Assembly: GCA_016208495.1 (NCBI GenBank)
Contig: JACQXX010000004.1
Location: 1-59,667, forward strand
Source of the DNA: Acidobacteriota bacterium
GTDB lineage: Bacteria > Acidobacteriota > Blastocatellia > Chloracidobacteriales > Chloracidobacteriaceae
Direction: 5' to 3'
Length of the DNA: 59,667 bases
The translations under genes and the position numbers were made by a program. Below the pieces are notes generated by a model, which saw only the letters and a program-made list of their open reading frames with translations, made no database searches and was not told the DNA's origin. This document shows, in pieces, positions 1 to 59,667 of the stretch (position 1 is its first letter; the number at the start of each line of letters is the position of its first letter).

Positions 1-120
1 GATATTGACCAGCACGCTGACTTTGCTGAGCAATGGATTCAATCACTGACTCAGACTGAAGCCTTACTCAAGGCTGGCATCTTATCAAAGAACTTTTGGT
101 TGAAATCTTTTTTCAAATAA
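1..120 (+). CDS. C-terminal end of an unidentified protein (partial)
   Basis: Frame 1 is open from the first base and ends at TAA (118-120), giving 39 residues that end in FWLKSFFK. It converges on the minus-strand ABC gene with only 15 bases between them, which fits a real gene end. Nothing in this fragment identifies a family. The start lies outside the window. Confidence 0.45.
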   Translation, partial: DIDQHADFAEQWIQSLTQTEALLKAGILSKNFWLKSFFK

Positions 121-135
121 CTTTTGCTAACTCAC

Positions 136-861
136 TTAGCTTCGCTGCTCGCGCAACCGCTTAAACACGGAAGACAAATCATCACCCGGCATGGTCAATA
201 GCCGTTCAAGTCGGTCAAAGGCAAAGACTTCGCCTCGATTAAGGATGAGGACCCGATGCGAAAAGGCTTCGGCGACTTCGAGAATTTGAGTTGTGTAGAC
301 CACAGTTTTGCCACGCGAGGCGGCCTCGCGCGAAAAGAGCTTCATGGCGGACATGCCCTGGGTGTCCATTCCGGAAGCAAACGGTTCATCAAGCATCAGG
401 AGTTCAGGCTCGGCGGCCATCAACGCGGCTAAACCAACTTTGTACGCCTGTCCACGCGAGAGCGTCCCGATGCGGGATTCCGCCAGCGGCAGCAAATCCA
501 ACCCGCGCAAAATATCCACCACGCGGTCTTCAATGCCGGCATAGGTTTTTTCATAGAGTTTCAGTACCATGCCGATATGTCTGATCGGAGTCAAGTCAGG
601 AAACAAAAACGGCATATCTGGCATAAAGGCAAACCGGCGGCGGAGATCAAGCCGGTCCCGGCGTAAGTGTTCGCCGTCAAATAAAATCTCTCCACTGGTA
701 GGCTGCACAATTCCAGCCAGGCACTGCAGGAGCGTGGTTTTCCCGGCACCATTTAACCCCAACACGGCTACAATTTCTCCTGGCTCAATCGTGGCATTTA
801 CCTCTTTGAGTGCGTCCAGAAGAAGATATCGCTTGGAAACCTGTCGAAGAGTAATTTCCAT
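136..861 (-). CDS. ABC transporter ATP-binding protein
   Basis: A 241-residue ABC ATPase that would energise a membrane transporter by ATP hydrolysis. Visible motifs are Walker A GLNGAGKTT (about residues 35-43), Q-loop region near residue 80, signature LSRGQ in place of LSGGQ (about 135), Walker B LLMLDEP (about 154-160) and a switch region near TTQILEVAEAFSHR. The single-domain architecture resembles ABC-2 type exporter ATPases. No permease lies next to it in the window, so the substrate cannot be inferred. The ATG at 861 is preceded by a weak CAGG. An inverted repeat lies upstream at about 880-975. Confidence 0.88.
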   Translation of the reverse strand: MEITLRQVSKRYLLLDALKEVNATIEPGEIVAVLGLNGAGKTTLLQCLAGIVQPTSGEILFDGEHLRRDRLDLRRRFAFMPDMPFLFPDLTPIRHIGMVLKLYEKTYAGIEDRVVDILRGLDLLPLAESRIGTLSRGQAYKVGLAALMAAEPELLMLDEPFASGMDTQGMSAMKLFSREAASRGKTVVYTTQILEVAEAFSHRVLILNRGEVFAFDRLERLLTMPGDDLSSVFKRLREQRS

Positions 862-879
862 AACCTGAATGATGAACTC

Positions 880-976
880 TGAGTTATGAATGATGAGTTA
901 TGGGCGATGAATGTGCTCAGCAATTGCCGGTTAACCACATACCCTCTTCATAATTCATAACTCATCATTCTTCATT
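880..976. terminator. Inverted repeat between bioB and the ABC gene
   Basis: The left arm contains GAATGATGAGTTATG (about 888-902) and the right arm contains CATAACTCATCATTC (about 956-970), separated by about 50 bases. The arms are near-perfect reverse complements. The right arm ends just before the bioB stop, so transcripts of bioB could fold here. It may be a terminator or a degenerate mobile palindrome; it lacks a clear T-run. Confidence 0.4.
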
Positions 977-978
977 TT

Positions 979-2010
979 TTAACTGGTTGCCCGTCGCAAT
1001 TGCGTCAGCTTCATTGGACGCTCAACCGTGTCATTTGGTGCCGGTTTTATTTCAGGCAGCTTAATTTTCATGCCTAAATCCGCGAGCATTTTCAGATCGT
1101 CTTCGGCTGACCGGCCTCTGGTGGTGAGATAGTTGCCAAGCAGCATGCCGTTGGCACCAGCCATAAAGATCCACGATTGCATATCGCGCAGGTTTACTTC
1201 GCGACCACCCATCACAAAAATATCTTTGGTGGGCATCATCAACCGATAGACGGCAATGATTTTCAGGCATTCGGTTGGGGAAAGCCGTTCGACATCCGCC
1301 AGCGGGGTGCCTGGGCGCGGGTCGAGAAAATTCATCGGGATATGGTCAACATCCAGTTCACGCAAGGTAACCGCCAGCTCAACCCGTTGTTCGCGGGTTT
1401 CACCCATGCCGAAAATTCCACCGCAACAGACATCAAATCCCAGTTTTTTAGCTGACCGCACGGTTTCAATCTGGTCGTCATAGGTATGAGTGGTGCAAAT
1501 TTTATCAAAATGCGACCGCGAGGTTTCCAGATTGTGATGGACGTGCTGCATTCCAGCGTCTTTGAGAACTTGCAATGAGTTTTCAGTCAAAAGTCCCAGC
1601 GAAGCGCAGGCTTCGAGTCCTGCATCACGGACGGCTCGAACCGAATCGGCAATTTGGCCCAGGGCTTTGGGTTCATTCACGCCACGCGTGGCCGTGACGA
1701 TGCTGAATTCAGTGGCGTGTGCGGCAGCGGCGGCACGGGCGTTTTCAGCCACCTGCTGAGGTGTCATCAATGGATAGCGAGAAGCTTCGCCGGAATAATG
1801 AGCCGATTGTGAACAAAACGAGCAGTTTTCAGGACAACCACCGCTTTTGGCATTCACAATCGAACACATCCGGACTTCGTTGCCTTTAAAATGTTCGCGG
1901 ACACGTCCGGCGCGGGCAAATACTTCAAACAGGGCCGCGCCTTCCAGATTCATTAGATTGAGGGCTTCTTCGGCGGAAATGCCTTTCGGGTCAAATGCTT
2001 CGCAGACCAT
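979..2010 (-). CDS. bioB: Biotin synthase BioB
   Basis: A 343-residue radical SAM enzyme that inserts sulfur into dethiobiotin, the last step of biotin synthesis. The radical-SAM cluster motif appears as CPENCSFCSQS, with the CxxxCxxC cysteines at about residues 59-66. Later family motifs also fit, including HNLETS, CCGGIFGMGET and FLDPRPGTPL near the active site. The frame is open upstream to 2133, but the ATG at 2010 is chosen because it has GGAG nine bases upstream and gives normal BioB length; the extra 41 upstream residues are not BioB-like. No other biotin genes are in the window. Confidence 0.96.
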   Translation of the reverse strand: MVCEAFDPKGISAEEALNLMNLEGAALFEVFARAGRVREHFKGNEVRMCSIVNAKSGGCPENCSFCSQSAHYSGEASRYPLMTPQQVAENARAAAAAHATEFSIVTATRGVNEPKALGQIADSVRAVRDAGLEACASLGLLTENSLQVLKDAGMQHVHHNLETSRSHFDKICTTHTYDDQIETVRSAKKLGFDVCCGGIFGMGETREQRVELAVTLRELDVDHIPMNFLDPRPGTPLADVERLSPTECLKIIAVYRLMMPTKDIFVMGGREVNLRDMQSWIFMAGANGMLLGNYLTTRGRSAEDDLKMLADLGMKIKLPEIKPAPNDTVERPMKLTQLRRATS

Positions 2011-2196
2011 GCAAATTCTCCAAATTGTGTGGAAAGTAAAAAACAAAGGACAAAGGGGACGACTCATTGTTGGTGCTCTGTGGCTGTGAGTCAATAGAGC
2101 CGAGCGAAAGAGCGAAGACAAAGCGAGTCGCACGTCGTCAATCCAGTGCCACCTGCGTTAAGTGTTCCCAGTCACCAAAGAGAACGTGGTTGATCT

Positions 2197-2406
2197 TTAG
2201 GGAGCGTTAAAAAATAAGTTCCTGGGGCGAGTTCTGCCACGTCCAGGTTTTGGTTTTGCACCGCGAAGCGTTGCCGTTCGGATAGCCGGTGGTAGCTCCC
2301 AAAACCTCGCAACCACCGGCTATCCAAACGGCAGCCTTTCAGGATGCTCAATCCAAATGCCTGATTCCCAAACGAAAACGGGAAGTTGATTTTTTACAAT
2401 CCCTTA
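2197..2406. mobile_element. MITE-like element E, copy 1 (210 bp)
   Basis: This stretch is shared with 27040-27373. The ends form imperfect terminal inverted repeats of about 26 bp: left TTAGGGAGCGTTAAAAAAT, right (reverse complement) TAAGGGATTGTAAAAAATC. A second inner palindrome is built on GGATAGCCGGT / ACCGGCTATCC. It has no coding capacity beyond accidental reading frames. It sits between bioB (start) and the AarF-like gene (stop). Non-autonomous transposition is inferred from the TIRs and the second copy. Confidence 0.65.
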
Positions 2407-2441
2407 CCTGGAAGAATTCTTGTCTGACTCTTTGCTACTCG

Positions 2442-3962
2442 CTACTCACTCTGAATTGGCAGGGCCGGAGTATTTGGGGTTGGGCGGAGGCGGCGCGTGA
2501 CGTCGCTGACGAAATTGCGGACCACGGTGACTTTTTTGCGCTGGGTGAGGCGACCAAGGAAGGCGTCAACCTGTTCAGCCACCACTTCAGCCGTGTAGCG
2601 GAGTGCTGTGGCAAAGGGAACGATCCGGGCAATGATGCGCAACCCGACTCGTTTGGCAATCGGAACGGCATCGCGAATGCTGTCAAAGTTATCGTCAAAA
2701 CGAATGGCAACACCTTCGATCAGTGTGCCCATTCGCATCAGGTAGACCATCTGGCGTGGCATTCGGAGATGATGCAGGATCCGGGTCTTTTCAAAAAGTT
2801 CTTCAACGGCCTGCTGAACCTGACGCTGGTGGGTGCGCACCAGAAATCGAAGGTTCAAAATTGTCTCGGTGACCATCCGCAAATCATCGGTTGGGGCATC
2901 GGTGGCAACCATCCCGAGCAGGTACAGTTTGCGGGTGACTTCGTCATAGTCATTATTATTGGCTGCCAGAATTAACCCCAGAAAATCGTCGCGTGTGACC
3001 GGGTCAAATTCATCCATCATGCCGTAATCAAGCAGGATGATCTGGCCCTGACGATTAATGAGTAAGTTTCCAGGATGCGGGTCGGCATGAAAAAAACCGT
3101 GGACGAGCAACTGGGAAAAGACGATTTCAAGCAGGCTTTCGATCAACTCATTTAAATCTACACCATAAGTGCGAATGGTCTCGACCTGATCAATGCGAAC
3201 CCCTTCGCAAAATTCCATCACCAGTAAATCTTCATAAATCAGTTCTGGAATCATTTCCGGGATGATCAGCCGTGGATGGCGAGGTTCCTGGGCTCGAATC
3301 CGATCAGCATTGGCGGCTTCGATTCGGAAATCAAGTTCGGCGACCACCATGCGCTTAAATTCACTGAGTAAAACTTCAAACCCTCGATACAGGTAATGCG
3401 ACCCAAAGATCGGGCGAATCCAGTCCATCAAAATAGACAGGGTCGAAGTGTCAAGCAGAATGGTTTCAACCACTTGTGGCCGACGGATTTTGACCACCAC
3501 GTCACGGTTTTGATATCTGGCACGGTGGACCTGTCCAATCGAAGCCGAGGCAATCGGTGTGGTTTGGAGCGATTCGAAGATGTCGGATGGAGCTTTTCCG
3601 GTATTTCGGCGGACCGTGGCTTCGACATAGTCCCAGTTGGCGGCTGGGGTTTGATCAAGGAGGCGGGAAAATTCCTGGGCGTAGAGTTTGGGAAGGAGGT
3701 CTTCGCGAACCGCCAGAATCTGGGCCAGTTTAATAAAGGCCGGGCCCAAATGGCCGAAGATATTGACCAGCCATCGTGCCCGCCGATGATGTGCGGCAAG
3801 CGAAAGATCGCGGGGCACGCCCCATTTGATAAAACGGCGATGATCTCGCAGGAAACTGATCAGAAATGGCGACAGCAAAAATGTGACATATCCAAACCGC
3901 CATCCTGATCGAAATGCCTGGGAAAAATTGTGGGTCAATCGGGTCAACGTGGAATTGGTCAC
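2442..3962 (-). CDS. AarF/ABC1/UbiB-family atypical kinase
   Basis: A 506-residue member of the ABC1/UbiB atypical protein-kinase-like family, linked to ubiquinone or other quinone and lipid metabolism. Family marks are the nucleotide-loop region SASIGQVHRA (about residues 138-147), the lysine in VVVKIRRP, the HADPHPGNLL catalytic-loop motif (about 300) and LLDYGMMDEF with the metal-binding Asp. The C-terminal stretch is hydrophobic and could be membrane-associated. The start is a GTG at 3962 with only a distant GAGG, so the N-terminus is uncertain. Its substrate is unknown. Confidence 0.9.
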   Translation of the reverse strand: MTNSTLTRLTHNFSQAFRSGWRFGYVTFLLSPFLISFLRDHRRFIKWGVPRDLSLAAHHRRARWLVNIFGHLGPAFIKLAQILAVREDLLPKLYAQEFSRLLDQTPAANWDYVEATVRRNTGKAPSDIFESLQTTPIASASIGQVHRARYQNRDVVVKIRRPQVVETILLDTSTLSILMDWIRPIFGSHYLYRGFEVLLSEFKRMVVAELDFRIEAANADRIRAQEPRHPRLIIPEMIPELIYEDLLVMEFCEGVRIDQVETIRTYGVDLNELIESLLEIVFSQLLVHGFFHADPHPGNLLINRQGQIILLDYGMMDEFDPVTRDDFLGLILAANNNDYDEVTRKLYLLGMVATDAPTDDLRMVTETILNLRFLVRTHQRQVQQAVEELFEKTRILHHLRMPRQMVYLMRMGTLIEGVAIRFDDNFDSIRDAVPIAKRVGLRIIARIVPFATALRYTAEVVAEQVDAFLGRLTQRKKVTVVRNFVSDVTRRLRPTPNTPALPIQSE

Positions 3963-4092
3963 CGGAAGTCGCTGCCTCGCGGAAATTGAGATTCACCGGC
4001 GACCTGAAACGGGAAATGGGGGATGATGATCTGGGACGCCGCTGGATACCGTTGCCTGGACCAGAAGACACCTGGAGGCTGGCGGTTCAGCC

Positions 4093-5334
4093 TCACACTG
4101 TAGCATCGAGGCGCTTGTTGTACCACTGAAGCCCGAGGGTGGCTACCGTCCACAAAAAACTGGAGGAAATAACAAACGACCAGGACAGGGTTTCAAGCGG
4201 AGCAAAAAACGCACTGACCAGACAGGCGGCGGTCAAGGCGATAAAAAACACCGTCGCCGCCGCCGTTCGAATCCACCGCAGGTGACGCAGCATGGTGATG
4301 CGGTTAATTTCAGCTTCCAGATAGTCTTCATCACTGCAGAGCCGGCCATAATAGGATGCTTCCCGGTTGGCCAATCGAGCCTGGGCGACATCGAGGGTTG
4401 AGTGGGCGGCGGTACTGTAGAAGTGGGCAACGTGGGCGAGTTTGCCGGATCGGAGGGCAATCTCAGCCATTCCGACATGGGCCCGAAACAGATTTGGGTC
4501 AAGTTCCAGGGCCCGTGCAAAGCACCGTGAAGCCCGATCATATTCCAGGCGTTCAAAATACGTCTCGCCGATACGCTCAAGCAATCGAGGTTCGTTTTGT
4601 GAAATCCGGGCGGCCAGGCGCAAACAGGCGCTTGACCGGGTGAGGAGTCGTGGGCCATCGAGGGCCGCCAGCGAACGCAGAAATCGCGCCATTTCATAGA
4701 GCAGATGCGGGTTGTTTGGTTCGCGCTGGTAGGCCACCATAAAGCAGTTCAATGCCTGCCGCATCTGGCCTGAAAGCCGTAACCCATTGGCGATGGAGCG
4801 CAAGAGCTGGGTGGGAAGTTTGGAGAGATGATCTTGTGGAAAATCAAAACTCTCGTAGCCTTCAACCCTGTCGAAATAGTAGAGCAATTCGCTGGATCGA
4901 GGATCAAGTTTATCTTCACCGACTGAGCAAAACAGAGCTTTGGCCAGTTGGGGATAGCCCGGTTCGCTTGAATTGAGCACAAATTCAGCGTTGCTGCCCA
5001 AAACCAGCGTGCGATAGCGATAGCGAATTCGGTCAGGTGGAAACCGGAGGCGGGTGGATTCAGTGGCGATCATTTCAATTTCGCCAATTGGCAAATACCA
5101 GTTTTGACCGCTGAATTGGGCCAGGACCCAGGTGATTGGCCCCGTTCGGGTGAGCGCGTTTCCATCAAAGACAATGCATTCCAGGTAGGAACAAAAATAG
5201 ATGGCAGCCGTGATAACCAGACCCAACCCGCCAATCCAGTACGAAAACCGATACAGCAAGGCCAGGGACAGCAGGCCCACAATCGCAGCCGTGATCAAAT
5301 AGAATCGTTGTCGAGTTCGGAGACGAAAAATCAA
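4093..5334 (-). CDS. TPR-containing membrane protein
   Basis: A 413-residue protein with two hydrophobic segments at the N-terminus (about residues 12-50), a middle TPR-like region with alanine- and leucine-rich helix pairs (about 180-330), and two more hydrophobic segments near the C-terminus (about 350-400). The likely topology is a TPR domain held at the inner membrane by hairpins at both ends. The start is a TTG at 5334 with GAGGG four to five bases upstream; no better start is visible. The family is not recognised and the role is unknown, though TPRs imply protein binding. Confidence 0.75.
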   Translation of the reverse strand: MIFRLRTRQRFYLITAAIVGLLSLALLYRFSYWIGGLGLVITAAIYFCSYLECIVFDGNALTRTGPITWVLAQFSGQNWYLPIGEIEMIATESTRLRFPPDRIRYRYRTLVLGSNAEFVLNSSEPGYPQLAKALFCSVGEDKLDPRSSELLYYFDRVEGYESFDFPQDHLSKLPTQLLRSIANGLRLSGQMRQALNCFMVAYQREPNNPHLLYEMARFLRSLAALDGPRLLTRSSACLRLAARISQNEPRLLERIGETYFERLEYDRASRCFARALELDPNLFRAHVGMAEIALRSGKLAHVAHFYSTAAHSTLDVAQARLANREASYYGRLCSDEDYLEAEINRITMLRHLRWIRTAAATVFFIALTAACLVSAFFAPLETLSWSFVISSSFLWTVATLGLQWYNKRLDATV

Positions 5335-5955
5335 GTCACCCTCAAGTGGTTCACAGAAATTTTGGAATTTGATTCCCTGAACAACAAAACCGGTGCTTGA
5401 CCTGCGGGCAGGTTTTTCTTCCCAACGTTGGAACAGGATCTTGAACGGTTGAAAAGAGAGTTTGTTATTCAGGTTTCAGTTATCTGGAAGATCAATAAGA
5501 TCCAAAGAAAACCTAGTTTACAAAAAGAACCAACTCAACACCGTCTCGATTTTGTAAAAAATGAAGCCGTCAGGAATCTGAGGCTGAAAAAAACCAGGGC
5601 TGAAGACATTGGGCTGAGGGCTAAGGGCTGAAGAAGTCGGGCTGAAGAAGACGGGTTGCAGAATTGGTTTCATTTCATCCCTCATCCTTCATCCTTCATC
5701 CTTCATCCTTCATCCTTCATCCCTTTGATTGCCCCAAGCCCTGATTTTTTCAGCCCTGGTTCTTAGGGACCCAGAAGAAAATAAAATCCCACTGAAATCG
5801 GGTTCAGGGTTCAGGGTTCAGGGTTTCGGCGATGAGTTGACTGATCCCACTCAAGATGAAGACTGGGGAACTGGCGGGTACCACTCAACGTGGAGTATCT
5901 GGCTCTGAACCCTGAACCCTGAACCCTGGTGGTATGATATTTCCATCCGACTCCC
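5335..5955. repeat. Intergenic region of heptamer arrays
   Basis: No convincing gene. It holds three short tandem arrays with a 7-bp period: TTCATCC (about 5675-5722), GGGTTCA (about 5800-5825) and CCCTGAA (about 5905-5928), plus degenerate 'gggctgaag'-type runs at about 5600-5660. The last two arrays are reverse complements of each other and could form a hairpin across about 80 bases. Confidence 0.7.
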
Positions 5956-8160
5956 TTAAAATTTCTTTTCAAACACAAAGGCTTTGACGATGGCCTGTTG
6001 TTCTTGTTGGAGGCGCTGGATTTCAGCCCGTGCATTCGCTTTAGCCTTCGTGAGTTCCTCGACACGCGTTTCCTGGTCGTTGATTTTGGCCACGTAGCGC
6101 GCAATCAACTGTTTGGCTTCCGAGGTTTCATTGAGTGTTTTGATGTTTTCGCGCAACCGTTCCTGGTCTTCGCCGATTTTTTCGATTTCTTCATCGGCCC
6201 GTTCAATCATTTCCTGAAGCTCTCGCCCTTTCTGGTTATTGGCGATGATTTTTTCCAGAACCGTGCGAGTGGTTTCATCCACATAACCTTTTTCAAGAAA
6301 GTATTCGAGGTTTTCACGGACCAGATCACTGAACGAATAGGAGTCCATTGTGGCTTGCTGTTCAGAAATGACAAATTCTTTGGTTTCACGTGGACCCAGT
6401 TCGAGCCGGAACCGGTTGACGGTTGGACTTTTTGACGGTGGTTCACCCATGTCTTTAGTCAAAGTCCAGCCCTGACGGATAGGGTGTTCGAGATAGACCG
6501 TTTTGGGGCGGTCAGTCTGGTTTGTGACGGTAAATTTCTTCTTTTCAACCAGATAGTAATGAATTTCAAAGGTGCCATAATATTTCCGCACCAGAAACAC
6601 TGGTTTTTGTTCCGATTCGGTTTTGGTCGTGACCAGCGTACCCAAATCAAGCGCATAGACAACAAACCGGCGTTCGCCCGGCTTACAGCGGTCAATGCTG
6701 CCTTCTCCGGCATAGGCATCGCTGTCCACCACTGTCAGAATCCCGCTTTCAAGCGTCAATTTGGTAGAGTTGAGCAGTCGCACGCCGTTCATCGGGCGCT
6801 CTTTGTTGATGGCTTCGTTGTAGAGCGACACTCGCTCGCCTTCGAGTTTTTCCTGCAGAATCGGCACCAGGGCTGACCGGTCACGCCGAACCGTCACTGG
6901 TTGCGAAACTTTGTATTCAAACAAATCTCCAATTTCGTTTCCGGTTGAAGTCGAAGTGATTCCAGCTTCACCGGTAGTGATTGCTGTACTGAGGGTTGTT
7001 GTTGGGCCGGTTGAATTATTGGAGTACACATTCCCTATAGTATTCACCCCAGCTTGGATTTGAGCCAGATTCAATTGACCTTGTGAGGCTGGCGACGGCA
7101 ATTCTTGAATCTGTCTTTGAGTCACGGTTGAGGTTTCTTCAGATTCTGGTGAGTCACCATCAGTCACTGAAAGATCTACCGGGTTGACATTCTGTGGGTC
7201 AAGGTGGACGTCACTGGCAATTGGAAGCACCGGGCGGTACCGGTAGAGCGGTTGCTGGAGCGGCTGAATGAATGACATCGGCGTCCCTGAAACCAGCGAG
7301 AGCGAGACGTTTTCCCAGTCTTCTTCGCTGATGTTGTCTACAATCGCCCATCCCTGGAAAAAGGGCTTTCCGCTGCTATCCATCACCACCCGATAGGAGG
7401 TTTTCCAAATCGGGGCGGCAATCGTGTAGCTTACGACCATTTCCCGCTGACCTTCACCTTCCGAAGTCACCACGATTGTTTTGGCGTCGCGGCGACGAAC
7501 AGCGGAGCTTGCATCGGTAAAGGTGTTCAGATCGCGTTTGGTGCCTTCGTCGAGGAGCTTCACACTCCGGATTTCAGCCAGGTCAACACTGGTGATTTCG
7601 CCACTTTCCGAGGCAAGCACCACCATTTGGGTGATAGTCGGAGGTTTGTCTTTTTCGACCGCCGGTGTAGTGCGGCGTTCGAGGCTTAAAATGGCGCCGG
7701 TGACCGTGCGATTCGCCGTTGTCAGGCTGATTTGAGCGCCCTGCAATTGCCGGAGCACGCCGGCCAGTCCACCGCGTGGGTCATTGTTGGCGGTTTCCGG
7801 TGGCATCGAGAACGGGATTTCTCCGAGCCGGGCTGATGGTGGGGCCGAAGAATTGTAACTGATCGCGCCAATCCGACCTTTGCCTAAATCAAGCACAACC
7901 ATTGATTTCAGCACATCGTCAATTTGCGATTGTTTAAACGGCAGATGGATTTCAGCATCTCCCGTGATCATCCCTCGTCGCTCAAAGTAGGCCACGCCAT
8001 TGCTATAAAGAATGACCTTCCGCAACGGAAGCGACTGGCCGTGAGTGGTTTCTGCCGTCGGTTTGGCCGCCGGACGTTTTTTGGCTGGTGTTTGGGCAAA
8101 TGTTTGACTGGAAATGGTCAAAAACAAGACCAGCAGGACAATACATCTTCTCTGGCACAT
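5956..8160 (-). CDS. Secreted DUF4139-type protein
   Basis: A 734-residue protein with a signal peptide (cleavage likely after about residue 22, TFAQ). The middle (about residues 225-600) matches the DUF4139 style seen in mucoidy-inhibitor-A-like proteins: YTIAAPIWKTSYRVV, a beta-rich core and LEHPIRQGWTL. The N-terminal module begins VILYSNGVAYFERRG. A Ser/Thr/Asn-rich linker sits at about residues 335-410, and the last 100 residues are coiled coil. GAGG eight bases upstream supports the ATG at 8160. The function of the family is not established; an envelope role is inferred from the signal peptide. Confidence 0.8.
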   Translation of the reverse strand: MCQRRCIVLLVLFLTISSQTFAQTPAKKRPAAKPTAETTHGQSLPLRKVILYSNGVAYFERRGMITGDAEIHLPFKQSQIDDVLKSMVVLDLGKGRIGAISYNSSAPPSARLGEIPFSMPPETANNDPRGGLAGVLRQLQGAQISLTTANRTVTGAILSLERRTTPAVEKDKPPTITQMVVLASESGEITSVDLAEIRSVKLLDEGTKRDLNTFTDASSAVRRRDAKTIVVTSEGEGQREMVVSYTIAAPIWKTSYRVVMDSSGKPFFQGWAIVDNISEEDWENVSLSLVSGTPMSFIQPLQQPLYRYRPVLPIASDVHLDPQNVNPVDLSVTDGDSPESEETSTVTQRQIQELPSPASQGQLNLAQIQAGVNTIGNVYSNNSTGPTTTLSTAITTGEAGITSTSTGNEIGDLFEYKVSQPVTVRRDRSALVPILQEKLEGERVSLYNEAINKERPMNGVRLLNSTKLTLESGILTVVDSDAYAGEGSIDRCKPGERRFVVYALDLGTLVTTKTESEQKPVFLVRKYYGTFEIHYYLVEKKKFTVTNQTDRPKTVYLEHPIRQGWTLTKDMGEPPSKSPTVNRFRLELGPRETKEFVISEQQATMDSYSFSDLVRENLEYFLEKGYVDETTRTVLEKIIANNQKGRELQEMIERADEEIEKIGEDQERLRENIKTLNETSEAKQLIARYVAKINDQETRVEELTKAKANARAEIQRLQQEQQAIVKAFVFEKKF

Positions 8161-8351
8161 GGTGATTTCCTCATAAAGGTATGTGTTTGACTGGGAATGA
8201 TTTATAGCTAAGAGAAATTACAAATGAAGAAATTACAAATAAAGAATAAAAGCTCAATCTTCAGTTCTTAGCCCCAAGCCCCAAGCCCTGAGCCCGTTTT
8301 CTTCAGCCCGACGTCTTCAGCCCCAAGCCCTGAGCCCCGGTTTTCTCAGCC

Positions 8352-11300
8352 CTACAGACTGGTCCACTCGCCAGATTGAATAAATGAAGCCCAGTAAAAC
8401 GGGTGCTGTCGCCTTGGATTTTTGAGCAGCTTGAGTTGGACATTGCGCAGCGCCTGGGAGCGACCTTCACCCGCTTTGAGTCGGGTGTAATAGTCCACCA
8501 TCAACTCGCGTGTGCCTTGATCGGACACTGGCCAGAGGCTCATCATCTGGGCTTCGCTTCCAGCCAGAACCAGGGCGCGCCTGAGACCATACACACCGTC
8601 GCCGTTTTTCACGTCACCCAGACCGGTATCACATGCCGAAAGCACCACCAGTTTCGTCCCCCACAGATTGAGTTGGGCGGCTTCGAGGGCCGTCATCACG
8701 CCGTCATTGTCTTCTGTCCCGCCTTGATTGGCACCGGCGAAAAATAACATTGACCGGAGCAGGGGATTGGCTTGTCGTTCTTTTTCGAAATTGAAAGTGG
8801 CTTTTTCGATGTTTCGGTCCAGTTGATCAAACGAAGTCGTTTCCGACGTTTGAGGAGCATCTTCCAGAAAAGAGCCATGGGTCGCGATGTGGACCAACGC
8901 TGGCCGGTCAACCTGTTTGAAATCCTGTTCTGTCGCGTCAGTCCTCATTTTCAATCTGGCTTCGGGAAAGATGGCCTTGATCTGTTTGCCTTCAACCTGG
9001 GTGCCGATCAGTCGTGTCAATCGTCCAATGCGACGCCCCATTGTCTGAGGCCCGGCTCCGTCCTGATAATCCGGGTCGGCAATGATGAGAGGTGGTTGGT
9101 GGGGCTCAATGTTCACGGCTAATTTCAACAGGTCACGCCCACTTGTCAGGTAGGTCAACTCATAGTTTTCAATCAGAAATTTCCCATGCTCATCCATGAG
9201 GGCAGCAAATGGGATCAGGTTGAGCACCCCATCCGGCGAAATCAGCAGATGGTTGGCCTTTCCACTCAACGCCCGGACTGGTTTCATCACCAGCCGGTCC
9301 AATTCCTGGGCGATTGGCTTGATGTCCTGTGCCAGGTTTGTTTTGGGATTGCTCACCGCTTTGCGGAAGGCGCTGACCGCTTTTTCAATGTGTTTCGCAT
9401 CCCCAAGGTCAGCACATTGAATGCTCCCTTTGTGATCGAACACATACACACCCAACTGAGGTGATTTGGCTCTGGATAGGTAGGGTTGATAGAAGACAAA
9501 TTCAACCAAAGCGGCATCTGGAGGGATATTTTTTTGAACATTTTCCAAAGTGACAGGCGTGGTTTGAACTTTAAATTCTGCACTTCGGCGACTAATGATT
9601 TTTTCTAGCGCTTCCTTTTCATCACCCAGAGCTTTGAGGGAGGTGAGATGATCTTCCAACTTCTTTTGGCCAGGGCCTTTTAACGTCTGAACCGAGATTT
9701 GTCCGACCAAATTTGTGTACTCATCAAGCAGTTTTTGTGTTTCAGGGTCACTTTGGTTTCGCAACGTCGCTATCGCATTGGTCATGGCATCCAGTGCCCG
9801 CCCTTTGCGTTGCAAGATCAGGGTCATCGCAATTTCAAGCGCGGCTCTTTCACGTGGCGCTTGCTGAATATTTAAAGAAATGGTTCGGTCCTCAGCAATA
9901 ACAAACGATTTCATGTACTGCTGTTTTTGGCGCTCAGAACCAGAAACCAAATTGCGCTCAAGGTTATGCTCAGCCGCATCGGCTCCCCGTATTCGGTAGG
10001 CAATGGACCGGGCAATGTCACCTTTGCCCAGGTATAAATCAGCCAGGAGGTTCAGACTGGAGATCATTTCCGGGTGATCAGGGCCAAGCGCTTTTTCCCG
10101 GATGGCCAGTGCTCGCTGAAGGAGCGGCTCAGCCTCCGCAAAATCTCTTCTTGCCAACATCACCAAATTTGCCAGATTCGTCAGATCAAGCGCCGTAACC
10201 GGGTGGCTGGGGCCATTCACCTTCTCGTGGCTGGCCAGGGCTCGTCGGGAGAGGGGTTCTGCCCGGAGATAATCGCGTTTGAATTGGTAAAGCAGAGACA
10301 AATTACTCAGAGATTCGGCGACATTAGGATGGTTTGGCCCCAATACTTTTTCCCGGATGGCCAGGGCTCGCTGATAGAACATCTCAGCCTTGTCCCAGTC
10401 TTTTCGGTCAAAATAAGTTGTACCCAGGTTGTTTAAACCGAAGGCAACCATGGTGTGCTCATTGCCAAAGATCTTCTCCCAAATCGCCAGGGCTCGTTGG
10501 TACAGCGACTCAGCCTGTTGATCATCACCCATCAGGCTGTACAGTCCAGCCAGGTTGTTGAGGGCAACCGCAACATTCGTATTCTCCGGACCACCTGTTT
10601 GTTCCAGGATCGCCAGAGATCGTTGAAAGAGTGGTTCGGCTTTTACATAGTCGCCTTTGTTCTTATAGAACGACGCCAGATTGTTGAGGGCAAAGGCGAC
10701 CAGTTGGTGGTTCGGCCCCAAATTGTGCTCATTGATCGCCAACGCACGTTGATAGAGCGGTTCCGCTTTCGCATATTCGCCTTTGGCAAGATAGAGCGCT
10801 GCCAGATTGTTCAGCCCTGTGGCGATAGAACTGTGATTGGGGTCAAGCGATTTTTCCCAAATGGCATTGGTTCGAAGGCGCAGCGGTTCCGCTTTGGCGT
10901 ACTCACCTTTTTCCAGATAGAGCAGGGACAGATTGTTCAGGACATCCGCCGTCTTTAAATGCTCAGGGCCAAAGATTTTCTCCTGGATTGCAAGACATTG
11001 CAGGTACAGCTTTTCCGCCTGATCGTAATTGTTTTTCTTTTTGTAGAGCGCGCCCAACAGGTTCAGGCTGGTTGCGGTCAGAGGGTGTTCCAGCCCAAAC
11101 ATACTTTCACTTTTCGTTCTGGCCTGCTGGGCAAAGGTCAATGCCTGATCATATTTCCCGCTTCGATAGAGTTGTTCGCCTGTGGTAAGCAGTTTTTCAA
11201 TTTCCAGTTGAGCCCGGTCCTGCTCGGTCGCAGTTTTGATCGCTTCTGGCTTCAGTTCGTACTTGCCGGACGGTGCCGCTTTTTCCAAAGATTCAATTTC

Positions 11301-11651
11301 CAGGGTGTAACTCCCTGTCTGTTCTGCAATCCACGAGAGTGGTTCTTCGCCTTGGATTCCGTTGGGGTTGTCCACTTCCTGCACGGTTTTTCCATCTGGC
11401 CCAAGTAACCGCACCACCACGTCAATCCCGTTCTGGTTCACGACCAGTTTCAGGAGGTCATTGGCGCTGAGCTGGACTGAGAAACGGTGTTTTTCACCAC
11501 CTTTCAGTTCCCGTTCAACTGTCTTTCCAGCCTCCAGTGGGTCAATACTTTGTGCCAGGGTGACAATGACTGCAAAAGGGTTGACCACAAGCGCCAGCAC
11601 CAAAAACCAGCTTAAACCCAATGTTTTGTCCACTGTGTGGGGATGTGACAT
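8352..11651 (-). CDS. Secreted PPC-TPR-CHAT protease-like protein
   Basis: A 1099-residue protein. Order: signal peptide (about 1-34), a PPC-like beta domain (about 38-130), about nine 42-residue TPRs of the QRALAIREKVLGPNHP type (about 150-560), a helical linker, and a C-terminal CHAT domain (about 760-1099). The CHAT caspase-type dyad is visible as His in VHIATHG and Cys in VVLSACDTGLG. It is followed by SLWPVSDQGT and HPFYWASFIQSGEW, standard for the family. GGAGG five bases upstream supports the ATG at 11651. It is a tandem paralog of the next gene. The protease activity is inferred from the conserved dyad. Confidence 0.88.
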   Translation of the reverse strand: MSHPHTVDKTLGLSWFLVLALVVNPFAVIVTLAQSIDPLEAGKTVERELKGGEKHRFSVQLSANDLLKLVVNQNGIDVVVRLLGPDGKTVQEVDNPNGIQGEEPLSWIAEQTGSYTLEIESLEKAAPSGKYELKPEAIKTATEQDRAQLEIEKLLTTGEQLYRSGKYDQALTFAQQARTKSESMFGLEHPLTATSLNLLGALYKKKNNYDQAEKLYLQCLAIQEKIFGPEHLKTADVLNNLSLLYLEKGEYAKAEPLRLRTNAIWEKSLDPNHSSIATGLNNLAALYLAKGEYAKAEPLYQRALAINEHNLGPNHQLVAFALNNLASFYKNKGDYVKAEPLFQRSLAILEQTGGPENTNVAVALNNLAGLYSLMGDDQQAESLYQRALAIWEKIFGNEHTMVAFGLNNLGTTYFDRKDWDKAEMFYQRALAIREKVLGPNHPNVAESLSNLSLLYQFKRDYLRAEPLSRRALASHEKVNGPSHPVTALDLTNLANLVMLARRDFAEAEPLLQRALAIREKALGPDHPEMISSLNLLADLYLGKGDIARSIAYRIRGADAAEHNLERNLVSGSERQKQQYMKSFVIAEDRTISLNIQQAPRERAALEIAMTLILQRKGRALDAMTNAIATLRNQSDPETQKLLDEYTNLVGQISVQTLKGPGQKKLEDHLTSLKALGDEKEALEKIISRRSAEFKVQTTPVTLENVQKNIPPDAALVEFVFYQPYLSRAKSPQLGVYVFDHKGSIQCADLGDAKHIEKAVSAFRKAVSNPKTNLAQDIKPIAQELDRLVMKPVRALSGKANHLLISPDGVLNLIPFAALMDEHGKFLIENYELTYLTSGRDLLKLAVNIEPHQPPLIIADPDYQDGAGPQTMGRRIGRLTRLIGTQVEGKQIKAIFPEARLKMRTDATEQDFKQVDRPALVHIATHGSFLEDAPQTSETTSFDQLDRNIEKATFNFEKERQANPLLRSMLFFAGANQGGTEDNDGVMTALEAAQLNLWGTKLVVLSACDTGLGDVKNGDGVYGLRRALVLAGSEAQMMSLWPVSDQGTRELMVDYYTRLKAGEGRSQALRNVQLKLLKNPRRQHPFYWASFIQSGEWTSL

Positions 11652-11718
11652 AGTGACCTCCGGTGGTGGGTGAGAAAGGCAAAAAGGACAAAAGGACGAA
11701 AAGGACCAAAACTCGAAA

Positions 11719-11795
11719 ACCCTGAACCCTGAACCCTGAACCCTGAACCCTGAACCCTGAACCCTGAACCCTGAACCCTGAACCCTGAACCCTGA
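11719..11795. repeat. CCCTGAA heptamer tandem array
   Basis: About eleven head-to-tail copies of the 7-mer CCCTGAA lie between the two TPR-CHAT genes, just after the stop of the upstream one. In the transcript (minus strand) it reads TTCAGGG repeats. There is no coding signal. Confidence 0.9.
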
Positions 11796-11801
11796 TTCAG
11801 T

Positions 11802-14800
11802 TCACTTTTTCCCATCCAGATTGGTCCATTCGCCAGATTGAATAAATGAAGCCCAGTAAAACGGGTGCTGCCGCCTGGGGGTTTTCAACAGCTTGAGCTG
11901 TACATTGCGTAGCGCCTGAGAGCGACCTTCACCCGCTTTGAGCCGGGTGTAATAGTCCACCATCAGTTCGCGGGTGGCCTGATCGGACACCGGCCAGAGG
12001 CTCATCATCTGGGCTTCGCTTCCAGCCAGAACCAGGGCGCGTCTCAGGCCATAGACGCCATCACCGTTTTTCACGTCACCCAGGCCGGTATCACAGGCTG
12101 AGAGTACCACCAGTTTCGTCCCCCACAGATTGAGTTGGGCGGCTTCCAGGGCCGTCATTACGCCATCGTTGTTTTCGGTGCCGCCTTGATTGGCACCGGC
12201 GAAAAATAACATTGATCGGAGCAGGGGATTGGCGTGGCGTTCTTTTTCGAAATCAAAAGATGCCTTTCCAGTATTTCGGGCAAACTGATCTAAGGATGTT
12301 GTTTCTGAGGTTTGGGGAGCATCTTCCAGAAAATAGCCGTGGGTGGCAATGTGGACCAGGAGTGGTCGTTTGACCTGTTTCAGATCTTGTTCGGTTGCCT
12401 CAGCCCGCACCTTCAAAACCGCGGTTGGAAAGATGGCCTTGAGTTGTTCGCCTTCAACTCGGGTTCCGGCAAGTCGTGCTAGCCGACCAAGCTGGTGGCC
12501 CAGCATTTGTGGTCCGGTTCCATCCAGATAATCCGGGTCAGTGATCACCAGCGGCGGTTGCTGGCTTTCGTTTTTGACCGCCAGCCGCAGCACGTCACGC
12601 CCGCTGGTCAAATAGGTCAGCGTGTAGTTTTCGACCAGGAACTTTCCCTGTTCATCCATCAGGGCAGCAAAGGGAATCAAATTCAATACACCGTCAGGGG
12701 AAATCAGCAGGTGCCGGGTATTTCCGACCAACGCCCGGACTGGTTTCATCACCAGCCTGTCCAGCGCCTGGGCGGCTGGGGCAACGTCTTTGATCAGGTC
12801 TGTCCTGGGGGTGCTCACTGCCTTGCGAAGGGCTATCACCGCCTGTTCAATCGGGGTGGCTGGACCTAAATCCGCCCACCTGATCTCACCCGCACGGTCC
12901 AATGTGTAGATTGCCATCCGCAGTGTTCCAAATTGAAATGTTTTGGGGGTATAGGATTTGTAAGTGGTAAATTCAATCAGCATGCCATCAGCCGGAAGTT
13001 GTTTCTGAATGTTCTCCAGGGTAATTGGCGTCACCTGAGTTTTAAATTCAGTGCTTTTGGTGCTGATTTCGGCTTCCAGCCTGCCTTTTTGGTTTTCCAA
13101 TTCGTTGACGTAGGCCAGATGTCCTTCGGGTGTTTGTTTGTCAGGACCGCGCAACGTCAGCACCGAAATTTGACCGGCAAGACTGGCATACGTCTCCAGA
13201 AGTTGTTGAATCTCAGGTGTTTGCTGTTGCCGCAGGGTTTCAATAGCCTTCGTCATGGCATCCAGTGCCCGTCCTTTGCGACGCAACAGCACGGTCAAGG
13301 CTGCCTGTCTGGCCTCACGGGATTGGGGCGCCGACTGAAGATGCAGCGCCAGGGTCGCATCGGTGTAACTGCTTGTTTGTTTGAGATAGAGGATTTTCTG
13401 CTGTTCGGAACCTGCGACCAGGTTGCGCTTTAAATCCGATTCGCTGGCATCATTGGCTCGAATCTGAAATTGAATAGCTTGTGGCAGATTGCCTGCGGCG
13501 TGAAACATATTCGCCAAATTGTTGAAGTTGGCCGCGACCAGTGAGTGGTCAGGTCCAAATGATTTTTCATAGATGGCCAGGGCCCGCCGGTAAAGTAATT
13601 CGGCTTTCTGGTAATTCCCCAGGGAGTTGAAGAGATTCGCCAGATTGTTGAGATTGCTGGCCGTCGCTGGATGGTCAGCTCCCAACACTTTCTCCCGGAT
13701 CGTCAGGGCTCGCTGGTAGAGTGGTTCAGCGCGTTGATAGTCTCCTTTGGTCCAATACAAATTCGCCAGATCATTGAGTGTGTCAGCGACTTCCGGATGA
13801 TCAGGGCCCAGCGCTTTTTCACGGATCGCCAGCGCCCGCAGATAGAGTGGTTCCGCCCGTTGATAGTCTTCGCTGGCCCAGTAGAGGTTAGCCAGATTGT
13901 TGAGGCTGCCTGCCGTCTCCGGGTGTTCAGAGCCTAATACTTTCTCCCGAATGGCCAGCGCCCGCTGATGAAGCGGTTCGGCTCGTTGCAGATCGCCTTT
14001 GGTCGTGTAGAGGGTGGCTAAACTATGAAGACTGAACGCTGTATCCGGGTGGTCAGGCCCCAGGACTTTTTCCCGGATCGCCAGCGCCCGCTGCAGGTAG
14101 TGTTCCGTTTGCTGGTAGTTGCCCTGATCCCAGGAGAGTTTGCCCAGGTTGTTGAGGCACGTGGCGACCTTTGGATGGTTAGAGCCCAGTGATTTCTCAT
14201 AGATGGCCAGTGCCCGATGGTACAAAGGTTCGGCTCGCTGATAGTCCCCTTTTTCATTATAGAGAAGCGCTAAATTGGTAAGACTGTTGGCTACATCCAG
14301 GTGGTCAGCCCCCAGTGCTTTCTCCCGGATGGCCAGCCCTTCCTGGTACAGCGGCTCGGCTTTTTTGTAGTCACCTTTTTCCAGGTACAGATTAGCCAAT
14401 CCCGTGAGGCTGGTGGCGACACTTGGGTGGTCAGTGCCGAGTACTTTTTTCTTGATCGTCAGAGCCCGCAGATAGAGTGGTTCGGCTTTTTTGTAGTCCC
14501 CTGTGTTTTTGTAGAGGTTCCCTAAATTGTTGAGGGTGATAGACACATCCAGGTGCTCAGAGCCCAGTGACTTCTCCTGGATCGCCAGCGCCCGCTGGTA
14601 GTGTGAATCAGCTTTTTGAAAGTCACCTGTCGCCTGATAGACCAGGGCCAGATTATGGAGGCTGGTCGCAACATCTGGATGAGCTGGACCAAAACTTTTC
14701 TCCTGGATGGCCAGGGCTCGCTGATACAGGGTTTCAGCTTTCTGAAATTCGGCTTTGGCACGGTAGAAATTAGCCAGCGTGTTGAGACTGGTTGCCAGCA

Positions 14801-15143
14801 GCCTATGGTCGCGGCCAAAGATTTTTTCGCTCTGTTCCACCGCTTGCTGGGCCAGGACGATGCCTTGATCATATTTTCCGGCTCGATACAGTTTTTTTGC
14901 CTCCGCATCGAGTTTCTCAATCTCAGTCTGAGCCCTGTCCTGATCGGTAATCGGAGCAAGTTGTGCTGACATTGAGCCTGAAACTTCCGACTGGTTTTGA
15001 ACTGTTCCTTCTGAAGACTGAGCCCGCAAAGTTGTAAAGTCATCAGCCTGGGAATTGGGAAGGTGAGCGATGAAAAGCAGACCTGCGATGATGATCAGGG
15101 TCAAGCTGGAAGACGGTTGCACCCGAAACAGCAGGCATTTCAT
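11802..15143 (-). CDS. Secreted TPR-CHAT protease-like protein
   Basis: A 1113-residue paralog of the preceding gene. It has a signal peptide (about residues 1-34), no PPC domain, a longer TPR array of about twelve repeats with consensus AEPLYQRALAIREKVLGPDHP, and a C-terminal CHAT domain with His in VHIATHG and Cys in VVLSACDTG. The C-terminal 300 residues are almost identical to the first copy, while the N-terminal parts differ. ATG 15143 is chosen over 15200 because AAAGGA lies nine to ten bases upstream and the signal peptide then starts MKCLLFR. The two genes could be co-transcribed. Confidence 0.87.
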   Translation of the reverse strand: MKCLLFRVQPSSSLTLIIIAGLLFIAHLPNSQADDFTTLRAQSSEGTVQNQSEVSGSMSAQLAPITDQDRAQTEIEKLDAEAKKLYRAGKYDQGIVLAQQAVEQSEKIFGRDHRLLATSLNTLANFYRAKAEFQKAETLYQRALAIQEKSFGPAHPDVATSLHNLALVYQATGDFQKADSHYQRALAIQEKSLGSEHLDVSITLNNLGNLYKNTGDYKKAEPLYLRALTIKKKVLGTDHPSVATSLTGLANLYLEKGDYKKAEPLYQEGLAIREKALGADHLDVANSLTNLALLYNEKGDYQRAEPLYHRALAIYEKSLGSNHPKVATCLNNLGKLSWDQGNYQQTEHYLQRALAIREKVLGPDHPDTAFSLHSLATLYTTKGDLQRAEPLHQRALAIREKVLGSEHPETAGSLNNLANLYWASEDYQRAEPLYLRALAIREKALGPDHPEVADTLNDLANLYWTKGDYQRAEPLYQRALTIREKVLGADHPATASNLNNLANLFNSLGNYQKAELLYRRALAIYEKSFGPDHSLVAANFNNLANMFHAAGNLPQAIQFQIRANDASESDLKRNLVAGSEQQKILYLKQTSSYTDATLALHLQSAPQSREARQAALTVLLRRKGRALDAMTKAIETLRQQQTPEIQQLLETYASLAGQISVLTLRGPDKQTPEGHLAYVNELENQKGRLEAEISTKSTEFKTQVTPITLENIQKQLPADGMLIEFTTYKSYTPKTFQFGTLRMAIYTLDRAGEIRWADLGPATPIEQAVIALRKAVSTPRTDLIKDVAPAAQALDRLVMKPVRALVGNTRHLLISPDGVLNLIPFAALMDEQGKFLVENYTLTYLTSGRDVLRLAVKNESQQPPLVITDPDYLDGTGPQMLGHQLGRLARLAGTRVEGEQLKAIFPTAVLKVRAEATEQDLKQVKRPLLVHIATHGYFLEDAPQTSETTSLDQFARNTGKASFDFEKERHANPLLRSMLFFAGANQGGTENNDGVMTALEAAQLNLWGTKLVVLSACDTGLGDVKNGDGVYGLRRALVLAGSEAQMMSLWPVSDQATRELMVDYYTRLKAGEGRSQALRNVQLKLLKTPRRQHPFYWASFIQSGEWTNLDGKK

Positions 15144-15395
15144 GGGGTGGATTCCTTTCAATTTTAAATCAGGGCTGAAGTTATGCTGGATGAAAAGCAC
15201 CTTGAATTTGACAAATGGCAGGCATTATGGAGTTAGAAATGAAAGAATGACGGCTGATCGAGAGCAACTCTGAATGTCAGGGTTATGGTTGCCAAGTTTA
15301 TCATTCAAATTTTGACTGCGTAACAACAGATTTTGAATTGCTTCGTTGTGGAAAGGTCACTTGATTTTGACCACTCCCGCCCAGCAGAGCAATAA
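15144..15395. other. Upstream region of the TPR-CHAT pair, no gene seen
   Basis: About 250 bases without a convincing gene or repeat. It presumably carries the promoter for the minus-strand TPR-CHAT pair, but no good -35/-10 pair was found on that strand. Confidence 0.4.
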
Positions 15396-15444
15396 AAAGT
15401 AGCCGGTGGGCAGCCTGCTTTGAGGCACACCCACCGGCTACTTT
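15396..15444. repeat. Perfect 15-bp-stem palindrome (module B)
   Basis: Arms AAAGTAGCCGGTGGG (15396-15410) and CCCACCGGCTACTTT (15430-15444) are exact reverse complements around a 19-base loop. The same module occurs in the repeats near 27940 and 56800, so this is a member of a dispersed REP-like family and not a one-off terminator. Confidence 0.8.
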
Positions 15445-15566
15445 CCGGCGACCTCCGGACGAAAACCGACTTTTTCGGCAACGGAGGACGATACAGTTTC
15501 TCGGGGAATGGGAAGCTGTTCAGCGTTCAAGCCTTCGCTTACCTTTGTGTTCAGAAGTCTGAAAAA

Positions 15567-15648
15567 GTTCAGAGTATCGTCTTTAGACGAGAGGGTTCTT
15601 CTTCCGTCCCAGTCGTTACATCTCGCACCTGAAGGTATTACTCTGAAC
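15567..15648. repeat. Small palindromic element C, copy 1
   Basis: An 82-bp unit bounded by GTTCAGAGTA and TACTCTGAAC-type ends, with an inner hairpin TCGTCTTTAGACGA. A second full copy lies at 54731-54803 and a left-end-only copy at 28061-28087. Confidence 0.6.
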
Positions 15649-15735
15649 CGAAATCATTTTCTAAAATGCTCTATCAGCGTGAAATAGTGAATAGCGAAGG
15701 AGTGAAGGAGCAAAGGAGTGAAAATATAGGAGTTA

Positions 15736-16022
15736 GTACAAGTCCCCATAAATAGGGGATGGAAATTCGGTGATTCCGAATTGGCTTTCGCCCGGATGGG
15801 CGCCGGACAATAGCCGGTGGTTTGCCGCTTTGGGCACACCACCGGAGCGTCAGTCCGCAGTGGGTTGCGCCCGGATGGGCGCTGGAAGCTGGTTCGGGTC
15901 CCGGTTTTCGTGGAAGTTTCGGCTTCTGGCTCACGACTCCTGTTCCAGCGCCCATCCGGGCGAAAACCAATTTTTCTTTCATCGAGTGGTCAAATTTCAT
16001 CTCCCTTTTATGGGGACTTGTA
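15736..16022. repeat. Composite palindromic repeat, copy 1
   Basis: The outer inverted repeat is GTACAAGTCCCCATAAA (left) and the reverse of it ending GGGGACTTGTAC (right). Inside are three copies of CGCCCGGATGGGCGC-type palindromes and one AGCCGGTGG...CCACCGG stem. The same modules recur near 21911-22172, 27730-28005 and 56585-56855. There is no gene. The structure looks like a nested non-autonomous element or a REP cluster. Confidence 0.65.
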
Positions 16023-16028
16023 CTCAGT

Positions 16029-16574
16029 TCATTCGACATTCAGCCGCTGGCCGGTGATTCTCTCCTGACCCGAAGCCCCATCAATCGGAACTCCATCCGC
16101 ATCAAAAAACGCAAACGTCCCATTCCCGCTAAATGATTGACCATCAGCGCTTAAATCAATGGTGAATTTGACTTTTCCAGTGCTATTGAGCGTGCCGTTT
16201 GGGTTAACCGCAATAATCATAAACGAAAAGGCATATTTCGAGCCGCCCATTTTTTTCCAGACCCCATGCCCTGGGCCGGTATAGAATGGATCTTCCTCAG
16301 GTGGGGGTTGTAACTCGCCACCATCTGTTTGGACCAACGTCCCATCTTTGCCGAAAGTAAACAGCGCCGGAAGTGGTGGAAACGAGGGTGGTTCATCGGC
16401 TGATGAAAATGTTGCCATCCAGCTTCCCGTCAAGGTTTGTTTTCCCGCCGCCCTGGCCGAAGCCTGGGTTGGTGTCTGGTTGGGTTGATGGAGTGATCGG
16501 GCCTGCAAATCAGAGGTAAATCCGGAAACCAACCCCGCCAAAAGGAAAGTAATAATCAGTCTATTAAAAGTCAT
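16029..16574 (-). CDS. Secreted hypothetical protein
   Basis: A 181-residue protein with a clear signal peptide (MTFNRLIITFLLAGLVSG, cleavage probably before about residue 26). The mature part is beta-rich with a GSWMATFSS opening and a GNGTFAFFDADG tract, suggesting a lipocalin-like or calycin-type barrel. The ATG at 16574 is chosen over 16595 because GAAGGAG lies ten bases upstream. It directly follows the small gene at 16592 and is probably co-transcribed with it. The family is not recognised. Confidence 0.65.
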   Translation of the reverse strand: MTFNRLIITFLLAGLVSGFTSDLQARSLHQPNQTPTQASARAAGKQTLTGSWMATFSSADEPPSFPPLPALFTFGKDGTLVQTDGGELQPPPEEDPFYTGPGHGVWKKMGGSKYAFSFMIIAVNPNGTLNSTGKVKFTIDLSADGQSFSGNGTFAFFDADGVPIDGASGQERITGQRLNVE

Positions 16575-16591
16575 AACACGCTTTCTCCTTC

Positions 16592-16888
16592 TCATTGAGA
16601 TTTAGATGTAATGGATTTGAGTGTGGTGTCGGTTCCGTGGTACTGCAGCACCGAATTGAGGCAGATCAACCGTGCCCTATTAAACTGGCTCAGCGGGTGG
16701 AGATCACCCATTTGTGCAAGCTGGTTCAGCGTTTGATGGTCTACCCCAAGGATCAGCGCTGCCTGCTCAACATCAATCAAATCAACATATTCGTGGCATT
16801 CAGAACACCATTCCCCGTTCCGATTGGGTTCACGTCTGAGTGACACCGTCCGTTGAGTTTCAATGGTAATGGTGATTTTCTTTCTCAT
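16592..16888 (-). CDS. Small putative DNA-binding protein with CxxC
   Basis: A 98-residue protein with an N-terminal strand region (KKITITIETQRT), a CSEC pair, and then a helix-turn-helix-like segment, VEQAALILGVDHQTLNQLAQMGDLH, of the MerR/excisionase style. An alternative GTG start at 16903 has its AAAGG too close to the codon, so ATG 16888 is preferred. Its end overlaps the longest frame of the next gene by four bases (ATGA), suggesting a two-gene operon. Metal binding is possible, but only one CxxC pair is visible. Confidence 0.5.
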   Translation of the reverse strand: MRKKITITIETQRTVSLRREPNRNGEWCSECHEYVDLIDVEQAALILGVDHQTLNQLAQMGDLHPLSQFNRARLICLNSVLQYHGTDTTLKSITSKSQ

Positions 16889-17026
16889 GGTACCTAATTT
16901 CACGCCTTTTGATTTCAGAAAGTCAGGCTTGCTGCTTTAGTTTTGGTGAAAAACCGACGCCAGCGACCATAAGGAAAAACTTGAAAATATGTCTTTCGCA
17001 AATTCGGAAAAAGGTATGAAATGCGC

Positions 17027-17059
17027 CTGGAAAGAGTTTGGAAAGAGTTCGGAAAAAAC
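17027..17059 (+). promoter_or_regulatory. Three 11-bp direct repeats (probable OmpR/PhoB-type operator)
   Basis: CTGGAAAGAGT, TTGGAAAGAGT and TCGGAAAAAAC follow one another with exactly 11-bp spacing and end 25 bases before the ATG at 17085. A related TTCGGAAAAAGG lies at about 17003-17014. Winged-helix proteins of the OmpR/PhoB class bind direct repeats of this spacing, and the next gene encodes one. Autoregulation is inferred. Confidence 0.5.
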
Positions 17060-17084
17060 CTGGAATAAGCTTGTCCGGTAATTT

Positions 17085-19316
17085 ATGTCTAAGCAAACGA
17101 AGCACTTCTACGAATTTGGAGCCTTTCGGGTAGACCCCCAGGACCGCTTGTTGCTCAAAGAGGGAAAGGTCGTTCCCCTGGCGCCAAAGGTCTTTGACAT
17201 TTTATTGATCTTTTTGGAGCACCCAGGCAGCGTCCTGGAAAAAGATAGTTTGCTAGAGCGTGTCTGGCCCGACACGTTTGTTGAGGAGGGAAACCTGGCG
17301 CGAAACGTCTCGACACTGCGCAAAGTGCTCGGAGAGGTGGATGAGGGTGCCCAGTTTATTGAAACAATCCCACGTCGTGGCTATCGCTTTGTCGCCACTG
17401 TCAAATCCCTGGCCGATGACAGTCTGACTGTGATCGTGCAAGAGCGATCACACATTACCATTGAGGAAGAAGTTGAATTTGATCAGCCCACCACAGCTTC
17501 CAGTCAAAATGGCAGTCCTCAGGAACGTCTAACGACCTCTTTTGCACTGACCGATCTGGGACGACTGCCTGAGAACTCAATACAGAGCCTTCCCTCCGGT
17601 TCAGAATCACGTTCCCGGCACCGACCACAGGTTTCATTTAGTCCATTAACAATGGTCATCTGGAGTTTATTTATTGGTGTCATTGGAGTTTGTGGTGGAG
17701 CTGTTTTTTTGCAGAAGCCTCAGGTTCCAAACTCGCTCCCAGTATTTCGACAGGTGAGCTTTCGAAACGGGATGGTGTGGTCGGCCCGGTTTCTCAAAGA
17801 TGGAGCGACAATTCTCTATAGCGCCGCCTGGGAAGGGAATCCAGGCGAGATTTTTTCACTTCGACCGGAAACCCCTGAATCACGTCCATTTGGGTTGAGT
17901 GATGTCTATCTGGCGGCTGTTTCTTCGACTGGGGAACTGGCCGTGATTACCCATCCAGGGCCATTGGCGCATCGAGGAACCCTGGCGCGAGTTTCATTTT
18001 CCGGGAGTGGTGCCCCGCGTGAGGTCCTGGATAATGTCTTTGAGGCTGACTGGTCATCGGATGGAAAAGAGCTGGCCGTCATTCATTTTGAAGATGGGAA
18101 GTTCCAGCTTCAGTTTCCGATTGGCAAAACGCTGTACGAAGCGCCGTTGCCGGGCTGGATCAGCAACGTCCGGATTTCGCCAACTGGTGAATGGATTGCT
18201 TTTATCAATCATCCGGCACAGGCTTACGATAGCAGCGGGTCAATTTTCCTGATTAACCAGAATGGCAACAAACGCAAGCTATCCAGCGATTGGACATCGC
18301 TTAGCGGGCTGGCCTGGTCGCCCTCCGGCTCAGAAATCTGGTTTACGGCATCGGCCAAAGGTATCAATTGTGATTTGTATGCCGTCAATCTGGACGGACA
18401 GGAACGGCAACTGGTTCGAGTCCCTGGCAGCCTGACGATCTATGACATTTCTGCTCAGGGACAGGTTTTACTGGCGCGCGAAGACTGGCGCACCGGCATT
18501 ATGTGTTTGCCACCTGGTGCAACTCAGGAACGGGATCTTTCGTGGCTTGATGGATCCTGGCTCCGGGATCTTTCAACGGATGGCCAACAAATCCTGTTTG
18601 ACGAAGAGGGAGAAGGTGGTGGGGAAACGGCATCGGTGTACCTGCGCCACACGGATGGCAGTCCGGCAGTTCGACTCGGAGACGGTTTTGCAATTTCACT
18701 GTCTCCGAACGGTAAATGGGCGTTGGCGCGATACCGGCACACCAAACCGCCGCAGTTGGTTTTGATTCCGACAGGTGTTGGGCAACCGCAAACCATCCCG
18801 GCTGGAGCCATTGAATTTCGTGAATATGGCAACTGGTTCCCCGACAGCCAGCGGCTGGTGTTGTTTGGACGTGAACCGGGGCACAAGCCGCGACTCTACA
18901 CTTTTGATTTAGAGACCAACGTCATTCAACCTTTGACTCCGGAGGGGATTACCGGGCGTCCGTTGTCACCGGATGGACGGACCATCGTCGTGAATGATGC
19001 CAGCCGCAATCGGTTCTGGTTTTCGGTTGAAACCGGAGAAATGCGCCCCTTTCCGGTACTTGAACCGCATACCGGGATTATTTGCTGGAGTGCTGATGGT
19101 CGTTCGCTCTTTCTTGTGCAGGGAGAAAATCCGTTGCGGATTTCGCGGTTTGACATTGAAACAGGCCACAAAGAGTTCCTGCGGGAGATTCGGTATTTTG
19201 ACCAGGCGGGATTGATTTCAATGATTCCGATATTGTATTCGGCGGACGGTAAATCATATGCCTACACATATGTGCGCAAACTCTCAAACCTGTACTTGCT
19301 GGACATCGCGCGATAA
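17085..19316 (+). CDS. Winged-helix (CadC-like) membrane regulator with WD40/TolB-like propeller
   Basis: A 743-residue protein. Residues 1-105 are a transcriptional regulatory C-terminal-type winged helix (FGAFRVDPQDRLLL ... VFDILLIFLEHPG ... RRGYRFVATV). A Ser/Thr-rich linker leads to one transmembrane helix (about 186-210). Residues about 220-743 carry repeated beta blades of the SPDGRTIVV / SADGKSYAY type, as in TolB/WD40-like propellers. This architecture is very common in Acidobacteriota. The propeller would face the periplasm and the winged helix the cytoplasm, giving a one-component membrane sensor. The ligand is unknown. No strong SD precedes the ATG. Confidence 0.85.
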   Translation: MSKQTKHFYEFGAFRVDPQDRLLLKEGKVVPLAPKVFDILLIFLEHPGSVLEKDSLLERVWPDTFVEEGNLARNVSTLRKVLGEVDEGAQFIETIPRRGYRFVATVKSLADDSLTVIVQERSHITIEEEVEFDQPTTASSQNGSPQERLTTSFALTDLGRLPENSIQSLPSGSESRSRHRPQVSFSPLTMVIWSLFIGVIGVCGGAVFLQKPQVPNSLPVFRQVSFRNGMVWSARFLKDGATILYSAAWEGNPGEIFSLRPETPESRPFGLSDVYLAAVSSTGELAVITHPGPLAHRGTLARVSFSGSGAPREVLDNVFEADWSSDGKELAVIHFEDGKFQLQFPIGKTLYEAPLPGWISNVRISPTGEWIAFINHPAQAYDSSGSIFLINQNGNKRKLSSDWTSLSGLAWSPSGSEIWFTASAKGINCDLYAVNLDGQERQLVRVPGSLTIYDISAQGQVLLAREDWRTGIMCLPPGATQERDLSWLDGSWLRDLSTDGQQILFDEEGEGGGETASVYLRHTDGSPAVRLGDGFAISLSPNGKWALARYRHTKPPQLVLIPTGVGQPQTIPAGAIEFREYGNWFPDSQRLVLFGREPGHKPRLYTFDLETNVIQPLTPEGITGRPLSPDGRTIVVNDASRNRFWFSVETGEMRPFPVLEPHTGIICWSADGRSLFLVQGENPLRISRFDIETGHKEFLREIRYFDQAGLISMIPILYSADGKSYAYTYVRKLSNLYLLDIAR

Positions 19317-19335
19317 ATCCAAATTTGGAGTGCGG

Positions 19336-19386
19336 CCCACTCGACGCCGCTTTTCTATGAGCGCCTGAGGTCATCGAGTGGGTTTT
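19336..19386 (+). terminator. Hairpin after the winged-helix gene
   Basis: CCCACTCGA (19336-19344) pairs with TCGAGTGGG (19374-19382), followed by GTTTTG. The loop is long (29 bases) and contains GC-rich sequence. It may be a rho-independent terminator or a repeat; the opening GGAGTGCGG resembles the hairpin context at 31979. Confidence 0.4.
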
Positions 19387-19437
19387 GCCCAATGCCTGTA
19401 TTTGCCGAACTGCGAAGCAACGTCACTTGAATAAAGT
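19387..19437 (-). other. attC-like half site downstream of arr
   Basis: Read on the minus strand after the arr stop, the sequence is ATCTAACACTTTATTCAAG, then GACGTTGCTTCGCAG. ATCTAAC fits the integron R'' core RYYYAAC, and TTCAAG plus a GCTTCGC loop fit the left half of an attC site. The matching right half (a GTTRRRY core) was not found, so the site would be truncated. Tentative. Confidence 0.35.
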
Positions 19438-19457
19438 GTTAGATGGCCGAACTGTGT

Positions 19458-19874
19458 TCATTCTTCAATTGCTTCAATCCCACGTTGCTTGAGATTCTCA
19501 AGGTGATCGTGCATTTCTTTGAGCTGGTCAGGAGAGTGACCCTGCCAATCTGTAACCTCGCCGATGACGCGAAATGGATTCCGGGAACGGTATGACTTGG
19601 TAGGATTTCCAGGAAATCTCTTATTGGTTAGGTTTGGATCATCTTCAATGGATCCTGTTGGTTCCACGATGTAGATCCTGCCAGGTCCGGTGCCAACGGC
19701 CAGCTCGGCGCCCCAGATGGCCGCATCCAGTGTAGCAGTCAGGTAAACGAAAGCCGCCTGGTTCCTTTTGCCATAGTTGGAAGCATAGCCCGGTTCGATG
19801 AGATCACCCACCTTCAGGTCAGCCTTTGTGCCGTGGTAATACATTTGCGAATCAGGATTGTCGAAGGTAGCCAT
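19458..19874 (-). CDS. arr: Rifampin ADP-ribosyltransferase (Arr)
   Basis: A 138-residue enzyme that transfers ADP-ribose from NAD to a hydroxyl of rifamycins, inactivating them. It shows the family sequence MYYHGTKADLK, IEPGYASNYG, FVYLTATLDAAIWGAELA and RIYIVEPTG. The catalytic His-Tyr-Asp pattern is at H14, Y44 and D79, with the same spacing as in mycobacterial Arr (30 and 35 residues). GGAG six bases upstream supports ATG 19874. The gene stands alone between attC-like sequences in a unit of about 600 bp, the usual size of an arr integron cassette. Confidence 0.93.
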   Translation of the reverse strand: MATFDNPDSQMYYHGTKADLKVGDLIEPGYASNYGKRNQAAFVYLTATLDAAIWGAELAVGTGPGRIYIVEPTGSIEDDPNLTNKRFPGNPTKSYRSRNPFRVIGEVTDWQGHSPDQLKEMHDHLENLKQRGIEAIEE

Positions 19875-20017
19875 TTACTACTCCACAGATGTTTAGGGGA
19901 TTTGCCTGATGTTGCCCATCAGGCGCTGAACAAGGCGGGGGCCAAACCCCAGGAGCCGGTAGATACATGCAGACCAAAGAGCAGTGGCCAGTATGAGAAG
20001 CTTGCCGCTCATCCAGT

Positions 20018-20077
20018 GATTATGCGTCTCAATGGCGCATAACAGGCAGATTGAGCCGTTTTTCCGATTCAGAGTCA
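20018..20077. repeat. attC-like / cassette-boundary repeat, copy 1
   Basis: On the minus strand this reads GACTCTGAATCGGAAAA, GGCTCAAT, CCTGTTATGCGCCATTGAGA and CGCATAATC. It matches 21765-21823 over about 60 bases. Upstream (minus strand) the boundary AATAACA can pair with TGTTATG, spanning about 60 bases as in an attC site. It lies between the reductase stop and the arr start. Confidence 0.45.
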
Positions 20078-20095
20078 TCCGGTCGCATTTTGTTA

Positions 20096-20692
20096 TTAGA
20101 TAGTGTTCTGTGACGTACTGTTACGCCCCTGCACTTCGTAACAAAGTTCCACCATGCCGCTCTGATAGGCTTTGACCTCCGCCAGATGGAGAGCAATGTC
20201 TCTGTCGAGCTTCTCAAAGAATGGTATTCCATTGCCAATCAAGACCGGCACAACCGAATAGCGGATCTCATCGGCCAGTCCAAGACGAAGGCATTCGCCT
20301 GAAACTGCACCACCTCCGACAACCCAGATGTTACCGAAAGCGGGCCGCAGGCGCTCATTTACCAACTGCGCCAGGTCACCTGAGTAGAACTGTACGGTAT
20401 CCCGAGTCCGTGGAAGATTGCGACTGGTAAGGACGAAGGTCGGCTTATCACCATAGGACCAGCCCAACCCTTTGGCTTCAAAACCAAGCGCAGTTTCATA
20501 GGTTCGAGACCCCATAACGTAGCAGTCAATTGTCTTGAGGAATGCTTCGACGAATTCGGGATCCAGCGTATCCCCGTCTGCGAATTCGTCTGAGGTTTCG
20601 AGCCAGTCAACGCTTCCGTCCTTTCGAGCGATAAAGCCGTCGAGGCTTGCCACCATGTGGATCGTTATCCGTGAATTATTAGAGATCGTCAT
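20096..20692 (-). CDS. Dihydrofolate reductase / RibD C-terminal family protein
   Basis: A 198-residue NADPH-dependent reductase-like protein of the RibD_C/YyaP type. Visible motifs are the opening IHMVASLDGFIARKDG, the VMGSRTYE helix and the nucleotide-binding IWVVGGGAVSGE followed by DEIRYSVVPVLIGNG. The frame is open to 20827, but ATG 20692 is chosen because homologs begin with the ITIHMVASLDGF strand. It is not a classical trimethoprim-target FolA. The substrate is unknown. It lies between aqpZ and arr, on the same strand. Confidence 0.85.
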   Translation of the reverse strand: MTISNNSRITIHMVASLDGFIARKDGSVDWLETSDEFADGDTLDPEFVEAFLKTIDCYVMGSRTYETALGFEAKGLGWSYGDKPTFVLTSRNLPRTRDTVQFYSGDLAQLVNERLRPAFGNIWVVGGGAVSGECLRLGLADEIRYSVVPVLIGNGIPFFEKLDRDIALHLAEVKAYQSGMVELCYEVQGRNSTSQNTI

Positions 20693-21020
20693 GCTTTTGA
20701 ACTCGACAGTTGTGTTTTGGAACCGAAAAAGAAGGGATTCCCTCGCTTTTGTGTCTTTCGGAGACACTTCCAGCCTGGAAATCAGTGAGTCTCCGCCAGT
20801 CACAAACGTGAGTGGACGTGATTTCAATCAGCTCGGCAGACCCTCCGTCGGAGAAGGACGACGCTTTTCCAAACTGGTTTCGATTGCGGTACCAAAATGA
20901 AGGTCGTGCTTGATATCCCACTTCGTGTCGCAATTTGAAAGGCCAGGCTGGTGAAACTGTACCGCATACCGCCAGACCGGGTCTGGTGGCCTGCCGTTGG
21001 CGCTCTGCTTGAACAGGGAA
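20693..21020. other. 330-bp spacer between the reductase and aqpZ, no confident gene
   Basis: On the minus strand a reading frame translates to fragments such as PVWRYAVQFHQPG and CDTKWDIKHDLHF, but it overlaps aqpZ and lacks a good start. It may hold a decayed cassette gene. No attC-like core was found here. Confidence 0.3.
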
Positions 21021-21710
21021 TCATGCCTCGTCTTGGCTGATGAAGTTATAAACGAGCGCGCCGATGCCCGCGCCAACGATTGGTGCCAGCCAAAACAACC
21101 AGAGTTGCGCAATTGCCCAGCCACCAACGAAGATCGCCACGCCGGTGCTTCGAGCTGGATTTACTGAAGTATTTGTAACCGGAATGCTGATCAGGTGAAT
21201 CAGGGTGAGCGCCAGCCCAATGGCGATAGGTGCAAAGCCTTGAGGTGCGCGTTTGTCTGTGGCGCCAAGAATGACGATCAGAAAGAACATCGTCATGACA
21301 ATTTCCGTGACCATTGCCGCCACAAGAGAGTAGCCTCCCGGTGAATGTTCACCATACCCGTTTGAGGCGAAGCCCTTTGCGACGTCAAAGCCGGGCGCCC
21401 CGCTCGCGATCAGGTAGAGCACCGCACCAGCGGCAATGGCGCCAAGGACCTGCGCCACGATGTACGGCGCCAGCTTATTTGCTGGGAAGCGTCCGCCGAG
21501 CCACAACCCGACCGAGACTGCCGGGTTGAGGTGGCAGCCCGAGATGTGCCCGATGGCAAATGCCATGGTGAGAACGGTCAGACCGAAAGCGAGTGACACG
21601 CCATGCAGCCCGATTCCGACTTGTGGAAATGCGGCTGCAAGGACAGCGCTGCCGCATCCGCCTAACACCAGCCAGAACGTGCCTAAGAATTCCGCGGTAT
21701 ACTTTTTCAT
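21021..21710 (-). CDS. aqpZ: Aquaporin Z-type water channel
   Basis: A 229-residue, six-helix MIP channel. Both NPA half-helix motifs are present: [12 protein letters not shown] (about residues 58-69) and NTSVNPARS (about 180-188). The His in LIHLISIP and the Arg after the second NPA fit a water-selective filter. The start is ATG 21710, with AAGGAG eight bases upstream; the longer frame to 21785 runs into the upstream repeat. An attC-like repeat lies just upstream, so the gene may have arrived as part of a cassette. Confidence 0.93.
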
Positions 21711-21764
21711 GGTCTTCTCCTTAACGAAAGATGGGGAATGGTTGCCCTGCGACGCCAAACGATT

Positions 21765-21843
21765 GATTATGCATCTCAATAGCACATAACAGGTGTATTG
21801 AGCGTATTTTCCGGCTCAGAGTCGTCTAACAGGTGTATTGAGG
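21765..21843. repeat. attC-like / cassette-boundary repeat, copy 2
   Basis: Same core as 20018-20077. On the minus strand, CTCAATACACCTGTTA occurs twice, 40 bases apart; the first continues as GTTAGAC, a match to the integron core GTTRRRY, and the second as GTTATGTGC. It lies directly upstream of aqpZ. Confidence 0.45.
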
Positions 21844-21910
21844 AAATTTTCAGGATGTTGTTGGATACGCACATAGTAGGCACAAGAAACGACCAGGGCA
21901 AGCGAGTTGC

Positions 21911-22172
21911 TGAGTACAAGTCCCCATAAAAGGGGGATGAACTTCGACCACTCGCTGGCAGGAACAGTGGTTTTCGCCCGGATGGGCGCTGGAAAATAGC
22001 CGGTGGCAAGTGTCGCTTTGGACACGCGGCCACCGGACAGAGTCGCCATCACGGGGTTGCGCCCGGATGGGCGCTGGAACAGGAGTGGTGAGCGAGGCGC
22101 CGAAAACCCTGGGGAAACGGGACCCGAACCAGCTTCCAGCGCCCATCCGGGCGCGGACCATCGTGGACCCAA
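21911..22172. repeat. Composite palindromic repeat, copy 2
   Basis: Begins with GTACAAGTCCCCATAAA as at 15736, then carries three GCCCGGATGGGCGC-type palindromes and a CCGGTGG / CCACCGG stem. The right outer arm seen in copy 1 is missing here, replaced by element D. There is no gene. Confidence 0.65.
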
Positions 22173-22190
22173 GCTCCGGTGGTGTGCCGC

Positions 22191-22268
22191 AGAGTGAAGA
22201 TTTCGAAATCAGACCACAGCGACAAGTCGCTGAAAATGAAAGCTGTGACAAGTCCCAGCACTCCACAT
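22191..22268. repeat. Repeat element D, copy 1
   Basis: An about 78-bp segment beginning AGAGTGAAGATTTCGAAATC and ending GACAAGTCCCAGCACTCCA, nearly identical to 28196-28274. It has an inner imperfect hairpin, GCGACAAGTCGC. Confidence 0.6.
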
Positions 22269-22429
22269 GTGTCAAGCCGCCGCACTCCGAAAGGTTTTTT
22301 TGTAAAAAGTGATAAAGGTTTAAGATTTCCTATGGGGTTGTTTTTGAATAAATTAACCGATGGCCACGCAGCTCTGCCCCCGCTGCCTTAAGCTGTCGCT
22401 GCCAGTCTTTGAATTGAACTGGAGGATGA

Positions 22430-24694
22430 ATGACTAACACCCCCGATTTAAATAGAGGTCTCCAAAGTAGTTCGAGTGAAGACCTTTTTGTTGATATTTT
22501 CCAGGAAGCGCTAGGCTTTGAGCGTGCTCAGCTATTGTTGCCGCAGTATCCCTTTCAAGATATTGACGGAAAAGGTCGCTCTATCGATTTTGTTTTGCTT
22601 TCAAGGCTTGGGAAGTATGCATTTGAGATCGATGGCGAAGCCTGGCATTTTCCGACACAAGGTATTGTTTCACCCAGGGATTATCGTGATTCATTGGTGC
22701 GCCAAAACAGTTTGATTTATCAAGGTTGGAAGGTTTATCGGTGGACTGACGCTCAACTGGCAGGCGAACGAGAACGAGTGAGAGAACAGTTGCGCTTGTT
22801 CCTGGAACGGGAAATATCTGAAGGAACGTTGGATGACTTTTTGCCTGAGCAACAAGGCGCTGAAATATCACTCCATGCTCACCAAAGTAATGCAGTGCAA
22901 TTACTTGACGAACTGAGACGACAAGGGAAAACCATTTCGTTGTTGACCCTTGCAACTGGAACCGGGAAAACCCACATTGCCATTTCAGACGCAAAACGGC
23001 TTGGCTTTCGAACTTTGTATCTTGCTCACCGGACGGATTTGGTCAAACAAACCCAAAATCGTTTCCTGGAACTTTGGCCGGAAGTGACTTCTCAGGTTTT
23101 TCGAAAGAAGTCAGGAAAACCTGACGCTCATGTTGTTTTATCTACGATACAGGCAATGAGTGACTCGCTTGAACTCTTTGATCCAAAAGAGTTTGGCTAT
23201 ATCGTCTTTGATGAAGCCCACCATGTTGCTGCTCCTATCTATCGAAAAGTGCTGGCTTATTTTCGGGCCAGATTCATTTTGGGGCTGACCGCAACTCCCG
23301 AGCGACATGATGGTCAATCCCTTCTCGATTTATTTCAAACCACGGCTCACCGACTTGAATTGGAAGAAGCGATTTCCCGTGGATTATTAGTCCCGATTCG
23401 GTGTGTTCGTGTTCGAACAAATGTAGATTTGACCCATATTCATTTCAATGGAGTGGATTATCGGGCTTCAGACCTCGAAATACATTTGTTCATTCCAGGT
23501 CGGGACCGATTGATTGTTGATACCTACATTGCTCATGTAGCGGGCAAACGGGCTGTGTGTTTTTGTGTCAATGTTGCCCACGCTGAGAATCTGGCTTTGG
23601 AATTTCAACGACAGAAAATCGCTGCGGCCCACGTGTCAGGGCGGACGGATGCCGAACAGCGTCAAGCCACCCTTGAAAAGTACCGACAAGGGGAAATCCA
23701 GGTACTATGTGCCTGTGATATTTTGACGGAAGGTTGGGATTCACCCGAAACCGAAGCTTTATTTATGGCCCGTCCGACGCTCAGCAAAGTTGTGTATGTT
23801 CAGCAACTTGGGCGTGGGACTCGAAAAGCTCCTGGCAAGGAATGTCTCTATGTTTTTGATTTCATAGACAATACCACCCGATATGCACAGGCAATGAGTG
23901 CCCACCGATTACTTCAGAAGGAAAAATACTTCCCTGGTGCTCTGATTGCCGCGCCAGTAGAGCTTCTACAAACCGAAGACCGGCAAATTGCTGCCGGAGA
24001 AAAAACAACTGCTCACCTGGGGCTTCATTTATGGGCTGAGCGCTACGAGCCAATTGATATTTTCCGCTGGCAAGACGAAGTTAAAGACATGCTTCAAGCC
24101 CATGAGTTGGAGCGAGAACTTGGAGTTGGACAACGGACTGTCCGGAACTGGATTGAAGCCAACCGGTTGCAGCCTGATCACACCATTGAAATGGGCAGCC
24201 GGGTCTATCATTATTTTAAAAAGGAGAGAGTTGCACAGATCCGAGCCGATTTCGGGTTGGTCGAAGTTACATCAGAAAATATCAAGCAGCAGTTTTTTGA
24301 ATTTGTCACCGAAATGGATATGAGTTCTTCTTACAAACCAGTCTTGTTACTCGGGTTACTGGAACTTGCCGATGAGCGGGGAAGGGTGAATGTCCCGGCG
24401 CTGGTTCAATTCTTCCGGACGTTTTATCTCAATCGGCAAACATCCGGTCAAAAAGTTGAAGCTGAAGGAAAGCGCATGAATAAAGTAGTGACACTGACAG
24501 ATACTGAGATTGCGTCGGTGATGTTGGAAATGCCGTTTGAGAAATTTGAGCGTCGGAAATATCTCCGCTATTTAAAAGACGTGACTGTGATCAAGTTTCA
24601 AGATGCCTTGTGGAGAGTCCTTACCGTAGAAGACAAGCGCCAACTGAAAGAAATAGCTCAAGCTGCGATCAATTCCTACTATGCCAGAGTCTGA
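22430..24694 (+). CDS. SF2 helicase with N-terminal nuclease-like domain
   Basis: A 754-residue DEAD/DEAH protein of the type III restriction (ResIII) class. Residues about 15-125 look like a PD-(D/E)xK/DUF559-like nuclease (SIDFVLLSRLGKYAFEIDGEAWH, then QGWKVYRW). The helicase core follows: TLATGTGKT (motif I, about 181-189), FDEAHHVAAP (II), LTATPERHDG (III), CACDILTEGWDSPETEA (V) and QQLGRGTRK (VI). A MerR-like helix-turn-helix (LERELGVGQRTVRNWIE) lies at about 560-580, with a further C-terminal domain. GGAGG precedes the ATG. It overlaps the HIT gene by 14 bases. A defence or DNA-repair role is inferred. Confidence 0.85.
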   Translation: MTNTPDLNRGLQSSSSEDLFVDIFQEALGFERAQLLLPQYPFQDIDGKGRSIDFVLLSRLGKYAFEIDGEAWHFPTQGIVSPRDYRDSLVRQNSLIYQGWKVYRWTDAQLAGERERVREQLRLFLEREISEGTLDDFLPEQQGAEISLHAHQSNAVQLLDELRRQGKTISLLTLATGTGKTHIAISDAKRLGFRTLYLAHRTDLVKQTQNRFLELWPEVTSQVFRKKSGKPDAHVVLSTIQAMSDSLELFDPKEFGYIVFDEAHHVAAPIYRKVLAYFRARFILGLTATPERHDGQSLLDLFQTTAHRLELEEAISRGLLVPIRCVRVRTNVDLTHIHFNGVDYRASDLEIHLFIPGRDRLIVDTYIAHVAGKRAVCFCVNVAHAENLALEFQRQKIAAAHVSGRTDAEQRQATLEKYRQGEIQVLCACDILTEGWDSPETEALFMARPTLSKVVYVQQLGRGTRKAPGKECLYVFDFIDNTTRYAQAMSAHRLLQKEKYFPGALIAAPVELLQTEDRQIAAGEKTTAHLGLHLWAERYEPIDIFRWQDEVKDMLQAHELERELGVGQRTVRNWIEANRLQPDHTIEMGSRVYHYFKKERVAQIRADFGLVEVTSENIKQQFFEFVTEMDMSSSYKPVLLLGLLELADERGRVNVPALVQFFRTFYLNRQTSGQKVEAEGKRMNKVVTLTDTEIASVMLEMPFEKFERRKYLRYLKDVTVIKFQDALWRVLTVEDKRQLKEIAQAAINSYYARV

Positions 24695-25064
24695 CAACCC
24701 TTGCCTTTTTTGCCACCTCACAGACCGGATTGTCCTGGAAAACCAATTTTGGGTCATGATCGAAGACGCCTTCCCCGTAAATCTTGGGCATTGCCTGATT
24801 ATCACAAGACGTCACGTCGCATCATTTCGAGAAATGACCCTTGAGGAATTTCAGGCATTACACCAAATGATTCAAGTGGTTACCGGTTATCTTGATCAAA
24901 CACATCGGCCCGCCGGCTACAACTTTGGTGTCAATGACGGTGAAGCCGCGGGACAAACTATTTTCCACGTTCATTTTCATGTAATTCCGCGCTTCAACGG
25001 TGATTGTGCTGACCCACGTGGTGGAATCCGGAATCTCAAAAAGCCTCTGGTGGCTTACCTTTAG
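24681..25064 (+). CDS. HIT family hydrolase
   Basis: A 127-residue histidine-triad protein, probably hydrolysing dinucleoside polyphosphates or nucleotide adducts. It has a CLFCH N-terminus, GHCLIITRRHV and the triad HVHFHVIPR (about residues 100-108), with NFGVNDGEAAGQ before it. Its start lies inside the helicase gene (14-bp overlap, different frame), which implies translational coupling and a joint function. It differs from the second HIT gene at 38045. Confidence 0.9.
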   Translation: MPESDNPCLFCHLTDRIVLENQFWVMIEDAFPVNLGHCLIITRRHVASFREMTLEEFQALHQMIQVVTGYLDQTHRPAGYNFGVNDGEAAGQTIFHVHFHVIPRFNGDCADPRGGIRNLKKPLVAYL

Positions 25065-25216
25065 GTAGCTTGAGACTATTTTTTAGCTTCGTACCAGCGC
25101 CCGACGGCTTCCAGAATTTGGTGTTCAAATTGAAGTTTGAGGTAATTGAGACATGATTGTGGGTAGTGATGTGTCCAGGTTAGATCCGGCACGGACCGTA
25201 ATTTTGGTACAGGTGC

Positions 25217-25795
25217 TCATGATGCGGCGTTTTTGGCAGGCCAACAAACACTATTCTTGTTCTCCAAGATGAGTTGTTCAAGTTGATCTGCAGGCAATTC
25301 TTGAGCATCCTCAGCCGCATAGTAGTAATGGGTGGAGTTCCGAAAATCCTTTTTTTCAAGAATGAAGTACAGGTTATGTTCTTGATTGGAGTTGCCAAAC
25401 TCTAACGGATCAATGTTGAAGACGTATCGCACGGGATACAACAAGCATGGCCATTTTGTCTTGTCAGCGATATGCCACACCACTTCCTGGTGAAATGCAA
25501 ACAGGCCGTCTTGTTTTTCGACGGTCACACTGAAATCGTCGAGGTGGCGAAGAATTCTGTCATCTGCATATGGATTGGTTTCAACCAGTTCGCTGAAGTG
25601 AATTTGGAAGAACGCATCATCAACTTGCGAGATTCGATATCTGCCGTGCGCTTCAGTGTTGATGACCTGTCCACCACCGTCAAGCATCCGGACTAAACCA
25701 TCGGGCTCAAAGTCCAGGCAGTGCAGATAATCATAGAAGTGTGGGTTGGCAGATAATCGGGTTTGATTATCGAAGAAGTTCGTTGTTTTGACCAC
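25217..25795 (-). CDS. Hypothetical protein
   Basis: About 192 residues, acidic and aromatic-rich, with no recognised motif, signal peptide or membrane helix. The GTG at 25795 is chosen because GAGG lies six bases upstream; the longer frame to 25897 overlaps the next gene's stop and begins with unlikely sequence. It is one of three unknown minus-strand genes in a row (25217-27026) next to defence-like genes. Confidence 0.55.
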   Translation of the reverse strand: MVKTTNFFDNQTRLSANPHFYDYLHCLDFEPDGLVRMLDGGGQVINTEAHGRYRISQVDDAFFQIHFSELVETNPYADDRILRHLDDFSVTVEKQDGLFAFHQEVVWHIADKTKWPCLLYPVRYVFNIDPLEFGNSNQEHNLYFILEKKDFRNSTHYYYAAEDAQELPADQLEQLILENKNSVCWPAKNAAS

Positions 25796-25862
25796 AATAC
25801 ACCTCGATGAAGGTAACGACATTCGCCAGGCCGCGTTTGGTGCGCCTGCCAGGTTGACCGCC

Positions 25863-26426
25863 TCATGGCTGCGAACCTGGTTCCAGTGTTTCCTCACGCC
25901 GTATCGCGAGCTTTTGTCGGTTCAGGCTCGTCAGGACAGACTTGAGTTCGGAGACCGCTTCGCTGTCTGTCATATAGTCGGCGAACTCTGGATGGAGCAT
26001 TGCGCAAAAATGGACCACGAGTAACACGTCAAATCGGTCGTTCCAATTGGCCCAGTTCATTTCGCGCATCTGTTCGTAGCCGGGGTCGTCAGCTACATAG
26101 GGAGCGCCACCCGGCACGCAGTAATACTCAAGGAAGATATGATTAAAGACATCGCGCATGTCGTCGTCCCAATCAGGATCGCCGACGATTGAGCCCAACG
26201 AGGAGATTTCAATCGTACGATTCAAATTCTTGTCGGTGAAGCTACGGAGTTTGATGTATCCATATGTTTCCGCAAGTACGATTCGCTGCCCTTCAAGGGA
26301 AAATCGCCGATTCCCCGCTCCCATAATGCGGATCTCGTAGTTCACAACTGCGATGTCGGCGTCGAGCATAAGCGTAACGCGAACGGTTCCTGATCCCGTT
26401 TCCAGGTAGTGTTCATAGACAGTCAT
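25863..26426 (-). CDS. Hypothetical protein
   Basis: A 187-residue acidic protein with no signal peptide or membrane segment. It has a beta-rich first half and a helical, Trp/Tyr-rich second half (DPDWDDDMRDVFNHIFLEYY). The family is not recognised. It lies upstream of the 25217 gene on the same strand and could be co-transcribed with it. Confidence 0.6.
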   Translation of the reverse strand: MTVYEHYLETGSGTVRVTLMLDADIAVVNYEIRIMGAGNRRFSLEGQRIVLAETYGYIKLRSFTDKNLNRTIEISSLGSIVGDPDWDDDMRDVFNHIFLEYYCVPGGAPYVADDPGYEQMREMNWANWNDRFDVLLVVHFCAMLHPEFADYMTDSEAVSELKSVLTSLNRQKLAIRREETLEPGSQP

Positions 26427-26636
26427 AGGTAGATTGACGCCTCCATTGCCAGCGACTCAACGACAAGGATAACCCGGTACACGTGACAGAGCTGGATTTA
26501 TCAACTAAGCCGGCTACGTGTGCTTTGGTGTAATGCATAATAGTTCTTCAGGAAATGATTTCTGCCTGGGAGCGCAGGCAGGACGCCCGCGCTCAGCGGC
26601 ACACTGCTGAAGCGAATCGTTTGCTGTTGTGAAATA

Positions 26637-27026
26637 TCATCCAAATCCGGTTGCCTTTACCGCTAATTCAGATGGCAGTTGAATGGTATTTCCCTCCCAG
26701 TCAACAGTCCACGTATCAACATTTACCTTCGCAATCTCTGCTGGTATTTCACTTATGATTTTTTCATAAATCCCAAATTCGTCTTCATCTTCTGCAGGGA
26801 GCGGAAGGAAAAGATTGCTGCACCCAAGGCTATTTGCGCCGGGTAGATTTTCGTGACAACAACCAATGAACCGAGCGGAGGCATATTCCACATCTCCAGT
26901 ACGCATTCGCGGAAGGGCGAATCGCAAGTACTCAAGAAGACCGTCTCTCCCCCAATGCAAGTAGATCATCGGCCCAATGGCTAATCTACTTGGACTATGA
27001 AAGATCACATTTACCGGATCTGACAT
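26637..27026 (-). CDS. Hypothetical protein
   Basis: A 129-residue acidic soluble protein with no recognised family. AAGGAG nine bases upstream is a good SD for ATG 27026. MITE copy 2 begins at 27040, so the native promoter has been displaced and the element edge abuts the ribosome-binding site. A 210-bp gap separates it from the 25863 gene. Confidence 0.55.
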   Translation of the reverse strand: MSDPVNVIFHSPSRLAIGPMIYLHWGRDGLLEYLRFALPRMRTGDVEYASARFIGCCHENLPGANSLGCSNLFLPLPAEDEDEFGIYEKIISEIPAEIAKVNVDTWTVDWEGNTIQLPSELAVKATGFG

Positions 27027-27039
27027 TGTACTTTCTCCT

Positions 27040-27373
27040 TAGGAAGCGTTAAAAAATAAGTTCCTGGGGCGAGTTCCGCCACGTCCAGGTTTTGGTTTTG
27101 CACCGCGAAGCGTTGCAGTTCGGATAGCCGGTCGGTTGGCCGCTTTGGGCCTACCACCGGATCCAAAGGCCACCCCTTGTTGCTCCCCGCTTCGCCCGCG
27201 CCCCGCAGGGGCACGGGCGAAGCGGGGAGCACTGGAGATGACGAACCTGTTTCCGGTGGTAGCTCACAAAGCCTCGCAACCACCGGCTATCCGAACTGCA
27301 GCCTTTCAGGATGCTCAATCCAAATGCCTGATTCCCAAACGAAAACGGGAAGTTGATTTTTTACAGTCCCTAA
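27040..27373. mobile_element. MITE-like element E, copy 2 (334 bp)
   Basis: Ends match copy 1 (left TTAGGAAGCGTTAAAAAAT, right reverse complement TTAGGGACTGTAAAAAATC). It carries about 120 extra internal bases, including a GCTTCGCCCG / CGGGCGAAGC palindrome. The inner stem GTTCGGATAGCCGGT / ACCGGCTATCCGAAC is perfect. There is no transposase. The longer form may be the ancestral state, with copy 1 a deletion derivative. Confidence 0.65.
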
Positions 27374-27374
27374 A

Positions 27375-27596
27375 CGCGACACTGTTTATGGCACGCAAAT
27401 GCCCCAATCTGAAAACCAATTGAACTGGGAAAGCGTGAGCCAGGCTGGAAGGTGCTGACGAAACCAGAGCCGTCGCCTCAAGTTTGCTCAGCATTTCCAG
27501 CCCGCGCCTGGCCAGACGATCTGAGCGTTTGGTGAGAGGGGCAGCCCCAGGTTGCCGGGTCAACGCATTTGCATTTTTGTCATTGGTATCGGTCAT
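27375..27596 (-). pseudogene. Possible gene fragment cut by the MITE
   Basis: From ATG 27596 the minus strand reads a plausible hydrophilic N-terminus (MTDTNDKNANALTRQPG ... SDRLARRGLEML) and then runs into the MITE end at 27373 without a stop. It may be the start of a gene disrupted by the insertion. The family is unknown and the call is weak. Confidence 0.25.
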
Positions 27597-27729
27597 AAAG
27601 CGATTTTTTCGAAGACAGGTGTTGAGACATCCAAAGGTTGGAAAAACATTCTCGCAGAAATGATGATTTACTGGCAATTTCTTTTGAAGATACACTTTGT
27701 TGTTGAAAGGTCGCTGGGCTTGACAGATC

Positions 27730-28005
27730 CCGCCCGGATGGGCGATGGAGAGTAGCTGGTGGTTTGCCGCTTTGGGCACACCACCGGATCGTCGGTCCGC
27801 AGTGGTTCGCGCCCGGATGGGCGCCGGAAGCTGGTTTGATCCCGTTTTCGTGGAATTTTCGGCTTCTCGCTCACCACTCCTGTTCCAGCGCTCATCCGGG
27901 CGCGAACCTCCCTGGGGGGCGGATTCCGGTGGGTGCGCCTCAAAGCAGGCTTCCTCACCGGCTACTTTCCGGCGCCCATCCGGGCGAAAACCGACCTTTT
28001 CGGCA
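27730..28005. repeat. Composite palindromic repeat, copy 3
   Basis: Contains CGCCCGGATGGGCG, GCGCCCGGATGGGCGCCGG, CGCTCATCCGGGCGCG and GGCGCCCATCCGGGCG, and stems of the CCGGTGG/CCACCGG type. It matches much of 15780-15960, followed by a module resembling 15400-15530. No gene. Confidence 0.65.
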
Positions 28006-28060
28006 ACGGAGGAAGGTACAGTTTCTGGGAAATGAGAAATTGTTCAGACGCCTGAAACAG

Positions 28061-28087
28061 TTCAGAGTATCGTCTTTAGACGAGAGG
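28061..28087. repeat. Element C, left end only
   Basis: TTCAGAGTATCGTC and the hairpin TCGTCTTTAGACGA are identical to the copies at 15567 and 54731, but the right terminal arm is not found. Confidence 0.5.
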
Positions 28088-28136
28088 CTTTCATTTTGCC
28101 TCCCACTTGTCGAACCTCACATTTTGGAATTGATTG

Positions 28137-28202
28137 ATTAAAATGGCCTGTGATGAACGACTCCAGCAGATTGAGGCTGGGCGACAGCCATCCAAAGAGT
28201 GA
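28137..28202 (+). pseudogene. 3' remnant of a brnA-like antitoxin gene
   Basis: The frame reads IKMACDERLQQIEAGRQ then PSKE and a TGA stop at 28200-28202. It matches the C-terminus of the intact BrnA at 34585-34845 (IKMACDERLRQIQAGRQ). A TGA stop lies two codons upstream of the preserved part, so only the last 21 codons survive. The remnant is fused to repeat element D. Confidence 0.7.
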
Positions 28203-28274
28203 AGATTTCGAAATCAGACCAGCCAGCGACAAGCCGCTGAAAATGAAAGCTGTGACAAGTCCCAGCACTCCAAA
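28196..28274. repeat. Repeat element D, copy 2
   Basis: Nearly identical to 22191-22268. It begins at the stop codon of the brnA remnant, with AGAGTGAAGATTTCGAAATC, and contains a GCGACAAGCCGC hairpin-like core. Confidence 0.6.
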
Positions 28275-28377
28275 TGGTCCAGAATGCAAAATGTTCTGGA
28301 CAAACCTGACATTCATCAGTAGCCTTGCGGATTCCAAATTTTATCCAACTACTTCACTCAATACAGGTAATTAGCCC

Positions 28378-29280
28378 ATGGCAACCGACGATCTCCACGG
28401 CGCGGCTGAAGTCCCTCAGTCGGCTGAGCTTTCCACCTCGCTTGATACCATCCGCAAACAACTCAATCAGGAAATCGGGCTCCGCAAACGGGTGACCAAA
28501 CCCCTCGAAGATGCGCTCCGGGCACTCAAAGACCCGCATAAATTTGCGGTGGCCCTCTCGGAAAGCGTTGCGGCACTCGAAAAGCCACCCCAGGATGTCA
28601 ACCTGCCCGAAAATTACTCAGAACTGGTCGCCCAGGTGCGGGTGATTGCCGATGAAAAACTCTCGGAACTGGAATTTACCTTCGCCCGCGATTTGCGCAC
28701 GGCGTTCCAGGAAAAAGGCATCACGCTTGACGGTCCGCCCAATGCACTGGTTGCCGACCTCTTTTTGATCAAGCCCGATATGCGCAAGAAGCGCGTGGAT
28801 ATCACGTTTTCACGCCAGCCGGTCACTTCCAAGACCATCAAGCTCAATGTAGACGCCGTCGTCAGCGCCTATGACCGTGCCAGAAAGGAAATCTTCGAGC
28901 GCAAAACCGACTATCCGCAACTTCTGGCCGATTTGTTTGCCGCGTATGAACGCCTGCTCAAACTCAATGGCGAACAGGTCGGGGCACGCACCGGAATTGT
29001 GGATCTTTATACCGAACTGATTTGGGTTCGTCAGCCAGCCGCATTTCGGAAAACACCATCCAACCTGACCTTTTTGGATTATCCGAAAACGCACTTTATT
29101 TATGACATGCTTCAGTTGCGCCAGCACAACATCCTGAACCACAACGAGTTCCGGCTCAATTTCGGCGTTTCGACCATCGAAGTCGGCAGCGATAGCCGCA
29201 AAGCCATGTTCCTGGCGACCGGTGCCAATGAAGGCGCCTTCATTAAAGATTTGTACTTTACTGTGGAGAAATCGAAGTAA
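28378..29280 (+). CDS. Unknown first gene of the ATPase-helicase operon
   Basis: A 300-residue soluble protein. The N-terminal 110 residues are strongly helical and probably coiled coil (SLDTIRKQLNQEIGLRKR, then ALRALKDPHKFAVALSESV). The middle is mixed alpha/beta, and the C-terminus ends in a beta-rich segment (NHNEFRLNFGVSTIEVG). No nuclease, methylase or signal motif was seen. Its stop overlaps the start of the next gene by one base (TAATG), so it is translationally coupled to the BrxD-like ATPase and probably a structural partner. The start has only a weak SD. Confidence 0.7.
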   Translation: MATDDLHGAAEVPQSAELSTSLDTIRKQLNQEIGLRKRVTKPLEDALRALKDPHKFAVALSESVAALEKPPQDVNLPENYSELVAQVRVIADEKLSELEFTFARDLRTAFQEKGITLDGPPNALVADLFLIKPDMRKKRVDITFSRQPVTSKTIKLNVDAVVSAYDRARKEIFERKTDYPQLLADLFAAYERLLKLNGEQVGARTGIVDLYTELIWVRQPAAFRKTPSNLTFLDYPKTHFIYDMLQLRQHNILNHNEFRLNFGVSTIEVGSDSRKAMFLATGANEGAFIKDLYFTVEKSK

Positions 29281-30563
29281 TGCTCTCACGTGCAGAAGCT
29301 CAGCACATCGTGCGCAAACTCGGCGAATCGGGCATCCCGCCGACTCGCGGACTTGAAGCCTACACGGTCGGTCTCGACTCGATGTTGAAAACCATCGAAG
29401 ACGAATATTTGAAAGGCTACCTGCCCAACGGCGGGTCCAGCTTCAAGCTGGTCGTCGGCGAATACGGCAGTGGCAAATCCCACTTTTTGTTTCGCGTGCG
29501 CGATATCGCCTGGAAAAATGGCTACGTTGTCAGCCGTTCCGAACTCAGCCCGAAGGAATGCCCTTACGACAACCAGCTCAAGGTCTATCAGGCGGTGATC
29601 AACAACCTGATCTTCCACGACCCGGATCCAAACGTCGAAGACACCCACGGGATTGAGTCCTTCCTGGAAAATTACTTTCACAACACGCTGCGCACCATCG
29701 GCATTGAACAAATGCGCAATTCGATGGGAGAACTTGATTTGCGGGTCAAGCTCTGGCTCGATACCGTGTTGCGCTACAAGGTGGAAAGCCCTTCGTTTCG
29801 CCACGCGGTTTATTTTTATTTGCTGGCTGTGGCTGAGGAAAACGAATACAAAAAACGGCTTATCGGTGCCTGGCTGCGCGGGGAAACGGTGGCGCTCAAA
29901 GACTTGCGTCCGTTTAGCATCACCGAGAAAATTGACAAGTCCGTGGCGTTCAAAATGTTGCGCTCACTGGCGCAACTCATTCACGAACTTGGCTTTTCCG
30001 GGCTGGTTCTGCTCTTTGACGAAGGCGACCGCATGGTGAGCATCAGTTCGGCCAAGGCTGAAAAAACAGCCTGCGACAACCTCCGCGAAGTGGTTGACCG
30101 GTGCGCCGGAGAAAGTCTGCCGGGAACGCTCTTTATGTATGCCGTTCCGCCCTATTTTGTGACCAACATTGCACCGCAGTATGAAGCCCTGAGCCAGCGC
30201 ATCAGTTCCAAGGTGAAGTTCTCGCGCAAAAACCCGTTCAGCGTCCAAATCAGCCTTGATCAATTGGATTTTCCAGGCGAGGAATTGTTGACCTTGATCG
30301 GCGAACGGCTGGTCGAAGTCTTTGAACTGGCCTATGACCTCAAGCTCGACCACGAATTGCAGGCCCAAAATATCGCGCAACTGGCCACTTCGTGCGCGGC
30401 GCTCCTTTCAACCAGCCACCGGCGGCATTTTGTGAAGTCGCTGATTGATATGCTGACCGAACAGCGAGCCGATGGGGAATTTCTCTACGAAGCCGACGGC
30501 GTCAATGGCGTGATCCGGCGGGTGACAGAACAACTTGGGCGATCACAAGGCGGAGAATACTGA
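29280..30563 (+). CDS. BrxD-like (DUF2791-type) P-loop ATPase 1
   Basis: A 427-residue ATPase. The N-terminus GIPPTRGLEAYTVGLD is typical of the BREX BrxD family. Walker A is GEYGSGKS (residues 60-67) and Walker B is LVLLFDEGDRM (about 241-251). BrxD occurs with an Lhr-like helicase (BrxHI) in type 2-like BREX. Here it is coupled on both sides: TAATG with the previous gene and TGATG with the next. Assignment to DUF2791 is from remembered family features. Confidence 0.8.
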   Translation: MLSRAEAQHIVRKLGESGIPPTRGLEAYTVGLDSMLKTIEDEYLKGYLPNGGSSFKLVVGEYGSGKSHFLFRVRDIAWKNGYVVSRSELSPKECPYDNQLKVYQAVINNLIFHDPDPNVEDTHGIESFLENYFHNTLRTIGIEQMRNSMGELDLRVKLWLDTVLRYKVESPSFRHAVYFYLLAVAEENEYKKRLIGAWLRGETVALKDLRPFSITEKIDKSVAFKMLRSLAQLIHELGFSGLVLLFDEGDRMVSISSAKAEKTACDNLREVVDRCAGESLPGTLFMYAVPPYFVTNIAPQYEALSQRISSKVKFSRKNPFSVQISLDQLDFPGEELLTLIGERLVEVFELAYDLKLDHELQAQNIAQLATSCAALLSTSHRRHFVKSLIDMLTEQRADGEFLYEADGVNGVIRRVTEQLGRSQGGEY

Positions 30564-31975
30564 TGGTTGGCTCACTCGTAAATCATCCGCTTTTTGGGCG
30601 CGGACGGGTTAAGGAATTGCGCAATGCGGGTCGTGAAGCCGCCGTGCAGTTTGACAGCGGCATTCGAACCGTCGTGCCGGCTTCAATGTTGACCACGCTT
30701 GAAACCTCGACGGCAGTGGCGGTACCTCGTCCGCAGCCAATGGCGGTCAGACCGGAACTGACGCCGGACCAGCGCCAGCAGTTTGCCGCCCGGCGGACGA
30801 TTGAAGCGCTCAGGTATGGCATTGTTCCCCAAAAGCGCATCCGGGAAATGAGCGTGGGCCTCGAACGTCCGCTCAACAGTCTGCACGAAGCCTTTGAGTG
30901 CGTGCAGCGCGAAGGCGGGGATTTACGCGTGGTGGTCGGCGAATATGGCAGCGGGAAAAGCCACTTCTTTGAAATTGCCGCCCAGGACGCGCTTGAACGC
31001 CGGTATCTGGTGGCCATCACCAGTCTGGACATTCAGGAAGTGCCGCCAAATCGCCCGCAGCGGATTTACAATTCACTGATCAAATCGTTGCACTTGCCCG
31101 ATCAGCCTGATGAACGCGGTCTCGTGCCGTTGCTTGAAACCGTTTGTTCGCGTCCGACGGCGATGGCGGCGATGCTTGAAAAATTACGGGGAACAATCTT
31201 CGCCACGGTCATTCAAAATTATGCCCAGTTGCGCAGCAAGGACGGCGAAGAACTCCAACTCCTGCTCGATTGGATCTCCGGCGAGAAAGTCTATATTTCC
31301 GACATTCGTAAAGCCCTGCCAGTTCGGAATCAGGATTTCCCAGCACCAGCGCTTTCAACCATGACGACCACGGCTGACCAGTATTGCTATCTGCTGAGCG
31401 GCTGGGGATGGGTTGCTTCGCAGCTTGGTTATGCCGGGCTGGTACTGCTGATTGATGAATCGGAGCATTACAGCCTCTTGCCGCAACGCGGAAAAGAACG
31501 CGCCGACAACATGTTTAAAGGCTTGATTTACACCTGCACCGCCAATCAGCCAAACAGCCGAATTACTGAAAATGACCTGGAGCACCACCACACCAACCAG
31601 CATTCATTTCGATTGATGGAACACAGCCACCTGTTGACGCTCTTTGCCATGACACCGACGGTCAATGCCTTTGATTACCGGCGCTGGCTCCAACCGGAAC
31701 AAATCATTACGCTCGAAAGTCGCTGGGATGAAGGCACGATTGAAGAACTGATGTCGCGGCTCTATGTACTGCATCGGCAGGCATATGGGTATAACCGAAG
31801 CGACATTTTGCTTGATGTCGCGCATGGCCTGCTTGAATGCCTCGAAAACCGGTTGATCAACCTTCGCCAAACCATCCGATTGACAATGGAAATTTACGAC
31901 CGCTGCTTTGCCTACCCGGATTTCGCGGCGACCCAGGCAGTTGACGAAGTGCGGCGGGCGTTGCTCGGACGGTAA
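30563..31975 (+). CDS. BrxD-like (DUF2791-type) P-loop ATPase 2 with N-terminal SH3-like domain
   Basis: A 470-residue paralog of the preceding gene. Residues 1-45 (VNHPLFGRGRVKELRNAGRE, then AAVQFDSG) resemble the small SH3-like beta domain at the C-termini of UvrD/Rep helicases. The ATPase domain follows, with RRTIEALRYGIVPQKRI, Walker A GEYGSGKS (residues 126-133) and Walker B LVLLIDESEHY (about 292-302). Two different copies in one operon suggest a hetero-oligomeric ATPase. Its start overlaps the previous stop (TGATG). Confidence 0.8.
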   Translation: MVGSLVNHPLFGRGRVKELRNAGREAAVQFDSGIRTVVPASMLTTLETSTAVAVPRPQPMAVRPELTPDQRQQFAARRTIEALRYGIVPQKRIREMSVGLERPLNSLHEAFECVQREGGDLRVVVGEYGSGKSHFFEIAAQDALERRYLVAITSLDIQEVPPNRPQRIYNSLIKSLHLPDQPDERGLVPLLETVCSRPTAMAAMLEKLRGTIFATVIQNYAQLRSKDGEELQLLLDWISGEKVYISDIRKALPVRNQDFPAPALSTMTTTADQYCYLLSGWGWVASQLGYAGLVLLIDESEHYSLLPQRGKERADNMFKGLIYTCTANQPNSRITENDLEHHHTNQHSFRLMEHSHLLTLFAMTPTVNAFDYRRWLQPEQIITLESRWDEGTIEELMSRLYVLHRQAYGYNRSDILLDVAHGLLECLENRLINLRQTIRLTMEIYDRCFAYPDFAATQAVDEVRRALLGR

Positions 31976-31984
31976 CTGTGGAGT

Positions 31985-32002
31985 GCGGTGGCTTGACACC
32001 GC
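31985..32002 (+). other. Short hairpin in the operon gap
   Basis: GCGGTG and CACCGC form a six-base stem around CTTGA in the 37-base gap before the helicase. The surrounding GGAGTGCGG...CCGCTTT context resembles 19329-19353, so it may be a repeat that modulates helicase expression. Confidence 0.35.
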
Positions 32003-32012
32003 TTTGGACTTT

Positions 32013-34106
32013 ATGTACTGGCTCAAGGATCGGTTGCACCACACGTGGGATGCGTTTTTCTCGCGGTTCGGGACGTTTACCGACATCCAGACGCGAGCCA
32101 TTGAGCCTGTATTCCAGGGTCGAAACTGTTTTATCGTCTCGCCCACCGCCAGCGGAAAAACCGAAGCCGTGCTGGCGCCGCTGATCGAACGGCTGTTTCA
32201 CTCTTCTGCTCGAACTTCCCATTCGCTTTCACTCCTTTATATTGTTCCCACCCGTGCCCTGGCCAATGATCTGGAAAAACGCCTGATTGGACCGCTTGAA
32301 CGCCTCTCCTTTCGACTGGCTGTGAAGACCGGAGATACTCATGGCCTGCAACAGGTAAAAAGGCCGGATATGCTGATAACCACGCCGGAATCATTGGATT
32401 CACTGCTGGCCAGCCGTCCACGAAGTCTGGTTCATTTGCAGGCCGTGGTGCTTGATGAACTCCATGCGCTCGACAACACTCCACGCGGAGACCAGCTTCG
32501 ACTCTTGCTCAATCGCTTGCGGCGACTCAAACAATTTGCTTTTGAAAAAGGCGACGCGGCAACCAGAGAAATCCAGTTTTGCGCCATGTCGGCCACGGTT
32601 GAAAACCCCATCCAGGTGGCCGAACGCTATTTTGCTGATTCACTTGTGGTTGCCAGTACTGAACGGCGTGAAATCAAGGCTGAAATTCTTCCGTTTCAAG
32701 GGGCGGATTCGCTAATTGAATTGTTTGCGTCGTTACAATCGCAACGTCGAAAAAAAGTGCTTGTCTTTTGCGAGACCAAAGCCGAATGCGAAGCCTGGGG
32801 ACATGGCTTTCAGCAGGGAACGCCGTTTGGCGACCAGGTGTTTGTCCATCATGGCAGCCTCGACCGTGAAGTGAGGCTGCGGGCGGAAGTTGGATTTTCG
32901 CAAACTGGCGCGGCGCTGTGTTTTGCGACTTCGACGCTTGAACTTGGCATTGATATTGGTGACGTGGATCTGGTCGTGTTGATTGGTCCACCGGAAAATA
33001 GCAGCGCTTTTCTGCAACGCATCGGTCGTGGCAACCGAAGAACCGGCCAAACCAATGTGATTGGGTATTTTCGCACGGAAATCGAAGCGGCTTTGTTTTC
33101 TGTCTTTCTCCGGGTGGCCACAACTGGTCAACTCCAGCCCGGCAGTGAAGAACTCGACAATGGGCCGTACTGGTTTCGGCCATCGGTCGTGGTCCAGCAG
33201 CTTTGTTCCTATGTCAAACAGACGCCATTTGGCGAATTTGACCCGGAACATTCCTTTTCCCTGGTGACTCAACCTCACGGGAACCCATTGATTTCAAAAA
33301 CTCAGTTTGACTTGATCATCAATCATCTGTTGGAAAACAAAATATTTGTCCCTGGAACTGACCGACTGTTGAAGCCAGGGCCAGAGTGGGAATTGCTCCA
33401 CGAACAGCGGGCGATTTACAGCAATCTCACCCTGAAGTTACGCGAACCAGTCGAAGTTTTTAACCAGATAACCGGTCGCCGGATGGGGGAAATTGATTTT
33501 TGGGTGCCGATTGGCGAGGTGTTTTTGCTTGGCGGGCACACGGTTCGGGCGATCAGGTTTGAAAGAAAGCGGCTGTTTGCTGAACCGACCACTGACGAAG
33601 CTGGCTGGCGCGCTGGGGCGTTTGGTTCTGGAAGCCGTCGCATGCCTCCAGCACTGGCGGCGGCTGTCGCTCAGGAACTTGGCTTGCCGCAACCGGCTCA
33701 TATATCAGATCTTCCGGGAGTGACGGTCGAACCAGACACAAATCCGGAAGTTGATGATGAAATCTTGCCGCCTTCAGAAACCTGGGTATTTCATCAGGCC
33801 GGGGAAATGTACGGCGTGGTTTTAAGCTGGATGCTCAATGAACATTTTGGCGTGGATGTGATCGAATGCACGGATTTGCATCTCAAAATCAGTGGCTATG
33901 TGCCGACTGAACCGCTGGCCTTTACTCCGGCGCAAGTCAGGACCTGTTTGACACGCCACCGAAAGCATTTTCAGCGGCGCCTGGACGTTGGCTGGTTTCA
34001 TCGGTTGTTGCCGGTATCCGTCCAAACTGAAGCTCTGGTTCAAGCTTTTGATCCAGAACGGTTTACGCGGTTGTTTTCAGGAAGAAGAATCAGCGGCGCG
34101 GGCTAG
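32013..34106 (+). CDS. Lhr-like DExH helicase (BrxHI-like)
   Basis: A 697-residue SF2 helicase of the COG1201/Lhr kind. Motifs: I SPTASGKT (about 43-50), Ia IVPTRALAND, Ib TTPESLDSLL, II VVLDELHALD (about 145-154), III SAT, IV KVLVFCETK, V ATSTLELGIDIGDVD and VI QRIGRGNRR (about 334-342). The C-terminus is a shorter extension than in full-length Lhr. The frame is open from 31908, but ATG 32013 is chosen because the upstream residues overlap the ATPase gene and MYWLKDRLHHTWDAFF looks like a true start. In BREX type 2 loci BrxHI accompanies BrxD. The stop TAG is fused to a heptamer array. Confidence 0.85.
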   Translation: MYWLKDRLHHTWDAFFSRFGTFTDIQTRAIEPVFQGRNCFIVSPTASGKTEAVLAPLIERLFHSSARTSHSLSLLYIVPTRALANDLEKRLIGPLERLSFRLAVKTGDTHGLQQVKRPDMLITTPESLDSLLASRPRSLVHLQAVVLDELHALDNTPRGDQLRLLLNRLRRLKQFAFEKGDAATREIQFCAMSATVENPIQVAERYFADSLVVASTERREIKAEILPFQGADSLIELFASLQSQRRKKVLVFCETKAECEAWGHGFQQGTPFGDQVFVHHGSLDREVRLRAEVGFSQTGAALCFATSTLELGIDIGDVDLVVLIGPPENSSAFLQRIGRGNRRTGQTNVIGYFRTEIEAALFSVFLRVATTGQLQPGSEELDNGPYWFRPSVVVQQLCSYVKQTPFGEFDPEHSFSLVTQPHGNPLISKTQFDLIINHLLENKIFVPGTDRLLKPGPEWELLHEQRAIYSNLTLKLREPVEVFNQITGRRMGEIDFWVPIGEVFLLGGHTVRAIRFERKRLFAEPTTDEAGWRAGAFGSGSRRMPPALAAAVAQELGLPQPAHISDLPGVTVEPDTNPEVDDEILPPSETWVFHQAGEMYGVVLSWMLNEHFGVDVIECTDLHLKISGYVPTEPLAFTPAQVRTCLTRHRKHFQRRLDVGWFHRLLPVSVQTEALVQAFDPERFTRLFSGRRISGAG

Positions 34107-34172
34107 GGTTCGGGGTTCGGGGTTCGGGGTTCGGGGTTCGGGGTTCGGGGTTCGGGGTTCGGGGTTCGGGGT
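34104..34172. repeat. GGGTTCG heptamer array starting at a stop codon
   Basis: About nine copies of GGGGTTC/GGGTTCG begin with the TAG stop of the helicase (TAGGGTTCGGGG) and run into GGGTTTTCGAAA at 34169-34180. There is no coding signal. Confidence 0.9.
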
Positions 34173-34215
34173 TTTCGAAAAAGAAATGCCAGCCGGAGGC
34201 TCGATTGAGGAGGCT
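34171..34215. repeat. 45-bp direct repeat, left copy
   Basis: Starts GTTTTCGAAAAAGAAATGCC and ends GATTGAGGAGGCT. An exact 45-bp copy lies at 34854-34898, so the brnTA segment is flanked by direct repeats. Confidence 0.85.
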
Positions 34216-34270
34216 TCTTCGCCTGGGAGAGGACTGATGAGTGGTTGCTGTGATAATTTTTCTAAAGTGA

Positions 34271-34318
34271 TTGATAGTGCCCAATGAGTTGTTGTATATA
34301 AAAGATATAAAAATTATA
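34271..34318 (+). promoter_or_regulatory. Candidate brnTA promoter and operator
   Basis: TTGATA (34271-34276) and TATATA (34295-34300), with an 18-base spacer, form a good sigma-70-type promoter ahead of brnT. A palindrome, TATAA-AAA-TTATA (34306-34318), follows at the expected transcription start and could be the BrnA operator; BrnA-type antitoxins repress their own operons. Confidence 0.5.
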
Positions 34319-34328
34319 CCTTATTATT

Positions 34329-34607
34329 ATGCGAATTAAATGGGATGAGCCAAAACGTCAACTTGTTCTGGCAGAACGTGGAGTGGATTTTGCATATCTG
34401 CAGGATCTGGTGAGCCTGCCCTACATTGAAGATCAAAAGTCTGATGACCCCGAGCAATACCGAATCATTGGATTTGCAAACGGAATGATGGCCACGTTTA
34501 TTGTTGAATATCGCTTTGATGAATTGGGAGAAATTATGTGGATTGTCACTGCCTGGCAATCAACCAAATCAGAACGGAGAATGTATGACCAGGAAACCCA
34601 TTACTGA
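34329..34607 (+). CDS. brnT: BrnT-like toxin
   Basis: A 92-residue protein of the BrnT/DUF497 family, expected to be a ribonuclease toxin held by BrnA. Family marks are MRIKWDEPKRQLVLAERGVDF, QYRIIGFANGMM and the C-terminal RRMYDQE. The 3' end overlaps the antitoxin start by 23 bases in another frame. It has a good promoter upstream but no obvious SD. Confidence 0.85.
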   Translation: MRIKWDEPKRQLVLAERGVDFAYLQDLVSLPYIEDQKSDDPEQYRIIGFANGMMATFIVEYRFDELGEIMWIVTAWQSTKSERRMYDQETHY

Positions 34608-34845
34608 CATTGAAGAAATCGCACGGCGAGCCCAAAGTGGGGAAGATATCTCCGAACACTTCACCGGGAAATTTGTTGCCAAACAACGGGTTAACGTAGA
34701 TTTTCCTTTAGCCCTGCTCCGGGCAATTGACGCTGAATGTCTGCTCGTTGGCATCCCACGCCAGGCCTGGATCAAAATGGCCTGTGATGAACGACTGCGC
34801 CAGATTCAGGCGGGACGACAGTTGCCTCCGAAGGAATCGAATTAG
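34585..34845 (+). CDS. brnA: BrnA-like antitoxin
   Basis: An 86-residue antitoxin with a C-terminal ribbon-helix-helix-type segment (VNVDFPLALLRAIDAECLL) and a basic tail, IKMACDERLRQIQAGRQ. The ATG at 34585 lies inside brnT. Its last 21 codons are duplicated as a remnant at 28137-28202. The TAG stop is followed at once by GGTTTCGGGTTTTCG, as at other genes here. Confidence 0.85.
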   Translation: MTRKPITDIEEIARRAQSGEDISEHFTGKFVAKQRVNVDFPLALLRAIDAECLLVGIPRQAWIKMACDERLRQIQAGRQLPPKESN

Positions 34846-34853
34846 GGTTTCGG

Positions 34854-34909
34854 GTTTTCGAAAAAGAAATGCCAGCCGGAGGCTCGATTGAGGAGGCTCC
34901 TTCGGCTGG
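34854..34909. repeat. 45-bp direct repeat, right copy, with hairpin
   Basis: The exact repeat of 34171-34215 is followed by CCTTCGGCTGGC, completing a palindrome GCCAGCCGGAGG / CCTTCGGCTGGC (34870-34909). The left copy has lost this second arm. It may act as a terminator for brnTA. Confidence 0.8.
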
Positions 34910-35040
34910 CATTGTGCTTGTAAGCTTTCTCTATGGCAGGTCTTTCACGCAGGTTGGGGTTCAAAGTTCCTGACAGAATGACGAGGGGACAAGGGGATAA
35001 AATGACAAAGTGACAAGGGGACAAGGGGACGATGTGATAA

Positions 35041-35207
35041 GGGGCATAAGCGCCAGGATAAGGGTTTGAGGCCCGAAGGGTCGTTGTTTAATAGCCGTGG
35101 TGCGAAGCCCACGGTCACAGCCAGGACGAGACCCCCAAGCCCGACAACAGCGTCGTTCAATGCCAACGGAAAAGACACAGGGTTTCTTATCCTGGCGCTT
35201 ATGCCCC
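35041..35207. mobile_element. MITE-like element F, copy 1 (167 bp)
   Basis: Terminal inverted repeats are perfect over 22 bp (GGGGCATAAGCGCCAGGATA and its complement). The inside matches 53409-53560 in reverse orientation. Ends of the same type bound the element at 38620-38829. No transposase. Preceded by tandem GACAAGGG-like runs (about 34975-35040). Confidence 0.7.
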
Positions 35208-35228
35208 TGAATCCTGACCCCTGACCCC

Positions 35229-36797
35229 TTATAATGTTGCCAGATACTGCGCTTCGATCTGGTTGGCCAGGTCCTGGGCACGTTCCTGTAAGCTGTTGAT
35301 GGTACTGCGGTACTCTTCGACCAGTTCTTTCGAATCCAGCGACGAAAGATTGATCAACACGTTATAGCGCGCACCTTTGATGGCAGTCAGCGCCAGTTGG
35401 GCCCCCACGGTGACGTCACACAACAGGTTCGGATTCCCGATTTCGGCCAGATCAGCCAGTTGTTCGAGGACGTTGAACGCTTCGTGCGCCATGCGGAAGG
35501 GCACGGTGGCGGCGTGTTGCGTAGCTTCCTGGATGGCGGTGGCCCGGGCCAGTTTTTCGGCTTCGGTTTCCTTGGGCAGGCGACGGGCAGCCAGCACACC
35601 GTCAAAGCTGGCGGCATCTTCGTCAATGCGGGCTTCGAGCGTCTGTTGCAGGGCTTCGAGTTCGGTGCGGATATCGAGCACCTGACCTTCAACCGCCGCA
35701 TATTTGGCCCGGCCTGCCGTCATATTGCACATCATTTGACCCAGCGCCGTGGCGAGGCTGGCGACAAAGGCTGAGACGCTGCCGCCGCCGGGAACGGGTG
35801 TTCCAGCGGCAACTTCCGCCGGGAAATTCCCAAGTTTGGCCGCGCGCTTGTCGGCTTCACTGCGACCTGTGGAGATCGTCTGACCCGAAGTTTCAAGCGC
35901 CTGCTGCAGCCGGTTTTCCAGAATCTGGTCTTCGCTGAAATTTTCGAGCCGCAAATAGAAGTCGCTGCAGGCATTGAGCGCGGCCTGCGGGACAAGCCCG
36001 ACGATTTCGCTGCCGACAATAGAAGCACCATAGCGTTCGGCCTCGCTGCGAACCATTTCAAAGGCCCGGAACAGCGGCGTACCCAGGAAATTCACCATAT
36101 TCATCGAAATTTGCACGATGCTTCGGTCACGCAGTTCAAACCCGAGCGCTTTGACAAACATCAGCCCCCCGTCACGACCACGAATGGCTTTGGCGATTTT
36201 TTTGGCGACTGAAATGTCTGAGGTGTTGAGGTTAATGTTGTAGGCAATCAGTGGAGGACGGGCACCAACCGCCACGGCGCCAGCCGTCGGGTGGATTTTG
36301 GGTTCGCCGAAATCCGGATGACGGGCCGGGTTGGTCTCGATTTCAGCCCGGATGCCTTCAAATTGCCCGCGCCGGACATCAGCCAGGTTGGCGCGTTCGG
36401 GGCGTGTGGCCGCCCGTTCATAGAGATAAACCGGAATTTTGAATTCTTCAGCAATTCGTTTTCCGGCGCGGCGGGCCAGTGCGACGCAATCTTCCATGGT
36501 GACGCCTTTGATTGGCACAAACGGGCAGACATCGGTGGCGCCCATCCGGGGATGCTCGCCAGTATGGGTATTTAAATCAATGAGTTCCGCCGCACGTCCG
36601 ACGCCTCGGACAGCCGCTTCGAGAACGGCTTCGGGTGAACCGACAAATGTCACGACCGAGCGGTTATGATCGGCATCACTTTCCGACCCAAGGAGCACCA
36701 CGCCGGGAACGCTGGTGATGCTGGCTAAAATTTGCTCGACGACCTCTGGCCGCCGGCCTTCGCTAAAGTTAGGAATGCATTCGACGATAGTTTTCAT
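35229..36797 (-). CDS. ftcD: Bifunctional glutamate formimidoyltransferase / formimidoyltetrahydrofolate cyclodeaminase
   Basis: A 522-residue fusion acting in histidine degradation and one-carbon metabolism. It transfers the formimino group of formiminoglutamate to tetrahydrofolate and then cyclodeaminates it to methenyl-THF. Residues about 1-300 are the transferase (VECIPNFSEGRRPEVV, SDADHNRSVVTFVG, HPRMGATDVCPFVP); residues about 320-520 are the cyclodeaminase (AAGTPVPGGGSVSA, MVCNMTAG-like MMCNMTAGRAKYA). It stands alone here, with no hut genes in the window. The ATG at 36797 has no clear SD. Confidence 0.94.
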   Translation of the reverse strand: MKTIVECIPNFSEGRRPEVVEQILASITSVPGVVLLGSESDADHNRSVVTFVGSPEAVLEAAVRGVGRAAELIDLNTHTGEHPRMGATDVCPFVPIKGVTMEDCVALARRAGKRIAEEFKIPVYLYERAATRPERANLADVRRGQFEGIRAEIETNPARHPDFGEPKIHPTAGAVAVGARPPLIAYNINLNTSDISVAKKIAKAIRGRDGGLMFVKALGFELRDRSIVQISMNMVNFLGTPLFRAFEMVRSEAERYGASIVGSEIVGLVPQAALNACSDFYLRLENFSEDQILENRLQQALETSGQTISTGRSEADKRAAKLGNFPAEVAAGTPVPGGGSVSAFVASLATALGQMMCNMTAGRAKYAAVEGQVLDIRTELEALQQTLEARIDEDAASFDGVLAARRLPKETEAEKLARATAIQEATQHAATVPFRMAHEAFNVLEQLADLAEIGNPNLLCDVTVGAQLALTAIKGARYNVLINLSSLDSKELVEEYRSTINSLQERAQDLANQIEAQYLATL

Positions 36798-36837
36798 AAA
36801 TTACACAGAATGAAGAATTGAGGATGAAGAAACCATT

Positions 36838-37140
36838 TAGTGGTTAGTGGTTAGTGGTTAGTGGTTAGTGGTTAGTGGTTAGTGGTTAGTGGTTAGTGGT
36901 TAGTGGTTAGTGGTTCTTCGAAAGTATTGATGTCTAACCACTAATCACTACCCACTAACCACTCTTTGGTGGTTCTTCGAAAGTATTGATGTCTAACCAC
37001 TAATCACTACCCACTAACCACTCTTTGGTGGTTCTTCGAAAGTATTGATGTCTAACCACTAACCACTAACCACTAACCACTCTTTGGTGGTTCTTCGAAA
37101 GTATTGATGTCTAACCACTAACCACTAACCACTAACCACT
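36838..37140. repeat. GTTAGTG heptamer array plus 59-bp tandem repeats
   Basis: About eleven GTTAGTG units (36838-36912) are followed by four tandem copies of a 59-bp unit starting TGGTTCTTCGAAAGTATTGA (36911-36969, 36970-37028, 37029-37087 and a partial 37088-37140). The period is exact. Copies 1-2 contain CTAATCACTACCCACTAACC, while copies 3-4 contain pure CTAACCA heptamers, so the heptamers are embedded in a larger repeat. Confidence 0.9.
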
Positions 37141-37554
37141 TGCTTTCTGAAAGCGGCGCACACCTTACCCAATCATGTGCTGGAATGCAATTTCTGACAC
37201 GAAAAGAGATGGGAGATTTTTCACTTTTTGAGGGCCTTTTCGAAAGCCATCAGGGCAGGGGAGAGCCCAGAATTGGCAAGATCTCTTGATTTTCTCATAA
37301 CTTGGTACGAATAATAGACTTGCAGAAACATTGCACAATCTGTTAGCTTCACGTTCAGTTACGTTCTCAAAAACAATCATATACAGCACTGGTTTTCTTT
37401 ACGAAAGGCCCCGGTTGGCGGGCCGTGGCTGGGTGGATGCTTTTTTGTGTTCATTCAGCCTGGAAAAAAAACGAGTTTGTTGCAAACAGTTTGTGAAACG
37501 GGGCGCTCAAGCCCTGATCTTAACTTTGAAATTTTGTTTAAGTGGAGGATGGTC
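37141..37554. other. Upstream region of the HU gene
   Basis: No gene seen. A possible weak promoter is TTGATT (37286) with ATAATA (37311), but the spacing is 19 bases, longer than usual. AGTGGAGG (37541-37548) is the SD of the HU gene. Confidence 0.3.
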
Positions 37555-37833
37555 ATGACCAAAGCAGAGCTGGTGGATGAAGTTGCACGTGCTGCGGAGC
37601 TCACCAAAAAAGACTCAGAAGTTGTTGTTGAAGAAGTGTTTCGGAGCATCATTGATTGCCTGAACAAAGGTGAAAAAATCGAGTTGCGTGGATTTGGCTC
37701 ATTCCGGATTCGGAATCGTGGGCCACGTCGTGGACGCAACCCCAAAACCGGAGAGTCGGTTGATATTCCCGCCAAAGCCGTGCCGTACTTCAAGCCGGGG
37801 AAGGAACTCAAGGAATTAATCAACGGCGAATAA
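37555..37833 (+). CDS. HU/IHF-family DNA-binding protein
   Basis: A 92-residue nucleoid protein: an N-terminal helix pair (MTKAELVDEVARAAELTKKD), then the DNA-bending beta-arm GFGSFRIRNRGPRRGRNPKTGE, and a C-terminal helix. The ATG at 37555 is preferred over 37549, because AGTGGAGG directly abuts the latter but lies seven bases from 37555. The frame extends to 37447, but that part is not HU-like. Confidence 0.93.
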   Translation: MTKAELVDEVARAAELTKKDSEVVVEEVFRSIIDCLNKGEKIELRGFGSFRIRNRGPRRGRNPKTGESVDIPAKAVPYFKPGKELKELINGE

Positions 37834-38044
37834 CTGCAAAAGCCTGGGCTGAAATCAATGGATGAGGGATGAAGGATGAGGGATGAAATCAATCCGAAGG
37901 TTTGAATCTCAGACCTTTTCTTCTTGAGTCCTGGAAAGCAGGTCCAAAAAAGGGATTTGGTTCATCCCTCATCCCTCATCCTTCATCCCTTCAGTTGCCC
38001 CGAGCCCTCTACCCTTGGTTTCTCCCCATTTCCTGGCCATTGAT

Positions 38045-38548
38045 ATGGATCATTTGTGGACACCCTGGCGGTATCAATACATCAAGGATGAAAAACGGCT
38101 GACTGAGTGTCCGTTTTGCACCGTTGTTCAGGAAGAGCAGGATGAAAAAAACTTTATTCTGTATCGTGCCTGCTACAACTTTGTGATTCTCAACATTTTT
38201 CCATATACCGGCGGCCATTTGATGGTGATTCCCTATCAACACATTGCCGAACTGGTTGCGCTTGACAAAGAAGTCAGTGATGAATTGATGGATTTGACCA
38301 AGTTGTGCAACCGGATTTTGCAGCGGGAATATCATCCCCATGGGTGCAACCTGGGGATGAATCTTGGTCGCGCCGCCGGGGCGGGCGTGGCCGCCCATCT
38401 GCATATGCACATTTTGCCGCGGTGGATGGGTGACGTGAATTTCATCACCACCGTTGCGGAAACCCGCACTGTTCCCGAAGATTTGATAACGACCTATCGG
38501 CGACTGCACCCATATTTTCAGCAATTGTCGCTGGAACGTTCCGTCTAA
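38045..38548 (+). CDS. HIT family protein (Ap4A phosphorylase-like)
   Basis: A 167-residue HIT protein, longer than the one at 24681. It opens MDHLWTPWRYQYI, has a zinc-type CPFC motif, and the triad HLHMHILPRW (about residues 121-130), followed by NFITTVAETR. This N-terminal WTPWR pattern is typical of the HIT group annotated as bis(5'-nucleosyl)-tetraphosphatases/AP4A phosphorylases. The ATG at 38045 is chosen over 38015 for that reason. Confidence 0.9.
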   Translation: MDHLWTPWRYQYIKDEKRLTECPFCTVVQEEQDEKNFILYRACYNFVILNIFPYTGGHLMVIPYQHIAELVALDKEVSDELMDLTKLCNRILQREYHPHGCNLGMNLGRAAGAGVAAHLHMHILPRWMGDVNFITTVAETRTVPEDLITTYRRLHPYFQQLSLERSV

Positions 38549-38608
38549 ATAGCTCCTGCGTCAGTTAAAAAGAATGCGGACTGGCGAACGAAACGCCTCC
38601 CACCATGT

Positions 38609-38840
38609 AGCTTCCCCCTCATAAGCGCCAGAATAAGGGAACAGAGTCCGATCTGGACAAGGAGACAAGGAGACAAGGGGACACAGAGACCATGTCACAG
38701 AGGTTGTCAGTTTGAATGAACTCCGGTTGGGAGCAGCGGAATCAGGCTCTCCAATCTGTCTTCGTGTCCTCTTGTCTCCCCAGCTCCTTGTCTCAAACAG
38801 ACCCAAATTTCCTTATCCTGGCGCTTATGAGCTTCCCCCT
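38609..38840. mobile_element. Element F-type MITE with 11-bp target duplication
   Basis: Ends CATAAGCGCCAG (38620) and CTGGCGCTTATG (38829) are inverted repeats of the same kind as at 35041. The element is directly flanked by AGCTTCCCCCT on both sides (38609-38619 and 38830-38840), an 11-bp direct duplication. The interior (GACAAGGAGACAAGG runs and others) differs from copy 1, so the terminal repeats may move unrelated cargo. Confidence 0.7.
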
Positions 38841-38972
38841 TCAGATCCTGGCCCAATTGAAGGGATGAGGGATGAAAGAAAACCAGTTCTTCAACCCACC
38901 TTCTTCAGCCCAAGTTCTTGAGCCCGAGTTTTTCAGCCCGAAGTTTTCAGCCCGAGTTCTTCAGCCCCAATC
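38841..38972. repeat. Degenerate 'ttcttcagccc' tandem run
   Basis: Repeated TTCTTCAGCCCGAGTT-like units, about 15-16 bp each, run up to the ATG at 38973. No SD is visible between the repeats and the start codon. Confidence 0.6.
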
Positions 38973-41900
38973 ATGCCTATGTCGAAGACCGAACGCATTC
39001 GCGATATTCTCGATCCCGTTGCTCATCAACTTCAAAATCCGCAGGAGTTAGACCGGGTGCTGTACCAGATTGCCCGTGAAGCCACCGAATATTTTGATGC
39101 GGTGTGCTGCCGGGTCTGGCTCATTCGGCGTGGCGATCTATGCGCTACCTGCCATTGGGCCGAACAATGCTCCGACAAACGCCGCTGCCTGCATCTGAAA
39201 GCCAGTTGCGGAGCGCCGATTGATAGTGAATTTCGCCGTGCACCGCTGGATGTCTTTAGTCATGAGACCATTGCGCGCGGAGGGATTGCCGACTGGTCCA
39301 AACGGGCGCCGGAATTTGATTTTTTAATTGACCGCACCTGGGCTGAACAGCAGCAACTGGTGTCGTTTGCAACCCAGCCGCTCCGAGTTGAAAACCGTGT
39401 TGTAGGGTTGATGGCGATTTTTAGTCGTAAACTTATCTATCCGGCTGATTTTCGCGAAATGGGCGCATTTGGCTCGTATGCCTCAACCGCCATTCGAGTT
39501 GCCGAGCTGACAGTTCGTGCCCAACGGGCTGAAACCGCGATGAAAGAAAAGGATCGCGAACTCCAGCAAACCACCCGCCTGCTTAATTCGGTGCTCAATG
39601 CCGACACCGAGCAATCCGTGATCGTTGAAGACCTGGAAGGCAATGTACTGGCCTTTAATGAAGGTGCCAGCCAGGCGTTTGGATATGTCCCCGAGGAAGT
39701 CATCGGGAAGATCAACAGTGAAAAATTGTATGCGCCGGAAGATCGTGCCACCGGACGCATGATGGAAATTTTTAAGACTACTATTGAGCAGGGAACATAT
39801 GACGGGACGCTGCGGCGGCTCCGCAAAAATGGCGAAGTCTTTGTCGAGAAAGCGACTTTGACTCTCCAGCGGGATGAAGAAGGCGACCCGGCTGGCTTTT
39901 TGATTGTGGCCCGTGAGCTTTCAAAAACCGAAATTGATTCCGCCGCCGCACCGACGCTTGAGTCAGCTTTGCAACCCGTGGTGGTGATTGACCCCTTGAC
40001 TGAAAGTTTCCAGGCCCTGGTGGCCAGTCAACGCATTGACCAGTTGCCGGATGTGGTCCTGGCTCAAGTTTTACGCTTGCTTCCAATCAAACAGGCGGCT
40101 TTTTTCCTGCTCGAAAACAAGAAATTTATTCTGCGTGCGATGTTGAACGGCGATTTGAGTGCCGTCCAGGCTGGCTGGAAGCTGGATTCAGATCATGCCC
40201 GACTCTGGTATCAGCAGCTCCAGGATGACAGACCGTTTGAATTGTCAGCCGAACTGCTGCCGGCGAATGCTCCATTTCTGGCTGGGATGGCGCCGTCGGC
40301 TGGGTGGTGGGTGCTGCCGCTTTTTCAGGATGGCCCGATGGCGGTGGTGGCGACGCTGGCTGATGGTGGGTTGACCGAAGCTGAACTTGAAACCGGGCGA
40401 CAATTGATGTTTTTAGCGACCAGGGTGCTTGATCACACGCTCCTGATGGAACAACTCAACGATCAATTGCGCCACCTGCACGCCCGGTATTCCTCACTTG
40501 AGCAGGAACATCGTCTGCTCTGCGATCAAAGTACGGATCTTCAGCTTTCACGGGCCCAACTCCTGGAACAAAGCGGCAATATTGAAGCCAATCTGGTTCG
40601 AATGACCGGACAGCATCGGGCGCTATCCCAGGAAGTTTCAGAATTAAAAGGATATTCGTCTGAACTGGAACAGGCGCTTGAATCATTCCGGGAACGGCAA
40701 AAAGCACTCCAAAGTGAAATCAATGAATTGAAGCCAGCCGCCGAGCGTTCACACGGATTGGCCAAAGCCCTGAGTGAAGCCGAAGCCACCGCCGCCCAAT
40801 TGAAAGAAAACCTGACGGAAGCCGAACGTCATTATGAACAGGGCTACCGTCGGCTTTCCGAACGCAACGCCCAGCTTGAAAAATCAATGGCCGAACTCCA
40901 GCACGAACAACACGACCGTGAAAACCGCCTTAAGCTCCTGGAAGAGCAAAATGCGGTTCGCGAACAGCATCTGGCGACGCTATCGGAACTCGAAACCGAA
41001 CGAACCGCGTGGGCGGTCACCCAGGAACGGTTGGTGCGTGAAGTACAGGAAGCCGAACGTAAAGCCCAGGAATATCAGGAAAACCTTCGCCGGGTCGAAG
41101 CCAGTCTGGCCCAGGCCCTGGAACAGCGAAACGAAGCCCGTGCCGGACTTGAGGCGGCTCGGCACGAAATGCAGAGTACACTTGAAGCGCTGGCCACCGA
41201 TCAGAAACGCGTTTCGGCGCTTGAAAAAGAACTGCAGCACAAAGAAGCCGAGTGGCACCAGCAGACCGATGAACAGGCGGCCCTCCGAAAATCTGTCTCC
41301 GATCTGGAACAGCAGGTTGAAAAATTCCGCCAGCAATGTGCCGAATTGGAGGAACGCTATGCGCGGCGAAATGCTGAATTCAACCTTCAGCGGGATGAAC
41401 TGACCCGCCTTCAACTGCTGGTGGCGCCCTATCGCGAACTGCAAGTGAAGTATCTTGATCTTGAACAACGTGAAAAGTTACTGGAAGAACGCTTTCAGGG
41501 CTTGCGCTCAACCTTTGAACAGGTTGAATTTGAGCGAACCAAATTTGAAGACGATCTGCGCGAGACCCGTGAGCGGGTGCTTGGGCTGCAAAAGGATGTG
41601 AGCGACGAACGCCACCAGCACGAACGCGAACTCGAAGCCGAGCGACAAATTCACCAGGAACACGTGATGAAGCTCATGGCTGACATTGCCGAGCTGGAAG
41701 AAACCAAACGCACGCTCAATGACCTGAGCACAGCCTATGCCCGGTTGCGTTCGGTGTGGGATGAGGCTCAAAGCGATCTGGCCCAGGCGCGGGCCGCGAT
41801 GGATACCACGCTCAACGATGTGCGCAATGCCGAGCAATCCACCCGGACGCTCCGGGGTGAAGCCGAACGACTGGCGTCTGACCGGGCCCGGCTCCTGAGC

Positions 41901-44600
41901 GAAAACCAGTTGTTGCACGCCGAACTGGATAGGCTCAAAGCGATACCACCTGTGGATGTTGCCCCCTATGAAACCCGAATTGCCGAGCTTGAAGCGGTAC
42001 TTCTTGTTACTCAGGCCCGGCAGACCGAATTTCAGCAAACTTTTGAGGATCTTGAAGCAAAAATGGCAGACCGTTCAGCCCAGGAAGTCACCCTCCACGA
42101 ACAAATCCACCAGTTGTCTGAGCGCATTACCGAGTTGAGCGCCCAGTCTGAAGCCCATCGGGAATCAACCGAGGCTCTGCAGCGGGAACTGGAACACCTG
42201 CAATCCATTCCCCCAGTGGACGTTGGTCCTTATGAAGAGCGCATCGCATACCTTGAACAACGCCTCAGCGACCAGGAAACTGAAAAACTGGCGCGTCAGG
42301 ATGAAACCGCCAGTCTGGTAGCCGAGAGTGACGCCCACAAGCTTGAAAAAGAACAGCTTCGCGAAGCTTTTCGGGACCTCACGCGTCAGTTTGAAGCTTT
42401 GACGGCGGAGACCGAAGCCCGTGAAATACTGCTGCACAGGATCCAATCTGAACTGGATGCGTTGCGGGCCGTGTCGCCGGTTGATGTCGCACCTTTTGAA
42501 GCCAGAATTCAGGAGCTGGAAACCTCACTTGCGGCCCAAGTTGAACATCTGGCCGAATCAAAGGCCGAAATAGATCGTCTCCAGAAAGAACAGGCTGACC
42601 AGAGGGCGGAACGCGAACACGAACGCGGAGAGCTGGCACGACTGCATCTGCAAGCCAACGAACAATTTACCCAGATTTCCGAACTGTACAGCCAGATTGA
42701 GGCTGACGATGCTGAGCGGGCCACGCTCCGAGCGGCGGTGAAAACCCTCGAAGAGCGCATCCACGAGTTACACACCCGGTCCCAGCGATTGCAGATGATG
42801 CATGATGCACTTGGCTCAGCTCATGACGAAGTAAAACAATTGCTCGGAGCTGCCGTCCAGGATCGCCACTACCTGGAACGTGAGGCCGAACAGTTGCAAG
42901 CTGCCAATACCCGACTGGAAACCCAGGCAGTCCAGTTGACAGCGCTCACCACGCAACTGACAACCGAAAACCAGGAATTGCAGCTTCAGTTGGCTGAACT
43001 GAAGCAACAGTCATCGCAGTTAACGTCCCAAAATGAACAACTGCAAACCCAGGTCCTGGAAATTGCCGCACTCTATGACCGCCAACGAAAGCAATATGAA
43101 GTCTTTCAGGCACGGTTTTTACAACGATTGAAATTACAAGAAGCCGAGCGCGCCGACTGGCAGCGCCTGCTCGACAATGCGGCTGGAACGGAATTGACTT
43201 TGCACGAGACGGTGCGGGAATTGGAGCAAGTCAAAACGGAATCAACCCAATTGCAGGCTCGGAATGAGCAGTTAGAGGCCCAAAAAGGCGAACTGATCAT
43301 CCAAATTGACGAAATAAATACCCGCTTTCTGAAGCAAAAAGAGCGATTTAATACAATTCTCCCTCGGCTTTTGGACCGGCTTCAACTGATGGAAGCGGAG
43401 CGAACTGATTGGAAGCGCCTGATTGACCATGCCGCCGCGATTGAAACAGACCTCCGGGAAGCGCTCAAAGCCAGGGAAGAAGCGAGACATACCCAGGAAG
43501 AACAGGTCAAAACCGAGCTTGAACAGGAATTGCAATCGCTGTCAGCAACGTTGGCGGAATCCAGAGCCCAATCAGATGAAATGATCCGCACCTTGCAAGC
43601 CCGATTGGACCAGTCTCGGGTTGAACAGGAAGTGCTGCACACCGAGATTCAGGAGCTGCACGGACGCCTGACGGGCGAACTGGACCAGACGGTGTTGCTC
43701 CGTGCGCAACAGGCCCAGCTTGAAGCCGAGGTTGTGGAACTCCAGACCAAACTGGAGGCATCGGTTGACGAACAGGCCGTCCTGCAAACCGAAGTTGAAC
43801 GATTGCAGGGGCGGTTGACCGGCGAACTGGATCAGGCTGTGTTTCTCAGTGCCGAAAATTCGAACTTGCAGGCATCAGTCAGTGAATTGCAAACCCAACT
43901 GGAGGAATCTGAGCAATCCCGGCAGGTTCTGGAAACACAGGTTTCAACCACGGCCCAGGCACTGGCCGAGGCTGAAGCTGCCCGGCTCGAACTGAGCCGA
44001 CAATTTGATACTCAAATGGCTGAGTATCAAAGGGTTTTGGATTCAACCCAGCAGGAAGTTCATCGGATTCGCGAACATTTAGAAGCTGTTTTAAAAGAAA
44101 AACAGACATTGCTGGAACAGAGGCCGTTACCGACAGCCGTCCTTGACCCCATTTTTCAATCAGTTGAAACCCTGACCTCGATGACCAGCGAGCCAACCGA
44201 AACGTTAGCCGAACCCATGAAGGTTTCGGTCCCCCTTCGAATTTTGTTGGCGAGTGATGCTCCCGATGGTGCTGCTCAGCTACAATCGCTTCTGGTCGAG
44301 CAAGGGCATTCGATTTCATTTGCACCAGACGGGGAGGCGGCGCTCTCCGCGATTTTCCTGGAGCTTCCGGATGTGGTGATTGCCAATCTTGAAAGCCCGT
44401 ATTTTGACACCGGGGACCTGTTGCAAAGCATGCGTCGCAACCCAACCTGGCGAAAACTGCCGGTGATTCTGCTCTATTGTGATGTGCCGGACGCCCAGCG
44501 GGGCCTGCTCCCGGCACAAAACGAGCAGACCCGATTGCTTTTCCAGGATGGACTCACCGAAGATACCATCCGTCAGGCCCTCACGATTGCCCAAAAATGA
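38973..44600 (+). CDS. Giant GAF-PAS-coiled-coil-pseudoreceiver protein
   Basis: A 1875-residue cytoplasmic signalling or scaffold protein. Order: GAF (about 20-190) with a Cys cluster CATCHWAEQC plus RRCLHL and SCG; PAS (about 205-320); a second GAF-like domain (about 345-490); a coiled coil (about 490-1730); and a receiver-like domain (about 1750-1875). The receiver has Asn in place of the phosphoacceptor Asp (DVVIANLESPYFD). The coiled coil contains three copies of PVDVxPxExRIxxLE spaced 88 residues apart (about 990, 1077, 1165), so it grew by duplication. No histidine kinase domain is seen. Start ATG could also be the third codon (MPMSK). Confidence 0.85.
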   Translation: MPMSKTERIRDILDPVAHQLQNPQELDRVLYQIAREATEYFDAVCCRVWLIRRGDLCATCHWAEQCSDKRRCLHLKASCGAPIDSEFRRAPLDVFSHETIARGGIADWSKRAPEFDFLIDRTWAEQQQLVSFATQPLRVENRVVGLMAIFSRKLIYPADFREMGAFGSYASTAIRVAELTVRAQRAETAMKEKDRELQQTTRLLNSVLNADTEQSVIVEDLEGNVLAFNEGASQAFGYVPEEVIGKINSEKLYAPEDRATGRMMEIFKTTIEQGTYDGTLRRLRKNGEVFVEKATLTLQRDEEGDPAGFLIVARELSKTEIDSAAAPTLESALQPVVVIDPLTESFQALVASQRIDQLPDVVLAQVLRLLPIKQAAFFLLENKKFILRAMLNGDLSAVQAGWKLDSDHARLWYQQLQDDRPFELSAELLPANAPFLAGMAPSAGWWVLPLFQDGPMAVVATLADGGLTEAELETGRQLMFLATRVLDHTLLMEQLNDQLRHLHARYSSLEQEHRLLCDQSTDLQLSRAQLLEQSGNIEANLVRMTGQHRALSQEVSELKGYSSELEQALESFRERQKALQSEINELKPAAERSHGLAKALSEAEATAAQLKENLTEAERHYEQGYRRLSERNAQLEKSMAELQHEQHDRENRLKLLEEQNAVREQHLATLSELETERTAWAVTQERLVREVQEAERKAQEYQENLRRVEASLAQALEQRNEARAGLEAARHEMQSTLEALATDQKRVSALEKELQHKEAEWHQQTDEQAALRKSVSDLEQQVEKFRQQCAELEERYARRNAEFNLQRDELTRLQLLVAPYRELQVKYLDLEQREKLLEERFQGLRSTFEQVEFERTKFEDDLRETRERVLGLQKDVSDERHQHERELEAERQIHQEHVMKLMADIAELEETKRTLNDLSTAYARLRSVWDEAQSDLAQARAAMDTTLNDVRNAEQSTRTLRGEAERLASDRARLLSENQLLHAELDRLKAIPPVDVAPYETRIAELEAVLLVTQARQTEFQQTFEDLEAKMADRSAQEVTLHEQIHQLSERITELSAQSEAHRESTEALQRELEHLQSIPPVDVGPYEERIAYLEQRLSDQETEKLARQDETASLVAESDAHKLEKEQLREAFRDLTRQFEALTAETEAREILLHRIQSELDALRAVSPVDVAPFEARIQELETSLAAQVEHLAESKAEIDRLQKEQADQRAEREHERGELARLHLQANEQFTQISELYSQIEADDAERATLRAAVKTLEERIHELHTRSQRLQMMHDALGSAHDEVKQLLGAAVQDRHYLEREAEQLQAANTRLETQAVQLTALTTQLTTENQELQLQLAELKQQSSQLTSQNEQLQTQVLEIAALYDRQRKQYEVFQARFLQRLKLQEAERADWQRLLDNAAGTELTLHETVRELEQVKTESTQLQARNEQLEAQKGELIIQIDEINTRFLKQKERFNTILPRLLDRLQLMEAERTDWKRLIDHAAAIETDLREALKAREEARHTQEEQVKTELEQELQSLSATLAESRAQSDEMIRTLQARLDQSRVEQEVLHTEIQELHGRLTGELDQTVLLRAQQAQLEAEVVELQTKLEASVDEQAVLQTEVERLQGRLTGELDQAVFLSAENSNLQASVSELQTQLEESEQSRQVLETQVSTTAQALAEAEAARLELSRQFDTQMAEYQRVLDSTQQEVHRIREHLEAVLKEKQTLLEQRPLPTAVLDPIFQSVETLTSMTSEPTETLAEPMKVSVPLRILLASDAPDGAAQLQSLLVEQGHSISFAPDGEAALSAIFLELPDVVIANLESPYFDTGDLLQSMRRNPTWRKLPVILLYCDVPDAQRGLLPAQNEQTRLLFQDGLTEDTIRQALTIAQK

Positions 44601-44669
44601 AGAATGTTTCCATTCTTCATTTTTCATACTCAGGATCTTTTTACAGACATCTCTTCCTTAACCATGTGG

Positions 44670-44741
44670 GTCAGTACCACCTGCGTCAGCGGGTGGGTTG
44701 AGAATCAACCGGACCCACCCGCTGACGCAGGTGGTACTGAC
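44670..44741. repeat. Perfect 28-bp-arm palindrome G, copy 1
   Basis: Arms GTCAGTACCACCTGCGTCAG... (44670-44697) and ...CTGACGCAGGTGGTACTGAC (44714-44741) are exact reverse complements around a 16-base loop. A similar but less perfect copy lies at 56455-56525. It may work as a terminator for the 38973 gene. Confidence 0.85.
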
Positions 44742-44755
44742 AAATTCTTTATTTT

Positions 44756-46201
44756 ATGCCAATTGAAGATTTGCGAGAATTTATCAGAGCCCTCGAAAAG
44801 CAGGGGGAACTCAAGCGCATCCAGACTGAGGTTTTGTGTGAGCTTGAAATCACCGAAATTACCGACCGCGTTTCAAAAGCTGGTGGCCCAGCATTGTTGT
44901 TTGAAAATGTGACCGGTTACCGCACCCCGGTTCTCATCAACGCTTTGGGCAGTGAGCGCCGAATGCTGATTGCCCTGGGGGCGGAATCCTATGACGAAAT
45001 TGCCGGTCGTCTGACGGAACTCATTGATTTCAAATCACCTGAAGGGCTGATGGAGAAAATCAAACTGCTGCCGAAACTGGCCGAACTGGGCAGTTTCTTC
45101 CCCAAACGGGTCAAAAGCGGTCCCTGTCAGGAAGTTGTGTTGCTCGAAGATGAGTTTTCACTCCTGAAATTGCCTATTTTGAAATGCTGGCCCGAAGATG
45201 GTGGCCGGTTTATTACTTTTCCGCTGGTATTTACCAACAATCCATTGAACGGCAAGCGCAACGTCGGAATGTATCGCATGCAGGTATATGACGGTCAAAC
45301 CACCGGCATGCACTGGCAGATGCACAAACACGGGGCGGCCCATTTCCGCGAGCACGTACGCACTGGCCAGCGCATGCCGGTTTCAGTTGCGATTGGTGGC
45401 GATCCGCTGCTCACGTTTGCCGCGATTTTCCCGTTGCCGGATGACCTGGATGAAATGATGCTGGCCGGGTTTCTCCGCTCAAAGCCCGTGCCGATGGTGA
45501 AATGCATCACCAACGATATCGAAGTGCCGGCCAATGCGGAAATTGTGCTCGAAGGCTACGTTGACCCGCATGAACAGCGGGTCGAAGGTCCGTTTGGCGA
45601 CCATACCGGGTTTTACACCGAAGCCAAAGACTTTCCGGTGTTTCACGTGACCTGTGTCACCCACCGCCGCCATCCGATTTACCAGACCACCATCGTTGGC
45701 CGTCCCCCGATGGAAGACTGCTTTATGGGTGAAGCCGTCGGACGAATTGCCATGCCGGTCCTGAAACGGCAATTTCCGGAAGTGGTAGACATGCATCTGC
45801 CATTTGAAGGCGTCTTCCACAACTTGATGATCGTGTCCATCAAAAAAGCTTTTCCCGGCCACGCCCGAAAAATTATGAATTCTGTCTGGGGCACGGGGCA
45901 GATGATGTTTACCAAATGCATTATTGTGGTGGATGAAGACGTGCCGGTTCGGGATCCACAGTATGTAGCCTGGTATGTGCTCAACAACATTGATCCGGAA
46001 CGCGATATCCAATTTACCCTGGGCCCGATTGACGAACTGGATCACTCTTCTCGAATGATCGCTTATGGTTCTAAAATGGGAATTGATGCCACTCGCAAAT
46101 GGCCCAGTGAAGGATTTCACCGTGACTGGCCGAAAGAAAACCGAATGTCCGATGACATTGTCAAGTTAGTTGATGCCAAGTGGAAAACGCTGTTCAAATA
46201 G
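44756..46201 (+). CDS. UbiD-family decarboxylase
   Basis: A 481-residue prenylated-FMN-dependent (de)carboxylase of the UbiD fold, as in ubiquinone/menaquinone synthesis. Diagnostic stretches are MPIEDLREFIRALEKQGEL, NVGMYRMQVYDGQTTGMHWQ, EGYVDPHEQRVEGPFGDHTG (the catalytic Glu/Arg region) and YQTTIVGRPPMEDCFMGEA. A UbiX flavin prenyltransferase is not in the window. The start has no SD; it follows a palindrome within 15 bases. The TAG stop leads straight into a heptamer array. Confidence 0.92.
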   Translation: MPIEDLREFIRALEKQGELKRIQTEVLCELEITEITDRVSKAGGPALLFENVTGYRTPVLINALGSERRMLIALGAESYDEIAGRLTELIDFKSPEGLMEKIKLLPKLAELGSFFPKRVKSGPCQEVVLLEDEFSLLKLPILKCWPEDGGRFITFPLVFTNNPLNGKRNVGMYRMQVYDGQTTGMHWQMHKHGAAHFREHVRTGQRMPVSVAIGGDPLLTFAAIFPLPDDLDEMMLAGFLRSKPVPMVKCITNDIEVPANAEIVLEGYVDPHEQRVEGPFGDHTGFYTEAKDFPVFHVTCVTHRRHPIYQTTIVGRPPMEDCFMGEAVGRIAMPVLKRQFPEVVDMHLPFEGVFHNLMIVSIKKAFPGHARKIMNSVWGTGQMMFTKCIIVVDEDVPVRDPQYVAWYVLNNIDPERDIQFTLGPIDELDHSSRMIAYGSKMGIDATRKWPSEGFHRDWPKENRMSDDIVKLVDAKWKTLFK

Positions 46202-46340
46202 GGTTCCGGGTTCCGGGTTCCGGGTTCCGGGTTTTCGAAGGGGGCGCGGTTCAGAGCAACAGCGCCCTTACGTCGTGTCACCTTGTCATCTTGTCACCTT
46301 GTCATCTTGTCATCTTGTCACCTTGTCATTTTGTTACTTG
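46199..46340. repeat. GGGTTCC heptamers and TCTTGTCA octamers
   Basis: TAGGGTTCCGGGTTCCGGG begins at the UbiD stop; TTGTCAC/TTGTCAT units of 8 bp follow at about 46281-46338. Together they fill the gap to the next start. Confidence 0.85.
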
Positions 46341-46362
46341 ATGAGTCCTCAACCCAAAACCT

Positions 46363-47337
46363 ATGGCTGATAAAATTCTGGTGGTAGATGACGATCCAAG
46401 CCTCCGCAAGATGCTAACCACGGTGCTGAGCAAGCACTATCAGGTGGAAGAAGCCGCATCGGGCGAAGACGCGCTTAAAATTGCGGCTCAAGGTGACGTC
46501 CGACTGGTGTTGCTCGATGTGATGATGCCGGGAATGAGTGGGCTTGAGACCTGTCTGCGGTTACGCCGGAATCCACGCAGTTGCCATGCCACGATTGTCA
46601 TGCTGACCGCTCGTAAGCAGGAGGAAGATGTTGTCGAAGGGCTCAAAGTCGGGGCGGATGATTATTTAACCAAGCCGTTTAAATTCTCTGAGTTGATTGC
46701 CCGCATTGATTCACACCTGCGCCGGCAGTGGCGCGAATTGCAAGCCAGCCCGTTGACTGGGTTGCCGGGAAACCTCCAGATTCAGGCGATTATCAAGACC
46801 AATATCAAAGCTGGGATCCGGTTTGCCGTTATTCACGCCGATCTCAATAACTTCAAAGCCTATAATGACCGTTATGGATTTACCGCCGGAGATGAAGTTT
46901 TAAACTTTACCGCCAACGTGTTGACCAGTGCCGTCAACGTGTTAGGCGTGGCTGAAACCGATTTTGTCGGCCATATCGGGGGTGATGATTTCATTATTGT
47001 GACGGCACCGGAGCGGAGCGAAGCCCTCTGCCAGACCATCATCGAGCACTTTGATGCCGAAATTGAGGACTTTTACACACCGGAAGATTGGGCCCGGGGA
47101 GGAGTCATCGTCACTGATCGTCAAGGAAACCATGGGTTGGTTCCCGTGCTCAGTATCGCTCTGGCGGTGGTTGTCTGCGATGGTCGCTATATTTCACACC
47201 CCGGTCAGATTGCCCAAATTGCCGCCGAATTAAAGAAGCAAGCCAAAGCCAAAGATGGAAGTGAATATATCGTTGACCGTCGCTCCACCTGGTCTTCCAT
47301 TCCAGAAACTTCCCCGCCAGAACCAGCTCAGGAATGA
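46363..47337 (+). CDS. Response regulator with GGDEF-like output domain
   Basis: A 324-residue two-domain protein. Residues 1-120 are a receiver: DDD acidic pocket (9-11), phosphoacceptor D52 in LLDVMMPGM, and K in LTKPF (about 105). Residues about 130-310 are GGDEF-like: SPLTGLPGNLQIQ, HADLNNFKAYNDRYG and GGDDF at the active-site loop in place of GGDEF or GGEEF. Whether it makes cyclic di-GMP is uncertain, since the fourth residue differs and no RxxD inhibitory site is obvious. No cognate kinase is next to it. Confidence 0.88.
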   Translation: MADKILVVDDDPSLRKMLTTVLSKHYQVEEAASGEDALKIAAQGDVRLVLLDVMMPGMSGLETCLRLRRNPRSCHATIVMLTARKQEEDVVEGLKVGADDYLTKPFKFSELIARIDSHLRRQWRELQASPLTGLPGNLQIQAIIKTNIKAGIRFAVIHADLNNFKAYNDRYGFTAGDEVLNFTANVLTSAVNVLGVAETDFVGHIGGDDFIIVTAPERSEALCQTIIEHFDAEIEDFYTPEDWARGGVIVTDRQGNHGLVPVLSIALAVVVCDGRYISHPGQIAQIAAELKKQAKAKDGSEYIVDRRSTWSSIPETSPPEPAQE

Positions 47338-47425
47338 AGTTAGTGGTTAGTGGTTAGTGGTTAGAAATCAATACTTTCAAAGAAGAACCAAGAACCAAGA
47401 ACCAACCACTAACCACTAACCACTT
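47338..47425. repeat. GTTAGTG and AACCAAG heptamer arrays in inverted arrangement
   Basis: GTTAGTGGTTAGTGG (47339-47365) is followed by GAAATCAATACTTTCAAAG, then CCAAGAACCAAGAACC and ACTAACCACTAACC (about 47387-47425). The first and last arrays are reverse complements and could form a long hairpin between the two convergent genes. The middle matches the 59-bp repeat at 36911 in reverse. Confidence 0.85.
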
Positions 47426-47435
47426 TCTTCATTCT

Positions 47436-48317
47436 TCACTCAGCCTTCATATAGGTTGTGAGGCGATCAAGACTGTGAATCAAATCCAAAAACTTGGTTC
47501 CGTCAGTCATAACCGGGGTCAGTTTGAGCGACAGTGCATATTCCATATGCTGAATCAGGGCAAAGTCCTGAATCTGAGATTTTGGGAATGGGGGAGTAAA
47601 CACAACGTCGTTGTGAATGATATCGGATCCGCCAGACGTCTCTCGCCACCAGTGAAGTACATAAAACGCCTGATCCTGGTTGATGACCAGTATCAAATTG
47701 ACCACATCAAAACTTCCCAGAAATGTAACCTGTTCTGCCTGATCAAGTTGCTCAGCCGTCAACTCACCTCGTGAATTGCCCACATTTCGACCCACATGCT
47801 CATTGAGCCGTTGATCTTTGACCACGACCATCTGAACCTGCAGCGTGTGGGGCACATGGAGCTTCTTAAATCCTTCAAGAAGTTCGCCATAGGTGCCGTC
47901 ACAGGTGCTATAAGTTTGATAAACCTGAGGATATGCTTTTTCAGCCGGGCGGTTTTGATAGACCCAGTTGAGTTGGGAGTAACATTTTTCGAGTCGGTCT
48001 GAAAACCCCCGGACTCGTTCTGCCCAATGAGAATAGGCAGCCTGATATTCGGTGAATTTCATTCGCTTCGGGTTTGGAAGCGGGATCTCTGCCGTCGGGG
48101 AAAGAAACTCATTCCGGGTACGGTTGAGGTCTTCCTTTAAGGCGATGAGTTCTGAATTCAACTGTTTGATATCAACTGGTGCTTGTGATTTTGCTGGTTG
48201 AAACGGTTTCGTTGTGGGAACCAAACCAGTAAGCTGGGGAGCCGCCAAAATGGGGCTGGCCAATAAAAACCCCGTGAAGATGGAAGCACAGGTGAAACCA
48301 GTAAATCGGCTATTCAT
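47436..48317 (-). CDS. Secreted hypothetical protein, paralog 1
   Basis: A 293-residue protein with a signal peptide (about residues 1-25, ending in LAAP). It is homologous along its length to the next gene (shared stretches: QAPVDIK / SPVDIK, LPNPKRMKFTEYQAAY, NEHVGRN / NEHVSRN, TFLGSFDVVNL / TFIGSFDVVNL). ATG 48317 is chosen because GAGAGG lies seven bases upstream; the frame reaches 48407, but that part is not signal-like. No family recognised; helical first half, mixed second half. Confidence 0.75.
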   Translation of the reverse strand: MNSRFTGFTCASIFTGFLLASPILAAPQLTGLVPTTKPFQPAKSQAPVDIKQLNSELIALKEDLNRTRNEFLSPTAEIPLPNPKRMKFTEYQAAYSHWAERVRGFSDRLEKCYSQLNWVYQNRPAEKAYPQVYQTYSTCDGTYGELLEGFKKLHVPHTLQVQMVVVKDQRLNEHVGRNVGNSRGELTAEQLDQAEQVTFLGSFDVVNLILVINQDQAFYVLHWWRETSGGSDIIHNDVVFTPPFPKSQIQDFALIQHMEYALSLKLTPVMTDGTKFLDLIHSLDRLTTYMKAE

Positions 48318-48442
48318 ACACAAACCTCTCTCCTGAAATGAAGATGACGGAACGGTATCCCGGGAAAATAGGAAAAGAGGGAAAGTGTAGAGCCTGTACA
48401 TTACCAAAAATGAACTGGAATTTCCAGATTTTTGAATTGGGT

Positions 48443-49327
48443 TTAGTTGGTGTAGGTGGTAATCCGATCCAGAAAGTCGTGCAGGTCAAGTAACTTTTCA
48501 CCCTGGGCGGAAACTGGAGTGAGATTGAGCGACAGGGCCAGTTCCATATGCTGGGCTGGGCTGTAGCCTTGAACCTGTGCCAGTGCAAATGATTGTGAAA
48601 AGACAACGTCATTGTGCAGAATCTCTGGCGCGCCAGGTTGATTGGGGCGTTCCTTCCATCGTTGAAGGATATAAAAGGCTTGATCCTGTCTAACGACCAG
48701 AAACAGATTGACAACGTCAAAGCTTCCGATGAAGGTGACGGTGTCAGCCTGATCAAGTTGTTCAACCGTCAAGTCAGCCCGGGTATTGCCTGCATTTCGA
48801 CTGACATGCTCATTGAGCCGGCCATCGTTGACAATCACCATTCTGACCTGAAGCACGGTTGGGGCACTGAGTTTCCGAAACCCTTCAATCAGTTCATTGT
48901 AAATGCCATCACACGTGGTGTAGACCTGAAATACCTGTGGGTAGGCTTTCTCATTCGGGCGGTTTTGGTAAATCCAATTCAACTGGGCATACGCCTTTTC
49001 GAGTCGGGCGGAGAAACTCTTAATTCGTTCCGCCCAGGTGGTATAGGCTGCTTGATAGTCGCTATATTTCATCCGCTTCTGGTTGGGAAGCGGGGTTTCA
49101 GTGCCAGGCGATAAGAATTCCTGTTTGGCACGAGCCAGATCCGCCTGAAGGCCAGCCAGTTCAGCGGTCAAGGCTTTGATGTCCACTGGGCTTTGAGGCT
49201 CAGTTAGTCGAGAGGATTCTGTCGGTGGAAGGGATGCCGAAAGTCCGGAAGTACCAAAAATGGGCAGGCTGAGCAGCAGACCCGCAACGGCAGACATGAA
49301 AATAGATCGAATGTTTTGATTTTTCAT
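48443..49327 (-). CDS. Secreted hypothetical protein, paralog 2
   Basis: A 294-residue paralog of the preceding gene, with a signal peptide (about residues 1-30) and the same overall layout. The leader AGGAGAGGG followed by GTGTATG is nearly the same as in paralog 1, so the duplication included the ribosome-binding region. The two genes are 125 bases apart and probably co-transcribed. The function is unknown. Confidence 0.75.
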   Translation of the reverse strand: MKNQNIRSIFMSAVAGLLLSLPIFGTSGLSASLPPTESSRLTEPQSPVDIKALTAELAGLQADLARAKQEFLSPGTETPLPNQKRMKYSDYQAAYTTWAERIKSFSARLEKAYAQLNWIYQNRPNEKAYPQVFQVYTTCDGIYNELIEGFRKLSAPTVLQVRMVIVNDGRLNEHVSRNAGNTRADLTVEQLDQADTVTFIGSFDVVNLFLVVRQDQAFYILQRWKERPNQPGAPEILHNDVVFSQSFALAQVQGYSPAQHMELALSLNLTPVSAQGEKLLDLHDFLDRITTYTN

Positions 49328-49631
49328 ACACGAAACCCTCTCCTGATGGATATTTCTAATTTGGTTGACCTATGGATCTAAGGAGGAGGAAACAAGGAGT
49401 GTAGAATTCCTATGTTACAAGAATCTAACCCTCCAAACCAAGTTGCCGGACCCGATGCGGATGACAATGTGACAAAATGACAGGGGGACAGCGAGGCAAC
49501 TGTGGAATTTTGGATTCTTGAGCTAAATCTCCTTTGAAATCACAAATTTGAATTGACAACTCATAAACTGATTGAAAAAACTGGATTTACTGACTACTGA
49601 CTACTGACTACTGACTACTGACTACTGACTT
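49328..49631. repeat. Divergent intergenic region with TGACTAC heptamers
   Basis: About 300 bases with no gene. A TGACTAC heptamer array (49592-49630) ends exactly at the ATG of the next gene, leaving no Shine-Dalgarno sequence. Confidence 0.8.
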
Positions 49632-50249
49632 ATGAAATTCACACCTGAATTTTTTGATGCAATTACCCAGATGGTGACAGAAGCCGAAGCGCTGACTTCA
49701 GCCGAACTGGTGGTTGTGGTCCAGCCCCAGTCCGGCCAGTATCGGGACGTTGCCTATCTGGTGGGCGGAGGACTCGCCTGGCTGGCACTGGCGTTTATGA
49801 TGTATTCGGATTGGGTATTTGAAATTGCTTATCTCCCGTTTGAGTTGATTGGAATTGCAGTGGGTGGCGCGTATCTTAGCTCATTGACGCCACTTCGCCG
49901 GTGGTTGACTTCACGCAAACGTCAGTCGCGACAGGTCAGGGAAGCTGCGCGGGCGGCGTTTGTTGAATTCGAAGTTCTGCAGACGCGCGGACGGACCGGG
50001 ATTTTAATTTACTGGTCGGTGATTGAGCAGCAGGTTGAAATTGTGGCCGATCTTGGTGTGACGACTGCCATTCCACTTGAAGCCTGGAAGCAAGCTGTGG
50101 CTGAATTCCAAACGGATAAACCTACGCGGCAACGAATGTCTGATTTTCCGGAAGACCTGCTCGCCTTTGGCCGATTTTTGAGCCGCTACCTCCCAGCCAC
50201 GGCTGATAACCCCGACGAACTTCCAAACCGTCCGCACATTCTGTCATGA
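49632..50249 (+). CDS. TPM-domain membrane protein
   Basis: A 205-residue protein resembling the TPM (repair/phosphatase-like) domain: AEALTSAELVVVVQPQSGQYRD and, after a membrane hairpin (about residues 42-82), TRGRTGILIYWSVIEQQVEIVADLGV. The two hydrophobic helices interrupt the domain. It overlaps the next gene by four bases (ATGA), so the two are coupled; TPM proteins are often encoded near Tim44-like or LemA envelope proteins. No SD: heptamers abut the ATG. Confidence 0.75.
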   Translation: MKFTPEFFDAITQMVTEAEALTSAELVVVVQPQSGQYRDVAYLVGGGLAWLALAFMMYSDWVFEIAYLPFELIGIAVGGAYLSSLTPLRRWLTSRKRQSRQVREAARAAFVEFEVLQTRGRTGILIYWSVIEQQVEIVADLGVTTAIPLEAWKQAVAEFQTDKPTRQRMSDFPEDLLAFGRFLSRYLPATADNPDELPNRPHILS

Positions 50250-51769
50250 GTTTTTTCAAACGACATTTTTTCCTGGTGTGTCTGGTGGTGAGCCTGTGTG
50301 GCCTTCTGGTTTGGTTTGAACTGGCCGATGGGTCAGCTCGCCCCGGTGGCGGTCATTCATATGGCGGCAGCCGAAGAAGTAGCGGCGGCGGGAGTGGCGG
50401 GAGCGGTGGGAGTGGGAGCGGCGAAGGTCTTTTTTTCCTGCTGGAGTTGATTTTTCGCCTGATTTTTTACTATCCAAAAATCGGGATACCGCTCTTACTC
50501 ATTGTCATTGTGTGGTTTATCTATAGTTCACGCCACAGCCAGGTGCCATCATATTCATCGCGCGTTCCGCAAGAGTGGGAGCCCCTGCCGTCACCGGTGA
50601 CCATTTCCCAGCGATCAGATGCGCTCCGGGTCCATGATCCAAACTTTTCAGAAATTCTCTTCATGGACTTTGTGGCCGCGCTGTACGGTCGAGTCCACGA
50701 AGCCCGTGGTCGGCAGGGGCTTGAACCATACCGGTCTTTTGTCAGCCCGGATGCGTTGAACCAGCTTGCCTATCAAACTCCGGCGGACGTGGTCGGAGTG
50801 ACTGGAATCGTGCTTGGATCCGCCACCGTGATTGATTTCACCCCAGTTTCAGAGCCGGTAATCACCATCACAGTTGAATTTGAGACCAATTACACCGAAC
50901 TCAATCGCCACGGCGAGGGCCAGACGACCTGGTATGCCCGTGAACGATGGGCATTTCAGCGAAAACGGGATCTGCTGTCGCGCCCGCCGGAAAAGATCAC
51001 GGTTGACCGGTGTCCGAAGTGCAACGGGCCACTTGAAAAACGCCCGGACGGGAGTTGTGCCTTCTGTGGCGTCATGATTTCAGGCGGAGACTTTGACTGG
51101 TTTGTGATTCGGATTGAGTTGCTTGGTCGCGAAGATCGCGGGCCCGCCTTGACCCAGGATGTGCCCGAGCGGGGAACTGACCTGCCAACCGTGTTTCAAC
51201 CCAATGTTGAATTGGTGTTTAAGCAGTTCACTGTGTTGAATCCGACGTTTCAGTGGGGAGTCTTTGAAAAGCGCGTCCAGCACATTTTTCACCAGATTTA
51301 CCTGGCCTGGACCTCGCTGGATTGGGAGCAGGCCCGTCCCTTTGAAACGGACAATGTGTTCCAGATGCACCGCTACTGGATTCGCGAATATGAGCGGCAG
51401 GGACTGCGAAACGTGCTCAAAGAAATTCAAATCAGCCGCATTGATCTGGCCAAAGTCAAAGCGGATGCGTTTTTTGATGCGATTACTGTCCGCATTTTCG
51501 CCAGTTGCATTGATTACACGGAAGATTTGGCGGGGACGATTCTCTGTGGCAAGCCCAATAAACCGCGCATTTTCACTGAATACTGGACGTTCATTCGTCG
51601 CCGGGGAGTGGCTTCCGTGTCAAAAGGGAACTCAAGTTGCCCCAATTGCGGAGCGCCGCTCCATATCAATATGGCGGGTGTCTGTGAGTATTGCGGCAGC
51701 AAAATCACAAGCGGCGATTTTGACTGGGTCCTGAGCCGCATCGAACAGGATGACGCGTATCGAGGATGA
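50246..51769 (+). CDS. Membrane protein with two Tim44-like domain/zinc-ribbon units
   Basis: A 507-residue protein: signal anchor (about 6-26), a Gly/Ser-rich stretch (about 35-62), a second membrane helix (about 65-95), and then two similar units. Unit 1 ends in a zinc ribbon CPKCNGPLEKRPDGSCAFCG followed by GGDFDWF. Unit 2 ends in CPNCGAPLHINMAGVCEYCG followed by SGDFDWV. Each is preceded by a Tim44-like fold (MDFVAALYGRVHEARG; HIFHQIYLAWTSLDWEQARPF). The internal duplication is clear. It is coupled to the TPM gene and probably acts in the envelope. Confidence 0.72.
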   Translation: MSFFKRHFFLVCLVVSLCGLLVWFELADGSARPGGGHSYGGSRRSSGGGSGGSGGSGSGEGLFFLLELIFRLIFYYPKIGIPLLLIVIVWFIYSSRHSQVPSYSSRVPQEWEPLPSPVTISQRSDALRVHDPNFSEILFMDFVAALYGRVHEARGRQGLEPYRSFVSPDALNQLAYQTPADVVGVTGIVLGSATVIDFTPVSEPVITITVEFETNYTELNRHGEGQTTWYARERWAFQRKRDLLSRPPEKITVDRCPKCNGPLEKRPDGSCAFCGVMISGGDFDWFVIRIELLGREDRGPALTQDVPERGTDLPTVFQPNVELVFKQFTVLNPTFQWGVFEKRVQHIFHQIYLAWTSLDWEQARPFETDNVFQMHRYWIREYERQGLRNVLKEIQISRIDLAKVKADAFFDAITVRIFASCIDYTEDLAGTILCGKPNKPRIFTEYWTFIRRRGVASVSKGNSSCPNCGAPLHINMAGVCEYCGSKITSGDFDWVLSRIEQDDAYRG

Positions 51770-51778
51770 CAGGATGAC

Positions 51779-51871
51779 CAGATGACCAACTGACAGGGTG
51801 ACAAGGTGACAGGGTGACAGGGTGACATTCTTCAAAAACCCCGAACCCCGAACCCCGAACCCCGAACCCTA
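51779..51871. repeat. GTGACAGG octamers and CCCCGAA heptamers
   Basis: GACAGGGTGACAAGGTGACAGG-type units (about 51790-51827) are followed by four CCCCGAA heptamers (51837-51868). On the minus strand the heptamers start exactly at the TAG stop of the next gene (TAGGGTTCGGGG). Confidence 0.9.
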
Positions 51872-52195
51872 TTTCTTCTTAACAATGAGCGCTCTTTGTA
51901 ACTGATAGATAAACAACAACATCGAGAGTGAAAGCCCAATCACTGCACCGATTCCAATTCGGAGCAGGTCAGACGCAATCGGTAATCCGCTCAATGACCA
52001 GAACACCAGCACCGACAAAAACACAATCACATACCACAACCAGAGCAGATTTTTTCCGGCAACGCTGATTTCCGCGTTGCAGTTGGAACAGATTGTCGTG
52101 CGCTCAGGCACAATCCCATCAATGATTGGTTTTCCAACCCACAGTTTGCTGGCCGATGAAATCGTCGGCTTCTGGCAGTTGGGGCAAGGGTACAT
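51869..52195 (-). CDS. Small zinc-ribbon membrane protein
   Basis: A 108-residue protein with four cysteines in two CxxC pairs (CPNC at residues 4-7, CSNC at about 37-40) forming a likely zinc ribbon, then two transmembrane helices (about residues 50-72 and 77-100) and a basic KKK end. The family is not recognised. Its stop codon is fused to a heptamer array. Confidence 0.6.
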   Translation of the reverse strand: MYPCPNCQKPTISSASKLWVGKPIIDGIVPERTTICSNCNAEISVAGKNLLWLWYVIVFLSVLVFWSLSGLPIASDLLRIGIGAVIGLSLSMLLFIYQLQRALIVKKK

Positions 52196-52283
52196 GACTC
52201 GGTGGCTCCGCTGTTTCTTGAAGGTTTGTTCGTGATCTGAAGTGAGTGGTGTGGCCGGGAATTCTATTTCGAAAGCAAGAAAA

Positions 52284-53345
52284 ATGAAAACATTTCTCCA
52301 GTTTCAACAAGGTATTCAATCCATTCCGATGGCGGCAAGCTGGCATTTGTCTGATTTAGGCGAAGCACGCGGCAAACAGGAATTATTTACCCGTCAGTCA
52401 CCACAAAAGTTAAAAGTCCTCAGGGAACATGCCTTGATTGAAAGCGCTGTCTCATCGAATCGAATCGAAGGGGTTGAAATTGATCACAAACGGATTGGAA
52501 CCGTTCTGTTTGGGAAATCGCTGTTGCACAATCGAGATGAGGAAGAAATCCGGGGCTACCGGAATGCACTTCAGTTCATTCACAATCAAGGTGCTCGGCT
52601 TCGGTTGGATTCTGATCTGGTGTGCCGACTCCATGCGTTGACTCGGGGGCTGGCTGGCGATGCTGGTCAGTTTAAAACCAGGGAAAGCCACATTATTGAA
52701 AAATACCCTGATGGTCGTCAGCGAGTTCGGTTCCAAACTGTCTCGGTCTCAGAAACTCCACAGGCAGTTATTGAATTGATTGCGCTTTGGCATCAATGTT
52801 TGGAAGAGCGATGGGTTCATCCGCTGATTGCGATGGCCGCGTTCAATCTGGATTTTCTGTGCATTCATCCCTTTCGAGATGGCAATGGGCGTGTTTCCAG
52901 ACTGTTGTTTCTGCTCCAATGTTACCAGCTTGGGTATGAAGTCGGGCGATACATTAGTTTGGAACGGATCATTGAGCAAAACAAAGAGCGATACTATGAA
53001 ACCCTGGAAGCCAGTTCACAGCGGTGGCACCAGGGTCACCACGATCCCTGGCCGGTGATTCATTTCTTTCTCTTTGTTCTCAAAACGGCGTACCAGGAAT
53101 TTGAGCATCGGTTTGAACAAGCTTCAGCCCCCAAAGGGTCAAAAACCGAACTGATTGAGGCAGCAATTCGATCTGGTTCCGATACTTTTACCATGACTGA
53201 TTTGGAACGAGCCGCTCCTGGCGTGAGCCGAGACATGATCCGTGCAGTTCTCAAACGGCTCAAAGATGATGGACAGGTTATGTGTCTTGGTCGTGGTCCT
53301 GGTGCCAGATGGTCTGTTATTTCCCAAAAACAGCCCAAAGAATAA
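52284..53345 (+). CDS. Fic family AMP-transferase with C-terminal winged helix
   Basis: A 353-residue Fic protein that would transfer AMP (or a related group) to a target hydroxyl. The active-site motif is HPFRDGNGRVSR (about residues 194-205). The inhibitory-helix motif SSNRIEG (about 56-62) precedes it, so this is a class II, self-inhibited enzyme. The last 65 residues form a winged helix-turn-helix (FTMTDLERAAPGVSRDMIRAVL). ATG 52284 is chosen over 52242 because the homologous part begins with KTFLQFQQGIQ. Confidence 0.9.
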   Translation: MKTFLQFQQGIQSIPMAASWHLSDLGEARGKQELFTRQSPQKLKVLREHALIESAVSSNRIEGVEIDHKRIGTVLFGKSLLHNRDEEEIRGYRNALQFIHNQGARLRLDSDLVCRLHALTRGLAGDAGQFKTRESHIIEKYPDGRQRVRFQTVSVSETPQAVIELIALWHQCLEERWVHPLIAMAAFNLDFLCIHPFRDGNGRVSRLLFLLQCYQLGYEVGRYISLERIIEQNKERYYETLEASSQRWHQGHHDPWPVIHFFLFVLKTAYQEFEHRFEQASAPKGSKTELIEAAIRSGSDTFTMTDLERAAPGVSRDMIRAVLKRLKDDGQVMCLGRGPGARWSVISQKQPKE

Positions 53346-53408
53346 GGGTATTACCCTTAAAAGAGGGTAAGAAAGAGGGTAATGTCATTGGGGCTGAGGG
53401 CTCAGGGT

Positions 53409-53560
53409 ATAAGCGCCAGGATAAGAACCCCCGCGTCTTTTCCGTTGGTATTGAATGACGCTCTTGTAGGGCCTGGGTCTCGTCCTGGCCGTGACCGTGG
53501 GCTTCGCACCACGGCTATTAAACAGCGACCCTGCGGGCCTGAATACAAGAACTTCATTGC
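53409..53560. mobile_element. Element F, truncated copy
   Basis: Begins TATAAGCGCCAGGATAAGAA and matches the element at 35041-35207 in reverse orientation, with shared blocks CTTTTCCGTTGG, GTGGGCTTCGCACCACGGC and TATTAAACA. The right terminal repeat is missing. The rest of the gap (53561-53674) is AT-rich and ends in a GACTACT heptamer array (53641-53665). Confidence 0.65.
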
Positions 53561-53674
53561 GAAAAGGTATTATACCAGGTTGCAATGAAATGATTGTATT
53601 AAAGAATAATCAAGTAGTTCAATCAAATAAACTTAGTGAACTACTGACTACTGACTACTGACTACAAACTGGCA

Positions 53675-54691
53675 TTACTCCGAGGGATTTGGAGCCACTG
53701 GAAGCGCTTCGTTGAGGCGGCGGCGGACATCCGTCTCGATTTCCGTAAAGAGCAAGGTTTTGGTGATGGTGAAAAATGCGGTCAGCAGGCTGTGAAGCGG
53801 AAACATCACCATACAAAACCAGATAAACGCATAACCCAGTTGGTGAAAAAGAACGGCAACCGCACAGGCGGTCCCAAAGACAGTTCCCCACCGGAGCAAC
53901 CAGTAAACCGAGAGCAGCCGCCAGTTTCTCCCAAAGTAGGTTTGACTGGAGAGCAGTGGATCCTGATTAAAGCGGTCAAGAAGCAGAAATTCCATGACAA
54001 AACTGCTGCTGCCAAACGCATACAGCGGTGGAATCAACGCGATTGGGAACAGAAGTGAGGCGAATGACCAGGGGCTGAACTCGCCCGTAAACGTTGGGAT
54101 CAGAAAAAAAATACCCCAGATTGCAATCAGAAGTCGGTAGGCCCCAATGACCGGTACCGTGCTGAGCAGTGATGCGAGGTGTTCTGAGATCTGACCCGTA
54201 ATCCGGTGCCATTGCAGCGCTTCACCTGCTTTGTAAAAACCAGTCGTTACCGTCAACGTTGCCAGTTGCCAGAGATTGATAACGACACACAACGCAATCA
54301 ACGCAACCGCTACCGGCCAGTAGAGAGCACCTGAAATACCAGGGTCGTTAAACATCAACCAGCCGATGGTAAGAGCACGAAAACCCATTTCTAAAAAAAG
54401 ACCCAGCGGCACAAAAAACCAGGGAAACAATGCCAGCGCTTCCCTGAGTGCTGTGAATAATAATCCCACGGGTAAAGGTGGGGTATTGTTCAGAATCTCG
54501 GTTATTCGCCAGTTCAGACCCAGCGGGCGTTGATAAACCAGTACACCGCTTCGGAGGTCAGTTTCAGCCGGTAAGACCGAGTGGCAGCGCTCACACATAC
54601 CAGTCTTCGGGTCGAACAAATCAGCCTGATGGCACACGTCACAGCGTGTCGGGAGCAGTTCCTGTTTGATATGGAATGTTTTGAACTCCAT
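53675..54691 (-). CDS. Polytopic membrane protein with N-terminal zinc finger
   Basis: A 338-residue protein. Residues 17-36 have CDVC...CERC, a likely zinc finger, followed by a soluble segment and about five to six transmembrane helices (about 75-110, 120-150, 185-215, 220-240, 255-300). AGGA nine bases upstream supports the ATG at 54691. No family recognised, but CxxC plus DUF975-like membrane topology suggests an uncharacterised envelope protein. Confidence 0.6.
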   Translation of the reverse strand: MEFKTFHIKQELLPTRCDVCHQADLFDPKTGMCERCHSVLPAETDLRSGVLVYQRPLGLNWRITEILNNTPPLPVGLLFTALREALALFPWFFVPLGLFLEMGFRALTIGWLMFNDPGISGALYWPVAVALIALCVVINLWQLATLTVTTGFYKAGEALQWHRITGQISEHLASLLSTVPVIGAYRLLIAIWGIFFLIPTFTGEFSPWSFASLLFPIALIPPLYAFGSSSFVMEFLLLDRFNQDPLLSSQTYFGRNWRLLSVYWLLRWGTVFGTACAVAVLFHQLGYAFIWFCMVMFPLHSLLTAFFTITKTLLFTEIETDVRRRLNEALPVAPNPSE

Positions 54692-54730
54692 ATGATTGGT
54701 TCCTTTTGAAGTAGAGCATTTCAGAAAAGG

Positions 54731-54803
54731 GTTCAGAGTATCGTCTTTAGACGAGAACAGTTCATTCTACATCAACTTCACGCCTGAAGATGTGACTCTG
54801 AAC
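54731..54803. repeat. Element C, copy 2
   Basis: A 73-bp unit with ends GTTCAGAGTA and GACTCTGAAC and the inner hairpin TCGTCTTTAGACGA. It matches 15567-15648. It sits in the divergent gap upstream of the PqqD-like gene. Confidence 0.65.
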
Positions 54804-54928
54804 TTTTGCCCACAGTCCAAAATACAGTGAAACCAGTTGTCAGGTAGACTGTAGATGCATATAGTCAGTTCCCCAAAAGTTTACAATCCCCAAGTCCTGA
54901 ACCCTAAATCCTGGTGTTGGAGTTATTT

Positions 54929-55387
54929 ATGTCTTCAGTGTTTTACAGAATCCAATCGCCGCACGTCATTCGCGAGCAATTTGACGATGAGGTTGTGATT
55001 GTCAATCTTGAAAGCGGTGCTTATTACAGCCTTGATGATGTTGGTGCTGTGGTCTGGACCTGCCTGGAACAAAAACAGCCGATTGTGGAAATTGTGGCCA
55101 GTGTCCGCGCCAAATACGCTGGTGAGACGGCTGAAATTGAGACGGGAACCCACCAGTTTCTTGAACTTCTTTGCTCTGAAGGGTTGATCAATGCCGATCC
55201 AACCTGGTCCACGCTCTCATCTTCAACGGCTGGTTCAATCTATGAAACAGGCACCAGCAAGCTGAATTTTACTGCCCCGAAACTCAATAAATACACTGAC
55301 ATGCAGGATTTGCTCCTGCTTGATCCGATTCACGAAGTGGACGAAACCGGATGGCCGACTGCGAAAACCTCATCTTCGACCAATTAA
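54929..55387 (+). CDS. PqqD-family peptide-binding protein
   Basis: A 152-residue protein whose first 95 residues match PqqD/RiPP recognition elements (VIREQFDDEVVIVNLESGAYYSLDDVGAVVW, then GLINADP). Such domains bind leader peptides for a modifying enzyme. A C-terminal tail of about 55 residues is low-complexity. GGAG six bases upstream supports ATG 54929. It overlaps the HprK-like gene by 37 bases in another frame, so the two act together. Confidence 0.82.
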   Translation: MSSVFYRIQSPHVIREQFDDEVVIVNLESGAYYSLDDVGAVVWTCLEQKQPIVEIVASVRAKYAGETAEIETGTHQFLELLCSEGLINADPTWSTLSSSTAGSIYETGTSKLNFTAPKLNKYTDMQDLLLLDPIHEVDETGWPTAKTSSSTN

Positions 55388-56430
55388 GCCCACCTCCTGT
55401 GGAATCAATCACTGACTACTATCAGGCAAATTTTGAGGCGTTTGAACAGGCCACACGTCGTGGCGAACCTGTACCTGACCGATTTTATGCCATCGCTGGA
55501 TTTACGATTCAGCTTCGATTTGCTGGTCCAGCACTGATTCGATTGATTCTTCCTGCGCTGGAACATCTCGCCGTGGAGGCCGTTCCCACACCGGACCTGA
55601 CCATTGATTTGTGGGACAGTACATCCACTTCAATTGGGGCACCGCCTCCACCCTGGAATGCCGGGCGACATTTTGCCCATGGCGAAGTCAAAGAATTTTG
55701 TACTGATCGGTTTTATACCCACCTGGATGTCGGCCCGAATGCGCTCAGCTTACTCGACTTTGACCGGAAACGGGCCATTTTTTGGGTGCCAGATCAGAGC
55801 GCAATTCCCGATTATGAAGTCTCGGTGCCGCTCCGGACTATTTTGCACATCTGGCTGAGTCGCTTTGGACGCCATATTGTTCATGCCGGGGCGGTTGGTC
55901 TCCCAACTGGTGGTGTGCTGCTCATTGGCCATGGCGGCGCTGGGAAATCAAACACGGCGCTGTCCTGTCTTGGATCTGAATTGAAATATCTGAGCGACGA
56001 CCATTGTCTGGTTGCGGCAGAACCGGAACCAACCGTCTACAGTGTCTATGGTACTGGGAAGTTGTTTCCCGAGGACATTGCCCAGATTCCGGTATTGGCG
56101 TCACTTGGTGATGACGCTCCGATTTTGCAGACCGAAAAGGCACTTTTTTACCTGCACCGGCATTTCTCACACAAGATTCTGACAGAATTTCCATTAAAAG
56201 CCCTGTTATTGCTACAGGTTACCGGGAAGGTGGATTCCCGCCTGGAGCCGGTTTCCGGTGCGGTGGGGCTTCGTGCCCTGGCCCCAGGGCAAATGATGCA
56301 ATGGCCAACCGCTGGACCCGCGACGTTTCAAACCATTGCCCGTCTGTGTCGTCAACTTCCTTGTTATCGGTTTGAACTCGGCACCGACCGGGCGCAAATT
56401 CCACGAACGATTTTGGAATTGCTGACTTAG
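55351..56430 (+). CDS. HPr kinase-like (HprK) P-loop protein
   Basis: A 359-residue protein with Walker A GHGGAGKS (residues 193-200) and a YLSDDHCLV acidic motif after it, as in HprK/P-related kinases found next to PqqD-like proteins in lasso-peptide and related RiPP clusters. The N-terminal half is a beta-rich domain. No precursor peptide, asparagine-synthase-like cyclase or transglutaminase-like protease was found nearby, so the substrate is unknown. The overlap with the PqqD gene implies coupling. Confidence 0.8.
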   Translation: MADCENLIFDQLSPPPVESITDYYQANFEAFEQATRRGEPVPDRFYAIAGFTIQLRFAGPALIRLILPALEHLAVEAVPTPDLTIDLWDSTSTSIGAPPPPWNAGRHFAHGEVKEFCTDRFYTHLDVGPNALSLLDFDRKRAIFWVPDQSAIPDYEVSVPLRTILHIWLSRFGRHIVHAGAVGLPTGGVLLIGHGGAGKSNTALSCLGSELKYLSDDHCLVAAEPEPTVYSVYGTGKLFPEDIAQIPVLASLGDDAPILQTEKALFYLHRHFSHKILTEFPLKALLLLQVTGKVDSRLEPVSGAVGLRALAPGQMMQWPTAGPATFQTIARLCRQLPCYRFELGTDRAQIPRTILELLT

Positions 56431-56454
56431 GACCTACCCCAAAACTCAGATTTG

Positions 56455-56525
56455 GTCAGTACCAACCTGCGTGAGCGGATGGGCTGAGACGAACCGAACC
56501 CACCTGCTCACGCAGGTGGTACCGA
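56455..56525. repeat. Palindrome G, copy 2
   Basis: GTCAGTACCAACCTGCGTGAG on one side and CTCACGCAGGTGGTACCGAC on the other, with a few mismatches; related to 44670-44741. It follows the HprK-like stop by 25 bases and may serve as its terminator. Confidence 0.7.
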
Positions 56526-56584
56526 CTCATTGACCAGCTTGAGTGCGTTATTATCTAGGTTTGACAACTCCGGGATTTGAGTTG

Positions 56585-56855
56585 ATGCGGTTTCCGCCCG
56601 CAGGGCGCCGGACAGTAGCCGTAGGGTGCGCCGCTTTGGGCGCTCCCTACGGACGTCGGTCCATCTCCTCTTTGCGCCCGGATGGGCGCTGGAAAATCAG
56701 TTTGGTCATCAATTTGGCCAGGTTTCATTATCCTTGAAGCTTTGATCCAGCGCCCTGCCGGGCGCGAACCTGTCTTGCACTACATTCCGGTGGGTGCGCC
56801 TCAAAGCAGGCTGCCCACCGGCTACTTTCCACCGCCCTGCGGGCGAAATCCGACC
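56585..56855. repeat. Composite palindromic repeat, copy 4
   Basis: Modules CGCCCGCAGGGCGCCGG, GCGCCCGGATGGGCGC, GCGCCCTGCCGGGCGC and CCGGTGGG...CCCACCGG recur in the same order as at 27730-28005. Some palindromes carry GCAGGGCG in place of GATGGGCG, showing compensating changes in both arms. Confidence 0.6.
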
Positions 56856-56869
56856 TTTCCACAACAGGC

Positions 56870-58408
56870 TTACTTTTCATTCTTCATTCTTTCAAAAAAA
56901 TCCGGAGCATTTTTCATTGCCACTTGAAGTGCTTTTTCCGCCAGTTCATTGGCGCCAGCGCGGGTTGCGGCACGGGCGAGGTACCATTGCACGCGCCAGT
57001 GGTGACATCCCAGTTCCCAAGCTTTGGTAAATTCAGCTACCGCCAGCGCCACGCGCCCGTTTTTTTCAAGTGTCAACCCTGACCACAACCGCAAATATCC
57101 ATCCGTTGGAAAATAAGCCCGATAATGCCAGATGCCGCCACCGTTGGCGTTGCACAGAATGGGCGAACTGGTGGCGATTTCCGATTCCGCCGCCAGTTGT
57201 TCATTCACATCTAACGACAAGAAACTGGTTTGGAAGGCTGGTGCGGTGTCGCCAAGCGATGAGAGAAAAGAAATCGCGCCAGGGAACTGGGCTTTGAGCC
57301 CGCACCACAGGGCTGGTTGGTGACGTTCGATCAGCGTGTCCAGCGATGGACGCTCTCGTTTTGGACGCTCCATCAAGTGTTCGTAAAGGCGATTGAACTG
57401 AGTGGCTGTTTTGTCAGCGCCAAAGAATTGCCGGGCGTACCGTTGAGCATTTTCACCAAGCCGTTGCCGGAGTTCCACATCGCGGGCAAGCCGTTCGATT
57501 GCTTTCGGATAGTGGGCTTCGGATTCAACAATCAGCCCGGTCTGGCCATTCAGGACCAAATCCCGCGCACCGCCAAAGGGAAAAATAACCGGTGGGACAC
57601 CTACCAGCATGGCTTCCTGGAGTACGAGTTCCGCTGCCGCATAATTGTCAGGGCACAACGGATAGCCAAACACATCCAGTTGTTCAAACACTGATTTGAC
57701 ATCTTCAATCTGACCCAGAAGAACAAATCGTTCCGGATGCCGGGCTTGCTGAACTTGAGATTGAACCCGTTTGATACTGGCGCCAGTGCCGACGATGACA
57801 ATTTTTATCTCTGGCAGGTTTATTTCATCATGCAGCCGGACAAAATCTGGGTGCATTTTGATGAAATCCACCATCCCGATATACCCAACAGTGAATATTG
57901 ACTGTGGCCTCCGGGAAAATCCTGACAGCCGATGGGGATCACATCCAGCCAATATCATGGTCGTTTTTTGGTCAGCCGAAGGGAGTTGAAACGCTGGGTG
58001 CCTGGCGGTGTACGGGCTACAGGCAACAACAAAATCAGCATATTCAATTAGTTCCGGGATGATGACCTGTGGCGCGCCATCACCCGCGATATGAATCCAG
58101 ACGACCATCCGGCACGGCGGCAAGTCTGACGAGAGCACCTGATAGAGTTCCGGTGTGTTCCAGAAATGCACGTGAACCACATCGGCAGCGGCAATTTCAG
58201 CCCAGAGTGCTTCATCCGAAAGCGCATTGAGCACCGTCAGCCCGGCTGATTGGGCAAGCTTCAGTGTCTGAGGATTGGCTGGTATCAGAGAGACCAGCCG
58301 ATGACAAAACACAGGTGATTGTCTGGCTGACTCGCCGGCAACGTGGATGACAGCCCGGCTGCCTCCACCGGACGATAGTTGGTGCAGGATGTGCAGAACT
58401 GTAGTCAT
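56870..58408 (-). CDS. Glycosyltransferase family 4-like protein with C-terminal extension
   Basis: A 512-residue GT-B enzyme. The donor-binding half shows VGYIGMVDFIKMHPDF, FVLLGQIEDVKSVFEQLDVFGYPL and the EX7E-like region AELVLQEAMLVGVPPVIFPFGG. After about residue 370 a C-terminal extension carries TPR-like helices (ALAVAEFTKAWELGC). ATG 58408 is preferred over 58462 because the GT fold starts TTVLHILHQLSSGGG. The sugar and acceptor are unknown. The next glycosyltransferase lies upstream on the same strand. Confidence 0.85.
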   Translation of the reverse strand: MTTVLHILHQLSSGGGSRAVIHVAGESARQSPVFCHRLVSLIPANPQTLKLAQSAGLTVLNALSDEALWAEIAAADVVHVHFWNTPELYQVLSSDLPPCRMVVWIHIAGDGAPQVIIPELIEYADFVVACSPYTARHPAFQLPSADQKTTMILAGCDPHRLSGFSRRPQSIFTVGYIGMVDFIKMHPDFVRLHDEINLPEIKIVIVGTGASIKRVQSQVQQARHPERFVLLGQIEDVKSVFEQLDVFGYPLCPDNYAAAELVLQEAMLVGVPPVIFPFGGARDLVLNGQTGLIVESEAHYPKAIERLARDVELRQRLGENAQRYARQFFGADKTATQFNRLYEHLMERPKRERPSLDTLIERHQPALWCGLKAQFPGAISFLSSLGDTAPAFQTSFLSLDVNEQLAAESEIATSSPILCNANGGGIWHYRAYFPTDGYLRLWSGLTLEKNGRVALAVAEFTKAWELGCHHWRVQWYLARAATRAGANELAEKALQVAMKNAPDFFERMKNEK

Positions 58409-58424
58409 GAGGGAAGTGAATGAA

Positions 58425-58572
58425 AAGCGAGTAGCGAGTAGCGAGTAGTCAGAAAAAAACATTCTGACTTAAGTTTCAAACTGCAGGTTCGGTTGATTGG
58501 GTTAGGAGTTACAGTATTATCCAAAAAGAACCCTGGATTGACTACTCGCTACTCGCTACTCACTACTCGCTT
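58425..58572. repeat. GAGTAGC heptamer arrays in inverted arrangement
   Basis: GCGAGTAGCGAGTAGCGAGTAG (58428-58448) and, about 90 bases on, CTACTCGCTACTCGCTACTC (58540-58570) are reverse complements. They bracket the gap between the two glycosyltransferase genes. Confidence 0.85.
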
Positions 58573-59529
58573 TTATTTGGATTTGCGAGATTTGAAAGCT
58601 TCAAACACCTTTCCTACGTTGCGGCTGAAAATGGTCTGTTCAGTAAAGTCGTCAGCCTGAACGTGGCGCGTGATGGTATCTGGATGTTGAAGCGGAAACG
58701 CCATTTCAAAAACTGGCAGGTTGGCATACGCGCTATTTGTCTCGCGGGTGGTGGTGGCCTGATCGCCAAAGCCGATGTTGGAAACCAGCGTTCGATTGGG
58801 AAGAATATTCACCGCATTGTGGACCCAGGCGGCAAAGGTGACGGCATAATCCCAGGTAACCGGTTTTTCAGTCATTCGCTGAAAATAGTTTCCCCAAAAC
58901 TGAGCCGCATACCGATCACCCAGCAAATCAATCAACCAGTTTGTGTCCTTGAGTTCCTTCCACTTCTGGGCGCGGAGGTCATATTTTTCCCAGGCTCGCC
59001 GCCACGTTGCCCAGCCCCAGGTGTGGGCATACCGTGAAAAATAATAACTGTCCGAGGTGACGTTTCGGCCAAACTGGAAGTTGTTGCCACACACTGTCAT
59101 GATTTGTGGCTCATGGCGGTGGCGTTCAAGCACTTCGGCACAAAACCGGAAGAAGGTCGGATGCGGCAGGCAGTCGTCTTCAAAAATGATGGCTTCAGTC
59201 ACATGGTCAAAGACCCAATCCAGACCGGGAACAATGGTGAGGTGGCACCCGAGATTAACGTCTGAAAACCGGGTATGGACTGTGCAGTCCCAGTCTACCT
59301 GGTTGATGATGGCTCGGGTGGCTGCACAGGTTTGAGCGTCACCCGGATGGGTTGAGCGCGGTCCGTCAGCAATCACAAAGAGTTGATCTGGGGCGGCTTC
59401 ACGGATCCGCTCGAAAACCTGGGCAGTTGTATCAGGGCGATTAAAGATGATCAGGACAACCGGAACTGTCAGTTTTGAGAGATCTGGCATTTGGACATTC
59501 AAGAGATGAAGTGGAGATCTGGAATACAT
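58573..59529 (-). CDS. Glycosyltransferase family 2-like protein
   Basis: A 318-residue GT-A-type protein of the hemolysin-HlpA-like/GT2 group: VPVVLIIFNRPDTTAQVFERI at the N-terminus, VIADGPRS, and IIFEDDCLPHP with the metal-binding EDD triad (about residues 115-120). WGWATWRRAWEKYD is typical of this subgroup. An alternative start at 59490 (MPDLSKLTVP) would fit homologs better; neither has a clear SD. It probably belongs with the GT4 gene in polysaccharide or glycan synthesis. Confidence 0.82.
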   Translation of the reverse strand: MYSRSPLHLLNVQMPDLSKLTVPVVLIIFNRPDTTAQVFERIREAAPDQLFVIADGPRSTHPGDAQTCAATRAIINQVDWDCTVHTRFSDVNLGCHLTIVPGLDWVFDHVTEAIIFEDDCLPHPTFFRFCAEVLERHRHEPQIMTVCGNNFQFGRNVTSDSYYFSRYAHTWGWATWRRAWEKYDLRAQKWKELKDTNWLIDLLGDRYAAQFWGNYFQRMTEKPVTWDYAVTFAAWVHNAVNILPNRTLVSNIGFGDQATTTRETNSAYANLPVFEMAFPLQHPDTITRHVQADDFTEQTIFSRNVGKVFEAFKSRKSK

Positions 59530-59544
59530 TAAAGGTTATTACGA

Positions 59545-59667
59545 TTAAATCATAGGAACCCAGGGTGTGATCCGAACTCGAAAATTGTGAAGGGCGGCAC
59601 AAACTTCCATCACCAGATCCCGAACCCCCTCGCCCTGTAACCGAATCTGTTCCTTGACAATCCGACA
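59545..59667 (-). CDS. C-terminal end of an unidentified protein (partial)
   Basis: An open minus-strand frame of 40 residues (RIVKEQIRLQGEGVRDLVME, ending RITPWVPMI) closes at TAA 59545-59547, 15 bases before the glycosyltransferase start. The 5' part lies outside the window. It is probably the upstream member of the glycosyltransferase operon; the family cannot be told. Confidence 0.45.
   Translation of the reverse strand, partial: CRIVKEQIRLQGEGVRDLVMEVCAALHNFRVRITPWVPMI

Follow-up and report, generated by a model that had tools for sequence, protein, structure and literature searches.

Two described systems join an ATPase to a helicase of the kinds studied here. In type 2 BREX, BrxD is presented in excerpts of PMC12839542 as an AAA+ protein of the ORC-Cdc6 class without DNA-binding domains, for which a loading role is proposed with BrxHI as the possible client; the same excerpts describe the role of the BrxD-BrxHI pair as uncharacterised. 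Shango (SngABC) is an anti-phage system of P. aeruginosa, according to excerpts of PMC10250203. A third point of comparison is PcrA, whose Tudor domain binds RNA polymerase (RNAP) (excerpts of PMC5397179 and PMC8318588).

The locus and its relation to BREX and Shango

The window, i.e. the whole stretch of 59,667 nucleotides that was analysed, carries on its forward strand four consecutive genes: A (28378..29280, 300 aa), B (29280..30563, 427 aa), C (30563..31975, 470 aa) and D (32013..34106, 697 aa from its ATG). The junctions are as first described: exact one-base stop/start overlaps link A to B (TAATG at 29278) and B to C (TGATG at 30561), and the ATG of D lies 37 bases past the stop of C. 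For D, an alternative TTG start at 31908 is likewise open. A promoter and terminator scan of the locus gave signals at or below chance.

B and C are both ATPases of the BrxC/BrxD type, matching PF10923 (BrxC_BrxD) at 7.3e-50 (170.5 bits) and 1.1e-32 (114 bits) respectively, for a Pfam gathering cut-off of 22.2. Among PADLOC profiles, B matched BrxD (4e-37) and SngB (1.4e-31), and C matched SngB (2.7e-21). Against the NCBIfam BrxD equivalog NF033438, scores of 128.3 bits for B and 75.8 bits for C were obtained, far under the cut-off of 350. The family assignment of the ATPases suggested initially therefore holds at the level of PF10923 and fails at that of BrxD proper. The Walker A motif GEYGSGKS is read from the sequence in both proteins, at 29457..29480 in B, where G60, G63, G65 and K66 are invariant in seven aligned rows, and at 30938..30961 in C. 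Across related loci, a Walker A motif is kept in 77 of 80 first ATPases and 78 of 80 second ones. Compared with PDB sequences, B gave no match at E 0.1, and C gave a 'phosphate-loop protein' (0.0065), DnaA (0.008) and weaker ones; since these matches are absent or few and weak, the kinship of B and C with ORC is taken from the literature.

D has the DEAD and Helicase_C domains of Pfam, and is of the BrxHI type found in type 2 BREX: it matched the PADLOC profile BrxHI at 1e-76 over residues 56-711 (PADLOC has no curated cut-off), and SngC at 3.2e-60. For B, C and D, the BrxD and BrxHI profiles outscore SngB and SngC. The best solved relatives of D, 5v9x and 7lhl, are labelled ATP-dependent DNA helicase and we take them to be Lhr; D differs from Lhr in forming a subfamily of about 700 aa with an operon of its own, and reaches the cut-off of none of the 25 NCBIfam models listed. 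No nuclease domain was matched by Pfam in A to D, the ResIII match of D being its helicase core. The helicase interaction motif of the PcrA work has a key Glu (excerpts of PMC8318588). Some D proteins contain a VxDxxTG-like stretch in which, by eye, this Glu is missing, and the motif was not adopted.

The initial annotation had read the locus as a reduced, methylase-free system with parts known from type 2-like BREX. No PglX, PglZ or PglW family was found among the matches listed for ten window proteins scanned, as it had noted, and a type 2 BREX decayed by loss of these three proteins would share with our locus its BrxD-like and BrxHI-like profiles, an ATPase of this type being tied to an Lhr-like helicase in both. 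However, PglZ (PF08665) gave 0 matches in the entire 8.4 Mb genome (99.16% complete), B and C do not reach the BrxD cut-off, and two features foreign to type 2 BREX, gene A and a second ATPase bearing a Tudor domain, are conserved across phyla. PglZ was also missing in 33 of 59 carrier genomes, a set that includes our own and was drawn from 50 loci among the best 80 of at least 109 relatives, with nine genomes added. A decayed remnant is unlikely because the same four genes are kept in bacteria and archaea. We reject a reduced or decayed BREX, which we regard as very improbable.

The locus could also be a Shango variant in which A stands in place of SngA, a TerB protein, the ATPase and helicase being of the same kind and matching SngB and SngC. 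Here the SngA profile (PDLC03958) had 0 matches in the genome and was matched in only 5 of the same 59 carriers (absent in 54), there are two ATPases rather than one, and A belongs to a different family, no TerB being present among the 25 Pfam families listed, out of 30, for 72 A proteins. A Shango system was rejected on the lack of SngA, and a variant of it is improbable.

A winged-helix protein and a Tudor-bearing ATPase

Gene A, the first component, belongs to a family without a name in Pfam, PADLOC or NCBIfam, where nothing was found up to E 0.1 save a noise-level Mis12 match (0.039). Among the matches listed for the 72 A proteins, no family appeared in more than one member (Pfam) or two members (PADLOC); TerB, nuclease and other named families were dropped as identities for A. 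The AF2 model is confident (pLDDT 94.3) and predicts a helical hairpin, a small sheet and a C-terminal winged helix. Residues 14-112 (28417..28713) form, by DSSP on the model, two long helices and one shorter in a coiled-coil-like hairpin, and the PDB sequence matches of A are mainly coiled coils and helical bundles. The winged-helix domain (residues 177-298, 28906..29271) is closest in shape, weakly, to those of ORC: the VIA top five aligned 80-90 residues at Z 6.5-7.4 and rmsd 2.9-4.0, within the noise band of the tool, and ORC ranked first in Foldseek, yet at E 0.13, below significance. The top five hits of each tool are all chain A of ORC complexes, presumably Orc1. The whole model matched nothing at E <=0.001 in Foldseek against PDB and viral models. 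A kleisin likeness (rows of condensin, MukF and Wadjet in the structure comparison) was not above noise and was not adopted.

C carries at its N-terminus (about residues 1-50, 30563..30712) a Tudor-like barrel akin to that of PcrA/UvrD, a domain that is usual in the second ATPase across loci. A profile of 47 barrels reached 3.8e-5 at best against PDB, and its top eight matches were all chains of UvrD/PcrA-type helicases, of which two bear only the label DNA helicase. In the reverse direction, PF21196 (PcrA_UvrD_tudor) matched 18 of the 47 members at E<=0.5, with a best value of 5.1e-4; the C protein of the window was not among them. The barrels share the motif VxHPxFGxGxV with PcrA/UvrD. The equivalent of PcrA H681 is kept in 63 of 65, and that of K712 is R or K in 26 of 65 only. 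The position also differs: the domain is N-terminal here, on an AAA+ ATPase, and C-terminal in PcrA/UvrD, on an SF1 helicase. The barrel was unrecognised in 16 of 83 second ATPases, a count that retains the duplicate loci L058 and L046; among these 16, one (L077) has a barrel by eye, another (L015) was masked, and some starts are doubtful. Given the variable K712 position and the unrecognised barrels, RNAP docking should not be assumed for all members.

Recurrence and inheritance

Gene order unique to this genome would have spoken against a system, and the survey found the opposite: of 89 loci (91 minus L058 and L046, which duplicate L016 and L018), from several bacterial phyla and archaea, 63 contain the full set of A, B, C and D. 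The make-up first proposed, with a duplicated BrxD-like ATPase and an Lhr-like helicase behind a novel first component, is thus recurrent, and relatives of A adjoin tandem ATPases. A search with the A profile in the phylum of a Chloroflexi genome added 8 loci; in every one of them A has two such ATPases beside it, although the first ATPase scores only 23-28 bits in three. One divergent branch has an SNF2 enzyme in place of the Lhr-family helicase.

The genes also occur together genome by genome. Among 120 genomes of the WOR-3 phylum, A and B were both present in 38 and both absent from 81, with a single case of A only and none of B only; A and D agreed in 113 (both in 35, neither in 78, A only in 4, D only in 3). 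Loci that differ much in one of the four proteins tend to differ in the others too (r 0.82-0.94 for pairwise divergences in 51 loci, shared ancestry being uncontrolled). This association does not require adjacency: of the 34 WOR-3-phylum genomes having A, B and D, 11 have them on more than one contig, although contig breaks contribute, and in one genome (G011) A, B-C and D were retained on three separate contigs. Most identified neighbours were housekeeping genes in three genomes with dispersed genes, and a lone A in a WOR-3-phylum genome (G582) has genes of the hpf, dtd, dnaB and radA types around it. We conclude that A to D are a real, recurrent, DNA-handling system of many bacteria and some archaea.

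The distribution of A is patchy in some groups (11 of 297 genomes in the phylum of the window, with a single-sequence query; 2 of 10 in its family; 10 of 201 in a Chloroflexi phylum), while it is common in others (39 of 120 in the WOR-3 phylum, 17 of 149 in another group). Some transfer is likely, because 21 changes of phylum label are required on the B tree, where 15 would be the minimum; this tree has two long branches (L092, L019) and includes likely binning errors (L069 and L075 are nearly identical). Inheritance looks mainly vertical.

Maintenance or defence

Anti-phage or plasmid exclusion, as first suggested, has less than even chances. It would make of the locus an innate system akin to Shango and to the BrxD-BrxHI pair of type 2 BREX, in which A would sense or mark foreign DNA, and the ATPase pair would load D to disrupt it. 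The profile matches of B, C and D, the patchiness of A and the likely transfer all agree with it. So do genes inserted between C and D in some operons (PIN, MazE-like, GNAT, Uma2, DNA methylase and AAA_15/21; ten scanned, three without match), single-gene model matches in the flanks (pAgo, RT, Cas1, AriA, AbiLi and candidate PDC models), and, in the window, a helicase 3.7 kb upstream with a weak nuclease match and a type IV restriction-like PADLOC match.

Against defence, flank enrichment is not clear: 19 PADLOC families, one protein each, were matched among 128 flank proteins (128 of the 140 nearest flank ORFs), compared with 40 families (25 listed, at most two proteins each) among the 120 proteins of one small control set, at E<=1e-20; as the control matches are largely generic families, this crude comparison is undecisive. 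Some flank 'proteins' are spurious, since ORFs were called mechanically. The commonest flank Pfam families among those listed (25 of 155) are mainly housekeeping types, some locus groups (WOR-3, archaeal and proteobacterial) have flanks that their members share, and the dispersed genomes, the groups where A is common and the lack of a nuclease domain in A to D likewise speak against it. At the sensitivity of a single-sequence tblastn, A was not found in 72,556 plasmid and 50,697 phage records. Anti-phage or plasmid exclusion is unproven. B had no relatives in viral contigs; on plasmids it matched 644 records, all below 60% identity and at most 26.1% among the 12 matches listed. At the site of one relative (G051), the FtcD-HU-HIT side is syntenic, and the other side has a 1,061-aa ORF followed by the contig end.

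The reading we put forward, tentatively and at somewhat under even chances, is that A to D form one chromosomal machine for accessory genome maintenance, made of a split ORC-like loader and an Lhr helicase. B and C would be two distinct ORC/Cdc6-like AAA+ ATPases without a recognised winged helix of their own, and A would supply it in trans, whereas in ORC/Cdc6 initiators it is not on a separate protein. Together, A, B and C would place D on DNA. By analogy with PcrA/UvrD, the Tudor domain of C is probably a dock for the assembly, with RNAP as the most likely partner, and the machine would likely have an accessory role in maintaining or surveying the genome where DNA is transcribed or stalled. 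The identity of the genes, their joint recurrence and tight co-occurrence, the ATPase motifs and the Tudor kinship are shown by the data, whereas assembly into a complex, loading, docking on RNAP and the role itself are inferred. Speaking against maintenance, the toxin-antitoxin and restriction-type operon insertions and the defence-model flank genes fit conflict biology, and defence is the function of related ATPase-helicase pairs. Maintenance and defence are both live, with maintenance slightly ahead.

A wider form of the maintenance reading, which we consider unlikely as a whole, is that bacteria and archaea have in common an ORC-like loader, composed of A and two AAA+ ATPases, one of them docked on RNAP through its UvrD-type Tudor domain, that loads an Lhr-family helicase at transcription complexes. 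This would be an undescribed transcription-linked maintenance pathway, and the ATPase-helicase pairs of BREX and Shango would have arisen from it or alongside it.

For genes now matching the generic BrxC/BrxD family alone, or no family, the locus gives a context. A widespread relative of the BrxD-BrxHI pair, with two distinct ATPases, a winged-helix partner and an RNAP-type dock, offers a concrete model of a split helicase loader, and raises the question of whether genome maintenance, and not defence, was the starting point of such ATPase-helicase pairs.

Organisation and surroundings of the operon

The sequence analysed is the entire contig C4 of an 8.4 Mb genome (completeness 99.16%). It bears out the four genes of the initial annotation, on the forward strand, with their TAATG and TGATG overlaps and their 37-base gap: A (28378-29280), B (29280-30563), C (30563-31975) and D (32013-34106). 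The identities proposed for them were also upheld, as profile searches placed B and C, described as BrxD-like ATPases, in Pfam BrxC_BrxD, and D among the Lhr-like SF2 helicases. The first component, claimed to be novel, matched no family, and Pfam, PADLOC and NCBIfam have no model that covers it. The closest named relatives of B are Acidobacteria and Pyrinomonadaceae MAGs, which suggests an acidobacteriote source.

A 48-base stretch corresponding to the 3′ terminus of a BrnA-like gene flanks the operon on both sides (28140-28187 and 34773-34820, 87.5% identity). The downstream ORF 34501-34845 matches the BrnA antitoxin model NF047399 (2.9e-9, 37 bits versus a cut-off of 60), and a BrnT-like frame was seen by eye immediately upstream. 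A dispersed 43-base repeat is present at 22219-22261 and 28226-28268, and forms a contig end in the related genome G051. Many intergenic gaps (for example 11718-11795, 34106-34173, 36837-36915 and 49588-49630) contain perfect 7-base tandem repeats that differ in sequence. Finally, a 754-aa protein encoded 3.7 kb upstream of the operon (22430-24694) combines an SF2 helicase with a MerR-like HTH and a weak match to an MTES_1575-type nuclease. Its helicase part draws type IV restriction-like PADLOC matches, and it is possibly a stand-alone restriction factor.

Recurrence and linkage of the four genes

By single-sequence search, 11 of the phylum's 297 genomes carry A, including the one studied here. 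A is also found in 2 of 10 genomes of the family and in 17 of 149 of a Methanosarcina's order. G051, from the family of the genome studied here, lacks A, B and a D-type helicase (best helicase, 222.8 bits). Among the 10 other A-bearing genomes of the phylum, 8 have D together with all or part of A-B-C in order (at L014, A is truncated and B is a fragment), and two (loci L020 and L021) have A alone at its place. A B-alignment scan of the genome collection yielded at least 109 relatives; the best 80, taken as loci, belong to Acidobacteria, Chloroflexi, Planctomycetes, WOR-3, delta/Myxococcota, several candidate phyla and archaea. The locus survey comprised 89 loci, two copies being taken out. 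Of these, 82 have A and 84 two ATPases, 68 show D downstream inside the stretch retrieved, and 63 contain all four genes. The four-gene order does recur in the neighbourhood survey. Finding a locus with B guarantees one ATPase there, but neither A, nor the second ATPase, nor D. Half of the incomplete loci (13/26) lie, on one side, no more than 100 bases from a contig end.

Some variants were seen. L079 and L090 carry three BrxC/D-type ATPases in tandem, L079 also having a second A-like gene; in L126, a complete A-B-C-D locus adjoins a DUF1156 gene (12952-15903) that weakly matches a DNA methylase.

In a Chloroflexi phylum, the A profile matched 10 of 201 genomes, of which two had been identified before. 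At each of the 8 new loci, two BrxC/D-type matches stand beside A, even with A at 31-43 bits, the first ATPase reaching only 23-28 bits in three of them. Two of the most divergent loci have an SNF2 enzyme as their helicase (PF00176, 5.4e-44 and 7.4e-46). L129 and L131, from this phylum, show a divergent version made up of an A-like gene, two ATPases of which the first scores poorly, and an SNF2 helicase standing in for the Lhr-like one; by eye, the first ATPase of L129 has no evident Walker A.

Among 120 WOR-3-phylum genomes, 39 have A, 38 have B and 38 have a full-length D scoring above 500 bits. A and B occur together in 38, A without B in 1, B without A in none, and neither in 81; for A and D, the corresponding numbers are 35, 4, 3 and 78. 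The Fisher values for both pairs are tiny, but they ignore shared ancestry. In the 34 of these genomes with A, B and D, the genes lie on one contig in 23 and on three in four, contig breaks contributing. When the operon is broken, its parts are still kept in the genome. In G011, A, B-C and D are on three contigs, each well inside its contig. The stretch retrieved around an A-B-C or B-C locus lacked D in nine genomes, although in two of them it ends within 1.6 kb; D lies elsewhere in the genome in eight of the nine (G310, G315, G316, G323, G329, G812, G732 and G586), the exception being G591.

Protein domains and a proposed mechanism

By pattern search, 67 of the 83 second ATPases have the extra N-terminal domain of C. 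The eight PDB chains that best match its profile are of UvrD/PcrA type, two of them labelled only DNA helicase, and Pfam recognised PcrA_UvrD_tudor in 18 and CarD_TRCF_RID in 6 of 47 members; the C copy studied here matched neither Pfam model. Of the PcrA Tudor residues named in PMC5397179, the H681 position is H in 63 of 65 C barrels, that of W684 is F, Y or W in 49, and that of K712 is basic (R or K) in 26. In most first ATPases Walker A is preceded by about 60 to 70 residues, which leaves no room for a Tudor-type domain. Walker A is present in 77/80 first and 78/80 second ATPases. For D, motif II and VI patterns were found in 59 of 62 sequences and the strict motif I pattern in 41; the nearest solved structures are 5v9x and 7lhl, which we take to be Lhr.

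AlphaFold2 modelling of A (72 sequences, pLDDT 94.3) predicts two long helices separated by a short one, followed by a small sheet and then a winged helix. The whole model gave nothing significant in structure searches. With the C-terminal half modelled alone (pLDDT 95.1), ORC-complex chain A, presumably Orc1, ranked first to fifth with Foldseek (E 0.13 to 0.41) and with VIA-align (Z 7.4 to 6.5). A likeness between the predicted winged helix and that of ORC is a lead, at scores within the tool's non-specific range. The most conserved positions of A are in this half, G286 being found in 72/72 sequences.

In PMC12839542, BrxD is described as an ORC-Cdc6 AAA+ ATPase without further domains that may load or activate BrxHI, a suggestion that we extend to A-B-C-D. 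A would contribute in trans the winged helix that ORC proteins have in cis, B and C would be the AAA+ pair, the Tudor domain of C would tether the complex, and D would be the helicase that gets loaded. In this scheme the formation of the complex, the loading step and docking on RNAP are all inferred. The ATPase-helicase core belongs to a known type. No description of such a four-gene system was found among the open-licence PMC papers listed; relative to the sources consulted, the first component, the duplicated ATPase with its Tudor domain and the distribution are new, priority not being claimed.

Defence or maintenance

That A-B-C-D is a defence system is a plausible reading, though with less than even confidence. 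It is favoured by kinship with BREX and with Shango, which is anti-phage in P. aeruginosa (PMC10250203), and by a patchy presence across genomes. Some transfer is indicated by the B tree, with 21 phylum-label changes (minimum 15, shuffled mean 47); its Acidobacteria rows, counting one Aminicenantes row, take 5 changes, and at least 3 when judged on well-supported branches. Toxin-antitoxin or restriction-type genes sit within several operons, with domain matches to PIN (L022, L024), MazE-like (L024), GNAT (L023), Uma2 (L028), DNA methylase (L036) and AAA_15/21 (L051); three other operon-internal genes tested gave no match. Single flank genes also match RT, pAgo, Cas1, AriA, AbiLi, HEC-01A and PDC models. 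However, when families are counted, the nearest flanks are not clearly richer than control genes: the 128 flank proteins match 19 families with one protein each, against 40 (25 listed, at most two proteins each) in 120 control proteins, whose matches are mostly to generic families (kinases, AAA activators and similar). Housekeeping types predominate among the 25 commonest of the 155 Pfam families in the flanks, and flanks are common to members within some WOR-3, archaeal and proteobacterial locus groups. A was not found in plasmid and phage collections by single-sequence tblastn, the carrier phyla being probably rare there. In G582, where the genes are dispersed, a lone A lies among hpf-, dtd-, dnaB- and radA-type genes (radA being our presumed label), and the B-C pair beside ispG-type and EPSP-synthase-family genes. 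As an anecdote, HhH-GPD repair glycosylases lie near L019, L031 and L217.

Because the flank control's matches are mostly generic, we keep the two readings close. A machine for genome maintenance or surveillance is the one that we tentatively place slightly ahead of defence.
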